Source: Pelagibacteraceae bacterium AG-464-P07
GTDB taxonomy: Bacteria; Pseudomonadota; Alphaproteobacteria; Pelagibacterales; Pelagibacteraceae
Length of the DNA: 64,000 bases
Assembly: GCA_003211695.1 (NCBI GenBank)
Contig: QCSA01000002.1
Location: 82,590 to 146,589, forward strand
Direction: 5' to 3'
This document shows positions 1 through 64,000 of the stretch, piece by piece (position 1 is the stretch's first letter; each line of letters starts with the position of its first letter). The position numbers were made by a program, and so were the translations under genes. Below the pieces are notes generated by a model, which worked only from the letters and a program-made list of their open reading frames with translations, was not told where the DNA came from and made no database searches.

Positions 1-1
1 A

Positions 2-736
2 GCATATCCACCTTGGAATGGAACAAATGCTGCTGGAGAGCTTGAAGGTGCAGAAATAGATTTAGTACGTGATCTTTGTGCAAGAATGAATGCTGAATGT
101 GAACTTGTTGCACAAGATTGGGATGGTATTATCCCAGCTCTGCAAAATGGAAAATATGATGCAATCATGGCCGGAATGTCAATTACAGAAGAAAGAATGC
201 AAGTAATTAACTTTTCACAAGGTTATGCTAATGAGCCAGCATCTTTTTCAGTATTAAAATCATCTTCACTTGCAGCTTTAGGGCACTCAGGCAAGGTAAA
301 CATGGACGCTTTAGATGGTAAATCTAAGAAATTACTTAACTCACTTAAGAAAACTTTAAAAGGAGCTACTGTTGGTGTTCAAGGTTCCACGACGCATGAA
401 AATTTTGTCAAACAAGTTTTGGGTGACTCGGTTACAATGAAATCATATGATACGCAAGAAAATCTCGAGCTAGATTTAAGCGTGGGTAGAATTGATGCAG
501 CATTATCTGATCAAGGTTCTATGGAAAAATTCATGGAGTCCGATAAAGGAAAAAAAATAGTATTTATTGGACCAGGTCTTGGAGGAGGCCCATTTGGTGG
601 AGGAGTTGGAGTTGGTTTACGAAAAAATGATACTGATCTCTTAAAAATGTTTAACAAAGCTATCGATGGGGCTAGAGCCGATGGTACGCTTGCTGAACAT
701 TTTACTAAATGGTTTGGCAAAGATATTTCAATGTAA
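2..736 (+). CDS. Polar amino acid ABC transporter substrate-binding protein (5' truncated by window edge)
   Basis: Periplasmic solute-binding protein (SBP_bac_3 family) that would deliver an amino acid, probably basic or polar, to the two permeases downstream. The frame is open from base 2, giving 244 residues. The start and signal peptide lie upstream of the window; the ATG at 86 in the ORF track is internal. Visible family hallmarks are AYPPWNG at the first visible residues, the WDGIIPALQNGKYDAIMAGM block with MSITEER, GATVGVQGSTTHENF in lobe 2, and a C-terminal ADGTLAEHFTKWFG. A terminator-like hairpin follows directly, as is common where the binding protein is made in excess over the membrane parts. 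No ATPase is visible in the window. Substrate is not determinable from sequence alone. Confidence 0.92.
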   Translation, partial: AYPPWNGTNAAGELEGAEIDLVRDLCARMNAECELVAQDWDGIIPALQNGKYDAIMAGMSITEERMQVINFSQGYANEPASFSVLKSSSLAALGHSGKVNMDALDGKSKKLLNSLKKTLKGATVGVQGSTTHENFVKQVLGDSVTMKSYDTQENLELDLSVGRIDAALSDQGSMEKFMESDKGKKIVFIGPGLGGGPFGGGVGVGLRKNDTDLLKMFNKAIDGARADGTLAEHFTKWFGKDISM

Positions 737-769
737 TTGTTTGTTAGTTATAACAATTAATAACAATAA

Positions 770-808
770 AGAAGAGCGGCCATTACATGTGGCTGCTCTT
801 TTTTTTTG
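770..808 (+). terminator. Terminator/attenuator between binding protein and permease genes
   Basis: Inverted repeat aagagcggcca / tggctgctctt (772-782 and 790-800, one G-T pair) with a short loop, followed by a run of ten T. It looks like an intrinsic terminator placed inside the operon, so read-through would give fewer permease than binding-protein transcripts. Confidence 0.8.
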
Positions 809-820
809 GGAGTATAGCTT

Positions 821-1528
821 ATGGATTTAGAATTATTAGTTTTAGGAGACGAAGGTTGGGGCGATGAGATGCTTCGGGCAGCTTTAGTAACTCTGATGGT
901 AAGTCTTACGGCAATGGGCATAGGTTTATTCATTTCTATTTTTGGCACACTGTCAAAATTATCAAATAAATTCTATGTAAGATTGATTGCGGATGTATAC
1001 ACAACTATTGTAAGAGGCATTCCAGAATTGCTTGTAATTTACTTATTATTTTTTGGTGGCAGCAATGCTGTCATGAGCGTAGCAAAATTATTTGGCTATC
1101 ATGGCTATATAGAACTTAATGCTTTTGTTATTGGAGCCATTGCTATTGGTGCTATATCAGGAGCTTACTCCACAGAGGTCATTAGGGGAGCTTTTTTAGC
1201 TGTTCCACGAGGCCAGATTGATGCAGCAAAGTCGGTTGGAATGAATAAGTTTGTTATATTTGCTAGAATTCTAATCCCGCAAGTTTTGCGGTACGCGCTG
1301 CCAGGTTTAGGTAATGTTTGGCAACTGACGCTTAAAGACACAGCTCTGATAATGGTTACGGGATTAGTTGAAATTATGAGACAAGCGCATATTGCTTCTG
1401 GTTCCACATACTCACCGTTTACATTTTATATAACTGCCGCATTACTTTACTTAATTTTAACAACTGCTTCTAATACAATTTTCAATAGTGCTGAGAACTG
1501 GGCAAACAAAGGTGTGAGAAGGGCATAG
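821..1528 (+). CDS. Polar amino acid ABC transporter permease (HisQ type)
   Basis: Inner-membrane permease subunit of the importer started by the preceding binding protein. The 235-aa length and hydrophobic pattern fit the HisQ/OccQ family. The cytoplasmic EAA loop that contacts the ATPase is visible at about residues 125-160 (RGAFLAVPRGQIDAAKSVGM, then ILIPQVLRYALPG). A helix-rich stretch near the N-terminus carries TTIVRGIPELL, typical of the family. It lies after the terminator hairpin and is followed 2 nt later by the partner permease, so the two are surely co-transcribed. Confidence 0.95.
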   Translation: MDLELLVLGDEGWGDEMLRAALVTLMVSLTAMGIGLFISIFGTLSKLSNKFYVRLIADVYTTIVRGIPELLVIYLLFFGGSNAVMSVAKLFGYHGYIELNAFVIGAIAIGAISGAYSTEVIRGAFLAVPRGQIDAAKSVGMNKFVIFARILIPQVLRYALPGLGNVWQLTLKDTALIMVTGLVEIMRQAHIASGSTYSPFTFYITAALLYLILTTASNTIFNSAENWANKGVRRA

Positions 1529-1530
1529 TT

Positions 1531-2220
1531 ATGAATTATGAGTTAATGATAGAAACTTTCCCTAAACTATTAGTAGGTTTAAACATAACTATTCAACTCG
1601 TTTCAATCTCTTTATTTGTTGGTTTTTGTTTTGCAATAGGTTTAGCATTATTAAGACTATCCAATAATCTGTTTTTGAATTTTTTTGCAAAAACATATGT
1701 TTTTTATTTCAGAGGAACCCCTCTTCTCGTTCAAATCTTTTTAATCTATTATGGGATTGCACAATTTGAATTTATCAGAGAAAGTTTTGTATGGTCTTTT
1801 TTTAAGGAACCTTATTGGTGCGCTATACTTGCCTTAACTCTAAATACCTGCGCCTATAGTTCAGAAATTATTAGGGGAGGTATACAGTCAGTCTCCTTTG
1901 GACAGATTGAATCAGCAAAATCAACAGGTATGAGCGGGTTTTTGCTTTATAGAAGAATAATATTACCCATCGCTTTTCGGCAAGCACTGCCAGCCTATGG
2001 CAATGAAATGATTTTGATGGTCAAGGCGACTTCATTAGTGAGCACAATAACAATAATGGATATAACAGGAATTGCCAGACTAATAATAGCCAAAACTTTC
2101 TCTCCAGTTGAAATTTTTATAGTAGCTGGTTTAATTTATTTGACAATTAATTTTATTGTTACACGGCTAGTTAATTTCTGCGAAATAAAATTAACTCCTT
2201 ACTTGCGACGTGCCAATTAA
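1531..2220 (+). CDS. Polar amino acid ABC transporter permease (HisM type)
   Basis: Second permease of the heterodimeric importer channel, 229 aa. It carries the family N-terminal motif YFRGTPLLVQIFLIYYG (about residues 59-75) and the EAA loop RGGIQSVSFGQIESAKSTGM followed by RIILPIAFRQALPAYGNE. Only 2 nt separate it from the HisQ-type gene. The ATPase that would complete the system is not in the window and may lie upstream of base 1. Confidence 0.95.
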   Translation: MNYELMIETFPKLLVGLNITIQLVSISLFVGFCFAIGLALLRLSNNLFLNFFAKTYVFYFRGTPLLVQIFLIYYGIAQFEFIRESFVWSFFKEPYWCAILALTLNTCAYSSEIIRGGIQSVSFGQIESAKSTGMSGFLLYRRIILPIAFRQALPAYGNEMILMVKATSLVSTITIMDITGIARLIIAKTFSPVEIFIVAGLIYLTINFIVTRLVNFCEIKLTPYLRRAN

Positions 2221-2303
2221 TTTTAGGAATCAAGTGACAAAAAAAAATAAACTATTTAAATTAATGATCAAGTTAACACAAACTATTCAAAATAATCTAA
2301 GAT

Positions 2304-3533
2304 ATGAGTAAAATAGCGGTCATCGGAGCAGGCATCATTGGAGTCTGTATTGCTCATTTTTTAAGAAAGAATGGACATGAAGTAATATTGTATGATCAGA
2401 ATGAACCTGGAACTCAAACATCTTTTGGAAGCGCAGGACTTTTTGCGAATCGTGAGTGTGTTACCGCTAATTCACCTAAGTTGTGGAAGAATTTGCCAGC
2501 TATGTTGCTTAGCAAAAACGGTCCGTTAGTTATTGATTGGCTTTATGTTTTTACACATTTGCCGTGGATATTTAGATTTTTAAGGAATTGTACTACAGCA
2601 AGAGTCGAACACATTGCAAAATCTCTAAGCTCTTTTTCATCCCATGCTAAATTTGCATATGAGGAAATTTTTAATGAAGTAGATGTATCTAAATATATTG
2701 TACACAAGGAACCAATTTATCTTTATGAATCAAAGGAGTTATTCGAAAAAGATCAGTATGCCTTAAATTTAAGAAAAAAATATAATGTTCACTTTGATAT
2801 AATCAATAAAGAGGACATTGCAAAAATGGAACCATCTATAGAGCCTATATATTATAAAGGAATAGTTTTTAAAGGTGAGAGGTTTACAAAATCTCCTATA
2901 CAAATAACTAAAAAAATTTTTGATAATTTCATAAGAAACGGAGGTCATTTCGTTTTAAAAAAGATTGATTCAATTTTTAGAAAGGGTGATTCACTTTTTC
3001 TCAAATGTGATGAACAAGAACATTATGTTGATAAAATTGTTGTTGCAGCGGGTGTATGGTCTAATATTTTAGCACGAACCATTGGTGACAATTTTCCTCT
3101 TGATACCGAACGCGGATATCACATTATATTTGAAAATAACAGCAACTTGCTTGCACACAGTGTGGGCTGGGCTAAAACGGGTTTTTATATGACACCAATG
3201 GATGATGGAATTAGAGCAGCTGGCACAGTTGAAATTGCAGGTTTAAAAAAATCAATGAATAAAAATATGTTAACTATGATTGAAGCAACTGCTCGGAGCA
3301 TTCTACCACAATTAGGAAAAGTTAAAAGTCAATGGATGGGATTTAGACCGACTCTCCCTGATTCATTACCAGTGATTGGTGAGTCACAAAAATGTAAAAA
3401 TGTTTACTATGCTTTTGGTCACCAACATTTAGGACTTTCGTTGGCTGCAGTGACTGGTAAAATGATATGCTCATTAATCGAAAATAAACCTACCAACATT
3501 AACATAGAAGCATTAAGTCCTTATCGATTTTAA
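2304..3533 (+). CDS. FAD-dependent D-amino acid dehydrogenase-like oxidoreductase (DadA family)
   Basis: Predicted flavoprotein that oxidises an amine or D-amino acid, releasing ammonia. The N-terminal Rossmann fold is clear (AVIGAGIIGVCIAHFLRKNG, about residues 4-23), followed by GTQTSFGSAGLFA as in DadA. The C-terminal DAO signature is GFRPTLPDSLPVIGES with YYAFGHQHLGLSLA (about residues 347-382). Its length of 409 aa matches DadA at about 410-430 aa. It follows the amino acid importer on the same strand after 83 nt, which suggests it acts on the imported compound; that link is inference. The exact substrate (D-amino acid, proline, N-methyl amino acid) cannot be read from the sequence. Confidence 0.85.
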   Translation: MSKIAVIGAGIIGVCIAHFLRKNGHEVILYDQNEPGTQTSFGSAGLFANRECVTANSPKLWKNLPAMLLSKNGPLVIDWLYVFTHLPWIFRFLRNCTTARVEHIAKSLSSFSSHAKFAYEEIFNEVDVSKYIVHKEPIYLYESKELFEKDQYALNLRKKYNVHFDIINKEDIAKMEPSIEPIYYKGIVFKGERFTKSPIQITKKIFDNFIRNGGHFVLKKIDSIFRKGDSLFLKCDEQEHYVDKIVVAAGVWSNILARTIGDNFPLDTERGYHIIFENNSNLLAHSVGWAKTGFYMTPMDDGIRAAGTVEIAGLKKSMNKNMLTMIEATARSILPQLGKVKSQWMGFRPTLPDSLPVIGESQKCKNVYYAFGHQHLGLSLAAVTGKMICSLIENKPTNINIEALSPYRF

Positions 3534-3560
3534 AGAAAAAATTCCTAGTTTAAATGTAGA

Positions 3561-3950
3561 TTAATATTGAGTATATTGCTTAACTTCTTTTATATTTGAA
3601 CCTAAGATTTTATTGATTTCTGATTTAGTTTTTGCTCTTTTATCATTTGTAAAATACACATCTCTTGATAGCTGAATAAATTTGTCTTTAAAATCTGAAT
3701 TTTTTTCACATAATCTAATTTCATCTTCAATTTTCCATAGCTTTTCATTTGTTTCTTTTAAGTTTTTATAGAGAATTTCTATTTCTTTTGAGAAAATAAT
3801 GTTTTTATTTTTTGTTTCATTTAAAGTTTCATATTCTTTTTTAACTTCATTTAATGAAACAAGATCATTAATTTTATTTAATTTTATTTCCAAAATGCTA
3901 AGTTTATCCAAGAGTTCGCCTGCAGATATTTCAGCTAGAATTTTGCTCAT
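3561..3950 (-). CDS. DUF6165 family protein
   Basis: A 129-aa, charged, largely helical protein starting SKILAEISAGELLDKLSILEIKL, which matches the N-terminal pattern I know for DUF6165 proteins (GELLDK.SILEIK). Long stretches of heptad-like Leu/Ile/Lys/Glu suggest a coiled coil at about residues 15-75. No signal peptide or catalytic motif is apparent. It is divergent from a GT9 glycosyltransferase 41 nt away. DUF6165 genes are often seen next to glycosyltransferases, so a role in surface glycan assembly is possible but unproven. Confidence 0.7.
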   Translation of the reverse strand: MSKILAEISAGELLDKLSILEIKLNKINDLVSLNEVKKEYETLNETKNKNIIFSKEIEILYKNLKETNEKLWKIEDEIRLCEKNSDFKDKFIQLSRDVYFTNDKRAKTKSEINKILGSNIKEVKQYTQY

Positions 3951-3991
3951 TTTGTAATTATAGGTGATATAACATTATCTTATAAATTTTG

Positions 3992-4918
3992 ATGTCTAAT
4001 ATATTAATCATAAAACATGGCTCATTAGGAGATATAGCTCAGATTAGTGGTGCGATTCAAGACATAAAAGAAAATCATTCTGAAGATAAAGTATTTATGC
4101 TTACAACATCTCCTTATGAAGAATTATTTCTCAAATGTCCATATATTGATGAAGTTTATATTGATCAAAGATTTTCACGGTTAAATTTATTTTATTTATT
4201 AAAATTGAAACAAATGATATCCAAACTTGGATTAAAAAAAATATACGATCTACAAAACTCATCACGAACATCATTTTACAGAAAATTTTTATTCAATAAA
4301 ATAAAATGGTCTAGCACTGAAACTACACTATCTTCAGGAACTGAAAAAAATGATTTTGACAATGACCCAGTATTAGAGAGGTTTGATTTTCAATTAACCA
4401 ATTCTAACATAATTACTAAACATACACTAAAGCCTAATTTTTCTTGGGCCTGTGAGAATATAGGTGATTTGAAAAAAAAATATGATTTAAAAAAATATAT
4501 TTTGTTATTTCCTTTCTGTTCAATAAATTTACCGCATAAAAAATGGCCATATTACAATGATTTAATTTTACTCATTAATAAAAATAATCCAGAATTTGAA
4601 CTGGTTGTTGCGCCAGGTCCTAATGAAATTGAAGAATCGAAAAAATTAAATGCTCGAGTAATACTTAAAGATAATAAAGCATTAACTGTAACTCAGTTAG
4701 CTGGTTTAATAGATAAGGCTCAGTTTATTATTTCAAATGATACAGGTCCTGCTCACATGGCAGCCCATCTAGGGGCAAAAGGCGTAACTTTGTTTGGGTA
4801 TCATACAACACCAAAAAAAGTAAGCATAGAAACAAATAAATTTAAAGCAATCATTAAAAACAATTTAAAAGAACTATCGGCTGAAGAAGTCTATTCTAAT
4901 ATTTCCAAAGAATTATAA
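3992..4918 (+). CDS. Glycosyltransferase family 9 (heptosyltransferase-like)
   Basis: Predicted ADP-heptose or related sugar transferase acting on lipopolysaccharide core or surface glycan at the inner face of the membrane. The N-terminal IIKHGSLGDIAQISGAI and C-terminal ISNDTGPAHMAAHLGAKGVTLFG motifs are diagnostic for GT9/WaaF-like enzymes. Length is 308 aa. The ORF track starts at TTG 3989; the ATG one codon later at 3992 gives MSNILIIKHG and is preferred. It is convergent with the following GT4 gene, with no gap at the 3' ends, so the two share a boundary but not a transcript. Confidence 0.88.
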   Translation: MSNILIIKHGSLGDIAQISGAIQDIKENHSEDKVFMLTTSPYEELFLKCPYIDEVYIDQRFSRLNLFYLLKLKQMISKLGLKKIYDLQNSSRTSFYRKFLFNKIKWSSTETTLSSGTEKNDFDNDPVLERFDFQLTNSNIITKHTLKPNFSWACENIGDLKKKYDLKKYILLFPFCSINLPHKKWPYYNDLILLINKNNPEFELVVAPGPNEIEESKKLNARVILKDNKALTVTQLAGLIDKAQFIISNDTGPAHMAAHLGAKGVTLFGYHTTPKKVSIETNKFKAIIKNNLKELSAEEVYSNISKEL

Positions 4919-6016
4919 TTAGTTTAAAAGCTCAATATATTCTTTAATAATCTTACTCCATTCAAATTGCTTTGAAAATTCTTTGGCATTTTTCCCAAAT
5001 TTTAAATATCTATCTTCTTCAAATATGTTTTTTATGCTTTGATAAATTGAATCAAGATCATTTCCGTTGCAAATTAAGCCAGTTTTATTGTGAATTATTG
5101 CATCTGACGCTCCGCCATCTTTACCACCGATAGAGGGAACTCCATGTTGTCCAGCTTCAATAAAAGCTATCCCAAATCCTTCTACTGATTTTTTATAAAT
5201 AATTGATGGCATAACAAATAAGTGAGATTTTTTTATTAAAGCTGATTTAAGATCAGGACTTATATTATTTATAAAAATAACAATATTTTCTAATTTTAAT
5301 TCCTGGACTAGTTTTTTTAAATTTTTTTCTTCATCTCCACTTCCTATACAAACATATTTTATTTTAGGAAATTTTTCCTTAAGATTTCTAATTGCCATAA
5401 TTGTTTTGTCATGGCCTTTCCTCTTAACAAATCTAGCTACTGTAATTAAACATGGAAATGAATCTTTGAATACATTTTCGGCCGCTTTTATATTATTTTC
5501 ATCAGGTTCTTCATAAAAACTTATTCCAGGGTGAATAACTTTAATTTTATTTTCATCAATTCCATTATTTACTGCTAATCCTTTTGTAAAATTTGAATTG
5601 GATATTATAAAATTCGCTTTTGATATACATTTGATCATTCTTTTATTTATACTTGAATTTATAGGGTGATTTATTTCTTTTGAGTGAATTAAACAAAGTA
5701 TCTTCTTATTTAATAAATATTTTTCATTTAAATATTCTAGACTTTTCCAATGATCAGCAATCAAGGCTTTAATAGATGAATTTTCTTTTAAATAATTATT
5801 TACTAAATTAGCTTTTCTGAATTTTCTAAATAATTTTATTCCAGATACTCTTGTAATATCGTACCGAAACTTTTTATCGTGGGTGTCAGAATTTTTATGT
5901 TTTTCTGCGAAAATTTTAACAGGGCCATAGTTTAATAAAGCAACGGATAATCCTCCCATTAATACTTGCATTCCACCTAATTCGGGCGGGAAATTCCTGG
6001 TGTTAACCAAAAACAT
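4919..6016 (-). CDS. Glycosyltransferase family 4 (GT-B, group 1)
   Basis: Retaining GT-B glycosyltransferase of 365 aa, probably adding a sugar to a lipid-linked or LPS-linked acceptor. The N-terminal domain begins NTRNFPPELGGMQVLMGGLS, the acceptor-side glycine-rich loop. The donor domain has ITVARFVKRKGHDKTI and the EX7E region EGFGIAFIEAGQHGVPSIGG with the GGASDAI tail typical of GT4. Its start codon overlaps the stop of the upstream thioredoxin-like gene by one base (TAATG), implying translational coupling. Donor and acceptor are unknown. Confidence 0.88.
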   Translation of the reverse strand: MFLVNTRNFPPELGGMQVLMGGLSVALLNYGPVKIFAEKHKNSDTHDKKFRYDITRVSGIKLFRKFRKANLVNNYLKENSSIKALIADHWKSLEYLNEKYLLNKKILCLIHSKEINHPINSSINKRMIKCISKANFIISNSNFTKGLAVNNGIDENKIKVIHPGISFYEEPDENNIKAAENVFKDSFPCLITVARFVKRKGHDKTIMAIRNLKEKFPKIKYVCIGSGDEEKNLKKLVQELKLENIVIFINNISPDLKSALIKKSHLFVMPSIIYKKSVEGFGIAFIEAGQHGVPSIGGKDGGASDAIIHNKTGLICNGNDLDSIYQSIKNIFEEDRYLKFGKNAKEFSKQFEWSKIIKEYIELLN

Positions 6017-6570
6017 TAATTAAACCATTTTATACCACAACCCATACTCGGAGTTTGTTTGGCGGGACCTTTTTCTGAAGTTGCTATTAACTTCATAGCA
6101 ATTCTTAGTTCACTATCTCCTGTATTAACAGGCTTATGATTTTTTAATTCTCTAATTCTACCTCTGTATTGCAGTTCTAGATTGTTATTGTAACCAAAAA
6201 AATCTGGTGTACATACTGCGCCGTAATCTTTAGCTACTTTTTGTGATTCATCAATTAGATAAGGAAATGAAAAATTATGCAGTTTTGAAAAAGATATCAT
6301 TTTTTCAAAAGAATCTTCAGGATAATTTTTTACATCATTAGACATTATAGCGGCAGATTTTATACCTTGGCTTTCAAGAAATTTTACATCTTGAACAATT
6401 TCTTTGATTACAGCTTTTACGTATGGACAATGATTGCAAATAAACATAATTAAAGTACCGTTTTCTCCACTTACTTCATTTAGAGATACTTTTTTATTTT
6501 CAATAGATAACAAATTAAAACCTTTTGCTTTTTCTCCAAAATTACAGATAGGTGTTTTTGTTAATGTCAT
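6016..6570 (-). CDS. Thioredoxin-fold redoxin family protein
   Basis: A 184-aa cytoplasmic redoxin of the AhpC/TSA-thioredoxin superfamily. It has a CxxC-type active site in FICNHCPYVK (Cys at about 45 and 48) preceded by the expected beta strand, and a cis-Pro loop VCTPDFFGY near residue 118. No signal peptide is seen, unlike TlpA/ResA proteins. It matches a family of about 180-200-aa thioredoxin-like proteins with a CPYV motif found widely in bacteria. The reductant and target are unknown. It lies 5 nt from the upstream dehydrogenase gene and overlaps the downstream GT4 gene, so the three are probably one transcript. Confidence 0.85.
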   Translation of the reverse strand: MTLTKTPICNFGEKAKGFNLLSIENKKVSLNEVSGENGTLIMFICNHCPYVKAVIKEIVQDVKFLESQGIKSAAIMSNDVKNYPEDSFEKMISFSKLHNFSFPYLIDESQKVAKDYGAVCTPDFFGYNNNLELQYRGRIRELKNHKPVNTGDSELRIAMKLIATSEKGPAKQTPSMGCGIKWFN

Positions 6571-6575
6571 TTTAA

Positions 6576-7445
6576 TTATTTTCTTAATCGTTTTATTAAA
6601 CTAGAGGTATCCCAGCGTTCGCCACCCATTTTTTGAATATCACCATAGTATTTATCTACAATTTCAGTTACTGGCAACAATGAATTATTTTTTTTAGCTT
6701 CTTCTAAAGCAAACTTCAAATCTTTTCTCATCCAATTAACAGCAAATCCAAAATCAAATTTATCTTCAATCATAGTTTTGTATCTATTCTCCATTTGCCA
6801 GGATTGAGCTGCTCCTTTTGAAATAACCTCAATCACTTCTTCCATATTTAAACCAGCTTTAATTCCAAAATTTATTCCCTCTGATAAACCTTGAACTAAT
6901 CCAGCTATGCAAATTTGATTTACCATTTTTGCAAGTTGTCCACTCCCAGCTTTACCAAGCAATTTCATTTTTTTACTATAACAGTCAATAATTGGACTTG
7001 CTTTGTCGTAATCTTTTTTATCACCGCCAATCATTACAGTTAGTGCGCCATTTTCAGCTCCTGCTTGGCCTCCCGAAACTGGAGCATCTAAAAAACCAAA
7101 GTTATTTTTTATTGCATAATCATAAATTTCTTTGGCGATAGTAGCGGAAGCAGTTGTGTTATCTACGTAAATGGATCCTTTTTTTATTGATTTAAATATT
7201 CCATTTTCTCCAAAAGTTACCTCTTTTAAATCATTATCGTTTCCAACACATGTAAATATAAAATCAGAATCTCTTGATGCTTCAGCAGGAGTTTCTGCCA
7301 TTTTACCTGAGTAAGTTTTAAGCCATTTCTCAGCTTTAGATTTAGTTCTATTAAATACAGTTACATTATGGCCTGCCTTTGATATATATCCAGCCATAGG
7401 ATATCCCATTACACCAAGACCTATAAAAGAAACTTTACAACTCAT
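6576..7445 (-). CDS. NAD(P)-dependent beta-hydroxyacid dehydrogenase (3-hydroxyisobutyrate / tartronate semialdehyde reductase family)
   Basis: Oxidoreductase of the HIBADH/GarR/GLYR family, 289 aa. The N-terminal NAD(P)-binding motif GLGVMGYPMAGYISKAGH is followed by VFNRTKSKAEKW, whose Asn-Arg-Thr favours NADP. The substrate-binding signature FLDAPVSGGQAGAENG lies at about residues 118-133, and the catalytic Lys lies in GQLAKMVNQ near 173. Candidate reactions are 2-hydroxy-3-oxopropionate to glycerate or 3-hydroxyisobutyrate to its semialdehyde; the sequence alone does not decide. The gene heads a three-gene reverse operon and is divergent from an MFS transporter only 8 nt away. Confidence 0.88.
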   Translation of the reverse strand: MSCKVSFIGLGVMGYPMAGYISKAGHNVTVFNRTKSKAEKWLKTYSGKMAETPAEASRDSDFIFTCVGNDNDLKEVTFGENGIFKSIKKGSIYVDNTTASATIAKEIYDYAIKNNFGFLDAPVSGGQAGAENGALTVMIGGDKKDYDKASPIIDCYSKKMKLLGKAGSGQLAKMVNQICIAGLVQGLSEGINFGIKAGLNMEEVIEVISKGAAQSWQMENRYKTMIEDKFDFGFAVNWMRKDLKFALEEAKKNNSLLPVTEIVDKYYGDIQKMGGERWDTSSLIKRLRK

Positions 7446-7453
7446 AATTAATT

Positions 7454-8683
7454 ATGATTATAAATATTATTAGATCAAATTTCAAAATAATTTTTTTTGG
7501 CTTTGTTTTCACTTTTTTTTCATGTGTTGGACAGAGTTTTTTTATAGGGCTATTTAATTCCAATATTAGAGAAGAATTAAATATTTCTCATGGAGAATTT
7601 GGAACCATTTATGGAATTGCCACATTATGTAGTAGCTTAACATTAATTTGGTTAGGAAAAAAAATTGATGATTTAAAGTTAATTAATTATTCTTTTTTAG
7701 TTGTAATTTTTTTAAGCTTTGCAGCGCTTTTTTTTTCGTTTGTTAAGGGAATAATTGTTTTAGCTTTAGGAATATTTTTTTTAAGATTATCAGGCCAAGG
7801 GTTAATGGCCCATACTGCTTCAGTTGGGATTAGCAGATATTTTAATCAAAGTAGGGGCAAAGCATTGAGCTGTGTTTGGATTGGCATGTCTCTTGGAGAG
7901 TTTTTACTACCTGTAATGATAGTTTACTTTTTGTCATTTTTATATTGGAGAAATGTATGGCAAGGAATTGCAGTTATAATTTTATTAATCTTACCAATGT
8001 TTACTTATCTTACCATTAAACACATAAATAAATTTTCTAGAGAAAATAATAATGGAGATCATACAAGCAAAAATATTGATACAGTCAAAAGTTGGACCAG
8101 GAGAGAAGTATTAAAAGATTTAAAGTTTTATTCAATTTTGCCAGCTATGTTAGCATCATCATTTATAATTACTGGTATAGTTATTAATCAAACATTTATT
8201 ATAGAATCCAAGGATTGGGGAAAATTTGCAATTGCTAAATCATTTATGATTTATTCATTACTAACTGTAGTTACTTTATTCCTTTCAGGATTTTTGGTGG
8301 ATAAATTCACTAGCAGAAAAATTTTTCCACTACTAAATATTCCATTGCTTCTAAGTTTAGCGGTATTAGCTATTTTTGATCATCCTTATTCTGCTTTTGT
8401 TTTTATGGGATTTATGGGTATTTCAAACGGATTAACAAATGTTTTGATGTCTTCTTTCTGGGCCGAAATTTATGGTGTAAATTATCTTGGATCTATTAAA
8501 GCTTTAACAGGATCCTTGATGGTTTTTTCAACAGCCTTGGCCACAGCAGTGTTCGGGACTTTGATTGATTTAGGTTATTCCATTGAAAATATTGCTTTTT
8601 TGTGTGCTATTTATACAGCTATGTCAATTTTTATTGTTATAATTTTTCAGAATTCTTACAAACCAACTTTAATTAAAAAATAA
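7454..8683 (+). CDS. MFS transporter
   Basis: Major facilitator superfamily permease, 409 aa with about twelve hydrophobic segments. The first helix is FKIIFFGFVFTFFSCVGQSFF. The loop between helices 2 and 3 has the degenerate MFS motif WLGKKIDDLK, repeated in the second half as GFLVDKFTSRK. A hydrophilic linker of about 30 residues near position 195 separates the two six-helix bundles. The start is only 8 nt from a divergent dehydrogenase gene, so the promoters must overlap the coding ends. The substrate is unknown; a carboxylic acid exchanged with the neighbouring hydroxyacid metabolism is possible. Confidence 0.85.
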   Translation: MIINIIRSNFKIIFFGFVFTFFSCVGQSFFIGLFNSNIREELNISHGEFGTIYGIATLCSSLTLIWLGKKIDDLKLINYSFLVVIFLSFAALFFSFVKGIIVLALGIFFLRLSGQGLMAHTASVGISRYFNQSRGKALSCVWIGMSLGEFLLPVMIVYFLSFLYWRNVWQGIAVIILLILPMFTYLTIKHINKFSRENNNGDHTSKNIDTVKSWTRREVLKDLKFYSILPAMLASSFIITGIVINQTFIIESKDWGKFAIAKSFMIYSLLTVVTLFLSGFLVDKFTSRKIFPLLNIPLLLSLAVLAIFDHPYSAFVFMGFMGISNGLTNVLMSSFWAEIYGVNYLGSIKALTGSLMVFSTALATAVFGTLIDLGYSIENIAFLCAIYTAMSIFIVIIFQNSYKPTLIKK

Positions 8684-8724
8684 ACCTTGATTTTTTAGTG
8701 TCCATTTTATATTAGTTCTGGCTC

Positions 8725-9246
8725 ATGGCTAGAATAACTGTTGAAGATTGTATTGATAAGGTTGAAGGTCCTTACGATTTAGTTTTGATTGCTAAAGAAA
8801 GAGCAGTGCAGTTAAATTCTGGTGAACAGCCAAAAGTTGATCCCAAAAATGATAAAAATACAGTTATTGCATTAAAAGAGATTGCGGAAAATAAAGTTTC
8901 AGTAAAAGAGCTAAAGGAATTGGCAATTAATAAGCTAAGAAAACATATTGAACAAGATACAAATGCTTCAGACCAGGATGAATCGGAAGGAGATGATTTT
9001 GCAAATATTTATAAAGGAGAAGTTTCAAAAAGCGGGATTCCTATTTTGCCATCTAAAAGAGCTAGAAAAACTCCTGAAAAAGTAGAAATTTTTAAAGAAA
9101 AAAAGGAAACACCTCAGAAAGAAATACTTGAGAATGAAAGTTTACCTAAGGATAATGAAATTTCATTAGAAGAATTAGCAAATCAAGAAAAAATAGCAGA
9201 AGGTCCGAATGAATTAGATAATTCAGAAACTTCTGATAATAATTAA
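8725..9246 (+). CDS. rpoZ: DNA-directed RNA polymerase omega subunit
   Basis: Small RNA polymerase subunit that helps fold and hold the beta-prime subunit. The first 70 residues are typical (MARITVEDCIDKV, then YDLVLIAKERAVQL and KNTVIALKEIAENKV). The remaining 100 or so residues form a low-complexity tail rich in Glu, Asp, Lys, Asn and Ser with no fold visible, making the protein 173 aa against about 90 in E. coli. Extended acidic tails are common in alphaproteobacterial RpoZ, though this one is on the long side. It is followed 41 nt later by dusA on the same strand. Confidence 0.95.
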   Translation: MARITVEDCIDKVEGPYDLVLIAKERAVQLNSGEQPKVDPKNDKNTVIALKEIAENKVSVKELKELAINKLRKHIEQDTNASDQDESEGDDFANIYKGEVSKSGIPILPSKRARKTPEKVEIFKEKKETPQKEILENESLPKDNEISLEELANQEKIAEGPNELDNSETSDNN

Positions 9247-9287
9247 AATAAAATTAAATTAGATAATTTTTTTTAATACTCATTAAA

Positions 9288-10274
9288 ATGATTAAAAAAG
9301 TTTCCGTAGCACCCATGATGGATTGCACAGATCGTCATGATAGATATTTTTTAAGATCTATTAGCAAGAATGTAATGCTGTACACGGACATGATTGTGTC
9401 AGAAGCCATTAAAAGAGGAGATAAAAAAAAATTACTATCATTTAATCTTAAAGAAAAACCCTTGGCACTACAAATTGGTGGATCTTCGCCTAAAATTTTA
9501 GCAGAAGTAGCTAAAATAGGAGAAGATTTTGGTTATGATGAAATTAATTTAAACTTAGGTTGTCCCAGCAAAAAAGTTCAAAAAAACAAATTTGGAGCTT
9601 GTTTAATGAAAGAACCTAATCTTGTTGGCGAATGTATAAATGAGATGAGAAACTCATGTACAATTCCAATCTCGGCTAAAACTAGAATAGGATATAATGA
9701 GATTGAAGACTACGATTTTTTTAAATCTTTTATTGATATAATTAAAAAAGCTGGATCAAATATTTTTATTATCCATGCTAGAAGAGCGATATTAGAAAAA
9801 CTTTCGCCAAAACAAAATCTTAATGTTCCCCCATTAAATTATAATTTTGTTTATGAACTTAAAAAAGATTTTTACCAAGATAGTATTATTTTGAATGGAG
9901 GAGTAAGTTCAACTGATCAGATAAAAGAACATTTAAAGTATGTAGATGGAGTAATGATTGGACGTGCTGTATATCATTCTCCTTATTTTTTAGCTGATGT
10001 TGAAAGAGATATTTTTAGTAACAATAATGTGCCTACAAGAACCGAAGTTATGGAACAAATGATAACTTATATAAAAGAAGAAATAAAAAAAGGAACTAGA
10101 CTTAATCAAATCATGAGACACACCGTTGGTTTATTTCATGGACAAAAAGGTTCAAGTTATTGGAAAAGATATTTAAGTGAGAATATGTGTATTAGAGAAG
10201 CCGATCTACAAAAAGTTAATCATATTATGGATCATATCAAAAATAATAACTTTACCGCTTCTTTGGGTAAATAA
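9288..10274 (+). CDS. dusA: tRNA-dihydrouridine synthase A
   Basis: Flavin enzyme reducing uridines in the tRNA D-loop. The 328-aa protein begins with the DusA signature VAPMMDCTDRHDRYFLR, has the catalytic Cys in LGCPSKKVQKNKFGACLMK (about residue 93-108), the phosphate-binding FIIHARRA, and GVMIGRAVYHSPY in the FMN phosphate site. DusA rather than DusB is indicated by MMDCTDRH and ARRA. It is followed 1 nt later by the TTG start of a TauE/SafE gene, probably in the same transcript. Confidence 0.95.
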   Translation: MIKKVSVAPMMDCTDRHDRYFLRSISKNVMLYTDMIVSEAIKRGDKKKLLSFNLKEKPLALQIGGSSPKILAEVAKIGEDFGYDEINLNLGCPSKKVQKNKFGACLMKEPNLVGECINEMRNSCTIPISAKTRIGYNEIEDYDFFKSFIDIIKKAGSNIFIIHARRAILEKLSPKQNLNVPPLNYNFVYELKKDFYQDSIILNGGVSSTDQIKEHLKYVDGVMIGRAVYHSPYFLADVERDIFSNNNVPTRTEVMEQMITYIKEEIKKGTRLNQIMRHTVGLFHGQKGSSYWKRYLSENMCIREADLQKVNHIMDHIKNNNFTASLGK

Positions 10275-10275
10275 G

Positions 10276-11109
10276 TTGTTAGAGACACTAGATCAAAATC
10301 AAATTATATTTTTTGCCACTGTTATGGCTTTAACAGCAATTCCCGTTGGTTTTATTGCTGGATTATTTGGAGTTGGTGGAGGATTAATAACGGTGCCTGT
10401 ACTTTTTTATATTTTTAATTCTATGGAATTAGATAGATCATTTATCATGCATTTAGCCGTTGGTACTTCTTTTGCAATTATAATTCCTACCTCATTTATT
10501 TCGACTATGACTCATATGAAATTTAAAGCAGTGGATTTTGATATTGTCAAAAGTTTTGGAGCTTTTGTAGTAATTGGAATTATCATAGGAACTATTTTTG
10601 CTGTAATTTTAAAGACTGCGTATTTAATTCTCTTCTTTTCAGTTTTAACAATGTTGTTTGCTTTTTATTTTTTGACCTCTAAAGAAAAGACAAACAGTGT
10701 ACAACGTAAAATGAATTTGATTTATAAGGTTATTTTGGGTTTTTTATCTGGCTTTTTTATTGCTCCTATGGGAATAGGTGGAGGCTCAATTAATGTTCCT
10801 ATATTGAAAATATTTGGATACTCAATCAATAAAGCTATTGGAAGCTCTGCAGCCATAGGTTTCTTAGTTTCTACAATAGGAGCTTTGTGTTTTGTTATTT
10901 CAGGAAAGTATCTTAATATTGAAGCACCACTAAGTTTTGGATTTGTTAATATTCCAGCATTCTTAATTTTTATACCCATTACAATGCTAATGGCTAAGAT
11001 TGGAGCTATAGCAGTCCATAAAATCAATAGACGAATTATTAACAGACTATTTGGTGTTTTTCTTTTAGTAGTATCTTCTAGTTTGTTTCTTGAATATTTG
11101 AAATTTTAA
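10276..11109 (+). CDS. TauE/SafE (TSUP) family membrane transporter
   Basis: Membrane protein of the TauE/SafE family, implicated elsewhere in export of sulfite, sulfoacetate or other organosulfur anions. Two repeat halves each carry the glycine-rich family motif: GFIAGLFGVGGGLITVPVL in the first helices, and GFLSGFFIAPMGIGGGSINVPIL in the second half. About eight helices are visible. The ORF track start at 10177 lies inside dusA. The TTG at 10276, directly after the dusA stop, gives MLETLDQNQIIFF and a normal-length protein of 277 aa, so I use it. Whether the cargo is sulfite cannot be read from sequence. Confidence 0.85.
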   Translation: MLETLDQNQIIFFATVMALTAIPVGFIAGLFGVGGGLITVPVLFYIFNSMELDRSFIMHLAVGTSFAIIIPTSFISTMTHMKFKAVDFDIVKSFGAFVVIGIIIGTIFAVILKTAYLILFFSVLTMLFAFYFLTSKEKTNSVQRKMNLIYKVILGFLSGFFIAPMGIGGGSINVPILKIFGYSINKAIGSSAAIGFLVSTIGALCFVISGKYLNIEAPLSFGFVNIPAFLIFIPITMLMAKIGAIAVHKINRRIINRLFGVFLLVVSSSLFLEYLKF

Positions 11110-11139
11110 TAATACTTTTAAAAATAATTTTTTAAGAAT

Positions 11140-12600
11140 TTATATTTTTTGATCGTATTCACCAACTTTTCTGGTTGTTTTTAGCAAGTCATCAATAAAA
11201 TTAAATATAGCTTTCATCTCAACTATTGACTGAACACTCTCTGTTACTATTACCAATGAAGGTTTGTTAGATGAAGCTCTAATAAGTCCCCAAGAACCGT
11301 CTTCCAAAGTAAACCTAATACCATTAACAGTTAAAATTTCACTTATAAATTTATCTGTTATTTTAGTTTTTCTCTCGAACAGCTCTTTGAACTTTTTTAT
11401 CATGGTACCTACAACTTTATATTTTTCTTCATCACTACAATAGGGTGCCATAGTAGGACTTTGATATGTTGTAGGTAATTCGTTCATCAAATCTGATATT
11501 TTTTTTGGTTGATTTTTATCAAGTAATTTACATACTTGGATAGCTGATAATATTCCATCATCATAACCCAACCCAATAGGTCTATTAAAAAAAAAATGCC
11601 CACTTTTTTCAAAACCAGCTAGAGACTTTTCTTCTTTTACTTTCCTTTTTATATATGAATGTCCTGTCTTCCAGTAAATTGTTTTACAAGAATTTTTTAT
11701 AAGTACCTCATCAGTTTTAAATAATCCAGTAGATTTAACATCCACTATAAATTTAGAATTTTTATGTTCAATAGATAAATTTCTTGCAATAAGAAGGCCA
11801 ATTTTATCAGAGAATATTTCGTTACCATTTTCATCAACCACACCAACTCTGTCACCATCTCCATCAAAAGCAAAACCTATATTAGCTTGATTTTTTTTAA
11901 CACAATCACTTAATGCACGAAGCATTTTTAAATCTTCTGGATTGGGGTTATATTTTGGAAAGTTATAATCAAGATTACAATCAAGTTCTATTACATCACA
12001 ACCGATATTTCTTATTATTGTTGGAACAAAAATGCCAGCTGTTCCATTTCCACAGGCGACAACCACTTTAATTTTATTTTTAATTTTTTCTTTTGAGAGA
12101 TGTTGTATGTAAATTTCTTTGAAACCATGAATTTTTTTATAAGATCCTTTACCTTCAACAAAATTATTATTTAAAACTATTTCTTTTAAATCTTTCATTT
12201 CTTCTGAAGAGTGAGTTAAGCCTTTATCAATCCCCATTTTTATTCCCGTCCATCCATTTTCATTATGACTCGCTGTGACCATTGCAACCGAATCCGCATT
12301 TAGCTCAAATTGGGAAAAATATGTCATTGGAGACAAGGATAAGCCAATGTCTTCTACATTACATCCAGTTGAAATTAATCCTTCGATCAATTTTTTTTTA
12401 ACTTCTTCGCTATACGATCTGTAGTCATGACCTACAATTACTCTAGGATTTTCTTTTCTAGTTTTTGTTTTTACCTGCGTACCAAATCCTCTACCAACAC
12501 TTGCAATTCCTTCTCCATTTATATCTTTGGGGTATAGCCACCTTGCGTCGTATTCTCTAAACCCTAGAGGATTTATGTGGATAAGTGTTGACTTGTTCAT
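11140..12600 (-). CDS. Phosphomannomutase/phosphoglucomutase family
   Basis: Alpha-D-phosphohexomutase of 486 aa, interconverting hexose 6-phosphate and 1-phosphate for sugar-nucleotide synthesis. The phosphoserine loop is TASHNENGWTGIKMG (about residues 108-122), the metal-binding loop is FDGDGDRVGVVDENG, and the sugar-binding loop is EKSGHFFFNRP, equivalent to GEMSGH in AlgC. The C-terminal phosphate-binding region contains IRASSNKPSLVIVTES. This matches AlgC/ManB-type enzymes. It is convergent with the TauE/SafE gene and divergent from nrdA, so it is probably monocistronic. Preference for mannose or glucose phosphate is not settled by sequence. Confidence 0.9.
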   Translation of the reverse strand: MNKSTLIHINPLGFREYDARWLYPKDINGEGIASVGRGFGTQVKTKTRKENPRVIVGHDYRSYSEEVKKKLIEGLISTGCNVEDIGLSLSPMTYFSQFELNADSVAMVTASHNENGWTGIKMGIDKGLTHSSEEMKDLKEIVLNNNFVEGKGSYKKIHGFKEIYIQHLSKEKIKNKIKVVVACGNGTAGIFVPTIIRNIGCDVIELDCNLDYNFPKYNPNPEDLKMLRALSDCVKKNQANIGFAFDGDGDRVGVVDENGNEIFSDKIGLLIARNLSIEHKNSKFIVDVKSTGLFKTDEVLIKNSCKTIYWKTGHSYIKRKVKEEKSLAGFEKSGHFFFNRPIGLGYDDGILSAIQVCKLLDKNQPKKISDLMNELPTTYQSPTMAPYCSDEEKYKVVGTMIKKFKELFERKTKITDKFISEILTVNGIRFTLEDGSWGLIRASSNKPSLVIVTESVQSIVEMKAIFNFIDDLLKTTRKVGEYDQKI

Positions 12601-12660
12601 TTTTTCTTATGTAATATTTTCAATAATTTTACAGTATAATTTTATCTTGATTTATTTTTG

Positions 12661-12682
12661 TTAATGTTCTATTAATGTTCTA
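12661..12682. repeat. Tandem direct repeat of 11 bp upstream of nrdA
   Basis: The unit ttaatgttcta occurs twice in exact tandem (12661-12671 and 12672-12682). It lies in the 172-bp gap between the phosphohexomutase start and nrdA, about 9 bp upstream of the first NrdR-like box. One helical turn per unit would suit a repeated protein site, but there is no further evidence. Confidence 0.5.
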
Positions 12683-12690
12683 TTGATTTA

Positions 12691-12737
12691 GCAATTTATA
12701 TAGTATATTTAGGTATTATACATACAACATATAGTTG
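12691..12737 (+). promoter_or_regulatory. Paired NrdR-box-like operators upstream of nrdA
   Basis: Two 16-bp sites resemble the NrdR consensus ACACTATATATAGTGT: gcaatttatatagtat (12691-12706, 12 of 16 matches) and atacaacatatagttg (12722-12737, 11 of 16 matches). They are spaced 31 bp start to start, close to the three-helical-turn spacing known for NrdR box pairs. They sit 36-82 bp upstream of nrdA. NrdR would repress ribonucleotide reductase when dATP is high. The matches are imperfect, so this is a good but unproven candidate. Confidence 0.5.
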
Positions 12738-12772
12738 ATTTTACATAAAGACTTAACAATATTGTTATTTTT

Positions 12773-14692
12773 ATGAATAAAAACCTGTCTTTGGCAATAG
12801 AGAAAGCTGTCCGTAATTTCCCATCAAAACATGAAATTAAAGATCTTGATAAAAGACCGGATCTTTTTTCATTAACACAAGAAACTGAGTTATTTCAAAA
12901 TGATAAGGGTATAACTGTAACAATAGATAGATCCAAAGATTCTAACTTAACTAATTTTGGTAAAGCAACTTTAAGTGATAGGTATTTAGGACTTAACGAA
13001 TCCTTCCAAGATTTATTTGCAAGAGTCGCTAGCACATATGCTGACAACAACTTACATGGACAAAAAATTTATAACTACATCAGTGATTTATGGTTTATGC
13101 CAGCAACTCCAATTTTATCAAACGGCGGCACGACAAGAGGATTGCCCATTTCTTGTTTTTTAAACGAAGCTGGAGATAGTCTTGAAGGAATACTTGATCT
13201 ATGGAGTGAAAATGTTTGGTTAGCTGCTAAAGGTGGTGGCATAGGTAGTTATTGGGGCAATCTCCGATCTATTGGAGAAAAAATTGGAAAAGTTGGTAAA
13301 ACTTCTGGAATTATTCCATTTATAAAGGTGATGGATTCTTTAACGATGGCAATTAGCCAAGGATCTTTAAGGAGAGGTTCGGCAGCCTGTTATTTACCAA
13401 TCGACCATCCAGAAATTGAAGAGTTTATTGAGATGAGAAGACCGACCGGAGGTGATCCAAATAGAAAATCACTAAATTTACATCACGGCATTTTGGTAAG
13501 TGACGCCTTTATGCGTGCAGTAGAAACTGATGATCAGTGGGCTCTAAAGAGTCCAAAAAATGGAATTATTCATACAACTGTTTCTGCAAGAAATTTATGG
13601 ATAAGATTGTTAACAGCTAGAATTGAAACTGGTGAACCATATATTATTTTTATAGATACAGTTAACAGGTTAATTCCACAACACCACAAACTAGCTGGAT
13701 TAAATATAAAAACTTCTAATTTATGTAGCGAAATTACTTTACCAACTGGAATTGATAAGGACGGAAAAGATAGAACAGCAGTTTGTTGTTTATCTTCGCT
13801 CAATTTAGAAAAATATGATGAGTGGAAGGATGATGAAAATTTTATCAAAGATGTGATGAGATTTCTAGATAACGTCCTGACCGACTTTATTGAAAAAGCG
13901 CCTAATTCATTTAAAGATGCTAAGTATTCAGCTATGAGAGAAAGAAGTGTAGGTCTTGGAGTAATGGGTTTGCATTCTTATTTTCAGAAAAATATGATTC
14001 CATTGGAGACTGTAATGAGCAAAGTTTGGAACAACAAAATATTTAAAAATATCAAGGAAAAAGTTGATGATGCATCAAAAATCCTTGCAGAAGAAAAAGG
14101 CCCTTGCCCAGATGCAGCAGAATATGGTTTTAATGAGAGATTTTCTAATAAAACAGCGATTGCCCCAACAGCATCAATTTCAATAATTTGTGGGGGAACA
14201 TCGCCAGGTGTTGAGCCTATTGTTGCAAATAGTTATACGCACAAAACTCTTTCGGGGTCTTACAATGTAAGAAATAGATATTTAGAAAAAATACTAGAAA
14301 AATATGACAAAAATAATGATGAAATTTGGTCTAGCATTACTACCAACCAAGGATCAGTATCACATTTAGATTTTTTAACCAATCTTGAGAAAGATGTATT
14401 CAAAACAGCGTTTGAGCTTGATCAGAAATGGATTGTTGAATTGGGTGCTGATCGTACGCCCTACATTTCTCAGGCACAATCGATTAATATTTTTTTACCA
14501 GCTGACGTTAATAAAAAAGAACTTCATCAAATACATTTTCAAGCATGGAAAAAAGGATTAAAAAGCCTATATTATTGTAGATCAAAATCTATTCAAAGAG
14601 CAGAAAATGTTAATGGTGAATTGTTAGAAATTTACTCAAAAAATGAATCAGGTGAAGAAATAGATTATGACGAGTGTTTATCATGTCAGTAG
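12773..14692 (+). CDS. nrdA: Class I ribonucleotide reductase, large subunit
   Basis: Catalytic subunit converting ribonucleotides to deoxyribonucleotides, 639 aa. Key residues are visible: PISCFLN (first active-site Cys), KGGGIGSYWGNLRS, NLCSEI (Asn, thiyl Cys and Glu of the active site), APTASISIICG (phosphate loop) and a C-terminal ECLSCQ with the CxxC used for re-reduction. The N-terminus begins directly with the ten-helix barrel and lacks the ATP-cone found in E. coli NrdA (761 aa), so dATP feedback through an activity site should be absent. The end overlaps nrdB by 10 nt. Candidate NrdR boxes lie upstream. Confidence 0.95.
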   Translation: MNKNLSLAIEKAVRNFPSKHEIKDLDKRPDLFSLTQETELFQNDKGITVTIDRSKDSNLTNFGKATLSDRYLGLNESFQDLFARVASTYADNNLHGQKIYNYISDLWFMPATPILSNGGTTRGLPISCFLNEAGDSLEGILDLWSENVWLAAKGGGIGSYWGNLRSIGEKIGKVGKTSGIIPFIKVMDSLTMAISQGSLRRGSAACYLPIDHPEIEEFIEMRRPTGGDPNRKSLNLHHGILVSDAFMRAVETDDQWALKSPKNGIIHTTVSARNLWIRLLTARIETGEPYIIFIDTVNRLIPQHHKLAGLNIKTSNLCSEITLPTGIDKDGKDRTAVCCLSSLNLEKYDEWKDDENFIKDVMRFLDNVLTDFIEKAPNSFKDAKYSAMRERSVGLGVMGLHSYFQKNMIPLETVMSKVWNNKIFKNIKEKVDDASKILAEEKGPCPDAAEYGFNERFSNKTAIAPTASISIICGGTSPGVEPIVANSYTHKTLSGSYNVRNRYLEKILEKYDKNNDEIWSSITTNQGSVSHLDFLTNLEKDVFKTAFELDQKWIVELGADRTPYISQAQSINIFLPADVNKKELHQIHFQAWKKGLKSLYYCRSKSIQRAENVNGELLEIYSKNESGEEIDYDECLSCQ

Positions 14693-15687
14693 CAAAATTA
14701 TCAAAAGAAACAATAACACCTAATAAAAAAGGACTACTTGTTGGAAATCCTGTTTATAAACCATTCAGATATCCTTGGTGTTATGATGCATGGTTAACTC
14801 AACAACGTATTCATTGGTTACCAGAAGAGGTCCCTTTGGGTGACGACGTTCGAGATTGGCAAAAAAACTTAAATCAATCTGAGAAGAATTTATTAACACA
14901 AATTTTTAGATTTTTTACCCAAGCAGATGTTGAGGTTAATAATTGCTATATCAGGCATTACATGAATGTTTTTAAACCTACTGAAGTTCTAATGATGATG
15001 TCTGCTTTTGCATCCATGGAGACAATTCATATAGCTGCTTATTCACATTTATTAGATACCATAGGGATGCCGGAAGCTGAGTATTCTGCTTTTTTAAAAT
15101 ATAAACAAATGAAAGATAAATATGATTATATGCAGAGTTTTGATATTAAGTCGAATCACAACATTGCAAAAACAATCGCTGTATTTAGTGCATTTACCGA
15201 AGGCTTACAATTATTTGCAAGTTTTGCAATCTTACTAAACTTTCCAAGACAAAATAAAATGAAAGGCATGGGTCAAATTGTTACTTGGTCAGCAAGAGAT
15301 GAAACTTTACATTGTAACTCAATGATAAGATTGTTTAATGAATTTGTAAAAGAAAACCCAGAAATTTGGAATGATAAATTAAAAAAAGAAATCTATGAAG
15401 CTTGTCGTATAATTATATCTCATGAAGATGCATTTATTGATTTAGCTTTTGAGATGGGACCAATAAATGGACTTACACCTAAAGAAATCAAACAATATAT
15501 TAGATGGATTGGAAATAGAAGATTAATACAATTAGGATTAAAACCAATCTATGATGTAGATAAAAATCCTCTCACATGGCTTGATACAATGCTTAATGCA
15601 GTTGAACACATGAATTTTTTTGAGGGAAGATCTACCGAGTATTCAAGAGCATCTACAAAAGGTACTTGGGCCGAAGCTTTTTCCTAA
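14683..15687 (+). CDS. nrdB: Class I ribonucleotide reductase, small (radical) subunit
   Basis: Ferritin-like subunit that makes the radical used by NrdA, 334 aa. Metal ligands fit the class I pattern: FTQADVEV (Asp), SMETIHIAAYSH (Glu, His and the radical-position Tyr four residues after the His), FTEGLQLFAS (Glu), and SARDETLHCNSM (Glu, His). The Tyr indicates a tyrosyl-radical type rather than class Ic. The ORF track start is GTG 14674; the ATG at 14683, giving MSVAKLSKETITP, is preferred and overlaps nrdA by 10 nt. No ATP-cone is fused at its N-terminus. Confidence 0.95.
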   Translation: MSVAKLSKETITPNKKGLLVGNPVYKPFRYPWCYDAWLTQQRIHWLPEEVPLGDDVRDWQKNLNQSEKNLLTQIFRFFTQADVEVNNCYIRHYMNVFKPTEVLMMMSAFASMETIHIAAYSHLLDTIGMPEAEYSAFLKYKQMKDKYDYMQSFDIKSNHNIAKTIAVFSAFTEGLQLFASFAILLNFPRQNKMKGMGQIVTWSARDETLHCNSMIRLFNEFVKENPEIWNDKLKKEIYEACRIIISHEDAFIDLAFEMGPINGLTPKEIKQYIRWIGNRRLIQLGLKPIYDVDKNPLTWLDTMLNAVEHMNFFEGRSTEYSRASTKGTWAEAFS

Positions 15688-15695
15688 TTAACAAA

Positions 15696-16820
15696 TTATC
15701 TTTGATTTAAAAGTACCACTTTTCTATGATCACTTCCTTTGTATTTTGAAAGTGGCCTAATCAATTTGTTAGAGGCATATTGCTCTATAATATGTGCTGA
15801 CCATCCAGTAATTCTTGCAATAACAAATATAGGAGTAAAAAAATCTGTATCAAAACCCATTAAATGATAAGTGGGCCCAGTTGGAAAATCCAAATTAGGA
15901 TGAATATTTTTTTTCTCAATCATTTCTTTTTCTATAATTTCACTAATTTTATATAAATTTTTATCTTTTTTAAGTTTAGAAACTTTCAAAAAATATTTTT
16001 TCATAGTTGGAACTCTAGAGTCTCCACTTTTATAAACTCTGTGGCCAAAACCCATTACTACTTGTTTTTTATTTAAATTATCAATTAACCAACTTTTTGC
16101 TTTGTTTGGTGTTTTAATTTTTTTCATCATATTCATGACTTCTTCGTTAGCTCCACCATGCAACGGTCCCTTCAAACTAGCAATAGCTCCTGTTATTGCG
16201 CTATAAATATCAGACAAGCTGCTAGTAATTGTTCTTGCCGTAAATGTAGAAACGTTGAAACTATGTTCAGCATATAAAATTAGAGAAACATCAAATGCTT
16301 TTACAATCTCTTTTTGTGGAATTTTACCAAAACACATGTAAAAAAAATTTTCAGAAAATGATAACTCTTTTTTAGGTTTTATTATCTTTTTACCTTTTCT
16401 GATTCTAAAAAAAGCTGCAATAGCAGTTGGAGTTTTAGCAAAAATTTTCATTATTTTTCTCATATTTGCCTTTGGAGAATTATCGGATGTATCCTTATCT
16501 TCTAAACCCATGACACTAACGATAGTTCTTGAAACATCCATTGGATGAGCTTTTTTTGGTATGTGTTTTATTATTTCTCTCATATTTGTTGTGATATTTC
16601 TATTTTCTTTTTCTTCTTTCTTGAATTTATTAAGTTGAATACCGTTTGGTAGATTTCCATTAAGTATTAGATAAGCAACTTCTTCGAAACTACACATTTC
16701 ACATAAATCTTGGACAGCATAACCTCTATAAGTAAGAGAGTTAATTTCGGGCATTACTTGTGAAATTGTTGTTTCATCAACAACAATACCTAGCAAACCT
16801 TTTTTAATTTCATCAGTCAT
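15696..16820 (-). CDS. prpC: 2-methylcitrate synthase / citrate synthase
   Basis: Condenses propionyl-CoA (or acetyl-CoA) with oxaloacetate. The N-terminus GIVVDETTISQVMPEINSLTYRGYAVQDL is the one I associate with PrpC rather than GltA. The three catalytic positions lie in LHGGANEEVM, MGFGHRVYKSGDSR and the region NLDFPTGPTYHLMGFDTDFFTPIF. Length is 374 aa, normal for PrpC. It lies 90 nt downstream of prpD on the same strand, supporting the methylcitrate cycle. No 2-methylisocitrate lyase (prpB) or propionyl-CoA synthetase is in the window. Confidence 0.9.
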   Translation of the reverse strand: MTDEIKKGLLGIVVDETTISQVMPEINSLTYRGYAVQDLCEMCSFEEVAYLILNGNLPNGIQLNKFKKEEKENRNITTNMREIIKHIPKKAHPMDVSRTIVSVMGLEDKDTSDNSPKANMRKIMKIFAKTPTAIAAFFRIRKGKKIIKPKKELSFSENFFYMCFGKIPQKEIVKAFDVSLILYAEHSFNVSTFTARTITSSLSDIYSAITGAIASLKGPLHGGANEEVMNMMKKIKTPNKAKSWLIDNLNKKQVVMGFGHRVYKSGDSRVPTMKKYFLKVSKLKKDKNLYKISEIIEKEMIEKKNIHPNLDFPTGPTYHLMGFDTDFFTPIFVIARITGWSAHIIEQYASNKLIRPLSKYKGSDHRKVVLLNQR

Positions 16821-16853
16821 TGTTCATTTATGACAGTCGTTATAACAGATATT

Positions 16854-16875
16854 GATAATTTTTATCAAAATTATC
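16854..16875. promoter_or_regulatory. Perfect 9-bp hairpin between prpD and prpC
   Basis: gataatttt / aaaattatc with a 4-nt loop lies in the 90-bp spacer between prpD and prpC. A T-run follows on the + strand only, where no gene reads toward it. On the - strand it has no U-tract, so it may be a processing or stability element between the two prp messages rather than a terminator. Confidence 0.4.
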
Positions 16876-16910
16876 TCTTTTTTCCGTTACTATTTTTTTA
16901 ACAAAATACA

Positions 16911-18413
16911 TTAAAAAATACCTTTTTTATTATTATTTTTTAATTTTCTTTCATCAACTTCAATATTTAGTTTGTGCAACTCACCAGACTTAATTTTTTT
17001 TAAATTTTGAACATCTTTCAAAAATCTATTACTTTCACTAATTCTAACAATTCCGTTAGTTAAGATTAAAAATTTTTCAATATAATTTACCCTTTTAAAT
17101 GGATGAGAACCATATGTATGTGCGTTTGCCCTCTCTAAAGATTCAATTATTTTTTTTCCATCTTTCATTTTTAAAACTACTTTTGCTCCAAAGGATTTTT
17201 TTTTGGGATCAGGATGATGATATTTTTTTGTCCAAACTTTATTTTCGTGAGTTTCTATTTTATGCCATAACTCAACAGTAGATTTTTGGTGAGATCTTTT
17301 TTTATTATAGGATTTTATATGGTGCCATTTTCCATCTTTTAAGGCTACAGCAAATATATACATGATCGAGTGATCAAGTGTTTCTCGACTTGCATTGGGG
17401 TCATATTTTTGAGGATCATTTGCTCCAGTGCCAATTACATTGTGGGTATGATGGCTTGTGTAAATATCTATTTTTTTTATTTTTGAAAAATCATCGATCT
17501 TTTTATTTAGCTTAATAGCTATATCTATCAAAGCTTGTGCCTGATATTCAGCTGAGTGTTCTTTTGTGTAAGTTTCTAAAATTGCTTTCTTTTGCTCATT
17601 TTTGTTTGGTAGTGGAATTAAGTATCTTGCTTTTTCTCCATCTAATATTTGAGCAATAATGCTATCTTCTCCTTCATAAATAGGACTTGGGGCATCTTCA
17701 CCTCTCATCACTCTATCTATTGCTTCGATCGCAAGTTTCCCAGCATGCGCTGGTGCAAAAGCTTTCCAACTTGATATTGTCCCTTTCCTCGACTGTCTTG
17801 TTGATATTGTTGTGTGTAAAGTCTGTTGTATGCCTTGATATATAATTTCAGTATTTAGCTTTAATAATGAGCCTAATCCAGCAGCTATGCTTGGTCCCAA
17901 ATGTGCAATATGATCAATTTTATGTTTATGTAAACATATGCCTTTTACTAAATTAACTTGAATTTCATAAGCTGAAATTATTCCTCTTAAAAGATTAAAA
18001 CCATTTAAACTTTTTTGTTGAGCAACAGCTAATATAGGAGGAATATTATCACCGGGATGACTGTAATCGGCTGCTAAAAAAGTATCATGAAAATCTAATT
18101 CTCTAACTGCTGTTCCATTAGCCCATGCTGACCATTCACAATTGAACTTTTTTTTTGAAGATATTCCAAAAATTGAAGCACCATTTTTTCTTGGATGCTT
18201 CATCGCCATTTGCCTAGCTGTAATTACAGGCTTTCTGTTTAAAGATGCTATAGCAACAGAGGCATTATCAATTAATCTATTGATAACCATTTCTATTGCT
18301 GACTCATTTAGTGGAGCTTTGTCAGATGCAACTTCAGCTAATTTCCATGCTAATTGATTTTGCTTTTTTAGCTTAATCTTTGATGGATATACTTTTACAA
18401 TAAATTTTTTCAA
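16911..18413 (-). CDS. prpD: 2-methylcitrate dehydratase, MmgE/PrpD family
   Basis: Cofactor-free dehydratase of the methylcitrate cycle, 500 aa, matching PrpD size. Recognisable segments include [19 protein letters not shown] near the N-terminus, [19 protein letters not shown] (about residues 108-126), [17 protein letters not shown], and the C-terminal KDGKWHH followed by a charged region. The start is a TTG at 18413: the LysE-gene TAG is in frame only 12 nt upstream, no ATG intervenes, and the next internal Met would remove conserved sequence. Its position next to prpC supports PrpD over other MmgE-like enzymes. Confidence 0.88.
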
Positions 18414-18425
18414 TTTTTTTTTTGA

Positions 18426-19025
18426 CTAATTAAAGAGTATAATTATAGCCGTAATAATTAGTAAAACAGCCAAAAAATATTCTATGATTTTTTTTATTTT
18501 GGCATTTTTTATAAGTATTTTTATCGAAGAACCAAATAAAGCCCATAAACAAATTGACGGAAAACATATAAAGGGAGCTGTTAAAGCAACAAAAGTGGTT
18601 GCTAAATAAAAGTTTTCATTTACAGGAAAAAAAGCTGTTGAAGCGGTTAATGCAACAACCCAGGCTTTTGGGTTCATAAATTGAAAAAGCGCAGCTTCAT
18701 ATAACTTTAGAGGCCTGCCTGATTCTTTTTTATGTTCGGAAAAGGATCCAATAATTTTCCAACCTAAATAAAGCAGGTAAAAAAAACATAGCCATTTCAA
18801 ATAATTTTGAACTAATGGATATTTTTGAAATAAATTTCCTAAACCAAAGCAAACAAGAGTGATTTGAATAACATGACCAAAAGGAATACCAATTAAATGT
18901 GGAATAGTTTTTTTAAAACCAAATTTAATTCCAGAGGCGGTAAGCATTGCATTGTTAGGTCCTGGAGTCACAAACATTACAAAATAATAACTTATTAAAG
19001 CAAAAAATAGTTTTAACTCAATCAT
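18426..19025 (-). CDS. LysE family amino acid exporter
   Basis: Small inner-membrane efflux protein of the LysE/RhtB superfamily, 199 aa with about six hydrophobic segments. The N-terminal family motif VTPGPNNAMLTASGIKFG is at about residues 19-36, and FQFMNPKAWVVALTAS lies in the middle, as in RhtB/EamB proteins. It overlaps gph upstream by 8 nt and is followed 12 nt later by the in-frame TTG of prpD, so all appear co-transcribed. The exported compound is unknown. Confidence 0.9.
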   Translation of the reverse strand: MIELKLFFALISYYFVMFVTPGPNNAMLTASGIKFGFKKTIPHLIGIPFGHVIQITLVCFGLGNLFQKYPLVQNYLKWLCFFYLLYLGWKIIGSFSEHKKESGRPLKLYEAALFQFMNPKAWVVALTASTAFFPVNENFYLATTFVALTAPFICFPSICLWALFGSSIKILIKNAKIKKIIEYFLAVLLIITAIIILFN

Positions 19026-19710
19026 TAATATATTTTTGAATTATTTCTTCCAATCCAACAAAATTTTTAATTAAATGATCATAATGAATTTGATCTGGTT
19101 TTTTTTCCGTATAACCATTTTCGATTAATATAAAAGGAATTTTAGCTGCTTTTGCGGCAGTAGAATCTGTTTCACTATCTCCAATCATAATACTTTTTTT
19201 CAAATTTCCACCAATAATTTCGATAGTATTTATTAGATGTCTAGGATCGGGTTTATTGTAATTAAATGTATTACCACCAGCTATGTAGTCAAAAAAATCA
19301 TAAAATTTATTTTTTTTTAAAAGATCTATTGATAAATGTTCTTGCTTATTGGTGCATACAGCCATTGAAATAGAATTTTTCTTGCACCAGTTTAAAAAGC
19401 CCAATACTCCCACCCTTGGTTTGCTTTTGTTATAAATATTTTGACTATAATAATTTATAAATTCTTTTGTCATTTCTTCATTTTCATTTTTGTTTGTTTT
19501 TTTAATTTTTCCAGTTCTTTCAGCTATTTCATGTATTGATTTTTTAATCATTGCTTTTGCTCCTCGACCTGCTAATTTTTTAATGTCGTCTAATTTTTTT
19601 TCTACATAACCAAATTTTTTCATTACGTGATTGTGGGCATTCATTAAATCAGGTGCCGTATCTACTAATGTACCATCTAGATCAAATAAAATTGTTAGTT
19701 TTTGACTCAT
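19018..19710 (-). CDS. gph: HAD-family phosphoglycolate phosphatase
   Basis: Phosphatase of the haloacid dehalogenase superfamily, 230 aa. Motif I is LFDLDGTLVDTAPDLMNAHN, followed by a helical cap. Motif II is AVCTNKQ (Thr), and motifs III and IV are KPDPRHL and IMIGDSETDSTAAK. These together with the TAPDL stretch are characteristic of Gph, which removes 2-phosphoglycolate. It is divergent from the glmU-like gene by 71 nt, an arrangement seen in other Alphaproteobacteria. Confidence 0.9.
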   Translation of the reverse strand: MSQKLTILFDLDGTLVDTAPDLMNAHNHVMKKFGYVEKKLDDIKKLAGRGAKAMIKKSIHEIAERTGKIKKTNKNENEEMTKEFINYYSQNIYNKSKPRVGVLGFLNWCKKNSISMAVCTNKQEHLSIDLLKKNKFYDFFDYIAGGNTFNYNKPDPRHLINTIEIIGGNLKKSIMIGDSETDSTAAKAAKIPFILIENGYTEKKPDQIHYDHLIKNFVGLEEIIQKYIND

Positions 19711-19781
19711 TTTAAAAAGTATTAATAAGAAATATTTTGTGAGTTATTATAATTAATTTAGTATTGTAAAGATAATTTTTC

Positions 19782-20420
19782 ATGAATTCAAAAAATAAAA
19801 AAAATCTTGCATTACAAGAAAAACAAAAGCAAAACAGTATTCGTAATAAATTTATGGCAAATGGAGTAACTTTGGTTGCTCCCGATACAATTTTTTTATC
19901 AGCAAATACAAAGATTGGAAAAAATGTTGTAATCAATCCTTACGTAGTAATTGGTTCAAACGTAAAAATTGGAAATAATGTGGAAATTTTGTCATTCACA
20001 CACATTGAAAGTGCAAAAATTGAAAATAACGTAAAAGTAGGGCCCTTTTCTAGAATTAGACCTGGAACAGTTTTATCCAAAGGGTCAAGAGTCGGCAATT
20101 TTGTAGAAATTAAGAATAGCAAAGTTGGGGCCGAAACAAAGATAAACCATTTGTCTTATGTTGGTGATGCAATAATAGGTAAGTCTGCAAACATAGGAGC
20201 TGGAACAATAACTTGTAATTATGATGGTAAAAGAAAATACAGAACAAAAATTCATAATGAAGCTTTTATCGGTTCCAATTCTTCATTGGTGGCACCCGTG
20301 ACAATTGGAAAACAATCTGTTGTAGGAGCTGGTTCTGTGATAACAAAAAATGTTAGGAAAAGATCCTTAGCCTTAACAAGAGCTAAACAAATTGAGAAAA
20401 AAAATTATAAAAAAAATTAA
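19782..20420 (+). CDS. glmU: GlmU acetyltransferase domain only (glucosamine-1-phosphate N-acetyltransferase)
   Basis: A left-handed beta-helix acyltransferase matching only the C-terminal half of GlmU. After a short basic helix (residues 5-25, the linker arm in full GlmU) come hexapeptide repeats, then the acetyl-CoA/GlcN-1-P site: RIRPGTVLSKGSRVGNFVEIKNS, NHLSYVGDA and IGAGTITCNYDGKRKYRTKIHNEAFIGSNS. The protein is 212 aa against about 455 for bifunctional GlmU. The pyrophosphorylase domain with its GxGTRM motif is absent, and the 71-nt upstream gap leaves no room for it. The gene is 3 nt from glmS, so it should act in UDP-GlcNAc synthesis with a separate uridylyltransferase encoded elsewhere. 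Confidence 0.88.
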   Translation: MNSKNKKNLALQEKQKQNSIRNKFMANGVTLVAPDTIFLSANTKIGKNVVINPYVVIGSNVKIGNNVEILSFTHIESAKIENNVKVGPFSRIRPGTVLSKGSRVGNFVEIKNSKVGAETKINHLSYVGDAIIGKSANIGAGTITCNYDGKRKYRTKIHNEAFIGSNSSLVAPVTIGKQSVVGAGSVITKNVRKRSLALTRAKQIEKKNYKKN

Positions 20421-20423
20421 TTT

Positions 20424-22241
20424 ATGTGTGGAATAATTGGAATTGCTAGTACCAAACCTGTATCTGGGAATATAATTGAAGCATTAAAAAAACTTGAATA
20501 CAGAGGATACGACTCTGCAGGTCTATCAACCATAGATAATAATGAAATAAATGAAAAAAAATGTTCCGGACGAGTTGATAATCTTGAAAAAATTTTATTT
20601 GAAAATCCATCAAAAGGTAATTTGGGTATTGGTCATGTTAGATGGGCAACACACGGCATTCCTAATAAAATCAATGCTCATCCACACTCATCAGAGGTTG
20701 TATCTGTTGTGCATAATGGAATAATTGAAAATTCAAATTCAATAAAAAATGATTTAATAAAAAAAAATTACCTATTTAAATCACAAACAGACACAGAAGT
20801 AATCACTCTGCTTCTAACAAATTATTTAAAAAATTATGACATCTTAGACTCAGTTCATAAAACTCTAGAAATGCTTGAAGGAAGTTTTGCTCTTGGAATT
20901 ATTTTTAAAAATTTTAAAGATATTGTTGTAGGTGCCAGGAGAGGAAGCCCTTTGGCAGTTGGGTATGGTCATGAAGAAAATTATATTGGTTCTGACTCTT
21001 ATGCTCTTAAATCAATGACAAATAAAATTTCTTATTTGGACGATGGAGAAATTTGTATTTTAACTAGAGACAAAGTCGAGTTTTACAATTCAGAAAAAAA
21101 TAAAATTAATAAAGAAATATTAACTTTATCAAATGATGAAAATAAAACCACCAAAGGTGATTTTAAAGATTTTATGTCTAAAGAAATTAATGAGCAATCG
21201 GTAACATCAAAAACTTGTTTAAAAGAATATATAGATTATTTAAGAAAAGATATTAATTTTTATAATTTTCCTATTAATCCAAATGAAGTAAATAAAATTA
21301 CACTTATAGGATGTGGCACAGCTTATCATTCATGTTTAATAGCAAAATATTTATTTGAAGACCTTACTTCAATTACAGTTGAGGCTGATATTGCATCTGA
21401 ATTTAGATATAGAAAAGTTAAGTTTAAAAAAAATAATTTTTATGTTTTTGTTTCACAATCGGGTGAAACAGCAGATACTTTTGCAGCCTTAGACTTATGT
21501 AAAAAAAATAAAGCAAACACATGTGCAATAGTGAATGTTGTAGAAAGTTCGATTGCCAGAACCGCTGATTTTGTTCTTCCAATTCATGCTGGTCCAGAAA
21601 TTGGAGTTGCGTCAACAAAAGCTTTTATTGGTCAAATGTTGGTTTTGTATTTGTTATCTTTGAAAATCTCTAAAGTTAGAAATGAAATAACAGATCAAAA
21701 TTATACAAAAAGTATAAATGATCTTAATAATTTACCATCATTAATTAAAGAAGTATTAGCAAAAGGAGATGAAATACAAATCATAGCAAAAGATTTTGTT
21801 GACTCAAAAGGAACCATGTTTTTAGGTCGAGGTTTTTCTTATCCAATAGCTTTGGAAGGTGCTTTAAAATTAAAGGAACTTTCATATATTCATGCCGAAG
21901 GTTATCCAGCAGGAGAAATGAAACATGGACCGTTAGCATTAATAGAAGATGGTTTACCAGTTGTGGTTTTGGCTCCAAAAGACAAATATTTTGAAAAAAC
22001 AATTTCAAATATGCAAGAAGTTATTGCTAGAGGTGGTAAAGTGTTTTTGTTTACTGATGATGACAATGAAATTATAAGCGAAAATATTAGATATAAATTT
22101 AATATTCCGAACAGCAATGACCACATAAAACCTTTTCTTTTAACTTTACCGTTACAAATGTTGGCTTATTATGTTGCTTCGTTCAAAAACTGCGATATAG
22201 ACAAACCTAGAAACCTAGCAAAATCGGTCACAGTAGAATAA
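20424..22241 (+). CDS. glmS: Glutamine-fructose-6-phosphate aminotransferase
   Basis: Makes glucosamine 6-phosphate from fructose 6-phosphate and glutamine, the entry into UDP-GlcNAc, peptidoglycan and LPS synthesis. It has 605 aa, close to the usual 609. Cys2 (MCGIIGIAS) is the glutaminase nucleophile, and KLEYRGYDSAGL and GHVRWATHG are typical. Two SIS domains follow (about residues 285-600), with SQSGETADT, GPEIGVASTKAF, and the C-terminal KPRNLAKSVTVE. It is immediately downstream of the reduced glmU. No glmS ribozyme is visible, as expected outside Firmicutes. Confidence 0.97.
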   Translation: MCGIIGIASTKPVSGNIIEALKKLEYRGYDSAGLSTIDNNEINEKKCSGRVDNLEKILFENPSKGNLGIGHVRWATHGIPNKINAHPHSSEVVSVVHNGIIENSNSIKNDLIKKNYLFKSQTDTEVITLLLTNYLKNYDILDSVHKTLEMLEGSFALGIIFKNFKDIVVGARRGSPLAVGYGHEENYIGSDSYALKSMTNKISYLDDGEICILTRDKVEFYNSEKNKINKEILTLSNDENKTTKGDFKDFMSKEINEQSVTSKTCLKEYIDYLRKDINFYNFPINPNEVNKITLIGCGTAYHSCLIAKYLFEDLTSITVEADIASEFRYRKVKFKKNNFYVFVSQSGETADTFAALDLCKKNKANTCAIVNVVESSIARTADFVLPIHAGPEIGVASTKAFIGQMLVLYLLSLKISKVRNEITDQNYTKSINDLNNLPSLIKEVLAKGDEIQIIAKDFVDSKGTMFLGRGFSYPIALEGALKLKELSYIHAEGYPAGEMKHGPLALIEDGLPVVVLAPKDKYFEKTISNMQEVIARGGKVFLFTDDDNEIISENIRYKFNIPNSNDHIKPFLLTLPLQMLAYYVASFKNCDIDKPRNLAKSVTVE

Positions 22242-22254
22242 GCTTTCGAGCTTA
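22239..22254 (+). promoter_or_regulatory. UUCG-tetraloop hairpin overlapping the glmS stop codon
   Basis: taagct-ttcg-agctta is a perfect 6-bp stem with a UUCG loop, beginning at the TAA stop of glmS. A T-rich stretch (ggtttttttac) comes about 10 nt later. It could act as a weak terminator or 3' end stabiliser. Confidence 0.35.
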
Positions 22255-22305
22255 ACTGATCTTGGTTTTTTTACTAAATTATCTTATATATACTCAAGGT
22301 TGAAA

Positions 22306-23685
22306 ATGAAAAAATGGAAAATAGATAGTTGGAAAAATTATCCAGCAAAACATATTCCGGAATATCCGGATAAAAAAGAACTAAATATGGTTCTTGGGAA
22401 AATTAAAAGTTTTCCTCCTTTGGTATTTGCTGGTGAAACAAGACATTTAAAAGAACAATTAGCAAATGTTGTAGATGGAAAGGCTTTCTTACTTCAATGT
22501 GGAGATTGTGCTGAAAGTTTTGCTGAATTTCATCCTGATAATATTAGAGATACTTTTAAAGTAATTTTGCAGATGTCATTAGTTCTTACTTATTCTGCAT
22601 CATTACCAGTTGTTAAGCTAGGAAGAATTGCGGGACAATTTTCAAAACCTAGAAGTGCACCAACGGAAAAAAAAGATGGTACAGAGTTGCTTAGTTACTT
22701 AGGTGACAATATTAATGGTATAGAATTTAATGAAAGATCAAGAGAACCCGATCCTAAAAGGTTATTTAAAGCTTATTCTCAATCAGCATCTACCTTAAAC
22801 CTTATAAGGGCATTTTCTCATGGTGGTTTTGCAGATTTAAAAATGGTTCATACTTGGAACTTAGGATTTATAAAAAAAAGTCCGCAAGCAAAAAAATTTA
22901 AAGAACTTGAAGATTTAATTGCAGATGCATTAGCTTTTATGGAAGCATGTGGAATTAATTCTGATTTCAATAGAAGATTAAAAACGGTGAATTTTTGGAC
23001 TTCTCATGAAGCACTGTTACTACCTTTTGAAGAGTCTATGACAAGAGTAGACTCTACCACGGGAGAATATCATGATACTTCTGCTCATTTTGTATGGATT
23101 GGCGATAGAACAAGACAACTTAATGGAGGACATGTTGAATTTTGTAGAGGAATCGAAAATCCAATTGGAATAAAATGTGGCCCTACATCTAAGCCAGATG
23201 AAATTATGAGAATTTGTAATGTAATAAATCCAGAAAATGAAAAAGGAAAGATTACATTAATTTCAAGATTTGGGCATGATAATGTAGGAAAGTTTTTGCC
23301 TAAATTAATTAGAGCTGTTAAAAAAGAAGGGTTAAATGTTGTTTGGTCATGTGACCCAATGCATGGTAACACGATTAAGTCAGCTACTGGATTTAAAACC
23401 AGACCTTTTAATAACGTTGTTAAGGAAGTAAAAAATTTTTTTTCTGCTCATCAAGCCGAAGGAAGTTTTGCTGGAGGTCTTCATATAGAGATGACTGGTC
23501 AAAATGTTACAGAATGTACAGGTGGTGCTCAAAAGATATCAGATCAGGATTTATCCCACAGATATCATACTCATTGCGATCCCAGATTAAATGCAAGCCA
23601 AGCACTTGAATTGGCATTTTTGATTTCAGATGAAATTAAAAAAAATTCTCAATATTCTAAGAATATTGCTCAAGCAGCATCTTAA
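22306..23685 (+). CDS. Class II (plant-type) 3-deoxy-7-phosphoheptulonate synthase
   Basis: First enzyme of the shikimate pathway, joining phosphoenolpyruvate and erythrose 4-phosphate. The class II signatures are all present: FAGETRHLKEQLA, LLQCGDCAESF (metal-ligand Cys), VVKLGRIAGQFSKPRS, WNLGFIKKSPQ, GIKCGPTSKPDEI, WSCDPMHGNT and GGLHIEMTGQNVTEC. Length is 459 aa. The ORF track uses TTG 22300; the ATG at 22306, giving MKKWKIDSWKN, is the likelier start. It is separate from glmS (about 64 nt) and cysS (30 nt). Confidence 0.95.
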   Translation: MKKWKIDSWKNYPAKHIPEYPDKKELNMVLGKIKSFPPLVFAGETRHLKEQLANVVDGKAFLLQCGDCAESFAEFHPDNIRDTFKVILQMSLVLTYSASLPVVKLGRIAGQFSKPRSAPTEKKDGTELLSYLGDNINGIEFNERSREPDPKRLFKAYSQSASTLNLIRAFSHGGFADLKMVHTWNLGFIKKSPQAKKFKELEDLIADALAFMEACGINSDFNRRLKTVNFWTSHEALLLPFEESMTRVDSTTGEYHDTSAHFVWIGDRTRQLNGGHVEFCRGIENPIGIKCGPTSKPDEIMRICNVINPENEKGKITLISRFGHDNVGKFLPKLIRAVKKEGLNVVWSCDPMHGNTIKSATGFKTRPFNNVVKEVKNFFSAHQAEGSFAGGLHIEMTGQNVTECTGGAQKISDQDLSHRYHTHCDPRLNASQALELAFLISDEIKKNSQYSKNIAQAAS

Positions 23686-23715
23686 TTACTGCATTTAAAT
23701 TTTTAAGATTATAAA

Positions 23716-25071
23716 ATGAAAGAACTCAAAATATTTAATTCTTTAACAAAAAAAAAGGAAAATTTTATTCCAATCAGCAAAGATAGAATAGGAATGTATG
23801 TATGTGGACCTACAGTTTATGACTACCCGCATATTGGTAATGCTAGGCCATTGGTTGTGTTTGATGTTTTATACCGTTTACTAAAAAAAATTTTTGGAAA
23901 TAAAAAGGTTACTTATGTGCGCAATATAACAGATATTGATGATAAAATTATCGAGTCATCAAAAAAAAATAATAAAAGTATTGGAGAGTTAAGCAAAACT
24001 ATTACGACCAGCTTTCATGAAGACTGTAAATATTTAAATTGTTTGAAACCAAGTTTTGAACCTAAAGCCACTGAGCATATTAAAGAAATGGTAGGCATGG
24101 TTGAGAATTTAATAAAAAATAAACATGCTTACGAAAATGAAAAACATGTTTATTTTTCTGTTTCTTCTTTCAAAGAATATGGAAAATTGTCAAATAAAAA
24201 TTCAGAAGAGTTGGTTGCAGGATCTAGGGTTGAAGTTTCTAAATATAAAAAGGATCCACTTGATTTTGTTCTTTGGAAGCCTTCAGAGACAGATGATCCT
24301 GGTTGGGACTCTCCATGGGGCAGAGGCCGACCTGGTTGGCATTTAGAATGCTCTGTTATGAGTGAAAAATTTTTGGGTAAAAAATTTGATATTCATGGCG
24401 GAGGTTTAGATCTCATTTTTCCTCACCACGAAAATGAAATTGCACAATCATGTAGTGCCAACAAGACAGATAATTTTGCAAATTATTGGGTACACAATGG
24501 TTTTGTTACTTTTGATAAGGAAAAGATGTCCAAATCCATTGGAAACATTGTAGGGATTCATAAGCTGAGAGACAATATAAATGGTCAAGTTGTAAGACTG
24601 GCACTTTTAAGTTCACATTACAAACAACCATTAGATTGGAACGAAAAATTAATAATAGAAAGTCAAAACACATTAAATAAATGGTATACCCAATTTGAAA
24701 AAACAGATTCAGTAGAATTTCAAGAAGATATATTAAATCCACTACTAGAAGATCTAAATACACCAGAATATATATCAAAACTGCATTCGTTTTACGAAGA
24801 AGCATCTAAAGGAAATAAATCTTCAAAAGTTAAATTTCTATCTGCTTGTAAGTTAATTGGTTTACTTGAAGAAGATAAAGAGTCCTGGGAAAGCTTTAAA
24901 AAATCTAAAGCCCATGTTGATGAAAACTTTATTAAACAAAAAATTAAAGATAGAAATAAAGCTAGAAAAGAAGGAAATTATAAATTGGCAGATACCATAA
25001 GAAATGAATTGGAAAAGAATGGAGTTATAATTGAAGATAAGCAAGATCAAACAAATTGGAAATATAAATGA
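23716..25071 (+). CDS. cysS: Cysteinyl-tRNA synthetase
   Basis: Charges tRNA-Cys. The 451-aa protein shows the zinc Cys and HIGH-type motif in GMYVCGPTVYDYPHIGNARP, WHLECSVMS, the zinc-ligand HGGGLDLIFPHHENEIAQS, and the KMSKS loop EKMSKSIGN near residue 270. The C-terminal region ends with KDRNKARKEGNYKLADTIR, typical of the anticodon-side domain. Its last 4 nt overlap the ATG of cimA (ATGA), indicating translational coupling with isoleucine-pathway synthesis. Confidence 0.97.
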   Translation: MKELKIFNSLTKKKENFIPISKDRIGMYVCGPTVYDYPHIGNARPLVVFDVLYRLLKKIFGNKKVTYVRNITDIDDKIIESSKKNNKSIGELSKTITTSFHEDCKYLNCLKPSFEPKATEHIKEMVGMVENLIKNKHAYENEKHVYFSVSSFKEYGKLSNKNSEELVAGSRVEVSKYKKDPLDFVLWKPSETDDPGWDSPWGRGRPGWHLECSVMSEKFLGKKFDIHGGGLDLIFPHHENEIAQSCSANKTDNFANYWVHNGFVTFDKEKMSKSIGNIVGIHKLRDNINGQVVRLALLSSHYKQPLDWNEKLIIESQNTLNKWYTQFEKTDSVEFQEDILNPLLEDLNTPEYISKLHSFYEEASKGNKSSKVKFLSACKLIGLLEEDKESWESFKKSKAHVDENFIKQKIKDRNKARKEGNYKLADTIRNELEKNGVIIEDKQDQTNWKYK

Positions 25072-26669
25072 GCAAAGAAAAAATATATATTTTTGATACT
25101 ACACTTAGAGATGGTGCGCAAACCGAGGGTGTCAACTTTTCTATTGATGATAAAATTAAGATTGCCAAGACATTATCAGGACTTGGAGTTGACTATTTGG
25201 AAGGTGGATGGCCAGGAGCTAACACTTTGGATACAACTTTTTTTAACAATCCACCTAAATTAACAAATACAACTTTAACTGCTTTTGGTATGACAAAAAG
25301 ATCTGGAAGAAGTGCGGAAAATGATCCTGGGCTTTCTGCCTTGTTAAATTCAAAAGCCCCTGCAATTTGTTTGGTAGGAAAATCATGGGATTTTCATGTT
25401 AATGTAGCCCTAGGCATTACTAACGAAGAAAATTTAGAAAATATTAAAGAATCAGCAAAATTATTCGTTAAAAATAAAAAAGAATTTATGTTTGATGCGG
25501 AGCATTTTTTTGATGGATATAAACGTAATAAGGAGTATGCGTTATCGTGTATTAAAACAGCCTACGATGAGGGAGCAAGATGGATTGTTCTTTGTGATAC
25601 TAATGGTGGAACATTACCACATGAATTAGGTGAAATCGTTTCAAAAGTGGGTAAAGAAATTCCAGGAAAAAATCTTGGAATACATGCTCACAATGATACA
25701 GAAAATGCAGTCGCAAATTCTTTAACAGCAGTTTTGGCTGGCGTACGTCAAGTTCAAGGCACAATTAATGGACTAGGAGAAAGATGTGGAAATGCAAATT
25801 TAATATCTTTAATTCCAACTATCGTATTGAAAAAAACATTTTCTGATCATTTTGAAATAAATATAAATGAAAATAAAATCAAAACTCTGACAGAATGTTC
25901 AAGATTGTTGGATGAAATATTGAATAGAAAATCCAACAGAAGAGCTGCTTACGTAGGACCTTCTGCATTTGCTCATAAAGGAGGACTTCATGTTTCTGCA
26001 GTTTCCAAAGACCCTAAAACATATGAACACATAGATCCGAGTTTAGTTGGAAATATAAGAAATATTATTGTTTCTGATCAAGCTGGCAAATCAAATATAA
26101 TGTCGAGACTAAGCAAATATGGAATTAAAATTGATAAAAATGATCCTAAAATTCAAAATTTACTTAATGAAGTTAAGGAACGAGAATTTGTTGGTTATTC
26201 ATACGATGGTGCTGACGCTTCATTTGAATTATTAGCAAGGCGACTTTTAGGAGAAATACCAAAATATTTAACAATTTCAAAATATGATGTGTCAGTTAAA
26301 AAAGAATCGAAAGATAAAATAAATTCTTTTGCAAAAGCTCACATTTTAGTTGATGGTCAAGAAGTTGTTTGTGAAGGATCAGGAAATGGCCCAGTTAATG
26401 CGCTAGATAATGCAATAAGAACAAATGTCGATAAAGTTGGAAAATATTCTAAATATCTAAAAGATTTGAAATTAATAGATTACAAAGTAAGAATTTTAAA
26501 TACCGGAACTAACGCAACAACAAGAGTTTCTATAGAAAGCACGGATTCATCAGGCAAAAGTTGGTTTACAATAGGAGTATCGGCAAATATTATTGAAGCC
26601 TCGTTCAAAGCGCTAATTGATAGTTTGGATTATAAACTGTACAAAGAAAAAGCTCCTGCCAATAATTAA
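25068..26669 (+). CDS. cimA: (R)-citramalate synthase
   Basis: Condenses acetyl-CoA with pyruvate to give citramalate, a threonine-independent entry to isoleucine. The HMGL-like TIM barrel starts FDTTLRDGAQTEGVNFS, with GIHAHNDTENAVANS and QGTINGLGERCGNANL as metal and substrate motifs. SAFAHKGGLHVSAV follows as in LeuA/CimA. A LeuA-type dimerisation and feedback domain occupies about residues 390-530. The subtype with EGGWPGANT is the 530-aa CimA form rather than isopropylmalate synthase. It overlaps cysS by 4 nt and trmJ by 1 nt. Confidence 0.92.
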   Translation: MSKEKIYIFDTTLRDGAQTEGVNFSIDDKIKIAKTLSGLGVDYLEGGWPGANTLDTTFFNNPPKLTNTTLTAFGMTKRSGRSAENDPGLSALLNSKAPAICLVGKSWDFHVNVALGITNEENLENIKESAKLFVKNKKEFMFDAEHFFDGYKRNKEYALSCIKTAYDEGARWIVLCDTNGGTLPHELGEIVSKVGKEIPGKNLGIHAHNDTENAVANSLTAVLAGVRQVQGTINGLGERCGNANLISLIPTIVLKKTFSDHFEININENKIKTLTECSRLLDEILNRKSNRRAAYVGPSAFAHKGGLHVSAVSKDPKTYEHIDPSLVGNIRNIIVSDQAGKSNIMSRLSKYGIKIDKNDPKIQNLLNEVKEREFVGYSYDGADASFELLARRLLGEIPKYLTISKYDVSVKKESKDKINSFAKAHILVDGQEVVCEGSGNGPVNALDNAIRTNVDKVGKYSKYLKDLKLIDYKVRILNTGTNATTRVSIESTDSSGKSWFTIGVSANIIEASFKALIDSLDYKLYKEKAPANN

Positions 26670-27385
26670 TGAGTTTTTCAAATGTTCACTTTATATTATT
26701 TAAACCTCAATTGGCAGAAAATATAGGAGCTTGTGCAAGAGCATTAAAAAATTTCAATTTTACTAAATTAAAATTGGTTTCTCCAAAAATTAGCTTTCCA
26801 AATGAAAAGGTTTTTGCAACTAGCGTTGGAGCTAAAGATATAATTAATTCAAGCAAAATATACAGTAATTTTGAGGACGCTATTAAAAATACAAATTGTG
26901 TAATAGCAACATCTTCTAGAATAAGAAAAAAAAATTATAAATATCTTTCAATAAATGAATTAAAAAAAATTGATTTCAACAAAAAAATAGCAGTTATTTT
27001 TGGTCCCGAGGCATCAGGATTAACAAATAATGAACTGAGCTATGCAAATTATGTGATTAAATTACCAACAAATAATAAATTTCAATCATTAAATTTATCT
27101 CATTGCGTAATTTTGCTTTGTTATGAAATATTTAAAATTCTAAATAAAAAAGTTCATAAATTCAACTCAAGATATAACAACAAACTGATCAACAAAAAAG
27201 ATCTAAATAAGTTTGTTAATTTTTTAGTCAATTCATTAGATCAGATTGGATTTTTGCAGCCAGATCACAAGCGCAACAGTATGATAAAAAATATACGCAC
27301 AATTTTTCATAAAATGAATTTATCAGATAAAGAAATGCGAATTTTATTAGGGATAATTGGTTCTTTAAAAGATAGAAAAGGTTGA
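26669..27385 (+). CDS. trmJ: tRNA (cytidine/uridine-2'-O-)-methyltransferase, TrmJ-like
   Basis: SPOUT-class RNA 2'-O-methyltransferase, likely modifying position 32 of tRNAs. The three SpoU motifs are visible in the first 155 residues: LFKPQLAENIGACARALKNF (motif 1), IAVIFGPEASGLTNNEL (motif 2) and YVIKLPTNNKFQSLNLSHCV (motif 3 with the knot Asn and Ser). A helical C-terminal extension follows, giving 238 aa as in TrmJ. The start overlaps the cimA stop by one base. The rpsD promoter lies immediately after its stop. Confidence 0.9.
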   Translation: MSFSNVHFILFKPQLAENIGACARALKNFNFTKLKLVSPKISFPNEKVFATSVGAKDIINSSKIYSNFEDAIKNTNCVIATSSRIRKKNYKYLSINELKKIDFNKKIAVIFGPEASGLTNNELSYANYVIKLPTNNKFQSLNLSHCVILLCYEIFKILNKKVHKFNSRYNNKLINKKDLNKFVNFLVNSLDQIGFLQPDHKRNSMIKNIRTIFHKMNLSDKEMRILLGIIGSLKDRKG

Positions 27386-27413
27386 TTGACAAACTAGAGG
27401 TAGTGACTATAAA
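27386..27413 (+). promoter_or_regulatory. Sigma-70-type promoter for rpsD
   Basis: A perfect -35 TTGACA (27386-27391) and a -10 TATAAA (27408-27413) are separated by 16 bp, beginning directly after the trmJ stop. Transcription would start near 27420, only about 8 nt ahead of the rpsD ATG, so the message would have almost no leader and no Shine-Dalgarno sequence. Confidence 0.65.
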
Positions 27414-27427
27414 TCTTCAAATTAAAA

Positions 27428-28045
27428 ATGACAAAAAGACTTAATTCAAAACATAAAGTTGATAGAAGACTAAAAGTTAATTTATGGGGAAGACCTAAAA
27501 GTCCATTTAATTCAAGAAATACTCCTCCAGGTCAACATGGAAATAAGAGGCATTCTAGGCCATCAGATTATGGAGTTCAGCTACAAGCTAAGCAAAGATT
27601 AAAATCCTATTATGGAAACATAAACGAGAGACAATTTAGAAATTGTTATAGGAAAGCTATAAAGAAAAGGGGTGATACCGTAGAAAATTTGGTTGGATTA
27701 TTAGAAAAGAGACTTGATATAATTGTATACAGAGCAAAGTTTGCTTTAACAGTTTTTTCATCAAGACAATTAATAAATCATGGTCACATCAAAGTAAATG
27801 GAAAAAAAGTTAATATACCGAGTTACCTACTTAAAGAGGAAGACACAATAGAATTGAAGGAAAAATCAAAACAACTAGCGACAGTAGACGTTTCACTTGC
27901 TAGTAAAGAAAGGGATGTTCCAGAGTATTTGGAATTAGATGAAAAGCAAAAAAAGATCAAGTTTGTAAGAACGCCAAAATTTGCTGAAGTTCCTTATCCA
28001 GTTTTGATGGAACCAAATTTAGTAATAGAATATTACTCTAGATAA
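27428..28045 (+). CDS. rpsD: 30S ribosomal protein S4
   Basis: Primary 16S rRNA-binding protein that nucleates 30S assembly. It has 205 aa, the normal length. The N-terminal part has the usual basic stretch with [19 protein letters not shown]. The S4 RNA-binding domain (about residues 92-150) contains [38 protein letters not shown]. The C-terminus ends [14 protein letters not shown] as in many bacteria. It is a stand-alone gene with its own strong promoter, convergent with grxD. Confidence 0.97.
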
Positions 28046-28046
28046 T

Positions 28047-28094
28047 TAATTAATTTGAAACAAATAGTCTTAATGTGAATTAATTATTTTTTTT
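28047..28094. terminator. Weak bidirectional terminator between rpsD and grxD
   Basis: taattaattt (28047-28056) pairs with gaattaatta (28077-28086) with one G-T pair and a 20-nt loop, followed by a run of T on the + strand. It is AT-only and therefore weak; it lies in the 38-nt gap of a convergent gene pair and overlaps the grxD stop. Confidence 0.35.
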
Positions 28095-28419
28095 TGTAGT
28101 TTATCGATTTTTCAGAAAGTTTTTTTTGAAATTCACCAGACTCATACATTTCTTTTACTATATCGCTACCACCTAAAAATTCTCCTTTAAGGTAAAGTTG
28201 AGGTATCGTAGGCCAATCACTAAATTCTTTTATCCCTTGTCTCAATTCTTCATTTTCCAGAATATTGATACTTTTAAAATTCACCTGTAATATTTTTAAC
28301 ATATTTGAGATTGCCATTGAAAAACCGCATTGAGGAGCATCCGGTGTACCTTTCATAAACAAACATACATCATTCTGTCCAATCTCATTTTTAATTAAAT
28401 TATTTATAGCTTCATTCAT
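28084..28419 (-). CDS. grxD: Monothiol glutaredoxin (Grx4/GrxD)
   Basis: Iron-sulfur cluster carrier glutaredoxin. The 111-aa protein has the CGFS active site in DAPQCGFSMAISNML (Cys near residue 31), the MKGTPDAPQCGFS context, and the glutathione-binding WPTIPQLYLKGEFLGGSDI. It overlaps the bolA stop by one base; Grx4 and BolA proteins form a [2Fe-2S]-bridged complex, so the gene pair matches the protein pair. Confidence 0.96.
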   Translation of the reverse strand: MNEAINNLIKNEIGQNDVCLFMKGTPDAPQCGFSMAISNMLKILQVNFKSINILENEELRQGIKEFSDWPTIPQLYLKGEFLGGSDIVKEMYESGEFQKKLSEKSINYKKK

Positions 28420-28652
28420 TAGTCTTTTTCTTTTGTTTTTATTGCCAAGGCATGTAGTTCATTCCCCATTTTACCTTTTAAAGCATTATAAACTATTTTG
28501 TGTTGTTCTATTTTACTTTTGCCTTTAAATAAAGATGAAATTATTGTTGCGGAGTAATGATTACCATCTCCTGCTAAATCCTGAATATCTATTATAGCGT
28601 CAGGAATAGCCTTTTTCACTAGATTTTCAATTTCAATTAAATTCATGGCCAT
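28419..28652 (-). CDS. bolA: BolA/IbaG family protein
   Basis: Small alpha/beta BolA-fold protein of 77 aa, a partner of monothiol glutaredoxin in iron-sulfur handling. The conserved DLAGDGNHYSATIISSLFKGKSKIEQHKIVYNALKGKMG contains the helix-turn-helix-like segment and the conserved HxxV region. Translation may begin at the first ATG (MAMN) or the third codon. It sits between purB, 21 nt upstream, and grxD. Confidence 0.94.
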   Translation of the reverse strand: MAMNLIEIENLVKKAIPDAIIDIQDLAGDGNHYSATIISSLFKGKSKIEQHKIVYNALKGKMGNELHALAIKTKEKD

Positions 28653-28673
28653 AATTATTCAATTTTGCACATT

Positions 28674-29966
28674 TCAGTTAAAAACTCTATTAAAAATTAA
28701 ATCAATATTTTTTGTGTGATAGTTTAAATCAAAAATGCTTTCTAATTTTTTATTATCAAAATACCCATAAATTTTTTTGTCACTCTTCAAACTATCCAAT
28801 AGAGAAATATTTTTATTCTGAGCGTTCACTGAATGCTTTTGCACTACTTTATATGAGTATTCTCTTGAAAGACCTTTTTTTGTCAATTCAAGCATTACTC
28901 CTTGTGAAAAAATTAACCCCATAGTTAAATTTAAATTGCTTAACATTTTTTTTGGATAAACATTCATATTCTTTAAAATATTTTTTAGCCTGAAAAGTGC
29001 AAAATCTAATGTAATATTAGAATCTGGCCCAATATTTCTCTCAACACTGGAATGTGAAATATCTCTTTCATGCCATAAAGTGATGTTTTCTAAAGCAGGA
29101 ATAACATAACTTCTTACCAATCTAGAAAGTCCAGTAAGATTTTCACTTAAAATTGGATTTGTTTTATGAGGCATAGCAGAGGAACCTTTTTGATTTTTTG
29201 AGAAAAATTCTTGAACTTCTTGTACTTCAGTCCTTTGCAAGTGCCTTATTTCGGTAGCTATTTTTTCAACAGATCCTGCAATTATTCCCAAAATAGAAAA
29301 ATAATAAGCATATCTGTCCCTAGGTATAATTTGAGAAGAAATAGGTTCATTTTTTAATTTTAATTTTTTGGCAACATACTTTTCAATTCTAGGATCTACA
29401 TTAGCAAAAGTTCCAACAGCACCCGAAATAGCGCATGTTGAAATCTCAGTAATTGCTTGAATTAATCGTTTTCGATTTCTTTTAAACTCTTCATAAAAAT
29501 TTGCTAGCTTTAAACCAAATGTAATCGGTTCAGCGTGTATTCCATGACTCCTTCCAATACAAATAGTAAACTTATGTTTGTTTGCCTGTTTTTTTAAGAC
29601 TTTTAAAATTTCATCGATATCATTTAATAAAATTTTTCCCGATTGAACTAATTGAATATTGAAACAAGTATCCAAAACATCAGAAGAAGTCATTCCTTGA
29701 TGTAAAAATTTACCCTTTGAACCAACTTGTTCTGTTATTGAAGTTAGAAAAGCAATTATTTCGTGCTTAACTTTATCTTCAATTTTATGTATTCTTTTAA
29801 CATTAATCTTAGCTTTAGATCTTATTGTTTTTGCAACACCCTTAGGAATTGAACCAATCTTTTCCATTCCTTCTGCAGCAGCCAATTCAATATCAAGCCA
29901 AATTCTAAATCTATTTTTTTCTTCCCAAATATTGGTTAATTCTTTTCTGGAGTATCTTTTAATCAT
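28674..29966 (-). CDS. purB: Adenylosuccinate lyase
   Basis: Fumarase-superfamily enzyme acting twice in purine synthesis (SAICAR and adenylosuccinate cleavage). It has 430 aa. Visible motifs are GMTSSDVLDTC (about residues 90-100), RSHGIHAEPITFGLK and the superfamily signature GSSAMPHKTNPILSENLTG with the catalytic Ser, then RDISHSSVERNIGPDS. Thr replaces the Arg often seen in MPHKRNP; this position varies in PurB. It overlaps map by 4 nt (ATGA) and is part of the sfsA-map-purB-bolA-grxD run. Confidence 0.94.
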   Translation of the reverse strand: MIKRYSRKELTNIWEEKNRFRIWLDIELAAAEGMEKIGSIPKGVAKTIRSKAKINVKRIHKIEDKVKHEIIAFLTSITEQVGSKGKFLHQGMTSSDVLDTCFNIQLVQSGKILLNDIDEILKVLKKQANKHKFTICIGRSHGIHAEPITFGLKLANFYEEFKRNRKRLIQAITEISTCAISGAVGTFANVDPRIEKYVAKKLKLKNEPISSQIIPRDRYAYYFSILGIIAGSVEKIATEIRHLQRTEVQEVQEFFSKNQKGSSAMPHKTNPILSENLTGLSRLVRSYVIPALENITLWHERDISHSSVERNIGPDSNITLDFALFRLKNILKNMNVYPKKMLSNLNLTMGLIFSQGVMLELTKKGLSREYSYKVVQKHSVNAQNKNISLLDSLKSDKKIYGYFDNKKLESIFDLNYHTKNIDLIFNRVFN

Positions 29967-30739
29967 GATAAGTAGGGAGGTTGAGTAAAGTTTTTATCTG
30001 ATTTTGTAAATATTTCAAACCCCTTATCTGTTACACCTACAGTATGTTCAAATTGTGCTGATAAAGTTTTATCTTTTGTAACTGCTGTCCATCCATCATT
30101 AAGGATTTTAATTTCATACTTTCCTTCATTTATCATTGGCTCAATGGTGAAAATCATTCCACATTCTAAACTTATTCCCGAATTTTTTTTTCCATAATGT
30201 AGTACATTTGGTGGTTTATGGAAAATTGTTCCTATTCCATGACCACAAAAATCCCTTACTACAGAGAATCCTTTTGATTCAACATAATCTTGAATTGTTG
30301 CTCCAATGTCACCCAATTTTGTTCCAGGTTTAATTATTGATATTGCTCTCATCATTGATTCATAAGTCGTTGATATAAGATTTTTACTTTTAACAGAAAC
30401 ATCTCCAATACAAAACATTCTACCCGTGTCACCATGATGCTCATCTACGAATGCGGTAACATCAACATTCATAATATCTCCATCTTTGAGTACTTTTTCA
30501 GATGGTATTCCATGACACACGATATGATTTGTTGAAGTACAACATGATTTTGGAAAACCTTTGTAATAAAGTGGGGCAGAATTTCCACCATGATCTTTTA
30601 TATATTCATAACATATTTTATCTAAAAAATTTGTAGTTACACCAGGCTTAATAAATGATGTAAGTTCATCAAGAGTTCTTGCAGCAAGTTTCCCTGCAAT
30701 ATGCATTTTTTCAAATAATTCAGAATCATTTTTTTTCAT
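29963..30739 (-). CDS. map: Methionine aminopeptidase, type I
   Basis: Removes the initiator Met from nascent proteins. The 258-aa protein shows the five metal ligands in context: VDVTAFVDEHHGDTGRMF (two Asp), GHGIGTIFHKPPNVLHYG (His), MIFTIEPMINEG (Glu) and LSAQFEHTVGVTD (Glu). The CHGIPSEKVL substrate His is also present. The N-terminal zinc finger of eukaryotic types is absent. It is 6 nt from sfsA upstream and overlaps purB downstream. Confidence 0.97.
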   Translation of the reverse strand: MKKNDSELFEKMHIAGKLAARTLDELTSFIKPGVTTNFLDKICYEYIKDHGGNSAPLYYKGFPKSCCTSTNHIVCHGIPSEKVLKDGDIMNVDVTAFVDEHHGDTGRMFCIGDVSVKSKNLISTTYESMMRAISIIKPGTKLGDIGATIQDYVESKGFSVVRDFCGHGIGTIFHKPPNVLHYGKKNSGISLECGMIFTIEPMINEGKYEIKILNDGWTAVTKDKTLSAQFEHTVGVTDKGFEIFTKSDKNFTQPPYLS

Positions 30740-30745
30740 TTGTAA

Positions 30746-31438
30746 CTATAATATTTTAACAGGTTCATTTACTTTTATCTCTTGAGGACTCAATTTACAA
30801 TTATAGCAGAGTATTTTTACACCTTTTTTTTTAGCCTCAATAAAAGCCCTTTTGTATTCAATATCAATTTTATCAGCAATTTTAAACTGGTAACAATTTT
30901 CCCTTTGAATTAAATATAAAATATAACTTTCGTACCTTTTTTTTTTAGCTTCAAGTAATTTTATTAAATGCTTGGTGCCTCTCGATGTAATAGCATCCGG
31001 AAATTCTGCGACATTTTCTTTTGTTGAAAGTGTAACATTTTTAACCTCCAAAAAAACTTTTCTGTCATGTTTTTTAAGCAGAAAATCAAATCGGGTATTT
31101 GCATCATAAACGGCTTCTGTTTTAATATTTTCGAATTTAGAAAATTCTTTAATCGTTTTATTATTTAATGCTTCAAGAACAATTTTATTGGCAAAAATTG
31201 TGTTTACTCCAACCAAGCTATCTTTGACCTTAATTAATTCTAAAGTGAATTTAAGTTTACGTTTTGGATTGTTAGATTGTGAAATCCATATTTTATTATT
31301 TTTATCTAGCAAACCTAACATGGAACCAGAGTTAGGACAGTGAGCAGTAATTATTTGGTTATTTACTTTAACATCTACGAAAAACCTTTTATATCTTTTG
31401 ATTAAAGTTCCAACTAATAAATTATCTGTAAATTTCAT
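30746..31438 (-). CDS. sfsA: SfsA family DNA/RNA nuclease-like protein
   Basis: Sugar fermentation stimulation protein A, an OB-like domain followed by a PD-(D/E)xK nuclease-like fold; the cellular role is poorly defined. Diagnostic segments are AHCPNSGSMLGLL (about residues 33-45), TRFDFLL, VFLEVKNVTLS with the ExK motif, and FPDAITSRGTKHLIKL. Length is 230 aa, normal for SfsA. It leads a five-gene reverse operon and is divergent from the CinA-like gene, 26 nt away. Confidence 0.93.
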   Translation of the reverse strand: MKFTDNLLVGTLIKRYKRFFVDVKVNNQIITAHCPNSGSMLGLLDKNNKIWISQSNNPKRKLKFTLELIKVKDSLVGVNTIFANKIVLEALNNKTIKEFSKFENIKTEAVYDANTRFDFLLKKHDRKVFLEVKNVTLSTKENVAEFPDAITSRGTKHLIKLLEAKKKRYESYILYLIQRENCYQFKIADKIDIEYKRAFIEAKKKGVKILCYNCKLSPQEIKVNEPVKIL

Positions 31439-31464
31439 AAAAAAAATATAATATTAATTTCAAG

Positions 31465-32220
31465 ATGAATAACAAATTAAATAAGACAACTTCAGCAATA
31501 ATCATAATTGGAAACGAAATATTATCTGGAAGAACCCAAGAAGTTAATCTTTCATATCTTTCAATCTGGCTTAACAAGTTGGGAGTAAGGGTAGAGGAAG
31601 TCAGAATTATTCCCGATATAGAAAATAAGATTGTTAATTGTGTTAATGAATTAAGGAGAAAATTTAATTATGTTTTTACAACTGGAGGAATTGGACCGAC
31701 TCATGACGATATAACAGCTAAGTCAATATCAAAGTCATTTAATTTAAATTACGAAATGCATCAGGAGGCTTTCAATATTTTAGAAAAATATTATAAACCT
31801 GGAGAATTTAATGAAGGAAGACAGAGAATGGCCATGATGCCTTCAAAAGCAAATTTAATTTATAATCCCACAAGCGGAGCTCCCGGTTTTTCTGTTGAAA
31901 ATGTTTTTTGTTTACCAGGAGTACCTTCAATTCTCCAATCAATGCTAGATGGTCTAAAAAATAAAATCTCTGGGGGAAAACCAATATTAAGCAAAACCAT
32001 TAATTTAAGAACCGTTGAAAGTGAAATTGCTAAACCACTAAAAGAAGTTCAAGAAAATAATATAGATGTTGAAATAGGTAGCTATCCCTTTTTTAAATCA
32101 GGTAAAGTTGGAGTCGCAATAGTTTTAAGGTCTGAAGATGAGTCTAAAATTAGCATTTGCAACAATCAGATTTTAAAAATTATTAATAGCAAAAAAATTA
32201 AGTTAATCGATAAAAATTAA
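31465..32220 (+). CDS. CinA N-terminal (molybdopterin-binding MoCF) domain protein
   Basis: Competence/damage-inducible protein A family member carrying only the MoaB/Mog-like domain; Cyanobacterial and other full-length CinA add a nicotinamide-nucleotide amidase domain that is missing here (251 aa against about 420). Motifs are IIIGNEILSGRTQEVN, the FTTGGIGPTHDDITAKS loop (about residues 72-88) and SGAPGFSVENVFCLPGVPS. Such proteins hydrolyse ADP-ribose or FAD-like pyrophosphates in some systems. It is followed 3 nt later by a gamma-glutamylcyclotransferase-like gene. Confidence 0.9.
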   Translation: MNNKLNKTTSAIIIIGNEILSGRTQEVNLSYLSIWLNKLGVRVEEVRIIPDIENKIVNCVNELRRKFNYVFTTGGIGPTHDDITAKSISKSFNLNYEMHQEAFNILEKYYKPGEFNEGRQRMAMMPSKANLIYNPTSGAPGFSVENVFCLPGVPSILQSMLDGLKNKISGGKPILSKTINLRTVESEIAKPLKEVQENNIDVEIGSYPFFKSGKVGVAIVLRSEDESKISICNNQILKIINSKKIKLIDKN

Positions 32221-32223
32221 TCA

Positions 32224-32631
32224 ATGTTATATTTTGCATACGGTAGTAATTTAAACCATGAACGAATGAAAAAAAGATGTAAGGATTCATATTTTATAAA
32301 AACTATAAGTTTGAAAGATTATTCACTTACATTTAGAAGTAAATATAGGACTGCAGATATAGAGAGAGAGAGAAATTCAAAAGTATGGGGTGCCCTGTAT
32401 AGAATTTCAGAATCCGACGAGAAGCAACTTGATTTTTATGAAGATTATCCTATCCTTTATAAAAAAATGTATTTTAATTATTTTAGTAAAAAAATAATGA
32501 CATATATAATGCCAAAAAAAACTCCATTTAGATATCCAGCTACAAAATATCTTAATGTTATCAAACAAGGTTATCAAGATTGTAAACTTGATAAAAAATA
32601 TCTAAATAAAGCATTAAAGTCTTTTTGTTGA
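32224..32631 (+). CDS. Gamma-glutamylcyclotransferase-like (AIG2/GGCT) protein
   Basis: A 135-aa protein of the GGCT fold, cleaving gamma-glutamyl peptides or amines to 5-oxoproline. The substrate loop YFAYGSNLNHERMKKRC is at residues 3-19 and the catalytic Glu is in LDFYEDYPILYKK near residue 78. The fold is complete and the length normal. It is 3 nt after the CinA-like gene. The exact substrate is unknown. Confidence 0.88.
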   Translation: MLYFAYGSNLNHERMKKRCKDSYFIKTISLKDYSLTFRSKYRTADIERERNSKVWGALYRISESDEKQLDFYEDYPILYKKMYFNYFSKKIMTYIMPKKTPFRYPATKYLNVIKQGYQDCKLDKKYLNKALKSFC

Positions 32632-32676
32632 AATTGTTAGATACACAAAAATTAGTAGACACTTGTTTGGATTTAA

Positions 32677-33870
32677 TCAAATAAAATTTTTTAAAAATAT
32701 TTTATCTAATTGTGATAAAAAAATATCTTTAGAAAAATGTTTATCAAATGCAATCAATCCATTTTTTCTTATTTTATTCCATAAACTTTTACTATTATAT
32801 AATCTCAGAATATGCTTAACAAATTGATCTTCATTTTTCGCAGTTAAACAATCATTTAAGTGCTTTAATCTCATACATTCAGCGGCAACTTCATTTATTA
32901 CACTTGGGATACCGTGTGATAGGTAATTACATACCTTACCATTAATGCCTTTACCAAAATTTAGTGGAGCGATTGCAACTCGACACTCATTTAACACATT
33001 ATAAACATCTTTTACATAACCCACAACATGCACATTTTGAAATTCTAACAATTTAATAATTTCACTAGAAAACCCCGTACCTATTGCAAAGGTTTCTTTA
33101 GAAAACCCCGAACCTACAATTTTTAGATTGATTTTCGAATTATAATTTAAAATTTTTGGAAAAATATTTTTAATAAAATATATCATCGCAATTTTGTTTG
33201 GAGGATGAAACATTGTTCCTATAAACACAATGTCTTTTCTACTTTCAAATTTTTTTTTAGTAACATTTTTTTTATGAGCAATAGTTAACTCATAAGAATT
33301 TATATTGTATTTTTTTAAAATTTTTTTTTCTACTGGACTTACAACGGTTGTTACATCAGAAAGTGAGCAAAACTTTAATTCTTCTTTTTTAATTTTATTT
33401 ATTTTAAATTTTTTTTTAATTCTTTTAATATTAAAAATTGAAGAAAAAAATTTTTGTTTTAAAAATTTTCTTTTCCCCCAAACTGATTGACTATCAAGCC
33501 TTAAGAAATGCAAATCAACAGTGTGAAACCATAGTTTAGCATTTTGGCAATATTTCTTACAAATATTAAAATAGTTCGTTGCCACAGAATGTCTATTGAT
33601 AATGACAAGATCAAAAAGAGATCCATAATTTTTTAAAAAAATTTCTACCGAAATAATCTTTGGTCTGCACAAAACTTTCACGCCAAGTTTTAAAAGATTC
33701 TTAGTATATGGATTTTTATTTATTTGATATGAAAAATTTTCAACAGTAGGTAAAAATTGAACGGCATAATTTTTATTTGTTAAATATATAATTTTATTCA
33801 TTAAATCAATTGAACCTGCGTCTCTTGTTGGATCTGGTGTGACTTCGTCTAAAATTAAAATATTTTTCAT
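32677..33870 (-). CDS. Glycosyltransferase family 4-like protein
   Basis: A 397-aa GT-B glycosyltransferase. It begins ILILDEVTPDPTRDAGSIDLMN, a form of the N-terminal loop typical of a GT4 subgroup acting on surface polysaccharide. The C-terminal donor domain has IVFIGTMFHPPNKIAMIYF, NVHVVGYVKDVYNVLNECRVAIAPLNFGKGINGKVCNYLSHGIPSV. The Lys-rich middle and very high A+T set it apart from core genes nearby. It lies alone, convergent with the GGCT gene, next to the restriction-helicase remnant and tRNA-Leu, so it may belong to the variable region. Confidence 0.82.
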   Translation of the reverse strand: MKNILILDEVTPDPTRDAGSIDLMNKIIYLTNKNYAVQFLPTVENFSYQINKNPYTKNLLKLGVKVLCRPKIISVEIFLKNYGSLFDLVIINRHSVATNYFNICKKYCQNAKLWFHTVDLHFLRLDSQSVWGKRKFLKQKFFSSIFNIKRIKKKFKINKIKKEELKFCSLSDVTTVVSPVEKKILKKYNINSYELTIAHKKNVTKKKFESRKDIVFIGTMFHPPNKIAMIYFIKNIFPKILNYNSKINLKIVGSGFSKETFAIGTGFSSEIIKLLEFQNVHVVGYVKDVYNVLNECRVAIAPLNFGKGINGKVCNYLSHGIPSVINEVAAECMRLKHLNDCLTAKNEDQFVKHILRLYNSKSLWNKIRKNGLIAFDKHFSKDIFLSQLDKIFLKNFI

Positions 33871-34043
33871 GATTTATATAGTTATTTTATAATTAATCTA
33901 TATAAATTGTTTTTGGTGTTGTGTCTAAAAATAAAATTGATCTAGATATTAGCAGTGGTAAACCAAAAATTTGGTTAATAACTCAATCTAAATTTTCGGA
34001 AAATAAAGAGATAAATTTATGCTATACTATTTGTTTCTAATCA

Positions 34044-34229
34044 ATGAAAACAATTCTACAGTATAATACCTGGGGTGAATTGAATGATTATCTGTCTGAA
34101 CTGACAAACTCAGGAAAACAAAAGCAAGCCGGGGATATTTTTGAAAATCTATGTAAATATTATTTATTAACTGCGCCACATTACAGAAGTAAACCAAAAA
34201 ATGTTTGGTTATTAAAAGAGATAAATTAA
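34044..34229 (+). pseudogene. N-terminal remnant of a COG4889/type ISP restriction helicase-like protein
   Basis: A 61-codon ORF whose product has QAGDIFENLCKYYLLTAPHY then SKPKNVWLLKEIN and a stop. This matches the start of the Mrr-like nuclease domain (KGxxFExLxxxYxLTxPxY...VWL) that opens very large COG4889 helicases and type ISP restriction-modification enzymes, normally 900-1600 aa. The reading frame ends right after the WLL motif, 65 nt before tRNA-Leu; nothing of the rest is present. It is best read as the stub left when a defence gene next to the tRNA was deleted. Homology is by eye only. Confidence 0.55.
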
Positions 34230-34294
34230 AAAAATTTTACTTATTAGACTTGTTCAATTATAAATATTGCGTAAATACAAGCAAACAAAGGAAT

Positions 34295-34380
34295 GCCCTC
34301 GTGGTGAAATTGGTAGACACAAAGGACTTAAAATCCTTGCCCATTTGGGAGTGCCGGTTCGAGTCCGGCCGAGGGCACCA
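34295..34380 (+). tRNA. tRNA-Leu (anticodon UAA)
   Basis: A complete class II tRNA: acceptor stem gccctcg/cgagggc, D arm gtggtgaaattggtagacac, anticodon stem aagga with loop cttaaaa (UAA), long variable arm, T arm gccggttcgagtccggc, discriminator A and encoded CCA. Length is 86 nt. Its 3' end is repeated imperfectly about 4.6 kb downstream. Confidence 0.96.
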
Positions 34381-34433
34381 AAAATATGAAAAATGATTCT
34401 GTAGATGCAAAGGACACCAACAATAGCCTTTAA

Positions 34434-36716
34434 TTAATTTAATTTATTCAAAGATAAATATTTATTATATAATTTTGCAATATTTGGAACAGTGATATTA
34501 CAAGTTCTTAGCTTGTCTTCATCTTTCATAATACTATCAGTTAGACCATCAATTTCAATTTTACCATCTTTCATAATGATAAGTCTTTCTGCATAATTCC
34601 ATGCTAGGTGAATATCATGAGTTATTAATATAATTGTTTTACCTTGTTTTTTAAGTTCTTCTATAATTTTCATTAATTTAGTTATTTCATTTTCATCCAA
34701 AGTATTTGTTGGTTCATCAAAAATAATTACATTAGGGTCAATTGCAAGTATAGATGCAATTGTTAATTTTCTTAAATTTTCAGGAGATAAATTAATAGGA
34801 TTTTGATTTAATTCTAAACCAAATCTTTCACTTTCAAATAAAGTTATTTTATCAATTTGATCTTTTTTAAATTTAAGTTGCTTGGGACCAAATGCTAATT
34901 CTTCTCTCACTGTTGTTGAAAGAATTTGATATGATGGTTCTTGAAATATATATCCTATTTTTATGTTTTTATCTTTAATTACTTTACCTTTTGTAGGTTT
35001 TAACGCATAGCTAAGTACTAAGCTTAATGTCGACTTTCCCGAACCGTTTGCTCCTAGTATTGCAGTTAATTCATTTTTTTTAAAATTTAAATTTATATTA
35101 TTTAAAACATTATTTTTTTTGTCATATGAAAAACAAAGGTTTTCTGTTTGAATAATGTTTTGATTAAGATTTTCACTCTTTTCTCTTTTAGGCAAAATAT
35201 AATCTTTAATATTACTGTTTTTAGATATTAGCTCTTTTAAATTATTTAAATAATATTCAATATTATATAAATTTTTATTAGATGAAAATTTGAAACCTAA
35301 TTCTACTAATAACGGAACTCTTCTTCCTGATTCCTTTAAAATCTTTATAAAATCTCTATCATTTTTATCTATTAATTTTATCGTTTTATCTTTTACTAAA
35401 TATATTTTATCAAATTCAAGAGGATTTAAATTTTGTTCCGATAGCAATGTTGATTGATCCGAGCTAATTTGATTTATGGATTCAATTACCTCTTCTCTTC
35501 CTATAGGATCCAATTGTCCAGTAACTTCATCAAAAATAAGTAATTCTGGCTCGGCAATTAAAGCAGATGCAATCGCAACTCTTTGTTGTTGGCCACCTGA
35601 CAAAGATAAAGTTTTTCTCTGTAAAAAAGTTTCATCTAAACCCACTAATTTTAGAATCTTTAATTTTTGTTCGTTCCATTTTAATTTATCAATTTTTGAC
35701 CTTAAAAGACTTAATTCTAATTCATCATTTATTCTTATTCCAACAAGACCATGTGCGGCACTTGGAAAAACTATTCTTACTATTTGAGATAATTCTCCAA
35801 GAGTTAAATCTTCTGTATTATTTCCAAATATATTAATTGTACCGGTATGTTGACCAATAGTTCTTGAAAATAATCCTCGAGATAAAATTAAAGTACTACT
35901 TTTTCCTGATCCATTTTCTCCAATTAACATTATTTTTTCACCTTTATTAAACTGTAAATTTATATTTTTAAGAACAAAATCATTATCAGATACATCTTTA
36001 CTTAAATCATATGTTGTTGAGGCTTTTAATATTTCAAATTTATTACTATTTTTTGTATTGATAAAAGATTGAGATGTTGAAGTTCCTCCAAGATTATCTA
36101 CAGCTAAACTTTGTTGGTTAATATGACCAATTAATCTAAATATCATAGGAACAGGTATTAATCTTAAACCTTGGATTTTATCTAAAACTGAACCTTCCCA
36201 TTTTATGCCTCTGATAGACATTGATTGCATTAATGTAGTGAATTCCATATTAAGTAAATCTATATATCTTAGAACAATCATTAAATATATTTGACCTTTG
36301 TGAGGAAGTTTTAATGATTTTGAAGTATCAAATAAATCTTCCAAAGAAGTGACAGAAATATAGGCAATTGCGAAAAGTATCATAAAAAATAATCTTAATC
36401 CTAATATGGCACCCGTCTCTAGTCCTCCTTCTGTAAGAGTTAATGGACCAACAACAAAAATAGTTTTTCCTGAATGGTGAATAAAAATATTTCCTATAAA
36501 GCTTAATGTTCCTGCTACAGTGCAAGTTATCAAACCTAATTTATGATATGTTCTTCCTGATAAATATATAATTGTTATAATGGTGCCGGATACAGCAACT
36601 CCTAACCAATTATAAGTAAAAAAAGTACTTGCTAAACTTAATACAACAAAGAAAATAAATCTTGGAAGGGGGGCTAATACCCCCATCCCAAATCTATTTT
36701 TTTGATCTAAACCCAT
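34434..36716 (-). CDS. ECF transporter energizing module: fused EcfT-EcfA-EcfA' triple-domain protein
   Basis: One 760-aa polypeptide combining the membrane T component (residues about 1-210, ending with the coupling segment SMSIRGIKWEG at 165-175) and two ABC ATPases (about 225-455 and 520-755). NBD1 has Walker A GENGSGKSS (266-274), signature LSGGQQQR (372-379) and Walker B LLIFDEVTGQLD, but its H-loop position reads LLSEQN, so the His is lost. NBD2 has Walker A GANGSGKST, Q-loop FQEPSYQ, Walker B IIFDEPTNTLD and H-loop LITHD, but a degenerate signature LSPENLRK. The two sites are therefore complementary, with one catalytic and one degenerate. The S component gene lies 21 nt upstream. Substrate is unknown. 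Confidence 0.9.
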   Translation of the reverse strand: MGLDQKNRFGMGVLAPLPRFIFFVVLSLASTFFTYNWLGVAVSGTIITIIYLSGRTYHKLGLITCTVAGTLSFIGNIFIHHSGKTIFVVGPLTLTEGGLETGAILGLRLFFMILFAIAYISVTSLEDLFDTSKSLKLPHKGQIYLMIVLRYIDLLNMEFTTLMQSMSIRGIKWEGSVLDKIQGLRLIPVPMIFRLIGHINQQSLAVDNLGGTSTSQSFINTKNSNKFEILKASTTYDLSKDVSDNDFVLKNINLQFNKGEKIMLIGENGSGKSSTLILSRGLFSRTIGQHTGTINIFGNNTEDLTLGELSQIVRIVFPSAAHGLVGIRINDELELSLLRSKIDKLKWNEQKLKILKLVGLDETFLQRKTLSLSGGQQQRVAIASALIAEPELLIFDEVTGQLDPIGREEVIESINQISSDQSTLLSEQNLNPLEFDKIYLVKDKTIKLIDKNDRDFIKILKESGRRVPLLVELGFKFSSNKNLYNIEYYLNNLKELISKNSNIKDYILPKREKSENLNQNIIQTENLCFSYDKKNNVLNNINLNFKKNELTAILGANGSGKSTLSLVLSYALKPTKGKVIKDKNIKIGYIFQEPSYQILSTTVREELAFGPKQLKFKKDQIDKITLFESERFGLELNQNPINLSPENLRKLTIASILAIDPNVIIFDEPTNTLDENEITKLMKIIEELKKQGKTIILITHDIHLAWNYAERLIIMKDGKIEIDGLTDSIMKDEDKLRTCNITVPNIAKLYNKYLSLNKLN

Positions 36717-36737
36717 TCATTATAGTTTTTATAAAAC

Positions 36738-37481
36738 TTAATAGGTTGATAGACCTCTTTTTTTCATTTCGCCTGTTAAAGAGAATAAGACACCAAGTCC
36801 AAGTATACTTGCCACTATGTCTCCCATAGCCCAACCAGGGAAAACTATTGTCCAAGCTGATGCACCCATTTCACCAATGCTGGCCCAAACATAAGCTCCC
36901 ATTGCTGCACTTACTACACTGGCTATTACCACTGCTATTACTGCCTTGAATACGTTTTCATTAAGTTTAAATGCTGAACTAGTTGTTTGTGCTAAAATAT
37001 ACCAACCAACTACACATATTAAACCAGCAATTACTCTTCCCCAAATTCCTAAAGATGGAGCAAGGTAATAACCTGCTACCATTGCAACAATTATAGTTAC
37101 CGCAACTAAAACAGTGCTTTTAACTAAATCTGCACTTTTAGCTTGGCCACTAGACAAGTCTATTTTCATCCATCTAAACAAATAATAAAGTAATAAAGTA
37201 TTTGCGAAAAAAGCAGGAATTGGATTTTGACCAATATTGATAGCGATTGGATTACCTGCCAAAGCGCCACCTATAAAAGTTCCTATAGCGGCTGCTGCCC
37301 ATCCGTATGGTCCAAACCAAATAGCTCCTGTTACCATAAATATACATGGCAACCAAAAGAAGCTTGCCCCAGCTGCTCCTGGAATTGATAAAAGCATTGA
37401 GCATAGATAAGCAGAAGCAACTATAGCGGCTGCCCAAATAGCTGATGCTACAAAAATTCCTGTTCCAGATTTTGTACTCAT
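36738..37481 (-). CDS. ECF transporter substrate-capture (S) component
   Basis: A 247-aa membrane protein with about six hydrophobic segments, rich in Gly and Ala. The stretch IWFGPYGWAAAAIGTFIGG, following a proline-containing helix, and the late PGWAMGDIVASILGLGVLF, resemble S components such as those for vitamins. It immediately precedes the T-A-A' fusion on the same strand, which is the strongest evidence. A near-consensus Shine-Dalgarno (ggggaggt) lies 6 nt before the ATG. I could not assign it to a named S family. No TPP riboswitch motif is visible in the leader. Confidence 0.75.
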   Translation of the reverse strand: MSTKSGTGIFVASAIWAAAIVASAYLCSMLLSIPGAAGASFFWLPCIFMVTGAIWFGPYGWAAAAIGTFIGGALAGNPIAINIGQNPIPAFFANTLLLYYLFRWMKIDLSSGQAKSADLVKSTVLVAVTIIVAMVAGYYLAPSLGIWGRVIAGLICVVGWYILAQTTSSAFKLNENVFKAVIAVVIASVVSAAMGAYVWASIGEMGASAWTIVFPGWAMGDIVASILGLGVLFSLTGEMKKRGLSTY

Positions 37482-37577
37482 ATTTTTACCTCCCCAAGTG
37501 ATTCTTTAAAGGTGAACACTATGCACATTATTAAAAGTATATAAAGAAAGTAATTTGATTCTTAAATTTATTTAAAT

Positions 37578-38321
37578 TTATTTTTTATCTAAGATTTTTT
37601 TTAATTCTCGTAATGGTGGAGTTGCTTCTAACATACCTTTTTCTAGTAAATCCCAGTAAATTCCAGAAGGTCGACTTTTATTCCTGTTTGTGGATAACTT
37701 TTGTTTATTGGTAATTATCCAATCAACTATTATATCAGTTTCGCTTGGTTCAAGTTCAAAATTAACTACTTGTACTTCATGGACCACTGCAACGATGGGT
37801 GTATTCTCATCAACAATTTTTAAATCAGCAAACATTCCCCATTCAAGATCAAAAAAACCATGTCCCTTTCCGAATCTAACTCCATTCTTTGATACCGCAG
37901 AAGCACCAGTTAACATTAAATCTATTTTTCCTAAATTTTTAATTTCCTTTAGGGAGATACTTTTACCAAAATGCTCTAAACCATCCAAGGTACTTGCAAA
38001 AACTTCATTTCCTTTATTTACCATATTTTTTGTGATTAAAATTAATCCCCTATAGATTCCATATGTTGAAACAATTATATCTTTTTCATCTTTAATTGCT
38101 TGTTCCCTTATTGTTGTTAGGCAATTATCAGGGGTAATGAATAATAACTTTGACTCCTTGTATTCTTCACTTTTAATAATTTGATCATGAGCTTTTATAC
38201 TATCTTTAAAATCAGGAATATATTCTTCAAAATTCAAATGAAACCTTGAGTCTGGTAAAGCAACATTTTTTAGCCTTTGCCACACTTTTAAACGTACTTG
38301 CTGTTTGTCTTTTTTATCCAT
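37578..38321 (-). CDS. COG0212 protein, 5-formyltetrahydrofolate cyclo-ligase-like
   Basis: A 247-aa relative of 5-formyl-THF cyclo-ligase. The C-terminal ATP/folate motif reads GVRFGKGHGFFDLEWGM, which is the COG0212 form (GKGxGFxDLE), in place of GxGKGYYDR in true 5-FCL. The N-terminus has a typical VRLKVWQRLK. COG0212 proteins are known to lack normal 5-FCL activity and have been linked to thiamin metabolism by comparative genomics and plant genetics. It lies 96 nt upstream of the ECF transporter genes on the same strand, which fits a vitamin salvage role. The precise reaction is unknown. Confidence 0.8.
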   Translation of the reverse strand: MDKKDKQQVRLKVWQRLKNVALPDSRFHLNFEEYIPDFKDSIKAHDQIIKSEEYKESKLLFITPDNCLTTIREQAIKDEKDIIVSTYGIYRGLILITKNMVNKGNEVFASTLDGLEHFGKSISLKEIKNLGKIDLMLTGASAVSKNGVRFGKGHGFFDLEWGMFADLKIVDENTPIVAVVHEVQVVNFELEPSETDIIVDWIITNKQKLSTNRNKSRPSGIYWDLLEKGMLEATPPLRELKKILDKK

Positions 38322-38399
38322 AAATTTGTATATTATAAAAATATTAAATATAACTCTATAATATTTTTTGTTACTAATTATAACCGAAAGGAATTAAAC

Positions 38400-39020
38400 A
38401 TGAAAAATCTCATTTATTTTTTAACACTTTTTTTATTTTTTTCTCCAGTTATTGCTAAAGAATTTCGAATTGATTTTAATGAAGAAGGAATGAAGCTCTT
38501 CAAGAAAAAAGGCTTTGGTAAAAAAACTATTTATACCAATGCCAAAGATGATAATGGCTATTATGTAAAAGCTGTGTCGGAATCAGGCGCAACAGGAATT
38601 GGTATCGAAATTGACAACAAAGAGCTTTTAAAAGAAATGCCTTTTTTAAATGTTACATTTAAAATTGAAAAAGATTTTACAAATATTGATCAAACGACTA
38701 AAGATGGTCACGATTGGGCCGCAAGAGTGATGATTGGACATGGTAAAAAAATTGGTTCTAAATTACTGAGTTTGTCCCATTCATCATTTTTGGACGAAGG
38801 GTTTCTTCAACAAAGTCCATGGACAAAAGGCAGTCGCGATTATGTTATCTCGAACGATAAGAGCGGCGAATGGCATACACGTAAAGTTAATGTAAAAGAA
38901 TTGCTTGAAAAAACCCATAATATTTCTTTTACTAATTTTCTTGCTATATTTTCAGATTCTAACAACTCAAAACAAAAAATTGTTGCATATTACCGAGATA
39001 TATATTTTAGCGATAACTAA
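38400..39020 (+). CDS. DUF3047-like secreted protein
   Basis: A 206-aa protein with a clear signal peptide (MKNLIYFLTLFLFFSPVIAK, cleavage after about residue 18). The ORF track start at 38298 adds an artefactual leader; the ATG at 38400 follows a Shine-Dalgarno-like aaagga. The mature part has GFGKKTIYTNAKDDNGYYVKA and GHDWAARVMIGHG, resembling DUF3047 (KxxTxYxLxxDxGxxxLxAxS, GDDFAARV), so it is probably a periplasmic beta-sandwich protein. Function is unknown. Its stop is 2 nt before the tRNA-Leu 3' copy, placing it at the right border of the tRNA-bounded segment. Confidence 0.65.
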   Translation: MKNLIYFLTLFLFFSPVIAKEFRIDFNEEGMKLFKKKGFGKKTIYTNAKDDNGYYVKAVSESGATGIGIEIDNKELLKEMPFLNVTFKIEKDFTNIDQTTKDGHDWAARVMIGHGKKIGSKLLSLSHSSFLDEGFLQQSPWTKGSRDYVISNDKSGEWHTRKVNVKELLEKTHNISFTNFLAIFSDSNNSKQKIVAYYRDIYFSDN

Positions 39021-39022
39021 AG

Positions 39023-39043
39023 CGAGTCCAGCCGAGAGCACCA
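39023..39043 (+). repeat. Degenerate direct copy of the tRNA-Leu 3' end (att-like)
   Basis: cgagtccagccgagagcacca matches the last 21 nt of tRNA-Leu at 34360-34380 (cgagtccggccgagggcacca) at 19 of 21 positions, in the same orientation. Both copies are followed within 5 nt by atatgaaaaat; here that sequence holds the start codon of nadK. This is what a site-specific integration into the tRNA 3' end leaves behind. Confidence 0.75.
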
Positions 39044-39050
39044 TTATGAT

Positions 39051-39827
39051 ATGAAAAATATAAAACTTCATTTTGTTTTTGATGCAAATGGTAAATTAAG
39101 TAAAAAAAGATTAAAATTATTAAAAAAATTCAAAAATTACTCACCTCAAAAAGCAGATTTGATTACTGTCCTTGGTGGAGATGGATTTATGCTTCAAACA
39201 TTAAAAAAATTAGGAAGGTTTAATAAACCGTTTTATGGAATGAATATGGGAACCTATGGCTTTTTAATGAACAAATTTAAAACCAAAAAATTTGCTCAAA
39301 ATATTGCCAAATCTAAACTAGTAACTATTTCTGCTTTACAAATGATTGCAAAAACTAAAAATAATATTATGAAAAAAGCTATAGCAATAAACGAAATTTC
39401 TATGCTCAGACAGAGTAAACAAACTGCATCACTGCAAATAAAAAATGGAAAAAGACTAATTATGAAAAAACTAACCTCTGATGGAGTACTAGTATCCACT
39501 CCTGCTGGGAGCACGGGTTATAATCTTTCTGTTCATGGCCCCATCTTGTCGTTAAACTCAAAAAAATTAGCAATTACACCTATTAGTCCATTTCGACCAA
39601 GAAGATGGAAAGGAAGCGTAGTATCAGATAGGTCAGTCATAAAGATAAATAATTTGAATATTAACAAAAGACCAGTCAGTGTTGTGGCTGACAACGTTGA
39701 ATTTAGAAATATAAAAAAAGTAAAAATCTATATTAATCGTAAAATCAAATTTAACTTACTTTATGATCCGAAAAATAGCCTTAATAAGAAAATTAAAATA
39801 GAACAAGTAAGAAAAGAAATAAAGTAG
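39051..39827 (+). CDS. nadK: NAD kinase
   Basis: Phosphorylates NAD to NADP. The 258-aa protein has the GGDG motif in LITVLGGDGFMLQTLKK (about residues 38-54), NMGTYGFLMN, NEISMLRQ, and the diagnostic TSDGVLVSTPAGSTGYNLSVHGPIL. The start is 7 nt after the tRNA-Leu 3' end copy, so its leader is partly tRNA-derived and no Shine-Dalgarno is apparent. It is followed 11 nt later by the dehydrogenase-like gene. Confidence 0.95.
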   Translation: MKNIKLHFVFDANGKLSKKRLKLLKKFKNYSPQKADLITVLGGDGFMLQTLKKLGRFNKPFYGMNMGTYGFLMNKFKTKKFAQNIAKSKLVTISALQMIAKTKNNIMKKAIAINEISMLRQSKQTASLQIKNGKRLIMKKLTSDGVLVSTPAGSTGYNLSVHGPILSLNSKKLAITPISPFRPRRWKGSVVSDRSVIKINNLNINKRPVSVVADNVEFRNIKKVKIYINRKIKFNLLYDPKNSLNKKIKIEQVRKEIK

Positions 39828-39838
39828 AAGTATAATCT

Positions 39839-42265
39839 ATGGAAAAAATAAAATCTCACGCAAAAATTGCAATAATAGGTGGTGGGATTTTAGGCGTTAG
39901 CTTATTATATCATCTTACCAAAGAAGGCTGGAAAGACTTGGTATTAATTGAAAAAGGAGAACTTACTTCTGGTTCTACTTGGCATGCCGCAGGCCAATGT
40001 CCACACATGGTAGGAAGTTATAATTTGGCTAAAGTTCATTTACATTCTACGAATCTTTACAAAAGTCTAGAAAAAGAAACTGGTCAGGCCACTGGATGGC
40101 ACGGATGCGGTAGTTTAAGATTGGCTTACAAACAAGAAGATCTTGATTGGTTTTTTTATGTAAAAGGAATTTTAGATAATGTGGGATCACCTGCGGAGAT
40201 AATTTCTACTAATGAAATTTCAAAAATACATCCTTTTATAAAATTAGATGGAATTATTGGAGGCTTCCATACACCAGAAGACGGGCATACAGATCCAACA
40301 AGTACGACAAATGCAATGGCCAAAGGAGCTAGAAATGGTGGAGCAAAAATATATCGAAACAATCGTGTCATTGACATTAAAGCACGCCCATCGGGAGAAT
40401 GGGAAATTATAACTGAGAGTGGCAATATTGTTTGCGAACATGTTGTTAATGCTGCGGGTAGCTTTTGTTCAGAAGTTAGCCAAATGGTAGGAATAAAAAA
40501 TATACCAAGTATCAATATGATTCATCATTATCTGGTTACTGAAGAGCATCCTGAAATTAAAAAATTAACAAAAGAACTACCTGTTGTAAGAGACCCAATT
40601 TCTTCCTGTTATCTCCGCCAAGAAGGAAAAGGTTTATTAATTGGAATTTACGAAAAAAACTCAAAATGCTGGGCTTTAGATGGAATGGATTGGAAGTTTG
40701 ATATGGAATTATTGGAACCAGAACTTGATAGACTTGAAGAACATTTAAATAAGGGGATGGATAGAATTCCTCAGTTTAAAGATGTAGGGATTAAAAAAAT
40801 AATTTGTGGTCCAATTACCCATACCCCGGATGATAATTTTTTTGCTGGACCAGCTCCTGGATTAAAAAATTTCTGGATGTTCTGTGCTGCAAGTATAGGC
40901 ATAGCCCAAGGTGGAGGTGCTGGGAAATATCTTGCCCAATGGATAACTTACGGTGATGCAGATATAAATATGCTGGAGTTTGAACCAAGAAGATACCTAA
41001 GCTGGATAAATAAAGATTATGCTATTGAGAAATGTAAGGATCAATATAGAAGAATGTATGTAACCGCCTTACCAAATGAAAGTATTGAGGTTGGAAGACC
41101 GATAAAAAAAACACCTATTTATAAAAAATTGAAAGATTTGGGAGCTATTTACCTAGATTCATATGGTTGGGAAAAACCCTGCTGGTTCGCAAAACCTGGA
41201 ATGAGAGAAGAGTACAGTTTTAAACGGTCTAATGCTTTTACTTATGTTCAAAAGGAATGTGAAAATGTTCAAAATAATGTTGGTGTTTTAGATTTAAGTA
41301 CTTTTGCAAAATATGAAATTTCTGGAAAAAATAGCGAATCTTTTTTAGATCGTTTATGTGCAAACAGGATTCCAAAAAAAGAAGGAAGCATTATTCTTAC
41401 CCATATGCTTAATGAAAAAGGACGCATTCAAACGGAATTAACAATAACGCGTTTTCCAAATAACGTTTTTTATGTTCTTTCTTCTACGGCTTCTGAAATT
41501 AGAGATTTTGATTGGTTTAATCTTCATCTTAAAAAAGGAGAGTATGTAAGTATTAAAAATGTTACCCAGGATTATGGAGTGCTTGTTCTAGTAGGACCAA
41601 ATTCGAGAAAAGTATTGTCTCAATTAACTTCTCAAAATTTACATAATAATGATTTTCCTTGGCTTAAAGGTAAAGAAATTTTAATTAACAAAATTCCAGT
41701 GAGAGCACTTAGAGTAAATTATGTTGGCGAATTAGGTTGGGAACTCCATCATTCTATGGATCAAATGGAAACATTATATGATTCAATCTATGAAGTAGGC
41801 AAGAAGGAAAATATAATTAATTTTGGAACTTATGCAGTAAATTCTTTAAGAATGGAAAAAGCATACAGGGGTTGGGGCAGTGAACTTACTGGTGAAATTA
41901 GTTTAGTTGAAGCTGGCATGAGTCGTTTTTTTAATTTGAAGAAAAAAAATAATTTTATTGGGGCCAAAGCCCTTCAAAATAAATCTCAATCCGGAGTTGA
42001 TATTAAAATTGTTTACTTGGAAGTTGATGTGGACAATGCTGATGCGAGAGGTAATGAGCCTGTTTACCATAACAATAAAGTGGTGGGAGTGGTTACTTCA
42101 GGAGGGTATGGATTCAGGACCAAAAAAAGTCTAGCATTCGCTTACGTAAAATCTGATTTAGCTACTGGTGTAAACTTAGAAATTGAAATTCAAGGTCAAA
42201 GAAGAAAAACAAAAATACTCGATAAAGTTGTCTATGATCCGGACAATCAAAAATTAAGGGCCTAA
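39839..42265 (+). CDS. Dimethylglycine/sarcosine dehydrogenase-like FAD oxidoreductase with GcvT domain
   Basis: An 808-aa two-part enzyme for oxidative N-demethylation. The N-terminal DAO-type flavin domain opens AIIGGGILGVSLLYHL and has SGSTWHAAGQ (about residues 46-55), where the His corresponds to the covalently flavinylated residue in dimethylglycine and sarcosine dehydrogenases. The C-terminal half (from about residue 425) is a GcvT-type folate-binding aminomethyltransferase domain, with LGWELH and FNLKKKNNFIGAKAL, which would capture the released formaldehyde as 5,10-methylene-THF. Substrate could be dimethylglycine, sarcosine or another N-methyl compound. Nearby carnitine-to-glycine-betaine genes make dimethylglycine attractive. 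Confidence 0.85.
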   Translation: MEKIKSHAKIAIIGGGILGVSLLYHLTKEGWKDLVLIEKGELTSGSTWHAAGQCPHMVGSYNLAKVHLHSTNLYKSLEKETGQATGWHGCGSLRLAYKQEDLDWFFYVKGILDNVGSPAEIISTNEISKIHPFIKLDGIIGGFHTPEDGHTDPTSTTNAMAKGARNGGAKIYRNNRVIDIKARPSGEWEIITESGNIVCEHVVNAAGSFCSEVSQMVGIKNIPSINMIHHYLVTEEHPEIKKLTKELPVVRDPISSCYLRQEGKGLLIGIYEKNSKCWALDGMDWKFDMELLEPELDRLEEHLNKGMDRIPQFKDVGIKKIICGPITHTPDDNFFAGPAPGLKNFWMFCAASIGIAQGGGAGKYLAQWITYGDADINMLEFEPRRYLSWINKDYAIEKCKDQYRRMYVTALPNESIEVGRPIKKTPIYKKLKDLGAIYLDSYGWEKPCWFAKPGMREEYSFKRSNAFTYVQKECENVQNNVGVLDLSTFAKYEISGKNSESFLDRLCANRIPKKEGSIILTHMLNEKGRIQTELTITRFPNNVFYVLSSTASEIRDFDWFNLHLKKGEYVSIKNVTQDYGVLVLVGPNSRKVLSQLTSQNLHNNDFPWLKGKEILINKIPVRALRVNYVGELGWELHHSMDQMETLYDSIYEVGKKENIINFGTYAVNSLRMEKAYRGWGSELTGEISLVEAGMSRFFNLKKKNNFIGAKALQNKSQSGVDIKIVYLEVDVDNADARGNEPVYHNNKVVGVVTSGGYGFRTKKSLAFAYVKSDLATGVNLEIEIQGQRRKTKILDKVVYDPDNQKLRA

Positions 42266-42326
42266 ACGATTTTATCTAGACAACTAAAATGAAATAAAGC
42301 ATATTCTGAATTTCAAAGGGAGATTC

Positions 42327-43517
42327 ATGGCAACAAGAACAAATACGCCTCCAAAACCTCATCTGGGATTTGGCACAAGAATTAGAAAGTCTCCATATTT
42401 TGAATCTACTTTAAAATGGGGCTGCAAAGAATATACCACTTATAATCACATGTATTTTCCTGTTTATTATAATACTCCCGAAGAGGATTTTTGGAGTTTA
42501 GTTAATGATGTTACACTTTGGGATGTTGCTGTAGAACGACAAGTAGAAATTAAAGGACCGGATGCAGCAAAATTTACACAACTATTAACGCCGAGAAATT
42601 TATCAAACTGTCAAGTTGATCAGTGTAAATATGTTTTAAATACAAATTACCAAGGTGGAATTCTTAGTGATCCAATATTGTTAAAATTGGCAGAAGATCA
42701 TTGGTGGTATTCGATTTCGGATAGCGATCTTTTGCTTTGGGCCATGGGTGTTGCTGGAAAAAACAAATATGATATTGAACTTAGGGAACCTGATGTATCT
42801 CCATTGCAAGTTCAGGGACCAAAATCAAGAGATTTGATGAATGGTTTATTTGGATCATGGATTAATGATCTTAAATACTACTGGTTTAAACAAACGGATT
42901 TAGATGGAATACCAGTAGTTGTTTCAAGAACTGGTTGGAGTGGTGAGATTGGTTATGAAGTTTACCTTCGAGATGCAAAGCGTGGTACAGATTTATACGA
43001 AAAGATTATGGCAGCGGGCAAACAGTATAAAATTGCTCCTACTGGACCATCACAAATCAGGAGGGTAGAGGCTGGAATTTTTTCATATTTTCAAGATATG
43101 CGAGTGACAGACAATCCTTTTGAAATAGGCATGGACAGATTAGTTGATCTTGAAATGGAGATAGATTTTGTTGGTAAAGAAGCACTTAAGAAAATTAAAA
43201 AAGAAGGAATTAAAAGAAAATTGGTGGGCATAGAAATTCTTGGAGATCCTATAAGCAAAGTTGTTCCACCACAGTATACACCCGGGTACTTTGTGCCTGA
43301 TCATTGGCCTGTATTTGATGATAAAAAAGAAATTGGCTATGTTACATCAAAGTGTTATTCCCCAAGATTAAAGAAAAATATTGGATATGCTTTTATACCC
43401 ATTGATTATGTAAAAAATGACACAGAGATAGAAATTAGATCTCCTTATGCGAATTTAAAAGCAAAAGTTGTACCATTACCTTTCTTTGATACTAAAAAAA
43501 GAATTCCAATAAAATAA
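42327..43517 (+). CDS. GcvT/DmdA-like folate-dependent methyltransferase
   Basis: A 396-aa member of the aminomethyltransferase family. The segment KKYTxYNHMxxPxxxxxxEEDF, here KEYTTYNHMYFPVYYNTPEE, and WDVAVERQVEIKGPDAAKF resemble DMSP demethylase DmdA. SRTGWSGEIGYEVYL and DNPFEIGMDRLVDLE are the folate-binding family features. DmdA usually has QGGYEVY in place of EIGYEVY, so this may be a DmdA paralogue rather than true DmdA. A clear Shine-Dalgarno (agggag) lies 6 nt before the ATG. Together with the preceding flavoprotein it may transfer methyl or methylene groups to tetrahydrofolate. Confidence 0.75.
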   Translation: MATRTNTPPKPHLGFGTRIRKSPYFESTLKWGCKEYTTYNHMYFPVYYNTPEEDFWSLVNDVTLWDVAVERQVEIKGPDAAKFTQLLTPRNLSNCQVDQCKYVLNTNYQGGILSDPILLKLAEDHWWYSISDSDLLLWAMGVAGKNKYDIELREPDVSPLQVQGPKSRDLMNGLFGSWINDLKYYWFKQTDLDGIPVVVSRTGWSGEIGYEVYLRDAKRGTDLYEKIMAAGKQYKIAPTGPSQIRRVEAGIFSYFQDMRVTDNPFEIGMDRLVDLEMEIDFVGKEALKKIKKEGIKRKLVGIEILGDPISKVVPPQYTPGYFVPDHWPVFDDKKEIGYVTSKCYSPRLKKNIGYAFIPIDYVKNDTEIEIRSPYANLKAKVVPLPFFDTKKRIPIK

Positions 43518-43552
43518 TCTATGCATTTGAATAAAATCTGTGAGAATCACGG

Positions 43553-44410
43553 ATGAAATTTAGCGATATCCTACTTGCATTGTGCGCACCCTTGCTTTTA
43601 GGTTTTGGTTTTGCGATTGCCAAACCTGCTATGCAGCAGTTTCCACCATTTTTACTAATGGGTTTACGTTTTACCATTGCAGCATTGATTCTAATTTGGT
43701 GGTTTCCCATACCAAAAAAATTACTTAAAGATTTATTTATAGTATCACTTATTGGAGGCACTTTAACTTATGGTTTGGTATATATGGGCTTGGATAGGGT
43801 TGATGCATCTTCCTCAATACTTCTTGTTCATACCGAAGTACCATTTGGAGTAATTATTGCATATTTTTTATTTAAAGAAAGACCAGGAATAAAAAATATA
43901 CTTGGCATAATTATTGCTTTCATAGGACTTTTTATTTTATTGGGTGCTCCCAATCTTGAAGGCAAATTTATTGGTGTTTTGTTATTGCTCTTTGGAGCAT
44001 TTACGTGGTCTTTTGGAATGGTTATGGCAAAACCACTTAGTGAAAAAATTGGAGGATTTGCTGTTACAGCTTGGGTTTGTATATTTACTGGACCAATGTT
44101 GTTATTAGGGTCGTTTATTTTTGATGGTAATACAATTAATTATTTTTTATCTGCAGATTCTAAAGGATGGTTAATAGTTGCTTATCTCAGTTTAATCATG
44201 CAACCTTTAGCATATGGTACTTGGTACCATGTCATTGGACGCAACCCAATTCATAAAGTTATGCCTGTGATGCTTTTGTTGCCTCTTACAGGATTATCAA
44301 CTGCTATTTTTTTACTTGGAGAAGAGCCGACAAAACAAGTATTTATTGGAGGAGCAATTATATTGTTTGGAGTTGGCATGATATTATTTAGTAAAACAAA
44401 AAAAAAATGA
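43553..44410 (+). CDS. EamA family (DMT superfamily) transporter
   Basis: A 285-aa membrane protein with ten hydrophobic segments arranged as two EamA repeats. Recognisable are PAMQQFPPFLLMGLRF in the first repeat and the proline-rich end of helix 4-5 (VHTEVPFGVIIAYFLFKERP), mirrored by MLLLPLTGLSTAIFLLGEEPT in the second. It lies 35 nt after the DmdA-like gene on the same strand, suggesting co-transcription and a metabolite substrate, either uptake or export; the substrate itself cannot be deduced. Confidence 0.88.
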   Translation: MKFSDILLALCAPLLLGFGFAIAKPAMQQFPPFLLMGLRFTIAALILIWWFPIPKKLLKDLFIVSLIGGTLTYGLVYMGLDRVDASSSILLVHTEVPFGVIIAYFLFKERPGIKNILGIIIAFIGLFILLGAPNLEGKFIGVLLLLFGAFTWSFGMVMAKPLSEKIGGFAVTAWVCIFTGPMLLLGSFIFDGNTINYFLSADSKGWLIVAYLSLIMQPLAYGTWYHVIGRNPIHKVMPVMLLLPLTGLSTAIFLLGEEPTKQVFIGGAIILFGVGMILFSKTKKK

Positions 44411-44472
44411 TTGGAGATTTTTTAATGAAGATTGGGTTTATATGATTAGGAACGTTACTTCAAAATTTTTTT

Positions 44473-44751
44473 TTATAATTCCTCTGGTTTACCTTTGGGA
44501 TAAGTAGGTTCAATAATAAATTCTTCCCCTGTATCGTTGTTTTTACATCTTGCCGATAACCAATCGTATTTAAAATTATTCGCAACAACAAAATCATATA
44601 ATACATTGAGTGTATTATTGTCTCGAGTTCTCAAAAGTAACTTTTGTTTGCACTCTTCCATAGTTTTAAAATTATTATCTAATACAAAAGTTTTTTGCGT
44701 ATTCATTGGGTCTTGCCCAATAAGATAAGCCAGTATTATAATTTTAAACAT
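44473..44751 (-). CDS. Small hypothetical protein, possibly secreted
   Basis: A 92-aa protein not recognised. The first 13 residues are hydrophobic (MFKIIILAYLIGQ) and could be a short signal or anchor. Two Cys are present, one at the EECKQK segment and one in SARCKNND, which could form a disulfide if exported. Start and frame are plausible, with A+T use like its neighbours. It lies between the EamA gene and the HD-domain gene, on the same strand as the latter and 29 nt downstream of it. Confidence 0.55.
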   Translation of the reverse strand: MFKIIILAYLIGQDPMNTQKTFVLDNNFKTMEECKQKLLLRTRDNNTLNVLYDFVVANNFKYDWLSARCKNNDTGEEFIIEPTYPKGKPEEL

Positions 44752-44780
44752 TATCTTTATTCTTAAACCAATCAGGAATT

Positions 44781-45296
44781 TTAAGATAAGGTGGTTTTGG
44801 ATATAATCCTATCGTGGTTGTTTTCATTTATCAATTGAGAAGTAATTAAATCTCGGTAATCATCAATTTTTTTCATTTTAATATTTGGTATTTTTGCATC
44901 ATCATCATATTTTCTAAGAATTATTGCATCTTTATAAAATTTTAATGAAGTAAAATTTCGAGATTCCTCATCGTCCATTATTCCTCCTTGAAGTACTAAA
45001 CTAATTTTAGAAGGATCTGATAAAATATCATAATATGATTTATTTCGGCAGAGATATCTTTTGGCTTGAACATGTAGTTTAATGGGTTCAGTGACTTCTG
45101 GTTTGAAATAATCTTTTAAAAAACCAAATCCTACTTCTTCATGTTTTCCATCCAATGATTTTAAAACCAATAAATTAGGATCCTCAATAACAAAATGGCC
45201 ATAGTCGTGAAGTAAACAAGCACAAATAAATGATTTGAAAGAGTGTTTTTTTTCTGCCAACATTGCTGTCTGTATCATATGATCAGATATTGTCAC
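44781..45296 (-). CDS. HD-domain oxygenase of the PhnZ/TmpB type, start codon in doubt
   Basis: HD-domain protein close to the diiron oxygenases that cleave hydroxylated aminophosphonates. Visible metal-ligand regions are DHMIQTA, LLHDYGHF, GKHEEVG, LHVQAKRYL, LQGGIMDDEE and LRKYDDDAK. The track start is GTG at 45296, but the in-frame codons before it encode FYIGEKV, which supplies the YxxE pair that closes over the PhnZ active site. From the stop at 45321-45323 to that Tyr there is no ATG, GTG or TTG. Either translation starts at an unusual codon such as ATT, or the gene has lost its 5' end. The facing neighbour is a truncated aldehyde dehydrogenase. Confidence 0.7.
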   Translation of the reverse strand: MTISDHMIQTAMLAEKKHSFKSFICACLLHDYGHFVIEDPNLLVLKSLDGKHEEVGFGFLKDYFKPEVTEPIKLHVQAKRYLCRNKSYYDILSDPSKISLVLQGGIMDDEESRNFTSLKFYKDAIILRKYDDDAKIPNIKMKKIDDYRDLITSQLINENNHDRIISKTTLS

Positions 45297-45414
45297 TTTC
45301 TCACCAATATAAAAATTTTTTTAATTTGATAATTATATATTATTTTATCAACTATATGCACGGACAATAGATCCTCGAATTTAATTAATTAGTTTTACCT
45401 CTACAATATGATAA

Positions 45415-45708
45415 TACTTAGAAAATAAAAAAGATGAAGCAGAAATCCCATTTGAAACAGAAGATGAAGCAATTAAAATTACCAATGATACAGAATATGG
45501 CCTTGGCAACTATTTACAAACTGAAGATAAAGAAAAGGCAAAAAAAGTTGCAAAAAAATTAAGATCGGGAATTGTTTATATAAATGGAAAAGCCGGAGAC
45601 TCCGGAACACCTTTTGGCGGATATAGACAATCTGGCAATGATCGCGAAGGAGATACTTGGGGACTAGAAGAATACCTAGTGGTAAAAACGATTACTGGTT
45701 GGAAATGA
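45415..45708 (+). pseudogene. C-terminal remnant of an aldehyde dehydrogenase
   Basis: An open frame without a start codon encodes IPFETEDEAIKITNDTEYGL, then RSGIVYINGKAGD, PFGGYRQSGNDREGDTWGLEEYL and a stop. This is the last 90 or so residues of an ALDH (about 480 aa), ending two bases before the HisN-like gene. The catalytic Cys and Glu and the NAD domain are missing. Upstream of the open stretch there is a stop and no coding sequence. It appears to be the tail left by a deletion. Confidence 0.85.
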
Positions 45709-45709
45709 A

Positions 45710-46513
45710 ATGAAAAAAAAAGATAAATTTAAATACTATAAATTTTTAAATTCACTTCCGAAAAAAATTAATAATTTATATTTTAGAAAACTAAGAGGTA
45801 AATTTAAATTAAATAATAAATCTAAAAAGAAAAACGGTTTTGATCCAGTTACAAACATTGACAAAGCTATAGAATTCTTTTTAAGAAAAGAAATTAAAAA
45901 AAAATTTCCTAAAGATGGAATTGTTGGCGAAGAGTTTGAAACAAAAAAATCAAAGAGTGGATTTTCATGGATTATTGATCCCATAGATGGCACAAGATCC
46001 TTTATTATTGATACCCCTACTTGGAGCAATTTAATAAGCATAAATTATAAAAATGTCCCAATTTTTGGTTTAGTTAATTTTCCGATGTTAAAAAAATATT
46101 ATATTACTGGAGCTAAAAAAACTTCTTATTTGGTAGAAAATAATAAATTTAAAAAACTTAAAGTTTTAAAAACTAACACACTTAACAGATCAAAGGTTGC
46201 TGGAAACTTTTTTGGATGGTTGTCTTTAAACGAACAAAAAAAAATTTCAAAATTAACAAGATTAATGAGATACCCTTGTTCTGACGCTCTTAGCTACTGT
46301 CAATTAAGTGAAGGAAAGCTAGATGTGGTTATTCAGTGTTATAATAAAATTTGGGACATACATCCAATGATACCACTCATAGAAAATGCTGGTGGACTTA
46401 TAACAACTTGGGAAGGCAAAGATGCGAGAGTCGGAGGAAGTGTAGTTGCTAGTTCAAATAAAATAATACATAAAAAAATTCTTAAATTGCTTAAGCCAGC
46501 GTTAAAAAAATAA
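45710..46513 (+). CDS. Inositol monophosphatase family, histidinol-phosphatase-like
   Basis: A 267-aa Mg-dependent sugar or histidinol phosphatase. Metal and phosphate motifs are DGIVGEEFE (about residues 69-77), WIIDPIDGTRSFIIDTPTWS and WDIHPMIPLIENAGGLITTW. The TRSF and TPTW sequence is like the HisN subgroup that makes histidinol in Actinobacteria and Alphaproteobacteria, so it may supply histidine synthesis. The N-terminal 40 residues are Lys-rich. The ATG lies one base after the stop of the ALDH remnant and has its own likely ribosome site only within that remnant. Confidence 0.8.
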   Translation: MKKKDKFKYYKFLNSLPKKINNLYFRKLRGKFKLNNKSKKKNGFDPVTNIDKAIEFFLRKEIKKKFPKDGIVGEEFETKKSKSGFSWIIDPIDGTRSFIIDTPTWSNLISINYKNVPIFGLVNFPMLKKYYITGAKKTSYLVENNKFKKLKVLKTNTLNRSKVAGNFFGWLSLNEQKKISKLTRLMRYPCSDALSYCQLSEGKLDVVIQCYNKIWDIHPMIPLIENAGGLITTWEGKDARVGGSVVASSNKIIHKKILKLLKPALKK

Positions 46514-46517
46514 ATTT

Positions 46518-47699
46518 ATGATCAACCGCAATCTGTGGCTATTGGCTTTAAGTCAAGTATTTGGTTTTACAGCTAATATTATTACAGTTTTTTTAAGTGG
46601 AATTGTCGGGTCACAAATTACTTCTATAAAGTCTTTATCAACATTGCCTACAGCTTTATCAGTTGTTGGTACTGCAATTTTTACTATTTTAGCAGCAAAA
46701 ATTATGGGCAAAATAGGCCGAAGGTTAGGTTTTGTTTTTGCAGCTTTAGTTAGTTCAACGACTTGTTTGCTAGCTGCTTTCGCTATCACTCAACAAAACT
46801 TCATTTTATTTTGTATCTCACATTTAATTCTTGGTATGGGGATAGCTTTTGCTCATCAATATCGTTTTGCAGCAGCAGAAAGTGTAGAGAAAGAAAAAGT
46901 ACCAAATGCTATCTCTATTTTAATGTTAGCTGGAATCGTTTCATCCTTTTTAGGTATAACTTTAGCGAATTATACAAAAAATTTTATCCCTGATCATTTA
47001 TATGTTGGCTCTTATCTTTTGCTCGCTGTATTTACTTTTATGCCAGCAATATTTTTAATTTTTTATAAAAATAATGAAAAAACAAAAATAGATTTTAATA
47101 ATAAATATAATGGACGTAGATTATTTGAAATAATTTTTCAACCAAGATTTTTGCAAGCAATAATTGCTGCTGCATTTGCTTATGCTATCATGTCGTTTTT
47201 AATGACTGCTACACCCTTAAGTATGCATGTGATGGAAAAAATGAGTTTAGAAAATACAGGCTTAGTTCTTCAATTTCATCTAGTAGCTATGTTTCTTCCA
47301 TCATTAATTACAGGACATTTAATTAAAAAGTTTGGGCATAGCAATATAATGTATATAGGAGTTTTATTTTTTGTCGTAACAATAATCTTAAGTTTATTTG
47401 AACAAACATTTGCAAATTATATGGTAGCTCTAATATTTTTAGGATTAGGGTGGAATTTTTTATTTATTTCTGGAACTAGTTTAGTTGTTTTAACTTATAA
47501 AGAAGAAGAGAAATTTAGAGCACAAGGAATTAATGATTTGATTGTATTCTCTATAATGGCATTAGCAAGTTTATCGGCAGGAATATTGCTAAGCTTAACT
47601 AGTTGGCAAACTATGAACTTAATATGTATTCCTTTCTTAGCTATTATAGTATTAACTACTTGGAGTGCAGGCAGAATAGAAACTTTAAAAAAAATCTGA
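46518..47699 (+). CDS. MFS transporter
   Basis: A 393-aa twelve-helix permease, the second MFS protein of the window. The loop between helices 2 and 3 holds AAKIMGKIGRRLGFVFAAL, a good form of MFS motif A; the second-half equivalent is GHLIKKFGHSNIMYIG. The family resembles broad-substrate YfcJ/YcaD-type carriers. It is 4 nt downstream of the HisN-like gene and 33 nt upstream of the GDPD gene. Substrate is unknown. Confidence 0.87.
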   Translation: MINRNLWLLALSQVFGFTANIITVFLSGIVGSQITSIKSLSTLPTALSVVGTAIFTILAAKIMGKIGRRLGFVFAALVSSTTCLLAAFAITQQNFILFCISHLILGMGIAFAHQYRFAAAESVEKEKVPNAISILMLAGIVSSFLGITLANYTKNFIPDHLYVGSYLLLAVFTFMPAIFLIFYKNNEKTKIDFNNKYNGRRLFEIIFQPRFLQAIIAAAFAYAIMSFLMTATPLSMHVMEKMSLENTGLVLQFHLVAMFLPSLITGHLIKKFGHSNIMYIGVLFFVVTIILSLFEQTFANYMVALIFLGLGWNFLFISGTSLVVLTYKEEEKFRAQGINDLIVFSIMALASLSAGILLSLTSWQTMNLICIPFLAIIVLTTWSAGRIETLKKI

Positions 47700-47732
47700 T
47701 TTTTAATATAAGGATTAAATTTTATTGTAATT

Positions 47733-48380
47733 ATGCCAACACATTTAATTCATAGAGGGTTAGCAAAAAAAAATTTTAAAGAAAATACATTAACTTCATT
47801 TAGATACTGTTTCGAAAAGAAATATGGAGTTGAAACCGATCTTCATTGCACAAAGGATAACAAAATAGTTTGTTTTCATGATTTTAACTTGAATAGAAGA
47901 TTTAAAATTAATAAAAAAATAAAAGATTTAAATTATTTGGATTTAAAAAAAATTAGCAGAAAAAAAAGGGCCGAGATACCTTTGCTTTCTGAGCTTTTAA
48001 AGGCATCAAGAAATAAATTTCCTCTGCTGTTAGAATTGAAACCTATTTTTTCCTCAAAAAACCTAAAAAAATTACTGCATGAAACAAAAAAGTGTAAAAA
48101 CTGTGCATTAATTTCTTTCCAAGAAAAAAATATTTATAATCTAAGTAAGTCAAAGACTAAATTGCCTAAGGGTTTATTGTTTTCTTCAACTGCAAAAATT
48201 AAAACCATTATTTCAAAATCTAAAAAATCCTATATAGATTTTATGATTTTGCATAAAGATTTTTTACAAAATAAAAGCTTATCTATGATAAATAAACCTG
48301 TTTATTATTATCCAATTCTTAACAAAAAAGAATTTATAAAATACAATCAAACAAAAAATTTAGTTTTTGAAAATCTGTAG
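47733..48380 (+). CDS. Glycerophosphodiester phosphodiesterase family protein
   Basis: A 215-aa cytoplasmic TIM-barrel phosphodiesterase releasing an alcohol and glycerol 3-phosphate. The N-terminal HRGLAKKNFKENTLTSF has the catalytic His-Arg, and GVETDLHCTKDNKIVCFHDF supplies the Glu-x-Asp metal ligands and second His. LLLELKP is the next conserved strand. The C-terminal half is shorter than usual and Lys-rich. No signal peptide is visible, so it should act inside the cell, on glycerophosphocholine or similar compounds. It is convergent with the dioxygenase gene, 2 nt away. Confidence 0.85.
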   Translation: MPTHLIHRGLAKKNFKENTLTSFRYCFEKKYGVETDLHCTKDNKIVCFHDFNLNRRFKINKKIKDLNYLDLKKISRKKRAEIPLLSELLKASRNKFPLLLELKPIFSSKNLKKLLHETKKCKNCALISFQEKNIYNLSKSKTKLPKGLLFSSTAKIKTIISKSKKSYIDFMILHKDFLQNKSLSMINKPVYYYPILNKKEFIKYNQTKNLVFENL

Positions 48381-48382
48381 GG

Positions 48383-49510
48383 TTATTTTTTTAAAAAAAT
48401 TAATCTACCAATAATTTCATCTCTATCAATATAATAACCTTGCAGATGTCTATGTCCTGAATTTGTACCAAAGGCAGTTCTGCCGTGCAAAACTCTTCTG
48501 TTATTAAAAGAAAAGATATCTCCTGGGTTAAGCCTGAACTTAATTACAAATTTATCATCATGCAATAAATTACCTAACTTATGATGAGCTTTATAAACCC
48601 TTTCCATCTCACCTGGATGACAGTCTAATGCATCCATTGTAGCAACACTAAACCTAATATCATTATAATCATTATCTTTTGTCAAAGTAATAGCAGGAGC
48701 ATGAAAAATTCTAATTGATTCTTGTGTGTAATCGTTGTCTTTGAATTTAAGAGGTATACTCACTAAAGTTTCAAAAATTTCTTTTTCATTCTTTCTTAAA
48801 TAGTCAGCAACTGCAAAACCATCTACAGCAGAAGATTGGCCTCCCTCAGCAGAATTAATTAAACAATGTAAAAATTGATAGCCTGGAGGTGTTTCAAACC
48901 AAGGTAAATCCATGTGATTTCTTAATGCATGTGCTGTATAAGCGGAGTTATTTGGTTTTGGAATATTAATAACCTCAAAAGGTGTTTTAAAAAAAGTCTC
49001 CCTTATACTGCCTATTCTATTTAAAACTGGGAAAGCAGACTTTTTTTCTATTGGAGCATTTTTAACAATTGCAATTCCATTATGATGAAGAAGCTCAAGC
49101 CATTTTATCAAACCTTTATCGCTATCCATTATTTCGTCGTGTTCTACTTGTACGGTTGAAAGTTTTGAATTGAGTGAATTATCCCATAAATCGTAAGGGG
49201 AAATATATTTTTTTTTGTTATTAATTGTGTAGCAATTTTCTCTAAGCCATTTTTGATCATAATAACTAGTGTGATTTCCTTCATTCCATTCTATTTCTAA
49301 TTTATCTTCTGCGTTGATTTTAAATTGCTTAGGGCTAATATTTGTCGAAACTTCTAATAGATTAAACATTCTATGTCTTGAATCTTTATCCCAAACCGTC
49401 GAACAATTGTCTCTTAGCCACATGAAATTAAAATTACTTTTTTCTCCGTCGTTCCATTCAATATCTAATGAAGAATCATTTGCTGAAACTTTTGAAATAG
49501 TTGTTGTCAT
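48383..49510 (-). CDS. Gamma-butyrobetaine dioxygenase-like 2OG/Fe(II) oxygenase
   Basis: A 375-aa member of the BBOX/TmpA group, hydroxylating gamma-butyrobetaine to carnitine or a related trimethylammonium compound. It has the N-terminal DUF971 zinc domain (LDIEWNDGEKSNFNFMWLRDNC, about residues 15-36), then the TauD-like core with the HxD iron ligands in LRNHMDLPWFE and the distal His in NNRRVLHGRTAF, followed by the 2OG-binding Arg region. TmpA, which hydroxylates trimethylaminoethylphosphonate, belongs to the same group and pairs with HD oxygenases; an HD gene lies 3 kb upstream. Nearby carnitine catabolism genes favour gamma-butyrobetaine. Confidence 0.82.
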   Translation of the reverse strand: MTTTISKVSANDSSLDIEWNDGEKSNFNFMWLRDNCSTVWDKDSRHRMFNLLEVSTNISPKQFKINAEDKLEIEWNEGNHTSYYDQKWLRENCYTINNKKKYISPYDLWDNSLNSKLSTVQVEHDEIMDSDKGLIKWLELLHHNGIAIVKNAPIEKKSAFPVLNRIGSIRETFFKTPFEVINIPKPNNSAYTAHALRNHMDLPWFETPPGYQFLHCLINSAEGGQSSAVDGFAVADYLRKNEKEIFETLVSIPLKFKDNDYTQESIRIFHAPAITLTKDNDYNDIRFSVATMDALDCHPGEMERVYKAHHKLGNLLHDDKFVIKFRLNPGDIFSFNNRRVLHGRTAFGTNSGHRHLQGYYIDRDEIIGRLIFLKK

Positions 49511-49590
49511 AAAAAATATAGTTATTTTATTTTACACCAATAATAAATATAAAGAAGATAAAAAATTTGATAAAGGTCATACAAATAATC

Positions 49591-50535
49591 ATGACAAATA
49601 ATAATCCAAAAGGTATTCTTCTTATCTTCATTGGAATGTTCATTGTTTCTTTTCAGGATGCAGCAATGAAATATATTAATAATAGCGTATCTTTGTATGA
49701 AGTTTACTTTATGAGAACTCTCATAAGCTTTATAATTATCTTTTGTTATTTAAAAATAACAAATAAACCAATTATTTTTTCAACTCATTATCCCCTACTT
49801 ACACTTATCCGTGTAATTCTTTTCTTTTTTGGATTTAGCTCTTTTTATATTTCACTAACTTTAATGCCTTTGGCAACGGCTACAGCTTTGTTTTTTGCTA
49901 GCCCTTTTTTAATGACAATATTTGCAATATTTATTTTAAAAGAAGAAGTTGGGCTTCGAAGATGGTTAGCTGTGATAATTGGCTTTATAGGAGTCTATGT
50001 AATATTAAATCCTGACTTTAACAATTTTAATTATCTTAGTTTAACACCAGTTTTTTGTGCATTTTGTTATGCTTTATCAATGATAATTTTAAAAAAAACA
50101 TCTGATAAAGATAATGTTTATTCACAAATGTCTCATTTTTATATTTTTGCAATTGTAATCAGTTTAATATTTTATTTTTATATGGGTGATGGTAAATTTA
50201 ACAACATTGATCATCCTGCTTCCCAGTTTATTTTTCGAAAATGGTTTGATAATTTAGAATTTAGTTTGCTATATATGGTTCTTATAGGTGTAATTGGAGC
50301 TTCTGCATTTCTGTGTATATTCACAGCATACCGAATTGCCTCTCCTGCTGTTGTATCGCCATTTGAGTATTCAATATTAGTTTGGGCTACATTTAATGGA
50401 TGGTTTTTCTTTGATGAAATACCTAATGTTAGAACTTTTGTTGGAATGATTTTAATTGTATGCGGAGGTATTTATATTTTTGTCCGTGAAAAAGCCCAAG
50501 ATCAATCTATCGTTACTGAAAAACCATTAAGGTAA
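49591..50535 (+). CDS. EamA family (DMT superfamily) transporter
   Basis: A 314-aa ten-helix transporter of the EamA/RhaT type. Motifs include FIGMFIVSFQDAAMKYI near the start, LMPLATATALFFASPFLMTIFA and the mirrored ASPAVVSPFEYSILVWATF. The ORF track uses TTG 49567; the ATG at 49591 gives MTNNNPKGILL and is preferred. It sits between the BBOX-like gene and the betainyl-CoA thioesterase, suggesting a role in uptake or release of a quaternary amine intermediate, by context only. Confidence 0.87.
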   Translation: MTNNNPKGILLIFIGMFIVSFQDAAMKYINNSVSLYEVYFMRTLISFIIIFCYLKITNKPIIFSTHYPLLTLIRVILFFFGFSSFYISLTLMPLATATALFFASPFLMTIFAIFILKEEVGLRRWLAVIIGFIGVYVILNPDFNNFNYLSLTPVFCAFCYALSMIILKKTSDKDNVYSQMSHFYIFAIVISLIFYFYMGDGKFNNIDHPASQFIFRKWFDNLEFSLLYMVLIGVIGASAFLCIFTAYRIASPAVVSPFEYSILVWATFNGWFFFDEIPNVRTFVGMILIVCGGIYIFVREKAQDQSIVTEKPLR

Positions 50536-50997
50536 CTATTTCTTTAATTTATTCAAAAGGAATAATTTCTCTGTATTAAATTTAGAGAAATTGGTCTTAA
50601 TAAAATCATCCATAATTTTAATCTTTTCAGGTTCAAATTCAGCAACCTTTCTTTGATTAAGGTCGATATATAATGACAATACCTCAGTTGTCGCGGTTAG
50701 ATATTTTTTTTCTTTATGAAACATCGAAACTCTGTAATGAATTCTTTTTTTATCATGATCAAGATAAGTTAAATGCACTTCCACTTCTTCTCCTAATTTT
50801 ACTTCCTGGTCATAAGTAGTATGAGTCTCTACTGCAAAAGTACTTTTTTTATCATTTTGAGCTGAGTCTCCTCCCATGTTAAATTTAGTTAACATTACCT
50901 CAGCTGCTTTATCAAAAATGAGAATATAGTAAGACAAATTCATATGTCCGTTATAATCAGTCCATTCTTTTATTATTTTTTCTGTTTTTAAAATCAT
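50536..50997 (-). CDS. cdhB: Betainyl-CoA thioesterase-like hotdog protein
   Basis: A 153-aa hotdog-fold acyl-CoA thioesterase of the 4-hydroxybenzoyl-CoA type. The catalytic segment EWTDYNGHMNLSYYILIFDKA has the YNGHMN motif with the Asn-Gly-His before the central helix. In carnitine catabolism this activity (CdhB) releases glycine betaine from betainyl-CoA. That assignment rests on the neighbouring BKACE gene, divergent only 33 nt away, and the carnitine dehydrogenase downstream. On its own the sequence supports only a short-chain thioesterase. Confidence 0.75.
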   Translation of the reverse strand: MILKTEKIIKEWTDYNGHMNLSYYILIFDKAAEVMLTKFNMGGDSAQNDKKSTFAVETHTTYDQEVKLGEEVEVHLTYLDHDKKRIHYRVSMFHKEKKYLTATTEVLSLYIDLNQRKVAEFEPEKIKIMDDFIKTNFSKFNTEKLFLLNKLKK

Positions 50998-51030
50998 GTC
51001 TATTTAATATAGTATATTCTCTATAAAAAA

Positions 51031-51918
51031 ATGAACAACAAAGTAATCGTAAGCTGCGCGGTAACAGGCTCAGGAGACACTGCAAAAAAACATCCTGACT
51101 TACCAAAAACTCCTGAACAAATAGCAAAGGCAGCGATTGATGCTGCCAAAGCTGGAGCTGCTATAGCGCATATTCATGTAAGAGAGCCGGATGGAAAACC
51201 TAGTAGAAAAGTAGAATTGTATAAAGAAGTAGTTGATCGAGTGCGTTCAAATGGAACTGATGTTGTTTTAAATTTAACTACAGGTATGGGTGGGGACTTA
51301 CAAATGGGAGAGGGAAAAAACCCTCTCGATGTTGGTCCAAACACTGATATGGCAAACATCATGGAAAGAATTGCTAATGCTGAACAATGTTTACCTGAAA
51401 TTTGTTCTTTGGACTGCGGCTCTTTAAATTTTGGCGATAGCACTATGTTAGTAGTAAATACTCCTAATGATATTCGAAAAGCCGCCAAAAGATTACAAGA
51501 AATTGATGTTAAGCCTGAAATTGAAGCATTTGATTTGGGAAATATGTGGTTTGGTACTCAATTAGTAAAGGAAGGATTAATTAAAGACCCTCCTTGGTTT
51601 CAAATTTGTCTTGGAATACCGTGGGGAGCTCCTGCTACACCATCTGCTATGAAAGCATTTGTTGATATTATGCCTGAAGGAAGCCATTGGTCAGGATTTG
51701 CAATTTCAAGAATGGAAATGCCTTATGTCGCTCAAACAGTACTTCTTGGGGGAAATGTTCGAGTAGGTCTTGAAGATAACCTATATTTAAAAAGAGGAGT
51801 TTTAGCCTCAAATGCTCAATTAGTTGAAAAAGCAATAAGAATTATTACCGACATGGGTGCTACAACGCTCACTCCTAAAGAAACAAGAGAAAAATTGAAA
51901 TTAAAAAAACACAAGTAA
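51031..51918 (+). CDS. cdhC: Beta-keto acid cleavage enzyme (BKACE), probable 3-dehydrocarnitine cleavage
   Basis: A 295-aa TIM-barrel zinc enzyme transferring an acyl group from a beta-keto acid to acetyl-CoA. The metal and catalytic motifs are IAHIHVREPDGKPS (His-x-His, about residues 45-58), NLTTGMGGDLQM, and GNVRVGLEDNLYLKRG. In carnitine degradation it converts 3-dehydrocarnitine plus acetyl-CoA to betainyl-CoA and acetoacetate. The adjacent thioesterase and nearby carnitine dehydrogenase make that substrate likely among the many BKACE subfamilies. Confidence 0.85.
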   Translation: MNNKVIVSCAVTGSGDTAKKHPDLPKTPEQIAKAAIDAAKAGAAIAHIHVREPDGKPSRKVELYKEVVDRVRSNGTDVVLNLTTGMGGDLQMGEGKNPLDVGPNTDMANIMERIANAEQCLPEICSLDCGSLNFGDSTMLVVNTPNDIRKAAKRLQEIDVKPEIEAFDLGNMWFGTQLVKEGLIKDPPWFQICLGIPWGAPATPSAMKAFVDIMPEGSHWSGFAISRMEMPYVAQTVLLGGNVRVGLEDNLYLKRGVLASNAQLVEKAIRIITDMGATTLTPKETREKLKLKKHK

Positions 51919-51973
51919 TTTTATTTAGTGCCTAACAAAAATTTTACTAAAGATTTAGATAAGTATTAATCTT

Positions 51974-52963
51974 ATGTTCAAAAAAAAATATTATAACGCA
52001 TTAATTATTGGATCAAATTTCGGCTATAACTCACATTTTAAAGCACTTAAAAAAATTAATATTTTCAACATAGATATATCTAGTCCAAATATAAAAAATA
52101 AAAATATTAAAGATAAAAAAATAAGAAAATTTAGCAACTACAAAGATGCACTAAAAAAAAATCAATATCACATAATAACATGTGCTGTACCACCAAAAAT
52201 TCAAGAAAAAATAATTAAATATATTATTAATAAAAAAATACCTGTTAAATATTTATTTTTTGAAAAGTTATATTCCACTGATGTAAAGTTTTTAAATAGA
52301 TCCTTTAATTATTTTATTAAAAAGAATATTTTAATAAATTTAAATTTTATATTCCCAAAACTTACACATTGGAAAACACTAGTTAAATTGTTAAAAAATG
52401 AAAACGTTAAATTCGTTAGATATAGGTGGCTTTTTAAACAGGCTTTTTTTACTAATTTACAAAAAACATGGAAGATTGATCCAAAGAAAGGTGGTGGTCT
52501 CTATTTTTATTATTTAATACATTTAATTTATAACCTAATAACTTTATTTAAAAAAATTGAAATTCTTGATTTAGTTAAAAGTTGTAATAATAAGTATAAA
52601 CTGATTGATTATTTATTTATTAAATTATTATGTGGAAAAAAAATTCCTTGTGAAATAGAAATATCAAATAATTCAATAAATAATATTCATCAATTAAAAA
52701 TTGGAACAAAAAAGAATACAATTGAATTGATTAGTAAATCTAAAAATTGGACAAATAAATTTATGATAAGAAAAAATATGAAAACTAATCCTAAATTTGA
52801 TAATAAATCATCCAATGAAAGATACATGCTAACCTTAAGAAATATAAAAGAATTACTCAATTATAATTCTACATCAGAAAAACAATATCTTCATAAACTA
52901 TCAACGATAATTACATCTCATAAAATTACTAAAAAAATATCAATGAAAAATGAACGATCATAA
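51974..52963 (+). CDS. Gfo/Idh/MocA-like putative oxidoreductase
   Basis: A 329-aa protein with an apparent N-terminal Rossmann segment (ALIIGSNFGYNSHFKALKKI) in which the usual GxGxxG is altered, FEKLYS at the place of the EKP motif, and GGGLYFYYLIHLIYNL where DxGxHxxD usually occurs. It could be a diverged sugar-nucleotide oxidoreductase or an inactive homologue. Extremely Lys/Asn/Ile-rich, more A+T than its neighbours. It overlaps the next gene by 14 nt and begins a three-gene + strand block not related to carnitine metabolism. Confidence 0.6.
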   Translation: MFKKKYYNALIIGSNFGYNSHFKALKKINIFNIDISSPNIKNKNIKDKKIRKFSNYKDALKKNQYHIITCAVPPKIQEKIIKYIINKKIPVKYLFFEKLYSTDVKFLNRSFNYFIKKNILINLNFIFPKLTHWKTLVKLLKNENVKFVRYRWLFKQAFFTNLQKTWKIDPKKGGGLYFYYLIHLIYNLITLFKKIEILDLVKSCNNKYKLIDYLFIKLLCGKKIPCEIEISNNSINNIHQLKIGTKKNTIELISKSKNWTNKFMIRKNMKTNPKFDNKSSNERYMLTLRNIKELLNYNSTSEKQYLHKLSTIITSHKITKKISMKNERS

Positions 52964-54200
52964 CTATAATACCGGTTTTTTAAATTATTGTCAGATATGC
53001 TACTCAAAGGATCTGCTAGAGGTAATGAATTTGGGTTATCAACCACTTGCTGATGATTTAATTAAAGTAAGTGAATTCAATAGAGAATGTATTTATTATC
53101 CAATAAAAATTAATCTATGCAAAAAATGCCGATACTTACAAAATAATTATATTGTTGGGGATAAAATTCTTTATAATAAAGATTACCATTATAGGCCAGG
53201 TATATCAAAATCGGTAGTCGATAATCTCAGTATGCTGGCAAATGAAACAATACGTAACTATGATTTAAAACCAGAAGATTTAGTAGTTGACATTGGTTCC
53301 AACGACGGAACTTTATTATCACAATTTAAATACTTAGGTCATTTTAATTTATTAGGAGTAGAACCGACTGGTACTTATATTTTTCATAAAGACCATAATA
53401 TAAATGTAGTAAATGACTACTTTAATTTAAAATCGTCACAAAAGATTTACTCTAAATATGGAAAAGCGAAAATTATTACCACTACCAATGTTTTTGCTCA
53501 TACAAATAAGCTAGGTGATTTCATCAAAGGAATAAAGAACATTATAAGAAAAGATGGTATTTTTATAATTGAAAATCACTATCTTTTAGATGTCATAAAA
53601 AAAAATCAATTTGATACTTTCTACCATGAACACTTAAGAACTTATTCTTTAAAAAGCTTAATCAGATTGATGAAACTATATGGGTTTTATATTTATGAGG
53701 CAAAAACATCTGATAGGTATGGTGGAAATATTCAAGTTCATTTTACCTTGCAAAAAGTGAACCGCTCTTCGAATGTTAATAAAATTCTTAAGATCGAAAC
53801 AGATTTTGGTTTAGACAATCCAAAAACCTACCTAAAATTTAATTCTAATATAGAAAAAATTAAGATTGAGCTATTTGAGTATTTTAATAAAAATAAATCT
53901 AAATTTATTGTCGGAAAAGCTTTTCCAGCTAGAGCATCAATTATAATTCATTACTTTTCATTTATTAAAGACCATTTACAGTTTATTGCTGAACAACCAA
54001 CATCTCTAAAGATAAAACACTTTGTACCTGGAACAAGCTTAGAAATTAAAAGTAGTAATTTATTATTAAAAAATAAACCAGATATTATGGTAATATTGGC
54101 TTGGCATTTGTTTGATGTTATATCGAAAAAATGGAGACAGAAAGGTTTAAAAAAAACAAGCTTTGTTGCGCCTCTACCAAGATTAAAAATTTATAAATGA
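52950..54200 (+). CDS. SAM-dependent C-methyltransferase for deoxysugars
   Basis: A 416-aa enzyme with three parts of the NDP-sugar C-methyltransferase family: an N-terminal zinc-binding motif CQICYSKDL...GYQPLAD with CKKC (about residues 15-65), a SAM-binding core VVDIGSNDGTLLSQF (about 110-124), and a C-terminal domain. FYHEHLRTYSL contains the Tyr-x-Glu-His of the active site. It would add a methyl to a keto-deoxysugar for a surface glycan. It overlaps the flanking genes by 14 and 4 nt. Confidence 0.85.
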   Translation: MNDHNYNTGFLNYCQICYSKDLLEVMNLGYQPLADDLIKVSEFNRECIYYPIKINLCKKCRYLQNNYIVGDKILYNKDYHYRPGISKSVVDNLSMLANETIRNYDLKPEDLVVDIGSNDGTLLSQFKYLGHFNLLGVEPTGTYIFHKDHNINVVNDYFNLKSSQKIYSKYGKAKIITTTNVFAHTNKLGDFIKGIKNIIRKDGIFIIENHYLLDVIKKNQFDTFYHEHLRTYSLKSLIRLMKLYGFYIYEAKTSDRYGGNIQVHFTLQKVNRSSNVNKILKIETDFGLDNPKTYLKFNSNIEKIKIELFEYFNKNKSKFIVGKAFPARASIIIHYFSFIKDHLQFIAEQPTSLKIKHFVPGTSLEIKSSNLLLKNKPDIMVILAWHLFDVISKKWRQKGLKKTSFVAPLPRLKIYK

Positions 54201-55231
54201 TTGATGCTACAACACATAAAAAAATATTAGAATTTGTAGATAGAAAAATAACAAAACAGTCAAAGATTAAAAATATTTTAATCACTGGTTGTGGAGGATT
54301 TATAGGAAACTATTTAGTATCTGCTCTATTATCAAAGAAATTTAAAGGTTTTTTTAATATTTATGGTTACGATATCATTGCTCCAAAACTTGATGGAATT
54401 GCTGTAAATAAAAATAATTTCTTTTTTAAAAAAGTTGATCTCACAAAAAAAAGAAGTTTTTTTTTAAATAAAAATATTGATCTAATTATTCATTTAGCTG
54501 GTATACCCTCTCCAAAATATTATAAAAGATTTCCACTAAAAACTTTTTACCTTAATTCAGATCTCTGCAAAATTTTATTAGACTTTGCAAAACTTAAAAA
54601 AGCTAGGTTTATTTATTTTAGTTCAAGTGAAATTTATGGAAATCCAGACAATAAAAATATACCTACTTCTGAAAAGTATGAGGGAAGAGTTTCTAGTATA
54701 TCTGATAGATCTTGTTATGATGAGAGTAAAAGGTCGGGAGAGACATACACATATATTTATAATAAAATTTATTCTCTTGATTCAAAAATTATCAGACCAT
54801 TTAATTTTTATGGAAATGGAATGTTAAAAAAAGACAAAAGAGTAATTCCTCAATTTTTTTATGACTTCTTAAAAACAAAAACAATGAACGTTTATAGTAG
54901 TGGTCGTCAAACTAGAACTTATTGTAATATTATCGATGCAATACCAATTATTATCAAAATTTGTTTTTTTGGAAAATATTTTGTTTATAACGTAGGGAAT
55001 GATAAAAATGAACTTAGTGCAAATGACTTATCCAAACAGATTGCTAAGATTTTTGGATTTAAAAAGTATAAAGTAAATAAAATAAGTTATCCGAAAGACT
55101 ATCCATCAACCGAACCTCTAAGAAGGTGCCCAAATATCAATAGGATAAAAAAAGAATTTTCTTATAAAACCAAGATTTCCTTAAGAAAAGGTTTGCTGTT
55201 GTTCAAAAGATATGCGGAAAATAATTTTTAA
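54197..55231 (+). CDS. NAD-dependent nucleotide-sugar epimerase/dehydratase (extended SDR)
   Basis: A 344-aa extended short-chain dehydrogenase acting on a nucleotide sugar. The cofactor motif is ILITGCGGFIGNYLVSALL (about residues 27-45), SSSEIYGNPD gives the catalytic Ser/Thr, and YDESKRSGE the Tyr-x3-Lys. RPFNFYGNGM is typical of UDP-glucuronate decarboxylase and related 4-epimerases. It overlaps the C-methyltransferase by 4 nt and, tail to tail, the GT2 gene by 4 nt. Confidence 0.86.
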   Translation: MIDATTHKKILEFVDRKITKQSKIKNILITGCGGFIGNYLVSALLSKKFKGFFNIYGYDIIAPKLDGIAVNKNNFFFKKVDLTKKRSFFLNKNIDLIIHLAGIPSPKYYKRFPLKTFYLNSDLCKILLDFAKLKKARFIYFSSSEIYGNPDNKNIPTSEKYEGRVSSISDRSCYDESKRSGETYTYIYNKIYSLDSKIIRPFNFYGNGMLKKDKRVIPQFFYDFLKTKTMNVYSSGRQTRTYCNIIDAIPIIIKICFFGKYFVYNVGNDKNELSANDLSKQIAKIFGFKKYKVNKISYPKDYPSTEPLRRCPNINRIKKEFSYKTKISLRKGLLLFKRYAENNF

Positions 55232-55947
55232 TTTTTTTTGAAAAAAGCAAATACTATTGAGTTAATTATTACCTCTAAACAATACCTAATGGGTGGCAAA
55301 TTAGACACTTGGTTATCATAAACTGTTTGAATTGGAAATTCCTCAATATTCATATTTTTTTTCATTACTCTAAATTGTAGCTGCTGTTCAAAAATCCATT
55401 TATCACTGAGATCATCAAATTTAATTTTTTTAATTTCAGCAATATTGTATCCACGAAAACCACTGAAATATTCTGAAAATTTTCTTCTAAATAATAAATT
55501 AATAAAAATAGTTAAAACTCTATTTGCAAGAAACCGTTTCAAAGGCATATTCTCTTTAACAGATAATAAATTTAAAAATCTTGATCCAAAAACAAGAGCA
55601 TTTGAAGTTAGAAGCTCAGACATGTTATTGATTTGATTAGGAGGATATTGGCCATCTCCATGAATAAATATAATCTTTTCGTAATTATGCTTTATAGCGA
55701 AATTAAATGAAAACTTATAATTGTAACCATAGCCCATATTTTTTTCATTATTAATGATTTCTATATTTTTCGATTTATGTTTTTCAATAAATCTATAAAT
55801 TTCTGAGATTGTATTATCTTTAGAAAAATCATTAATTGTAATTATTGAAGTATCTTGGTGACCTGAAGAATAAATCTTTTCCAAAACATCAAAAATAAAC
55901 TCCCCTACATTATAACAAAAAACGGATATTAATATTTTTTTATTCAT
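55228..55947 (-). CDS. Glycosyltransferase family 2
   Basis: A 239-aa GT-A enzyme of the DPM1/polyisoprenyl-phosphate type. The N-terminal strand ILISVFCYNVGEFIFDVL, ITINDFSKDNTISEI, the DxD-like IHGDGQYPPNQI and the late FSGFRGYNIAEIKKI are all present. No C-terminal membrane helices beyond one hydrophobic segment are seen. It is convergent with the SDR gene and completes the block of sugar genes between cdhC and cdhA. Confidence 0.86.
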   Translation of the reverse strand: MNKKILISVFCYNVGEFIFDVLEKIYSSGHQDTSIITINDFSKDNTISEIYRFIEKHKSKNIEIINNEKNMGYGYNYKFSFNFAIKHNYEKIIFIHGDGQYPPNQINNMSELLTSNALVFGSRFLNLLSVKENMPLKRFLANRVLTIFINLLFRRKFSEYFSGFRGYNIAEIKKIKFDDLSDKWIFEQQLQFRVMKKNMNIEEFPIQTVYDNQVSNLPPIRYCLEVIINSIVFAFFKKN

Positions 55948-56057
55948 ACATCTTTCTTGCTAATTAATTTTTTTTCTTGGGAATCTAGAGTGTTTTATCA
56001 TAGTCTTCTACATTATAAGAAATAAATTAAAACAGAAAAAATAACTAAATTCATTTA

Positions 56058-57020
56058 ATGTCTAACATAATTGCAAGGGTAGCAGTAATTGGAACAGGGG
56101 TAATTGGTGCTGGTTGGATTATTAGATGCATCGCACACAATAAAAAAGTTATAGCTTTCGACAAAGATTTTAAATTAAAAAAGAAATTAATTTACGAAAT
56201 TAAACGAACTTGGCCCTATGTTAAAAAATTATTTAACAAAAAAAAACTTAATTTAAAGAATTTTAAATTTGTAGACTCGATAGAAAAAGCTGTTAAAAAC
56301 GCTGATTTTATTCAAGAATGTGCCACGGAAAACTATAGTCTAAAAACAAAACTAATGCACAACATTGGAAAATATGCAAAGCCTAATGCTGTAATTTTAT
56401 CTAGTTCTTCGGGGCTATTACCATCAAGAATTTATTCGAGATGCAAAAATCCAAAAAGAACTATGATTGGCCACCCTTTTAACCCTGTTTATATGCTTCC
56501 AGGAGTGGAAATTGTTCCAGGAAAAAAAACTCAGAAATCATACATTAATAAAGCGAAAAACTTTTATAAGTCAATTTCTATGAGTCCCTTATTGGTAAAA
56601 AAAGAATTGCCTGGATATTTAGCTGATAGATTACAAGAGGCTTTATGGAGAGAAGCATTGCACATTGTAAATGAAGGATATGCAAGTACTGAAGATTTGG
56701 ATAGAGCAATAGAAGACGGTCCAGGTCTCCGATGGTCTTTAATGGGAATCTTTTTAACTTATCATCTTGCTGGAGGAAAAGCTGGAATGAAACATATGCT
56801 CGAACAATTTGGTCCAGCATTGAAATTACCTTGGACAAAATTAAAAGCTCCAGCTCTTTCAAAAAAACTTTCATCAAGAGTAATTGCAGGAACTAGAAAA
56901 CAAGCGCAAGGTAAATCTGTTGAAAAAATTTCAAATATACGTGATGAATATTTAGCTAATTTGCTGAAAATGAGAAAAAAATTTGAAACTAAGCTAAAGT
57001 TAAATGTTCTTCTTCGGTAA
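56058..57020 (+). CDS. cdhA: L-carnitine dehydrogenase
   Basis: NAD-dependent oxidation of L-carnitine to 3-dehydrocarnitine. The 320-aa 3-hydroxyacyl-CoA-dehydrogenase-like protein has the NAD motif VIGTGVIGAGWIIRC (about residues 10-24), QECATENYSLKTKL, the catalytic SSSSGLLPS and GHPFNPVYMLPGVEIVPG, and the carnitine-dehydrogenase-like EDGPGLRWSLMGIFLTYHLA. This last block distinguishes it from acyl-CoA enzymes. It would feed the BKACE and thioesterase encoded 4-6 kb upstream. Confidence 0.88.
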   Translation: MSNIIARVAVIGTGVIGAGWIIRCIAHNKKVIAFDKDFKLKKKLIYEIKRTWPYVKKLFNKKKLNLKNFKFVDSIEKAVKNADFIQECATENYSLKTKLMHNIGKYAKPNAVILSSSSGLLPSRIYSRCKNPKRTMIGHPFNPVYMLPGVEIVPGKKTQKSYINKAKNFYKSISMSPLLVKKELPGYLADRLQEALWREALHIVNEGYASTEDLDRAIEDGPGLRWSLMGIFLTYHLAGGKAGMKHMLEQFGPALKLPWTKLKAPALSKKLSSRVIAGTRKQAQGKSVEKISNIRDEYLANLLKMRKKFETKLKLNVLLR

Positions 57021-57071
57021 TATTTTGATTTCTAAAAAAAACAACTTTATGCTCTAAAAGTAAATTATTAA

Positions 57072-57161
57072 TTATCCTGAAATTTTTTGCGGAAGTACCG
57101 CGTTAAGACTTACTCCATCAATTTCTGCGCCAAGTGCTCCCGATAGCAATTTAACCTGCAT
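57072..57161 (-). pseudogene. N-terminal remnant of a TauD/TfdA family dioxygenase
   Basis: A 29-codon frame encodes MQVKLLSGALGAEIDGVSLN then AVLPQKISG and a stop. The SGALGAEIxGVxL sequence is the standard N-terminus of TauD/TfdA 2OG-Fe(II) dioxygenases (about 280 aa); the rest, including all iron ligands, is missing. It lies just behind cdhA on the opposite strand, in an otherwise non-coding 248-bp gap. Confidence 0.65.
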
Positions 57162-57244
57162 AATCTAAGCGCAAAGTTATCCCTCTCATAAATATTTGTT
57201 ATCAAAAAATTTATGGTAAAAAATATGAAAGCCTAATTATTTTG

Positions 57245-57287
57245 TCGAAAGATTGTTAAAATTATTAACTATTTTAACAATTTTCGA
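57245..57287. promoter_or_regulatory. Long hairpin overlapping the stop of the 78-aa membrane protein gene
   Basis: tcgaaagattgttaaaat (57245-57262) pairs with attttaacaattttcga (57271-57287), a 17-bp stem with one bulged G and an 8-nt loop. It includes the last five codons and part of the stop of the 57269-57505 gene. No U-tract follows on either strand, so a message-stabilising structure is likelier than a terminator. Confidence 0.6.
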
Positions 57288-57505
57288 TAAACAAAGATTA
57301 CAGCAAATATAATTATTAAGGCCGCAACCCCTTGATCTCCTATACTGTCCAATAAAGTAATAAGATTTTTTGTTACCTGTGACCCAAAAAAAGCCACATC
57401 AGGTCCGAACAATAATTCAGCAAAAACAGAGACAGCTAGTAAAAGAACACCAAGCTCAACAAACTGTCTTAGGTAATATTTAATTATATTAATCCAATTT
57501 TTCAT
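57269..57505 (-). CDS. Small two-helix membrane protein (paralogue of the 71-aa protein)
   Basis: A 78-aa hydrophobic protein of no recognised family. Helix 1 covers about residues 16-37 (ELGVLLLAVSVFAELLFG), then a short glycine/proline segment with FFGSQVTKNLITLLDSIGDQG and helix 2 (ALIIIFAVIFVYRKLLK). It aligns along most of its length with the product of 57622-57837 (LLG/LLF, VPFVGG/VAFFGS, LGDAGIVGL/IGDQGVAAL). A strong Shine-Dalgarno ggagggt lies 6-12 nt before its ATG. The gene ends inside a long hairpin. Confidence 0.7.
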   Translation of the reverse strand: MKNWINIIKYYLRQFVELGVLLLAVSVFAELLFGPDVAFFGSQVTKNLITLLDSIGDQGVAALIIIFAVIFVYRKLLK

Positions 57506-57537
57506 TATAAAACCCTCCTAAACATAATTGTGCTACC

Positions 57538-57566
57538 CTATCCTTCTTGGTGTAGGGCTAGGATAG
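57538..57566. promoter_or_regulatory. Hairpin between the two small membrane protein genes
   Basis: ctatcct (57538-57544) and aggatag (57560-57566) form a 7-bp stem with a 15-nt loop in the 116-bp spacer, ahead of the Shine-Dalgarno of the 78-aa gene on the - strand. It may be a weak terminator for the upstream gene or a leader structure. Confidence 0.35.
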
Positions 57567-57621
57567 CATCAATACAATAATCGTTAGTTTATAAAAAAAA
57601 TAAACAACGAGTTTTGATAAG

Positions 57622-57837
57622 TTACTTATAAAAACCTAAGATTATAATAGCAGCTACTAATCCAACTATTCCTGCATCACCAAGTCCTTGGACTAATCCT
57701 ACTATATTATCTGCTATGCCTCCTACAAATGGAACATTTCCACCTAGAAGAGAAACGACGATTCCTAAACCAAGCAGTGCTATAACTACACTGGTAAGTG
57801 ATCTAACCGTTCCTGTGAAGCCTGCTAACATCTTCAT
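57622..57837 (-). CDS. Small two-helix membrane protein, Gly-rich
   Basis: A 71-aa hydrophobic, Gly/Val/Leu-rich protein of no recognised family. Helix 1 is about residues 13-31 (LTSVVIALLGLGIVVSLLGG), followed by VPFVGGIADNIVGLVQGLGDAGIVG and helix 2 ending IIILGFYK. Start choice is firm: the ATG follows an almost perfect Shine-Dalgarno (agggagga) by 5 nt. It is upstream of its 78-aa paralogue on the same strand. Size and amphipathic glycine pattern would suit an oligomeric membrane protein, but no function can be claimed. Confidence 0.72.
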   Translation of the reverse strand: MKMLAGFTGTVRSLTSVVIALLGLGIVVSLLGGNVPFVGGIADNIVGLVQGLGDAGIVGLVAAIIILGFYK

Positions 57838-58070
57838 AACATCCTCCCTTATTATTTTGACTTTCTAACAGAACTACGAATCGCAATCCATAGTTAATGA
57901 ATCCTTCTACCACACTATATATAGATAACCACAAATAAATAACTAAAATAAGGTAGTAAAATAGAGGTTTTTTAGGATTTTAAAGCTTCTAGTGATTCGG
58001 GAACAATTAACGGGCGTGATTCTTTTATACTGGAATTTAAGTTATAAATTTCTTTCTTAAATATTAATAA

Positions 58071-58412
58071 ATGAATATTACCTACGCTTATATATTTCTT
58101 GCCTTTGCTATAGTTCTTGAAATTACTGGTACTAGTATTGTTAAGGATACGGCAGGTTTTACTAGATGGGTTCCATCAATTATTTGTTTAGCGACTATAT
58201 GCTTTTCTTATTATCTTATGTCTCATGTGGTTAGTTTTATTCCAGTAGGAATAACTTACGCAACTTGGTCTGGATTAGGGATTGCAGCTATAACGATTAT
58301 TGGCATTTTTAAATACAATCAAATTCCAAATATTCCGACAATTATTGGTCTCGTCCTAATTACCGTTGGAGTTATTATTGTTAGTACCATGAATGATATT
58401 GAAGTTCGTTAG
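58071..58412 (+). CDS. SMR family multidrug/quaternary amine transporter
   Basis: Four-helix small multidrug resistance protein of 113 aa (EmrE/SugE family), a dimeric proton-coupled exporter or, in some members, an uptake carrier for betaine-like compounds. The essential Glu lies in LAFAIVLEITGTS (residue 16 or so), with GITYATWSGLGIAAITIIG as helix 3. Given the surrounding quaternary-amine genes, transport of a quaternary ammonium compound fits, by inference. Confidence 0.92.
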   Translation: MNITYAYIFLAFAIVLEITGTSIVKDTAGFTRWVPSIICLATICFSYYLMSHVVSFIPVGITYATWSGLGIAAITIIGIFKYNQIPNIPTIIGLVLITVGVIIVSTMNDIEVR

Positions 58413-58468
58413 TAAACCATGAACTTCGGTTATTTAATTATTAGCTTTAATCTTTCTCAAAAAAAATA

Positions 58469-59437
58469 ATGAAAGGAATTGTTCCCAAGATAAATATATC
58501 TGAGTTAATAATTAATGGTTTGAATTCATCTAAATCCAATAAGGTAATTGAACAAATAAAAAAAGCCTGTCTAGATGTTGGTTTTTTTACGATAGTTGGC
58601 CATAGTATTTCAACCAAGTTAATTAATTCTACTTTAATTACCTCTAAAAAATTTTTTAATTTACCTATGTATAAAAAACTAAAAATTGCATCTCAAAGAT
58701 GGAATAAAAAAAATTCTAACATTTACAGGGGTTACTTTCCTAGCTTCGTTAATGGAAAAGAAGGTTTAGATATAGGTGATCCAAATCTAGACAACTCGAT
58801 GACTAAAATTTTATCCAAAGATAAATTTGAATGCTTAAATTTAAAAAAAGTTTTAGATAATAAATCAACATTAACGATAAAAAAATATTTTGATTGTTTA
58901 TTTAGTTTGGGAGAGTTGTTATTTAAATCTATTGTAAAAAGTTTTGAAGCAGATCTGAATATTGTGGATAAAGCCTTTGTAAGACCTAAAACATTAACTA
59001 CATTAAGATTTAATTACTATCCTAAACAAAGAAAACCAGTTGAAATCTCGACACAAGATGGAAAAAAATTAGGATGTGAGACACATGTAGATAGCGGAAT
59101 CATGACAATTCTTTATCAAAATAAAAAAGGAGGATTACAGGTGCAAAATAGGGGTAATCTTAAGTGGTATAATGTTCCCTATAACAAAAATTCTTTCGTA
59201 GTCAATACCGGTTTGGCTCTTCAAATGTTAACGAATGATAAATTTAAAGCAACTAACCATAGGGTTATTATTAATTGTGAGAAAAGAATTTCAATTCCTT
59301 TTTTCTTTGAACCTAATTATGATTTTGTACTCAATCCTGTATTATTAAAAATAAAGAAAAAACCTTTATATAAAATCAATAATTATGAAATATTTTTAGC
59401 TCGATCTCTCAAAAAGTTTATTGAATACAAAAGATAA
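58469..59437 (+). CDS. Isopenicillin-N-synthase-like 2OG/Fe(II) oxygenase
   Basis: A 322-aa non-heme iron oxygenase. It has the N-terminal DIOX_N domain (KACLDVGFFTIVGHSIS, about residues 31-47) and the double-stranded beta-helix with iron ligands HxD in CETHVDSGIMTILYQ and the distal His in KATNHRVI, plus the 2OG-binding RISIPFF. GGLQVQ is the next conserved strand. Substrate is unknown; related marine proteins act on amino acids, nucleobases or other small molecules. Followed 60 nt later by DUF2784. Confidence 0.88.
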   Translation: MKGIVPKINISELIINGLNSSKSNKVIEQIKKACLDVGFFTIVGHSISTKLINSTLITSKKFFNLPMYKKLKIASQRWNKKNSNIYRGYFPSFVNGKEGLDIGDPNLDNSMTKILSKDKFECLNLKKVLDNKSTLTIKKYFDCLFSLGELLFKSIVKSFEADLNIVDKAFVRPKTLTTLRFNYYPKQRKPVEISTQDGKKLGCETHVDSGIMTILYQNKKGGLQVQNRGNLKWYNVPYNKNSFVVNTGLALQMLTNDKFKATNHRVIINCEKRISIPFFFEPNYDFVLNPVLLKIKKKPLYKINNYEIFLARSLKKFIEYKR

Positions 59438-59497
59438 ATTTTTTACTAAATTTATTTAGTACCTTAATTCGATTTTAAAAGTATAATATATAAATGA

Positions 59498-59860
59498 ATG
59501 TATGAGCTAGCAGCTGATTTAACATTAATTGTTCATTTTGCTTTTATAATATTTGTTGTATTTGGCGCGTTACTATTTATTGTCTCAACAAAAATTATTT
59601 ATGTTCATGTCCCTGCATTAATTTGGGGAATATATTTAGAATTTACACATTCCGTTTGTCCTTTAACTTATCTTGAAAATTGGTTTTTACTAGAAGCTAA
59701 TTTGACAACATATTCTGAAGGTTTTATCCAAAAATACCTAATCCCTTTCGTTTATCCAAAGAACCTGACTGAAGATTTACAGACATATCTAGCAATAGTT
59801 CTTATAGTTACAAATATAATTGTGTATGGATTAATAATTAATAAATCAAAAAAAAAATAA
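59498..59860 (+). CDS. DUF2784 family membrane protein
   Basis: A 120-aa membrane protein with about three helices. The DUF2784 pattern is clear: ADLTLIVHFAFIIFVVFGALL, then WGIYLEFTHSVCPLTYLENW, with Cys and Pro in CPLTxxEN, and a final helix. The function of the family is unknown. The ATG at 59498 is used; an earlier ATG at 59494 is out of frame and meets a stop after two codons. Confidence 0.85.
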   Translation: MYELAADLTLIVHFAFIIFVVFGALLFIVSTKIIYVHVPALIWGIYLEFTHSVCPLTYLENWFLLEANLTTYSEGFIQKYLIPFVYPKNLTEDLQTYLAIVLIVTNIIVYGLIINKSKKK

Positions 59861-59915
59861 CAGCTTTCCTTGGTTAATTTGAAAAGGTTTTAAAAATTAT
59901 AACTTTTTAGCTTAG

Positions 59916-59987
59916 TTATGCGTTGTTCCATATCCACGTAAGAACTATTAAAGCTCCCATAGATATTAACAAAATATCAGCACCCAT
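59916..59987 (-). CDS. Tiny single-helix membrane peptide, 23 aa
   Basis: Too short for the ORF track. The product begins MGADILLISMGALIVLTWIW and ends NNA, one transmembrane helix with an acidic residue near the N-terminus. A consensus Shine-Dalgarno aggaggg lies 7 nt before the ATG, which is rare in this genome and argues for translation. It is 76 nt downstream of a second tiny ORF with the same design. Candidates are an accessory subunit of a membrane complex or a type I toxin-like peptide; neither is shown. Confidence 0.55.
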   Translation of the reverse strand: MGADILLISMGALIVLTWIWNNA

Positions 59988-60063
59988 AATAAATCCCTCC
60001 TATTAAAATAATCATAAAGTTTAATTAGTTTATAGATTATAATAAAATAAAATCTAGCAATTA

Positions 60064-60123
60064 TTACTGATTAAAGAAATAATAAATTACAGCAACAACT
60101 ATCAATATTTCCCAGCCGCTCAT
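60064..60123 (-). CDS. Tiny single-helix membrane peptide, 19 aa
   Basis: The product is MSGWEILIVVAVIYYFFNQ, a single hydrophobic helix with polar ends. A perfect AGGAGG lies 4 nt before the ATG. It is upstream of the 23-aa ORF on the same strand. Size and composition are like the smallest bacterial membrane peptides (KdpF-like subunits, Ibs-type toxins). There is no homologue I recognise. Confidence 0.5.
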   Translation of the reverse strand: MSGWEILIVVAVIYYFFNQ

Positions 60124-60195
60124 TAAACCTCCTTATTAATTAACTATATTATATAAAAAACGATCATATTGTCAAAATAATGAAATCCAAATTAA

Positions 60196-60327
60196 GTGTA
60201 TTATTGTGTTTGGTTAGGAATTCATCGTTATAAAGTAATTGATATTTCATTCGGATTTGGCCTAGGTGGATCAGTTAGAACAATTCAATGTAAAATATGT
60301 GGAATTAAGAAAATTAGAAAAGAATAG
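60196..60327 (+). CDS. Small zinc-ribbon-like protein, 43 aa
   Basis: Not in the ORF track. Starting at GTG 60196, directly after an in-frame TAA, the product has CVWLGIHRYKVIDISFGFGL then SVRTIQCKICGIKKIRKE. The spacing Cys-x4-His near the N-terminus and CxxC near the C-terminus recalls short zinc-ribbon proteins seen in phage and marine bacterial genomes, of the C..GHxYKVI...GFG...CxxCG pattern. No strong Shine-Dalgarno is visible, so translation is less certain. The following 91 nt to the symporter gene hold nothing I can identify. Confidence 0.5.
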   Translation: MYYCVWLGIHRYKVIDISFGFGLGGSVRTIQCKICGIKKIRKE

Positions 60328-60418
60328 ATTTTTTATTCGCGTCCTACTAGTTTATTAACAGTTTCTTGCAAAAGATGGCGACTTGACGTTAAAGAAATAA
60401 TTTAATGTAATAACGATT

Positions 60419-61270
60419 ATGGGAATCATTATAGATGTATTTCTGCCCTTGGCTTTGGCTTTTATAATGTTTGCATTAGGATTGGGGCTTACAGGAAGTG
60501 ATTTTTTGAGAGTTGTAAAGCAACCTCGTGATTTTTTTGTAGGAGCTTTTTCTCAAATTATTTTGCTTCCAATTATTGCATTTATTCTTGTAAAAATATG
60601 GCCAATTTCACCTGAATTAGCAATTGGAGTAATGATTATTGCTGCAGCTCCAGGTGGTGTTACATCCAATTTATTAACTTCTTTTGCAAAAGGCGATGTG
60701 GCTCTATCAGTATCACTCACAGCAATTATTAGTTTATTGTGCGTTATTACAATTCCATTTGTTGTTTTAACTTCTGCAAGACTATTAGCTGATTCAAGCA
60801 TAACTCAAGATATTTCAGTTATTGGCATGGCACGAGATATGTTTTTAATTGTTACAGTGCCAGTTATATTAGGCATGTTGTTCAGAAGGATTGCTTCTGG
60901 TGTGGCATTATCATTTGAATCAATAGCAAAAAAAATATCAACAGTACTTTTTGTACTTGTTTTATTGGGTGCGATTGCAGCAGAAAGAGAAAATATTGTT
61001 TCTTATTTTGCACAAGCAGGACTGATAACTTTAGTACTTAATGTAGTTATGATGGTTGTAGCATATTTTGTCGCTCAGTCACTTGCCTCAGGAACAGAAC
61101 AAAAAAAATGTATTACAATTGAGTGTGGACTACAAAATGGAACCCTTGCTATATTTGTAGCAACCTCGATTTTTGGTGGAGGCATGTATGTTATACCTGC
61201 AGCAACTTACAGCTTAATAATGTTTGCTACTTCTTTGATATTTGTATCTTTAGTTAGAAAAACTATTTAA
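60419..61270 (+). CDS. Bile acid:sodium symporter (BASS) family transporter
   Basis: A 283-aa secondary transporter of the BASS/SBF superfamily with about nine hydrophobic segments. Hallmarks are LPLALAFIMFALGLGLTGSDFL at the N-terminus, AAPGGVTSNLLTSFAKGDVALSVSLT (about residues 76-101), the sodium-site region, and TIECGLQNGTLAIFVA near residue 235. In marine bacteria such proteins take up organic anions, for example pantothenate or keto acids. The exact substrate is unknown. Not linked to neighbours by spacing. Confidence 0.92.
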   Translation: MGIIIDVFLPLALAFIMFALGLGLTGSDFLRVVKQPRDFFVGAFSQIILLPIIAFILVKIWPISPELAIGVMIIAAAPGGVTSNLLTSFAKGDVALSVSLTAIISLLCVITIPFVVLTSARLLADSSITQDISVIGMARDMFLIVTVPVILGMLFRRIASGVALSFESIAKKISTVLFVLVLLGAIAAERENIVSYFAQAGLITLVLNVVMMVVAYFVAQSLASGTEQKKCITIECGLQNGTLAIFVATSIFGGGMYVIPAATYSLIMFATSLIFVSLVRKTI

Positions 61271-61450
61271 ACTAAAGCATTTGGACTTCAACCATTCCTA
61301 ATTCCATCAAGATATACATAATATAGTGTATAAGTATTTTTTTTTACTACATATTGGAATATTTTTTTCATAATTGAGTTTTTAAATTTGTTGATGAATC
61401 AAAATTTATGAAACATTATATCAGTATTCAAAAGTTGGAAGACTTTTGAG

Positions 61451-61468
61451 TTTATTGTTAACAATAAA
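61451..61468. promoter_or_regulatory. Perfect 18-bp palindrome in the leader of the Aap-type binding protein gene
   Basis: tttattgttaacaataaa is its own reverse complement. It lies 2 nt before an agaggg Shine-Dalgarno and 15 nt before the ATG, so a bound repressor or, as RNA, a 7-bp stem with UUAA loop could affect transcription or initiation. A second inverted repeat, caaaagt/acttttg, lies just upstream at 61429-61448. The rest of the 213-bp gap shows nothing else. Confidence 0.55.
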
Positions 61469-61483
61469 TTAGAGGGTATAAAA

Positions 61484-62524
61484 ATGTATAAATACATTAA
61501 ACAACTAACTTCTTTGTTAGCCGTGTTTGTAGTTTTATTTGCATTTGCAAATGAAGCCATGGCAGCAAAGAAATCAAAAACTTTGAAGAACACTATTAAA
61601 AAAGGTTTTGTAAGATGTGGTGTTTCTCAAGGTCTTCCAGGATTTTCTAATGCTGATGCATCTGGAAACTGGACAGGTGTTGACGTTGATGTTTGCAGAG
61701 CTGTAGCTGCTGCAGTACTAGGTGATGCAAGTAAAGTTAAATTTACTCCACTAAGTGCTAAAGAAAGATTTACAGCTTTAACAGCAGGTGAAATCGACAT
61801 TTTATCAAGAAATACTACATGGACTTTGTCTCGTGACGCTGACATTGGTTTAACTTTTGTTGGTGTAAACTTTTACGATGGTCAAGGTTTTATGGTTAGA
61901 AAAGATTCTGGAATTACTTCTACTAGCCAATTTAAAAGTGGTCTTTCTGCTTGTGTAAATATTGGAACTACAACTGAGTTGAATATGAGAGACTTTTTTA
62001 CTTCAAAAGGTATTTCATACGAGCCAGTTGTGTTTGAAAAAGCAGATGAAGTTGTTGCAGCTTACGATTCAGGCAGATGTGATACGTATACAACTGATAA
62101 ATCTGGTTTAGCAGCTCAAAGAACTAAAATGAAAGACCCAGATGCTCATATAGTATTACCTGAAACGATTTCAAAAGAACCTTTGGGTCCTGTTGTTCGT
62201 CAAGGTGATTCAGTTTGGGAAGACATTGTTCGTTGGTCTCTGTACGTTATGATTGAAGCAGAAGAATACGGTATTAATTCTTCAAATGCTAATGCTATGA
62301 AAGCTTCGGAAAATCCACAAATCAAAAGACTTGTTGGTGCTGAAGGTGAATTAGGAGCAGCTTTAGGAATAGGTAATGAGTGGAGCTATAACATAATTAC
62401 ACAAGTTGGTAATTATGGCGAAAGCTACAAACGTAATATCGCAGATACTGGTATATTACCTGATAGAGGTCCTAATCAACTTTGGACAAAAGGTGGTATT
62501 CTTTACGTAGCACCAGCTAGATAA
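61484..62524 (+). CDS. aapJ: General L-amino acid ABC transporter substrate-binding protein
   Basis: Periplasmic binding protein of the AapJ/BztA (SBP_bac_3) type, 346 aa. The signal peptide covers about residues 1-27 (LLAVFVVLFAFANEAMAA). FVRCGVSQGLPGFSNADASGN and WTGVDVDVCRAVAAAVLG are standard N-lobe sequences, followed by FTALTAGEIDILSRNTTWT, GINSSNANAMKASENPQIKRL and RGPNQLW, the AapJ-type C-terminal end. It would bind several L-amino acids. Clear Shine-Dalgarno (agaggg). Codon use is richer in G and C than neighbours, suggesting high expression. A terminator follows. Confidence 0.94.
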   Translation: MYKYIKQLTSLLAVFVVLFAFANEAMAAKKSKTLKNTIKKGFVRCGVSQGLPGFSNADASGNWTGVDVDVCRAVAAAVLGDASKVKFTPLSAKERFTALTAGEIDILSRNTTWTLSRDADIGLTFVGVNFYDGQGFMVRKDSGITSTSQFKSGLSACVNIGTTTELNMRDFFTSKGISYEPVVFEKADEVVAAYDSGRCDTYTTDKSGLAAQRTKMKDPDAHIVLPETISKEPLGPVVRQGDSVWEDIVRWSLYVMIEAEEYGINSSNANAMKASENPQIKRLVGAEGELGAALGIGNEWSYNIITQVGNYGESYKRNIADTGILPDRGPNQLWTKGGILYVAPAR

Positions 62525-62550
62525 TTGTATTTAATTAAATAGTTATTAAA

Positions 62551-62582
62551 AAAGGGCTAGATTTTTCTAGCCCTTTTTTTTA
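62551..62582 (+). terminator. Intrinsic terminator between aapJ and aapQ
   Basis: gggctaga / tctagccc, an 8-bp perfect stem with a TTTT loop, flanked by an A-run and followed by nine T. Strong intrinsic terminator 29 nt after the aapJ stop. Same layout as the first operon in the window. Confidence 0.88.
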
Positions 62583-62596
62583 TCTTTAATAATTCA

Positions 62597-63793
62597 ATGG
62601 ATATAAAAAATACAACCAAAGGTTTTACTAATTTTTTCTCTGGAAGTTCAACATTTGGGAAATATTTTCCTCAAACATTAACGGTCTTTGTCATAATATT
62701 TATTTTTGGATATTTTGCTTACAACGCCCAAGTTAATATGGATAACAGAGGTATTGATTTTGGGTTACGTTTTTTAGGTGAGGAAGCATCATTTGATATT
62801 CAATTTTCATTGATAGAGTATAGTGGAGCAAGCTCATATGCGCGAGCATACTTAGTTGGAGTTTTAAATACTATTTTAGTTGCTGTTATAGGAATATTTT
62901 TTGCGACAATTTTAGGTGTTGTTATTGGTATTTCCAGACTATCTTCTAATTATTTAATAGCAAAAGTTGCCGAATGGTACATAGAGATATTTAGAAATAT
63001 ACCATTATTACTACAGTTATTTTTTTGGTATTTTGCTGCACTAAGAGCTTTACCTTTACCCAAAGAAGCAATTAACTTTTTTGACATAGCTTATTTGTCA
63101 GTAAAAGGACTTTATATTCCTAAATTTATTTGGACAAATTTTGATATTTTTTTCTATTCAATAATTGCATCAATAGTTGCAATAATATTTGTATTTAAAT
63201 ATGCAAGAAATCAGCAGGAACAAACCGGAAAACGTATACCGTCTTTTTTAATATCTCTTGGAATTATTGTATTGCTACCACTGTTAACTTTCTTAATAGG
63301 GGGAGTGTCTCTAAGCTTTGAATATCCCCTACTTACGCAATTATCGAAAACTATCTTCAATTACATAGGAGGTGTAGCAATAATTCCTGAATTAATGGCA
63401 TTGGCACTAGCTTTATCTCTATATACAGCCACCTTTATAGCTGAGTGTGTTAGGGCAGGAATAATGGGAGTTACTAAGGGGCAAAAAGAGGCGGCAGCAT
63501 CTATAGGTTTAACACCAGGTCAAATACTTAGGTTGGTTGTAATGCCACAAGCATTGAGGATAATTATTCCACCAACCACCAATCAATACTTGAATTTAAC
63601 GAAGAATTCATCTCTTGCGGCGGCAATTGCATATCCAGACATAGTTTTGGTTTTTGCTGGAACAGCAATGATGCAAACTGGAAGAGCAATTGAAATAGTT
63701 TCTATTACTATGCTGACTTATTTAAGTCTGAGCATTGCAATCTCAATTTTTATGAATTGGTATAACAAAAAAATAGCAATTAAAGAAAAATGA
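62597..63793 (+). CDS. aapQ: General L-amino acid ABC transporter permease (AapQ/BztB type)
   Basis: Inner-membrane permease of 398 aa, longer than HisQ-like permeases because of an insert. It has the AapQ-type early FDIQFSLIEYSGASSYARAY periplasmic segment, YIEIFRNIPLLLQLFFWYF, and the EAA loop RAGIMGVTKGQKEAAASIGL with VVMPQALRIIIPPTTNQYLN. Starts 15 nt after the terminator T-run. Its stop overlaps the next ATG by 4 nt (ATGA). Confidence 0.93.
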   Translation: MDIKNTTKGFTNFFSGSSTFGKYFPQTLTVFVIIFIFGYFAYNAQVNMDNRGIDFGLRFLGEEASFDIQFSLIEYSGASSYARAYLVGVLNTILVAVIGIFFATILGVVIGISRLSSNYLIAKVAEWYIEIFRNIPLLLQLFFWYFAALRALPLPKEAINFFDIAYLSVKGLYIPKFIWTNFDIFFYSIIASIVAIIFVFKYARNQQEQTGKRIPSFLISLGIIVLLPLLTFLIGGVSLSFEYPLLTQLSKTIFNYIGGVAIIPELMALALALSLYTATFIAECVRAGIMGVTKGQKEAAASIGLTPGQILRLVVMPQALRIIIPPTTNQYLNLTKNSSLAAAIAYPDIVLVFAGTAMMQTGRAIEIVSITMLTYLSLSIAISIFMNWYNKKIAIKEK

Positions 63794-64000
63794 TAAAAAC
63801 TCTGAATATTTTAGGTCAACCTAGTAGGGATAAATTAAGTTTATTCGTTTCAGTAGGCATTTCTCTTTTTGCATTGGGAATTATCGATGTAATACTTAGT
63901 TCTTTTTTCGAAATAAATATTACCTCTATCTTACCAAGATGGGTAAATTTTTTTACGCCTATTCTATTTGGTTTTGTTGGACTTCATTATATTAGAATTG
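63790..64000 (+). CDS. Membrane protein, N-terminal part (cut by window end)
   Basis: Open frame from an ATG overlapping the aapQ stop (ATGA) to the window end, 70 codons visible. The product begins MIKTLNILGQPSRDKLSLF and has a hydrophobic stretch SVGISLFALGIIDVILSSFF and another around TPILFGFVGLHYIRI. The position is that of aapM, but the visible N-terminus lacks the family sequence I would expect, so it is not named. It could be an aapM with an unusual N-terminus or another membrane protein. Confidence 0.6.
   Translation, partial: MIKTLNILGQPSRDKLSLFVSVGISLFALGIIDVILSSFFEINITSILPRWVNFFTPILFGFVGLHYIRI

Follow-up and report, generated by a model that had tools for sequence, protein, structure and literature searches.

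The window considered here, the whole 64-kb stretch of a SAR11 genome, carries on its reverse strand an open reading frame for an HD-domain oxygenase of the PhnZ/TmpB diiron type. Named relatives place the genome in the SAR11 family Pelagibacteraceae. The features at and around the frame are as follows:

44762-44827, reverse strand: 5' end of a MetE-like gene (22 codons, MKTTTIGLYPKPPYLKIPDWFK), merged in another frame with the HD gene's 3' tail
44781-45296, reverse strand: body of the HD oxygenase without the YxxE motif; GTG start, 171 aa; 161 bits with TIGR03276 and 139 bits with NF049941, both below cut-off
45293-45361, reverse strand: N-terminal segment in another frame, from GTG 45359-45361, reading VHIVDKIIYNYQIKKIFILVRK and ending at TGA 45293-45295
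45300-45311, reverse strand: Y-I-G-E codons (the YxxE gate) in the frame of the body, 5' of the annotated GTG
45311-45322, reverse strand: A7T5 tract, site of the frame break, with one base fewer than the aligned relatives
45321-45323, reverse strand: TAA in the frame of the body, a product of the frame break
45428-45444, no strand: approximate junction of the deletion that removed TmpA and the 5' part of the aldehyde dehydrogenase (ALDH) cluster
45445-45708, forward strand: C-terminal remnant of the ALDH, 87 residues and a stop, its 5' part deleted
48383-49510, reverse strand: gamma-butyrobetaine-dioxygenase-like (GBBH-like) protein by carnitine-type genes, 30% identical to TmpA
56992-57161, reverse strand: 5' relic of a TauD-like dioxygenase gene, 56 codons, frame broken near 57103

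The body of the HD protein finds TmpB (6NPA) as its best match in the PDB (E 7.9e-25) and also aligns with PhnZ (4MLM; E 9.6e-22). Alignments with these structures and with SAR11 relatives show all the metal ligands (H...HD...H...H...D) to be intact. We scored the protein against the curated families Phn-HD (TIGR03276), TmpB (NF049941) and hydroxymethylphosphonate dioxygenase; the scores with TIGR03276, NF049941 and NF052439 are 161, 139 and 126 bits, whereas the respective cut-offs stand at 214.6, 300 and 300. As the intact SAR11 relatives likewise fall below the curated cut-offs, the subfamily is evidently a divergent one. In the characterized enzymes the tyrosine (Y24 of PhnZ, Y30 of TmpB) binds the second iron until the substrate arrives, whereupon the glutamate of the YxxE motif contacts the substrate (PMC8177086). 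With TmpB, the (R)-1-hydroxy-2-trimethylaminoethylphosphonate oxygenase (6NPA), the window shares an encoded YxxE and HD metal-ligand motif, and the HD gene of the relative G042 adjoins a true TmpA (6NPB, E 1.5e-134); the window differs in that its N-terminus is out of frame, no TmpA was found in the genome and its HD protein, like the intact relatives, stays below the cut-off of the TmpB family. PhnZ (4MLM, 4N6W) has the same fold family, the YIGE loop and the ligands in common with it, but scores lower than TmpB, and the genomic surroundings are those of a TmpA/betaine-aldehyde system rather than of PhnY.

The initial annotation had placed the tyrosine and glutamate of this gate upstream of any standard start codon, and here it was right: the GTG start of the called frame excludes the YxxE. 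Immediately 5' of that frame, the in-frame sequence reads TAA AAA AAT TTT TAT ATT GGT GAG AAA GTG (*KNFYIGEKV), with the tyrosine codon at 45309-45311. Only AAA, AAT and TTT separate it from the TAA, and ATG, GTG and TTG are indeed absent from this interval, as had been reported. The YIGE codons are hence cut off from standard starts by the in-frame TAA and the loop lies outside the translated HD protein. The pattern is no chance occurrence, as it aligns with the YxxE of both PhnZ and TmpB, in agreement with the family originally assigned, and the residues preceding it are conserved in relatives. The ATT codons earlier offered as possible starts reduce to a single in-frame ATT at 45306-45308, which is 3' of the tyrosine, so that initiation there would still omit it.

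Relatives provide the full-length N-terminus for which a comparison had been proposed. In the GTDB relatives examined, among which one locus (L047) is cut by a contig end in this comparison, the start codons (ATG, GTG, less often TTG) lie 17-18 codons before the tyrosine in the same frame. These 17 codons are free of stops in all 82 scorable loci (in L117, too, they stand open ahead of the YIGE). The annotated GTG can accordingly be rejected as the norm of the family. In the window, the frame upstream of the HD body encodes VHIVDKIIYNYQIKK from the GTG at 45359-45361, which sits where the relatives start. This segment is colinear with the N-termini of G042 (VHIVDKIIKSYQTNNNLYIGEKV) and G169 (MHIVDKIINNYQTNNDLYIGEKV), each a single open frame, and with that of G056 (MNIVDEIINKFKTNNSLYIGEKV). 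Its TGA at 45293-45295 overlaps the GTG of the called body as GTGA. An alignment of the DNA places one net gap relative to these relatives in the A7T5 tract. In the closest of them, G169, the HD gene is intact, and the match, at 89% DNA identity over the region, spans 653 bp of G169 and 652 bp of the window. Since a single base, in the tract, makes up the whole difference in length from this intact relative, the defect of the HD-oxygenase gene is, on the evidence of sequence comparison, a one-base frameshift. It breaks the frame against the intact orthologues of G169, G042 and G056, a disrupting mutation of the kind by which pseudogenes are recognized. Thus, the family and the missing YxxE of the initial annotation stand, whereas neither of its explanations fits: the only in-frame ATT cannot restore the tyrosine, and the 5' end, far from being deleted, is complete upstream in a different frame. 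The case is an ordinary one, a frameshift that has left the start codon and N-terminus recognizable in the adjacent frame.

A single base would thus be gone from an A/T run in the first 17 codons of the HD gene, with its normal start and N-terminus persisting out of frame with the body. Translation from the normal GTG is predicted to end after 22 codons at the TGA overlapping the downstream GTG, and re-initiation at the latter could at most yield a body devoid of the Tyr/Glu gate. We also considered the C-terminal extension of the HD protein as a second defect and rejected it, as it is present in G169, which shares the MetE-like 5' fragment at the 3' end of the HD gene; another genome of the genus, G002, has the entire MetE-like gene (L157:7041-8075). 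Between the EamA gene and the HD gene there is a 92-aa frame (44473-44751, reverse strand) with no Pfam match, absent from the locus of G042.

The neighborhood of the gene has been reduced as well. A complete cluster in G121 has the HD gene divergent from TmpA, followed by hydroxyisobutyrate-dehydrogenase-like (HIBDH), ALDH and inositol-monophosphatase-like (IMPase) genes. G042 has a similar cluster, with a TmpA that exceeds the curated cut-off for this family and matches the solved structure of TmpA at E 1.5e-134. The intergenic DNA beside the HD gene persists in the window as far as about 45430, where it runs into the codons for the final 87 residues of the ALDH; these share 93% identity with residues 390-476 of the 476-aa protein of a relative (G056), and the monophosphatase gene follows. 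The 2-oxoglutarate dioxygenase partner TmpA was not found in the assembled genome, which is 83% complete; the best match, at 30%, is the GBBH-like gene at 48383-49510. The latter is an unlikely TmpA: it scores higher with the NCBIfam model for gamma-butyrobetaine dioxygenase (neither score reaches its cut-off), its neighbors are of the carnitine type, and it shares only 30% identity with SAR11 TmpA, although its best PDB match is nonetheless TmpA by a small margin. Most of the TmpA-TmpB-aldehyde dehydrogenase cluster hence appears to be gone from this SAR11 lineage by deletion. In the G169 locus (L155, contig C12) the intact HD gene has no adjoining TmpA and lies directly beside a HIBDH-like gene.

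There is a second type of HD gene in SAR11. In 71 of the 80 SAR11 HD relatives it forms an operon of a TauD-like dioxygenase (275 aa), the HD oxygenase (178 aa) and a GMC enzyme (526 aa) of the choline-dehydrogenase type, often with genes for a beta-keto acid cleavage enzyme, a thioesterase and an apparent ABC transporter nearby (L048-L124; examples are L033:7056-10006 and L161:4766-7718). The same operon, with an HD gene of this second type, occurs in one genome of the window's genus. Its gene content suggests an oxidative phosphonate route to a betaine-type aldehyde and phosphate. While phnZ has already been reported in Pelagibacterales, our literature searches found no description of this operon. 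In the window, the relic of the TauD-like gene of this operon, a second phosphonate-type dioxygenase, borders on about 1 kb in which long frames are absent (57021-58070), and the genome's best match to the choline dehydrogenase reaches only 42%. This second, TauD-type HD system is, to judge from these remains, also eroded in the window genome.

What is observed at the locus is a frame break, a conserved start position and partner genes missing from the assembly. Given the large-scale deletion of the TmpA-TmpB-ALDH cluster in the lineage, we favor as the probable explanation a real and recent frameshift, that is, the decay of a phosphonate-oxidation gene within a decaying locus, the pathway being presumably no longer needed. 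We infer that the break is present in the cell and not in the assembly only, and that the HD activity has been lost. In support, only the C-terminus of the ALDH is left, TmpA was not found, and TauD survives as a relic, while the cluster of G121 is intact. Against it, the body gives no clear sign of relaxed selection, with a normal dN/dS of 0.15 against G169 (12 synonymous and 10 nonsynonymous changes on the window branch, 12 and 9 on that of G169), and retains every metal ligand. Three columns invariant in seven relatives are changed in the window's HD protein, with dN/dS unchanged. Further, G169 keeps its HD gene intact though no TmpA adjoins it, and, the window genome being 83% complete, TmpA may be encoded in what the assembly lacks. 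The normal dN/dS implies either that the break is recent or that it is an error of assembly, and the intact ligands and normal dN/dS fit a very recent mutation and such an error alike.

The latter alternative, in which the gene is whole in the cell and the consensus is short of one base in the A7T5 tract, is unlikely; the initial annotation had allowed for a sequencing error. In its favor, homopolymers are a usual site of indel errors, the assembly is a draft in 46 contigs, and the body has a dN/dS typical of purifying selection and intact ligands. However, we used the homopolymers inside the window as a control for the rate of indels, and 191 of them with at least 7 bases lie inside intact frames of the 64 kb, so that indel errors throughout the assembly are unlikely. 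The truncation of the ALDH and the TauD relic also exceed single-base errors, and the residue before the tyrosine is Phe in the window as against Leu in 82 of 82 relatives, so the tract bears substitutions as well.

Still less probable is a gene that remains functional because slippage of RNA polymerase or the ribosome on the A7 run puts some product into the frame of the body. Such bypass has been measured in the laboratory in repeats of 3-8 bases (PMC3812077), and AT-rich endosymbionts are known to restore reading frames by slippage at poly(A) (PMC5009743); the normal dN/dS would be in keeping with it. The window resembles those frameshifted genes of AT-rich genomes in having a single-base indel in an A run near eroded genes, but its run of 7 is shorter than in the usual natural cases, which mostly involve long A runs, and SAR11 is free-living rather than endosymbiotic. 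Moreover, the tract is not conserved: a run of at least 7 occurs in its region in only 2 of 82 relatives, at other codons and in frame, whence a programmed frameshift as a feature of the family is rejected. With the pathway partner missing as well, rescue of some HD protein by slippage is possible but unsupported; were it true, slippage would supply a little full-length oxygenase in a free-living bacterium, with the break persisting under purifying selection. Least credible, to the point of being negligible, is a rare non-AUG start. The lack of a standard start in frame might speak for it, but AAA, AAT and TTT alone lie between the TAA and the tyrosine, the ATT comes behind the latter, and relatives start at ATG, GTG or occasionally TTG 17-18 codons upstream.

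The recent decay of the gene, as we prefer to read it, removes a false lead, namely an oxygenase with a non-standard start. It also illustrates how an ORF caller hides a frameshift through its choice of a downstream GTG, such that automatic counts of phnZ/tmpB in SAR11 could score this HD frame as functional. The TauD-HD-choline dehydrogenase operon is of more interest than the frameshifted gene itself; the latter documents how phosphonate oxidation is being lost piece by piece in a single lineage of SAR11.
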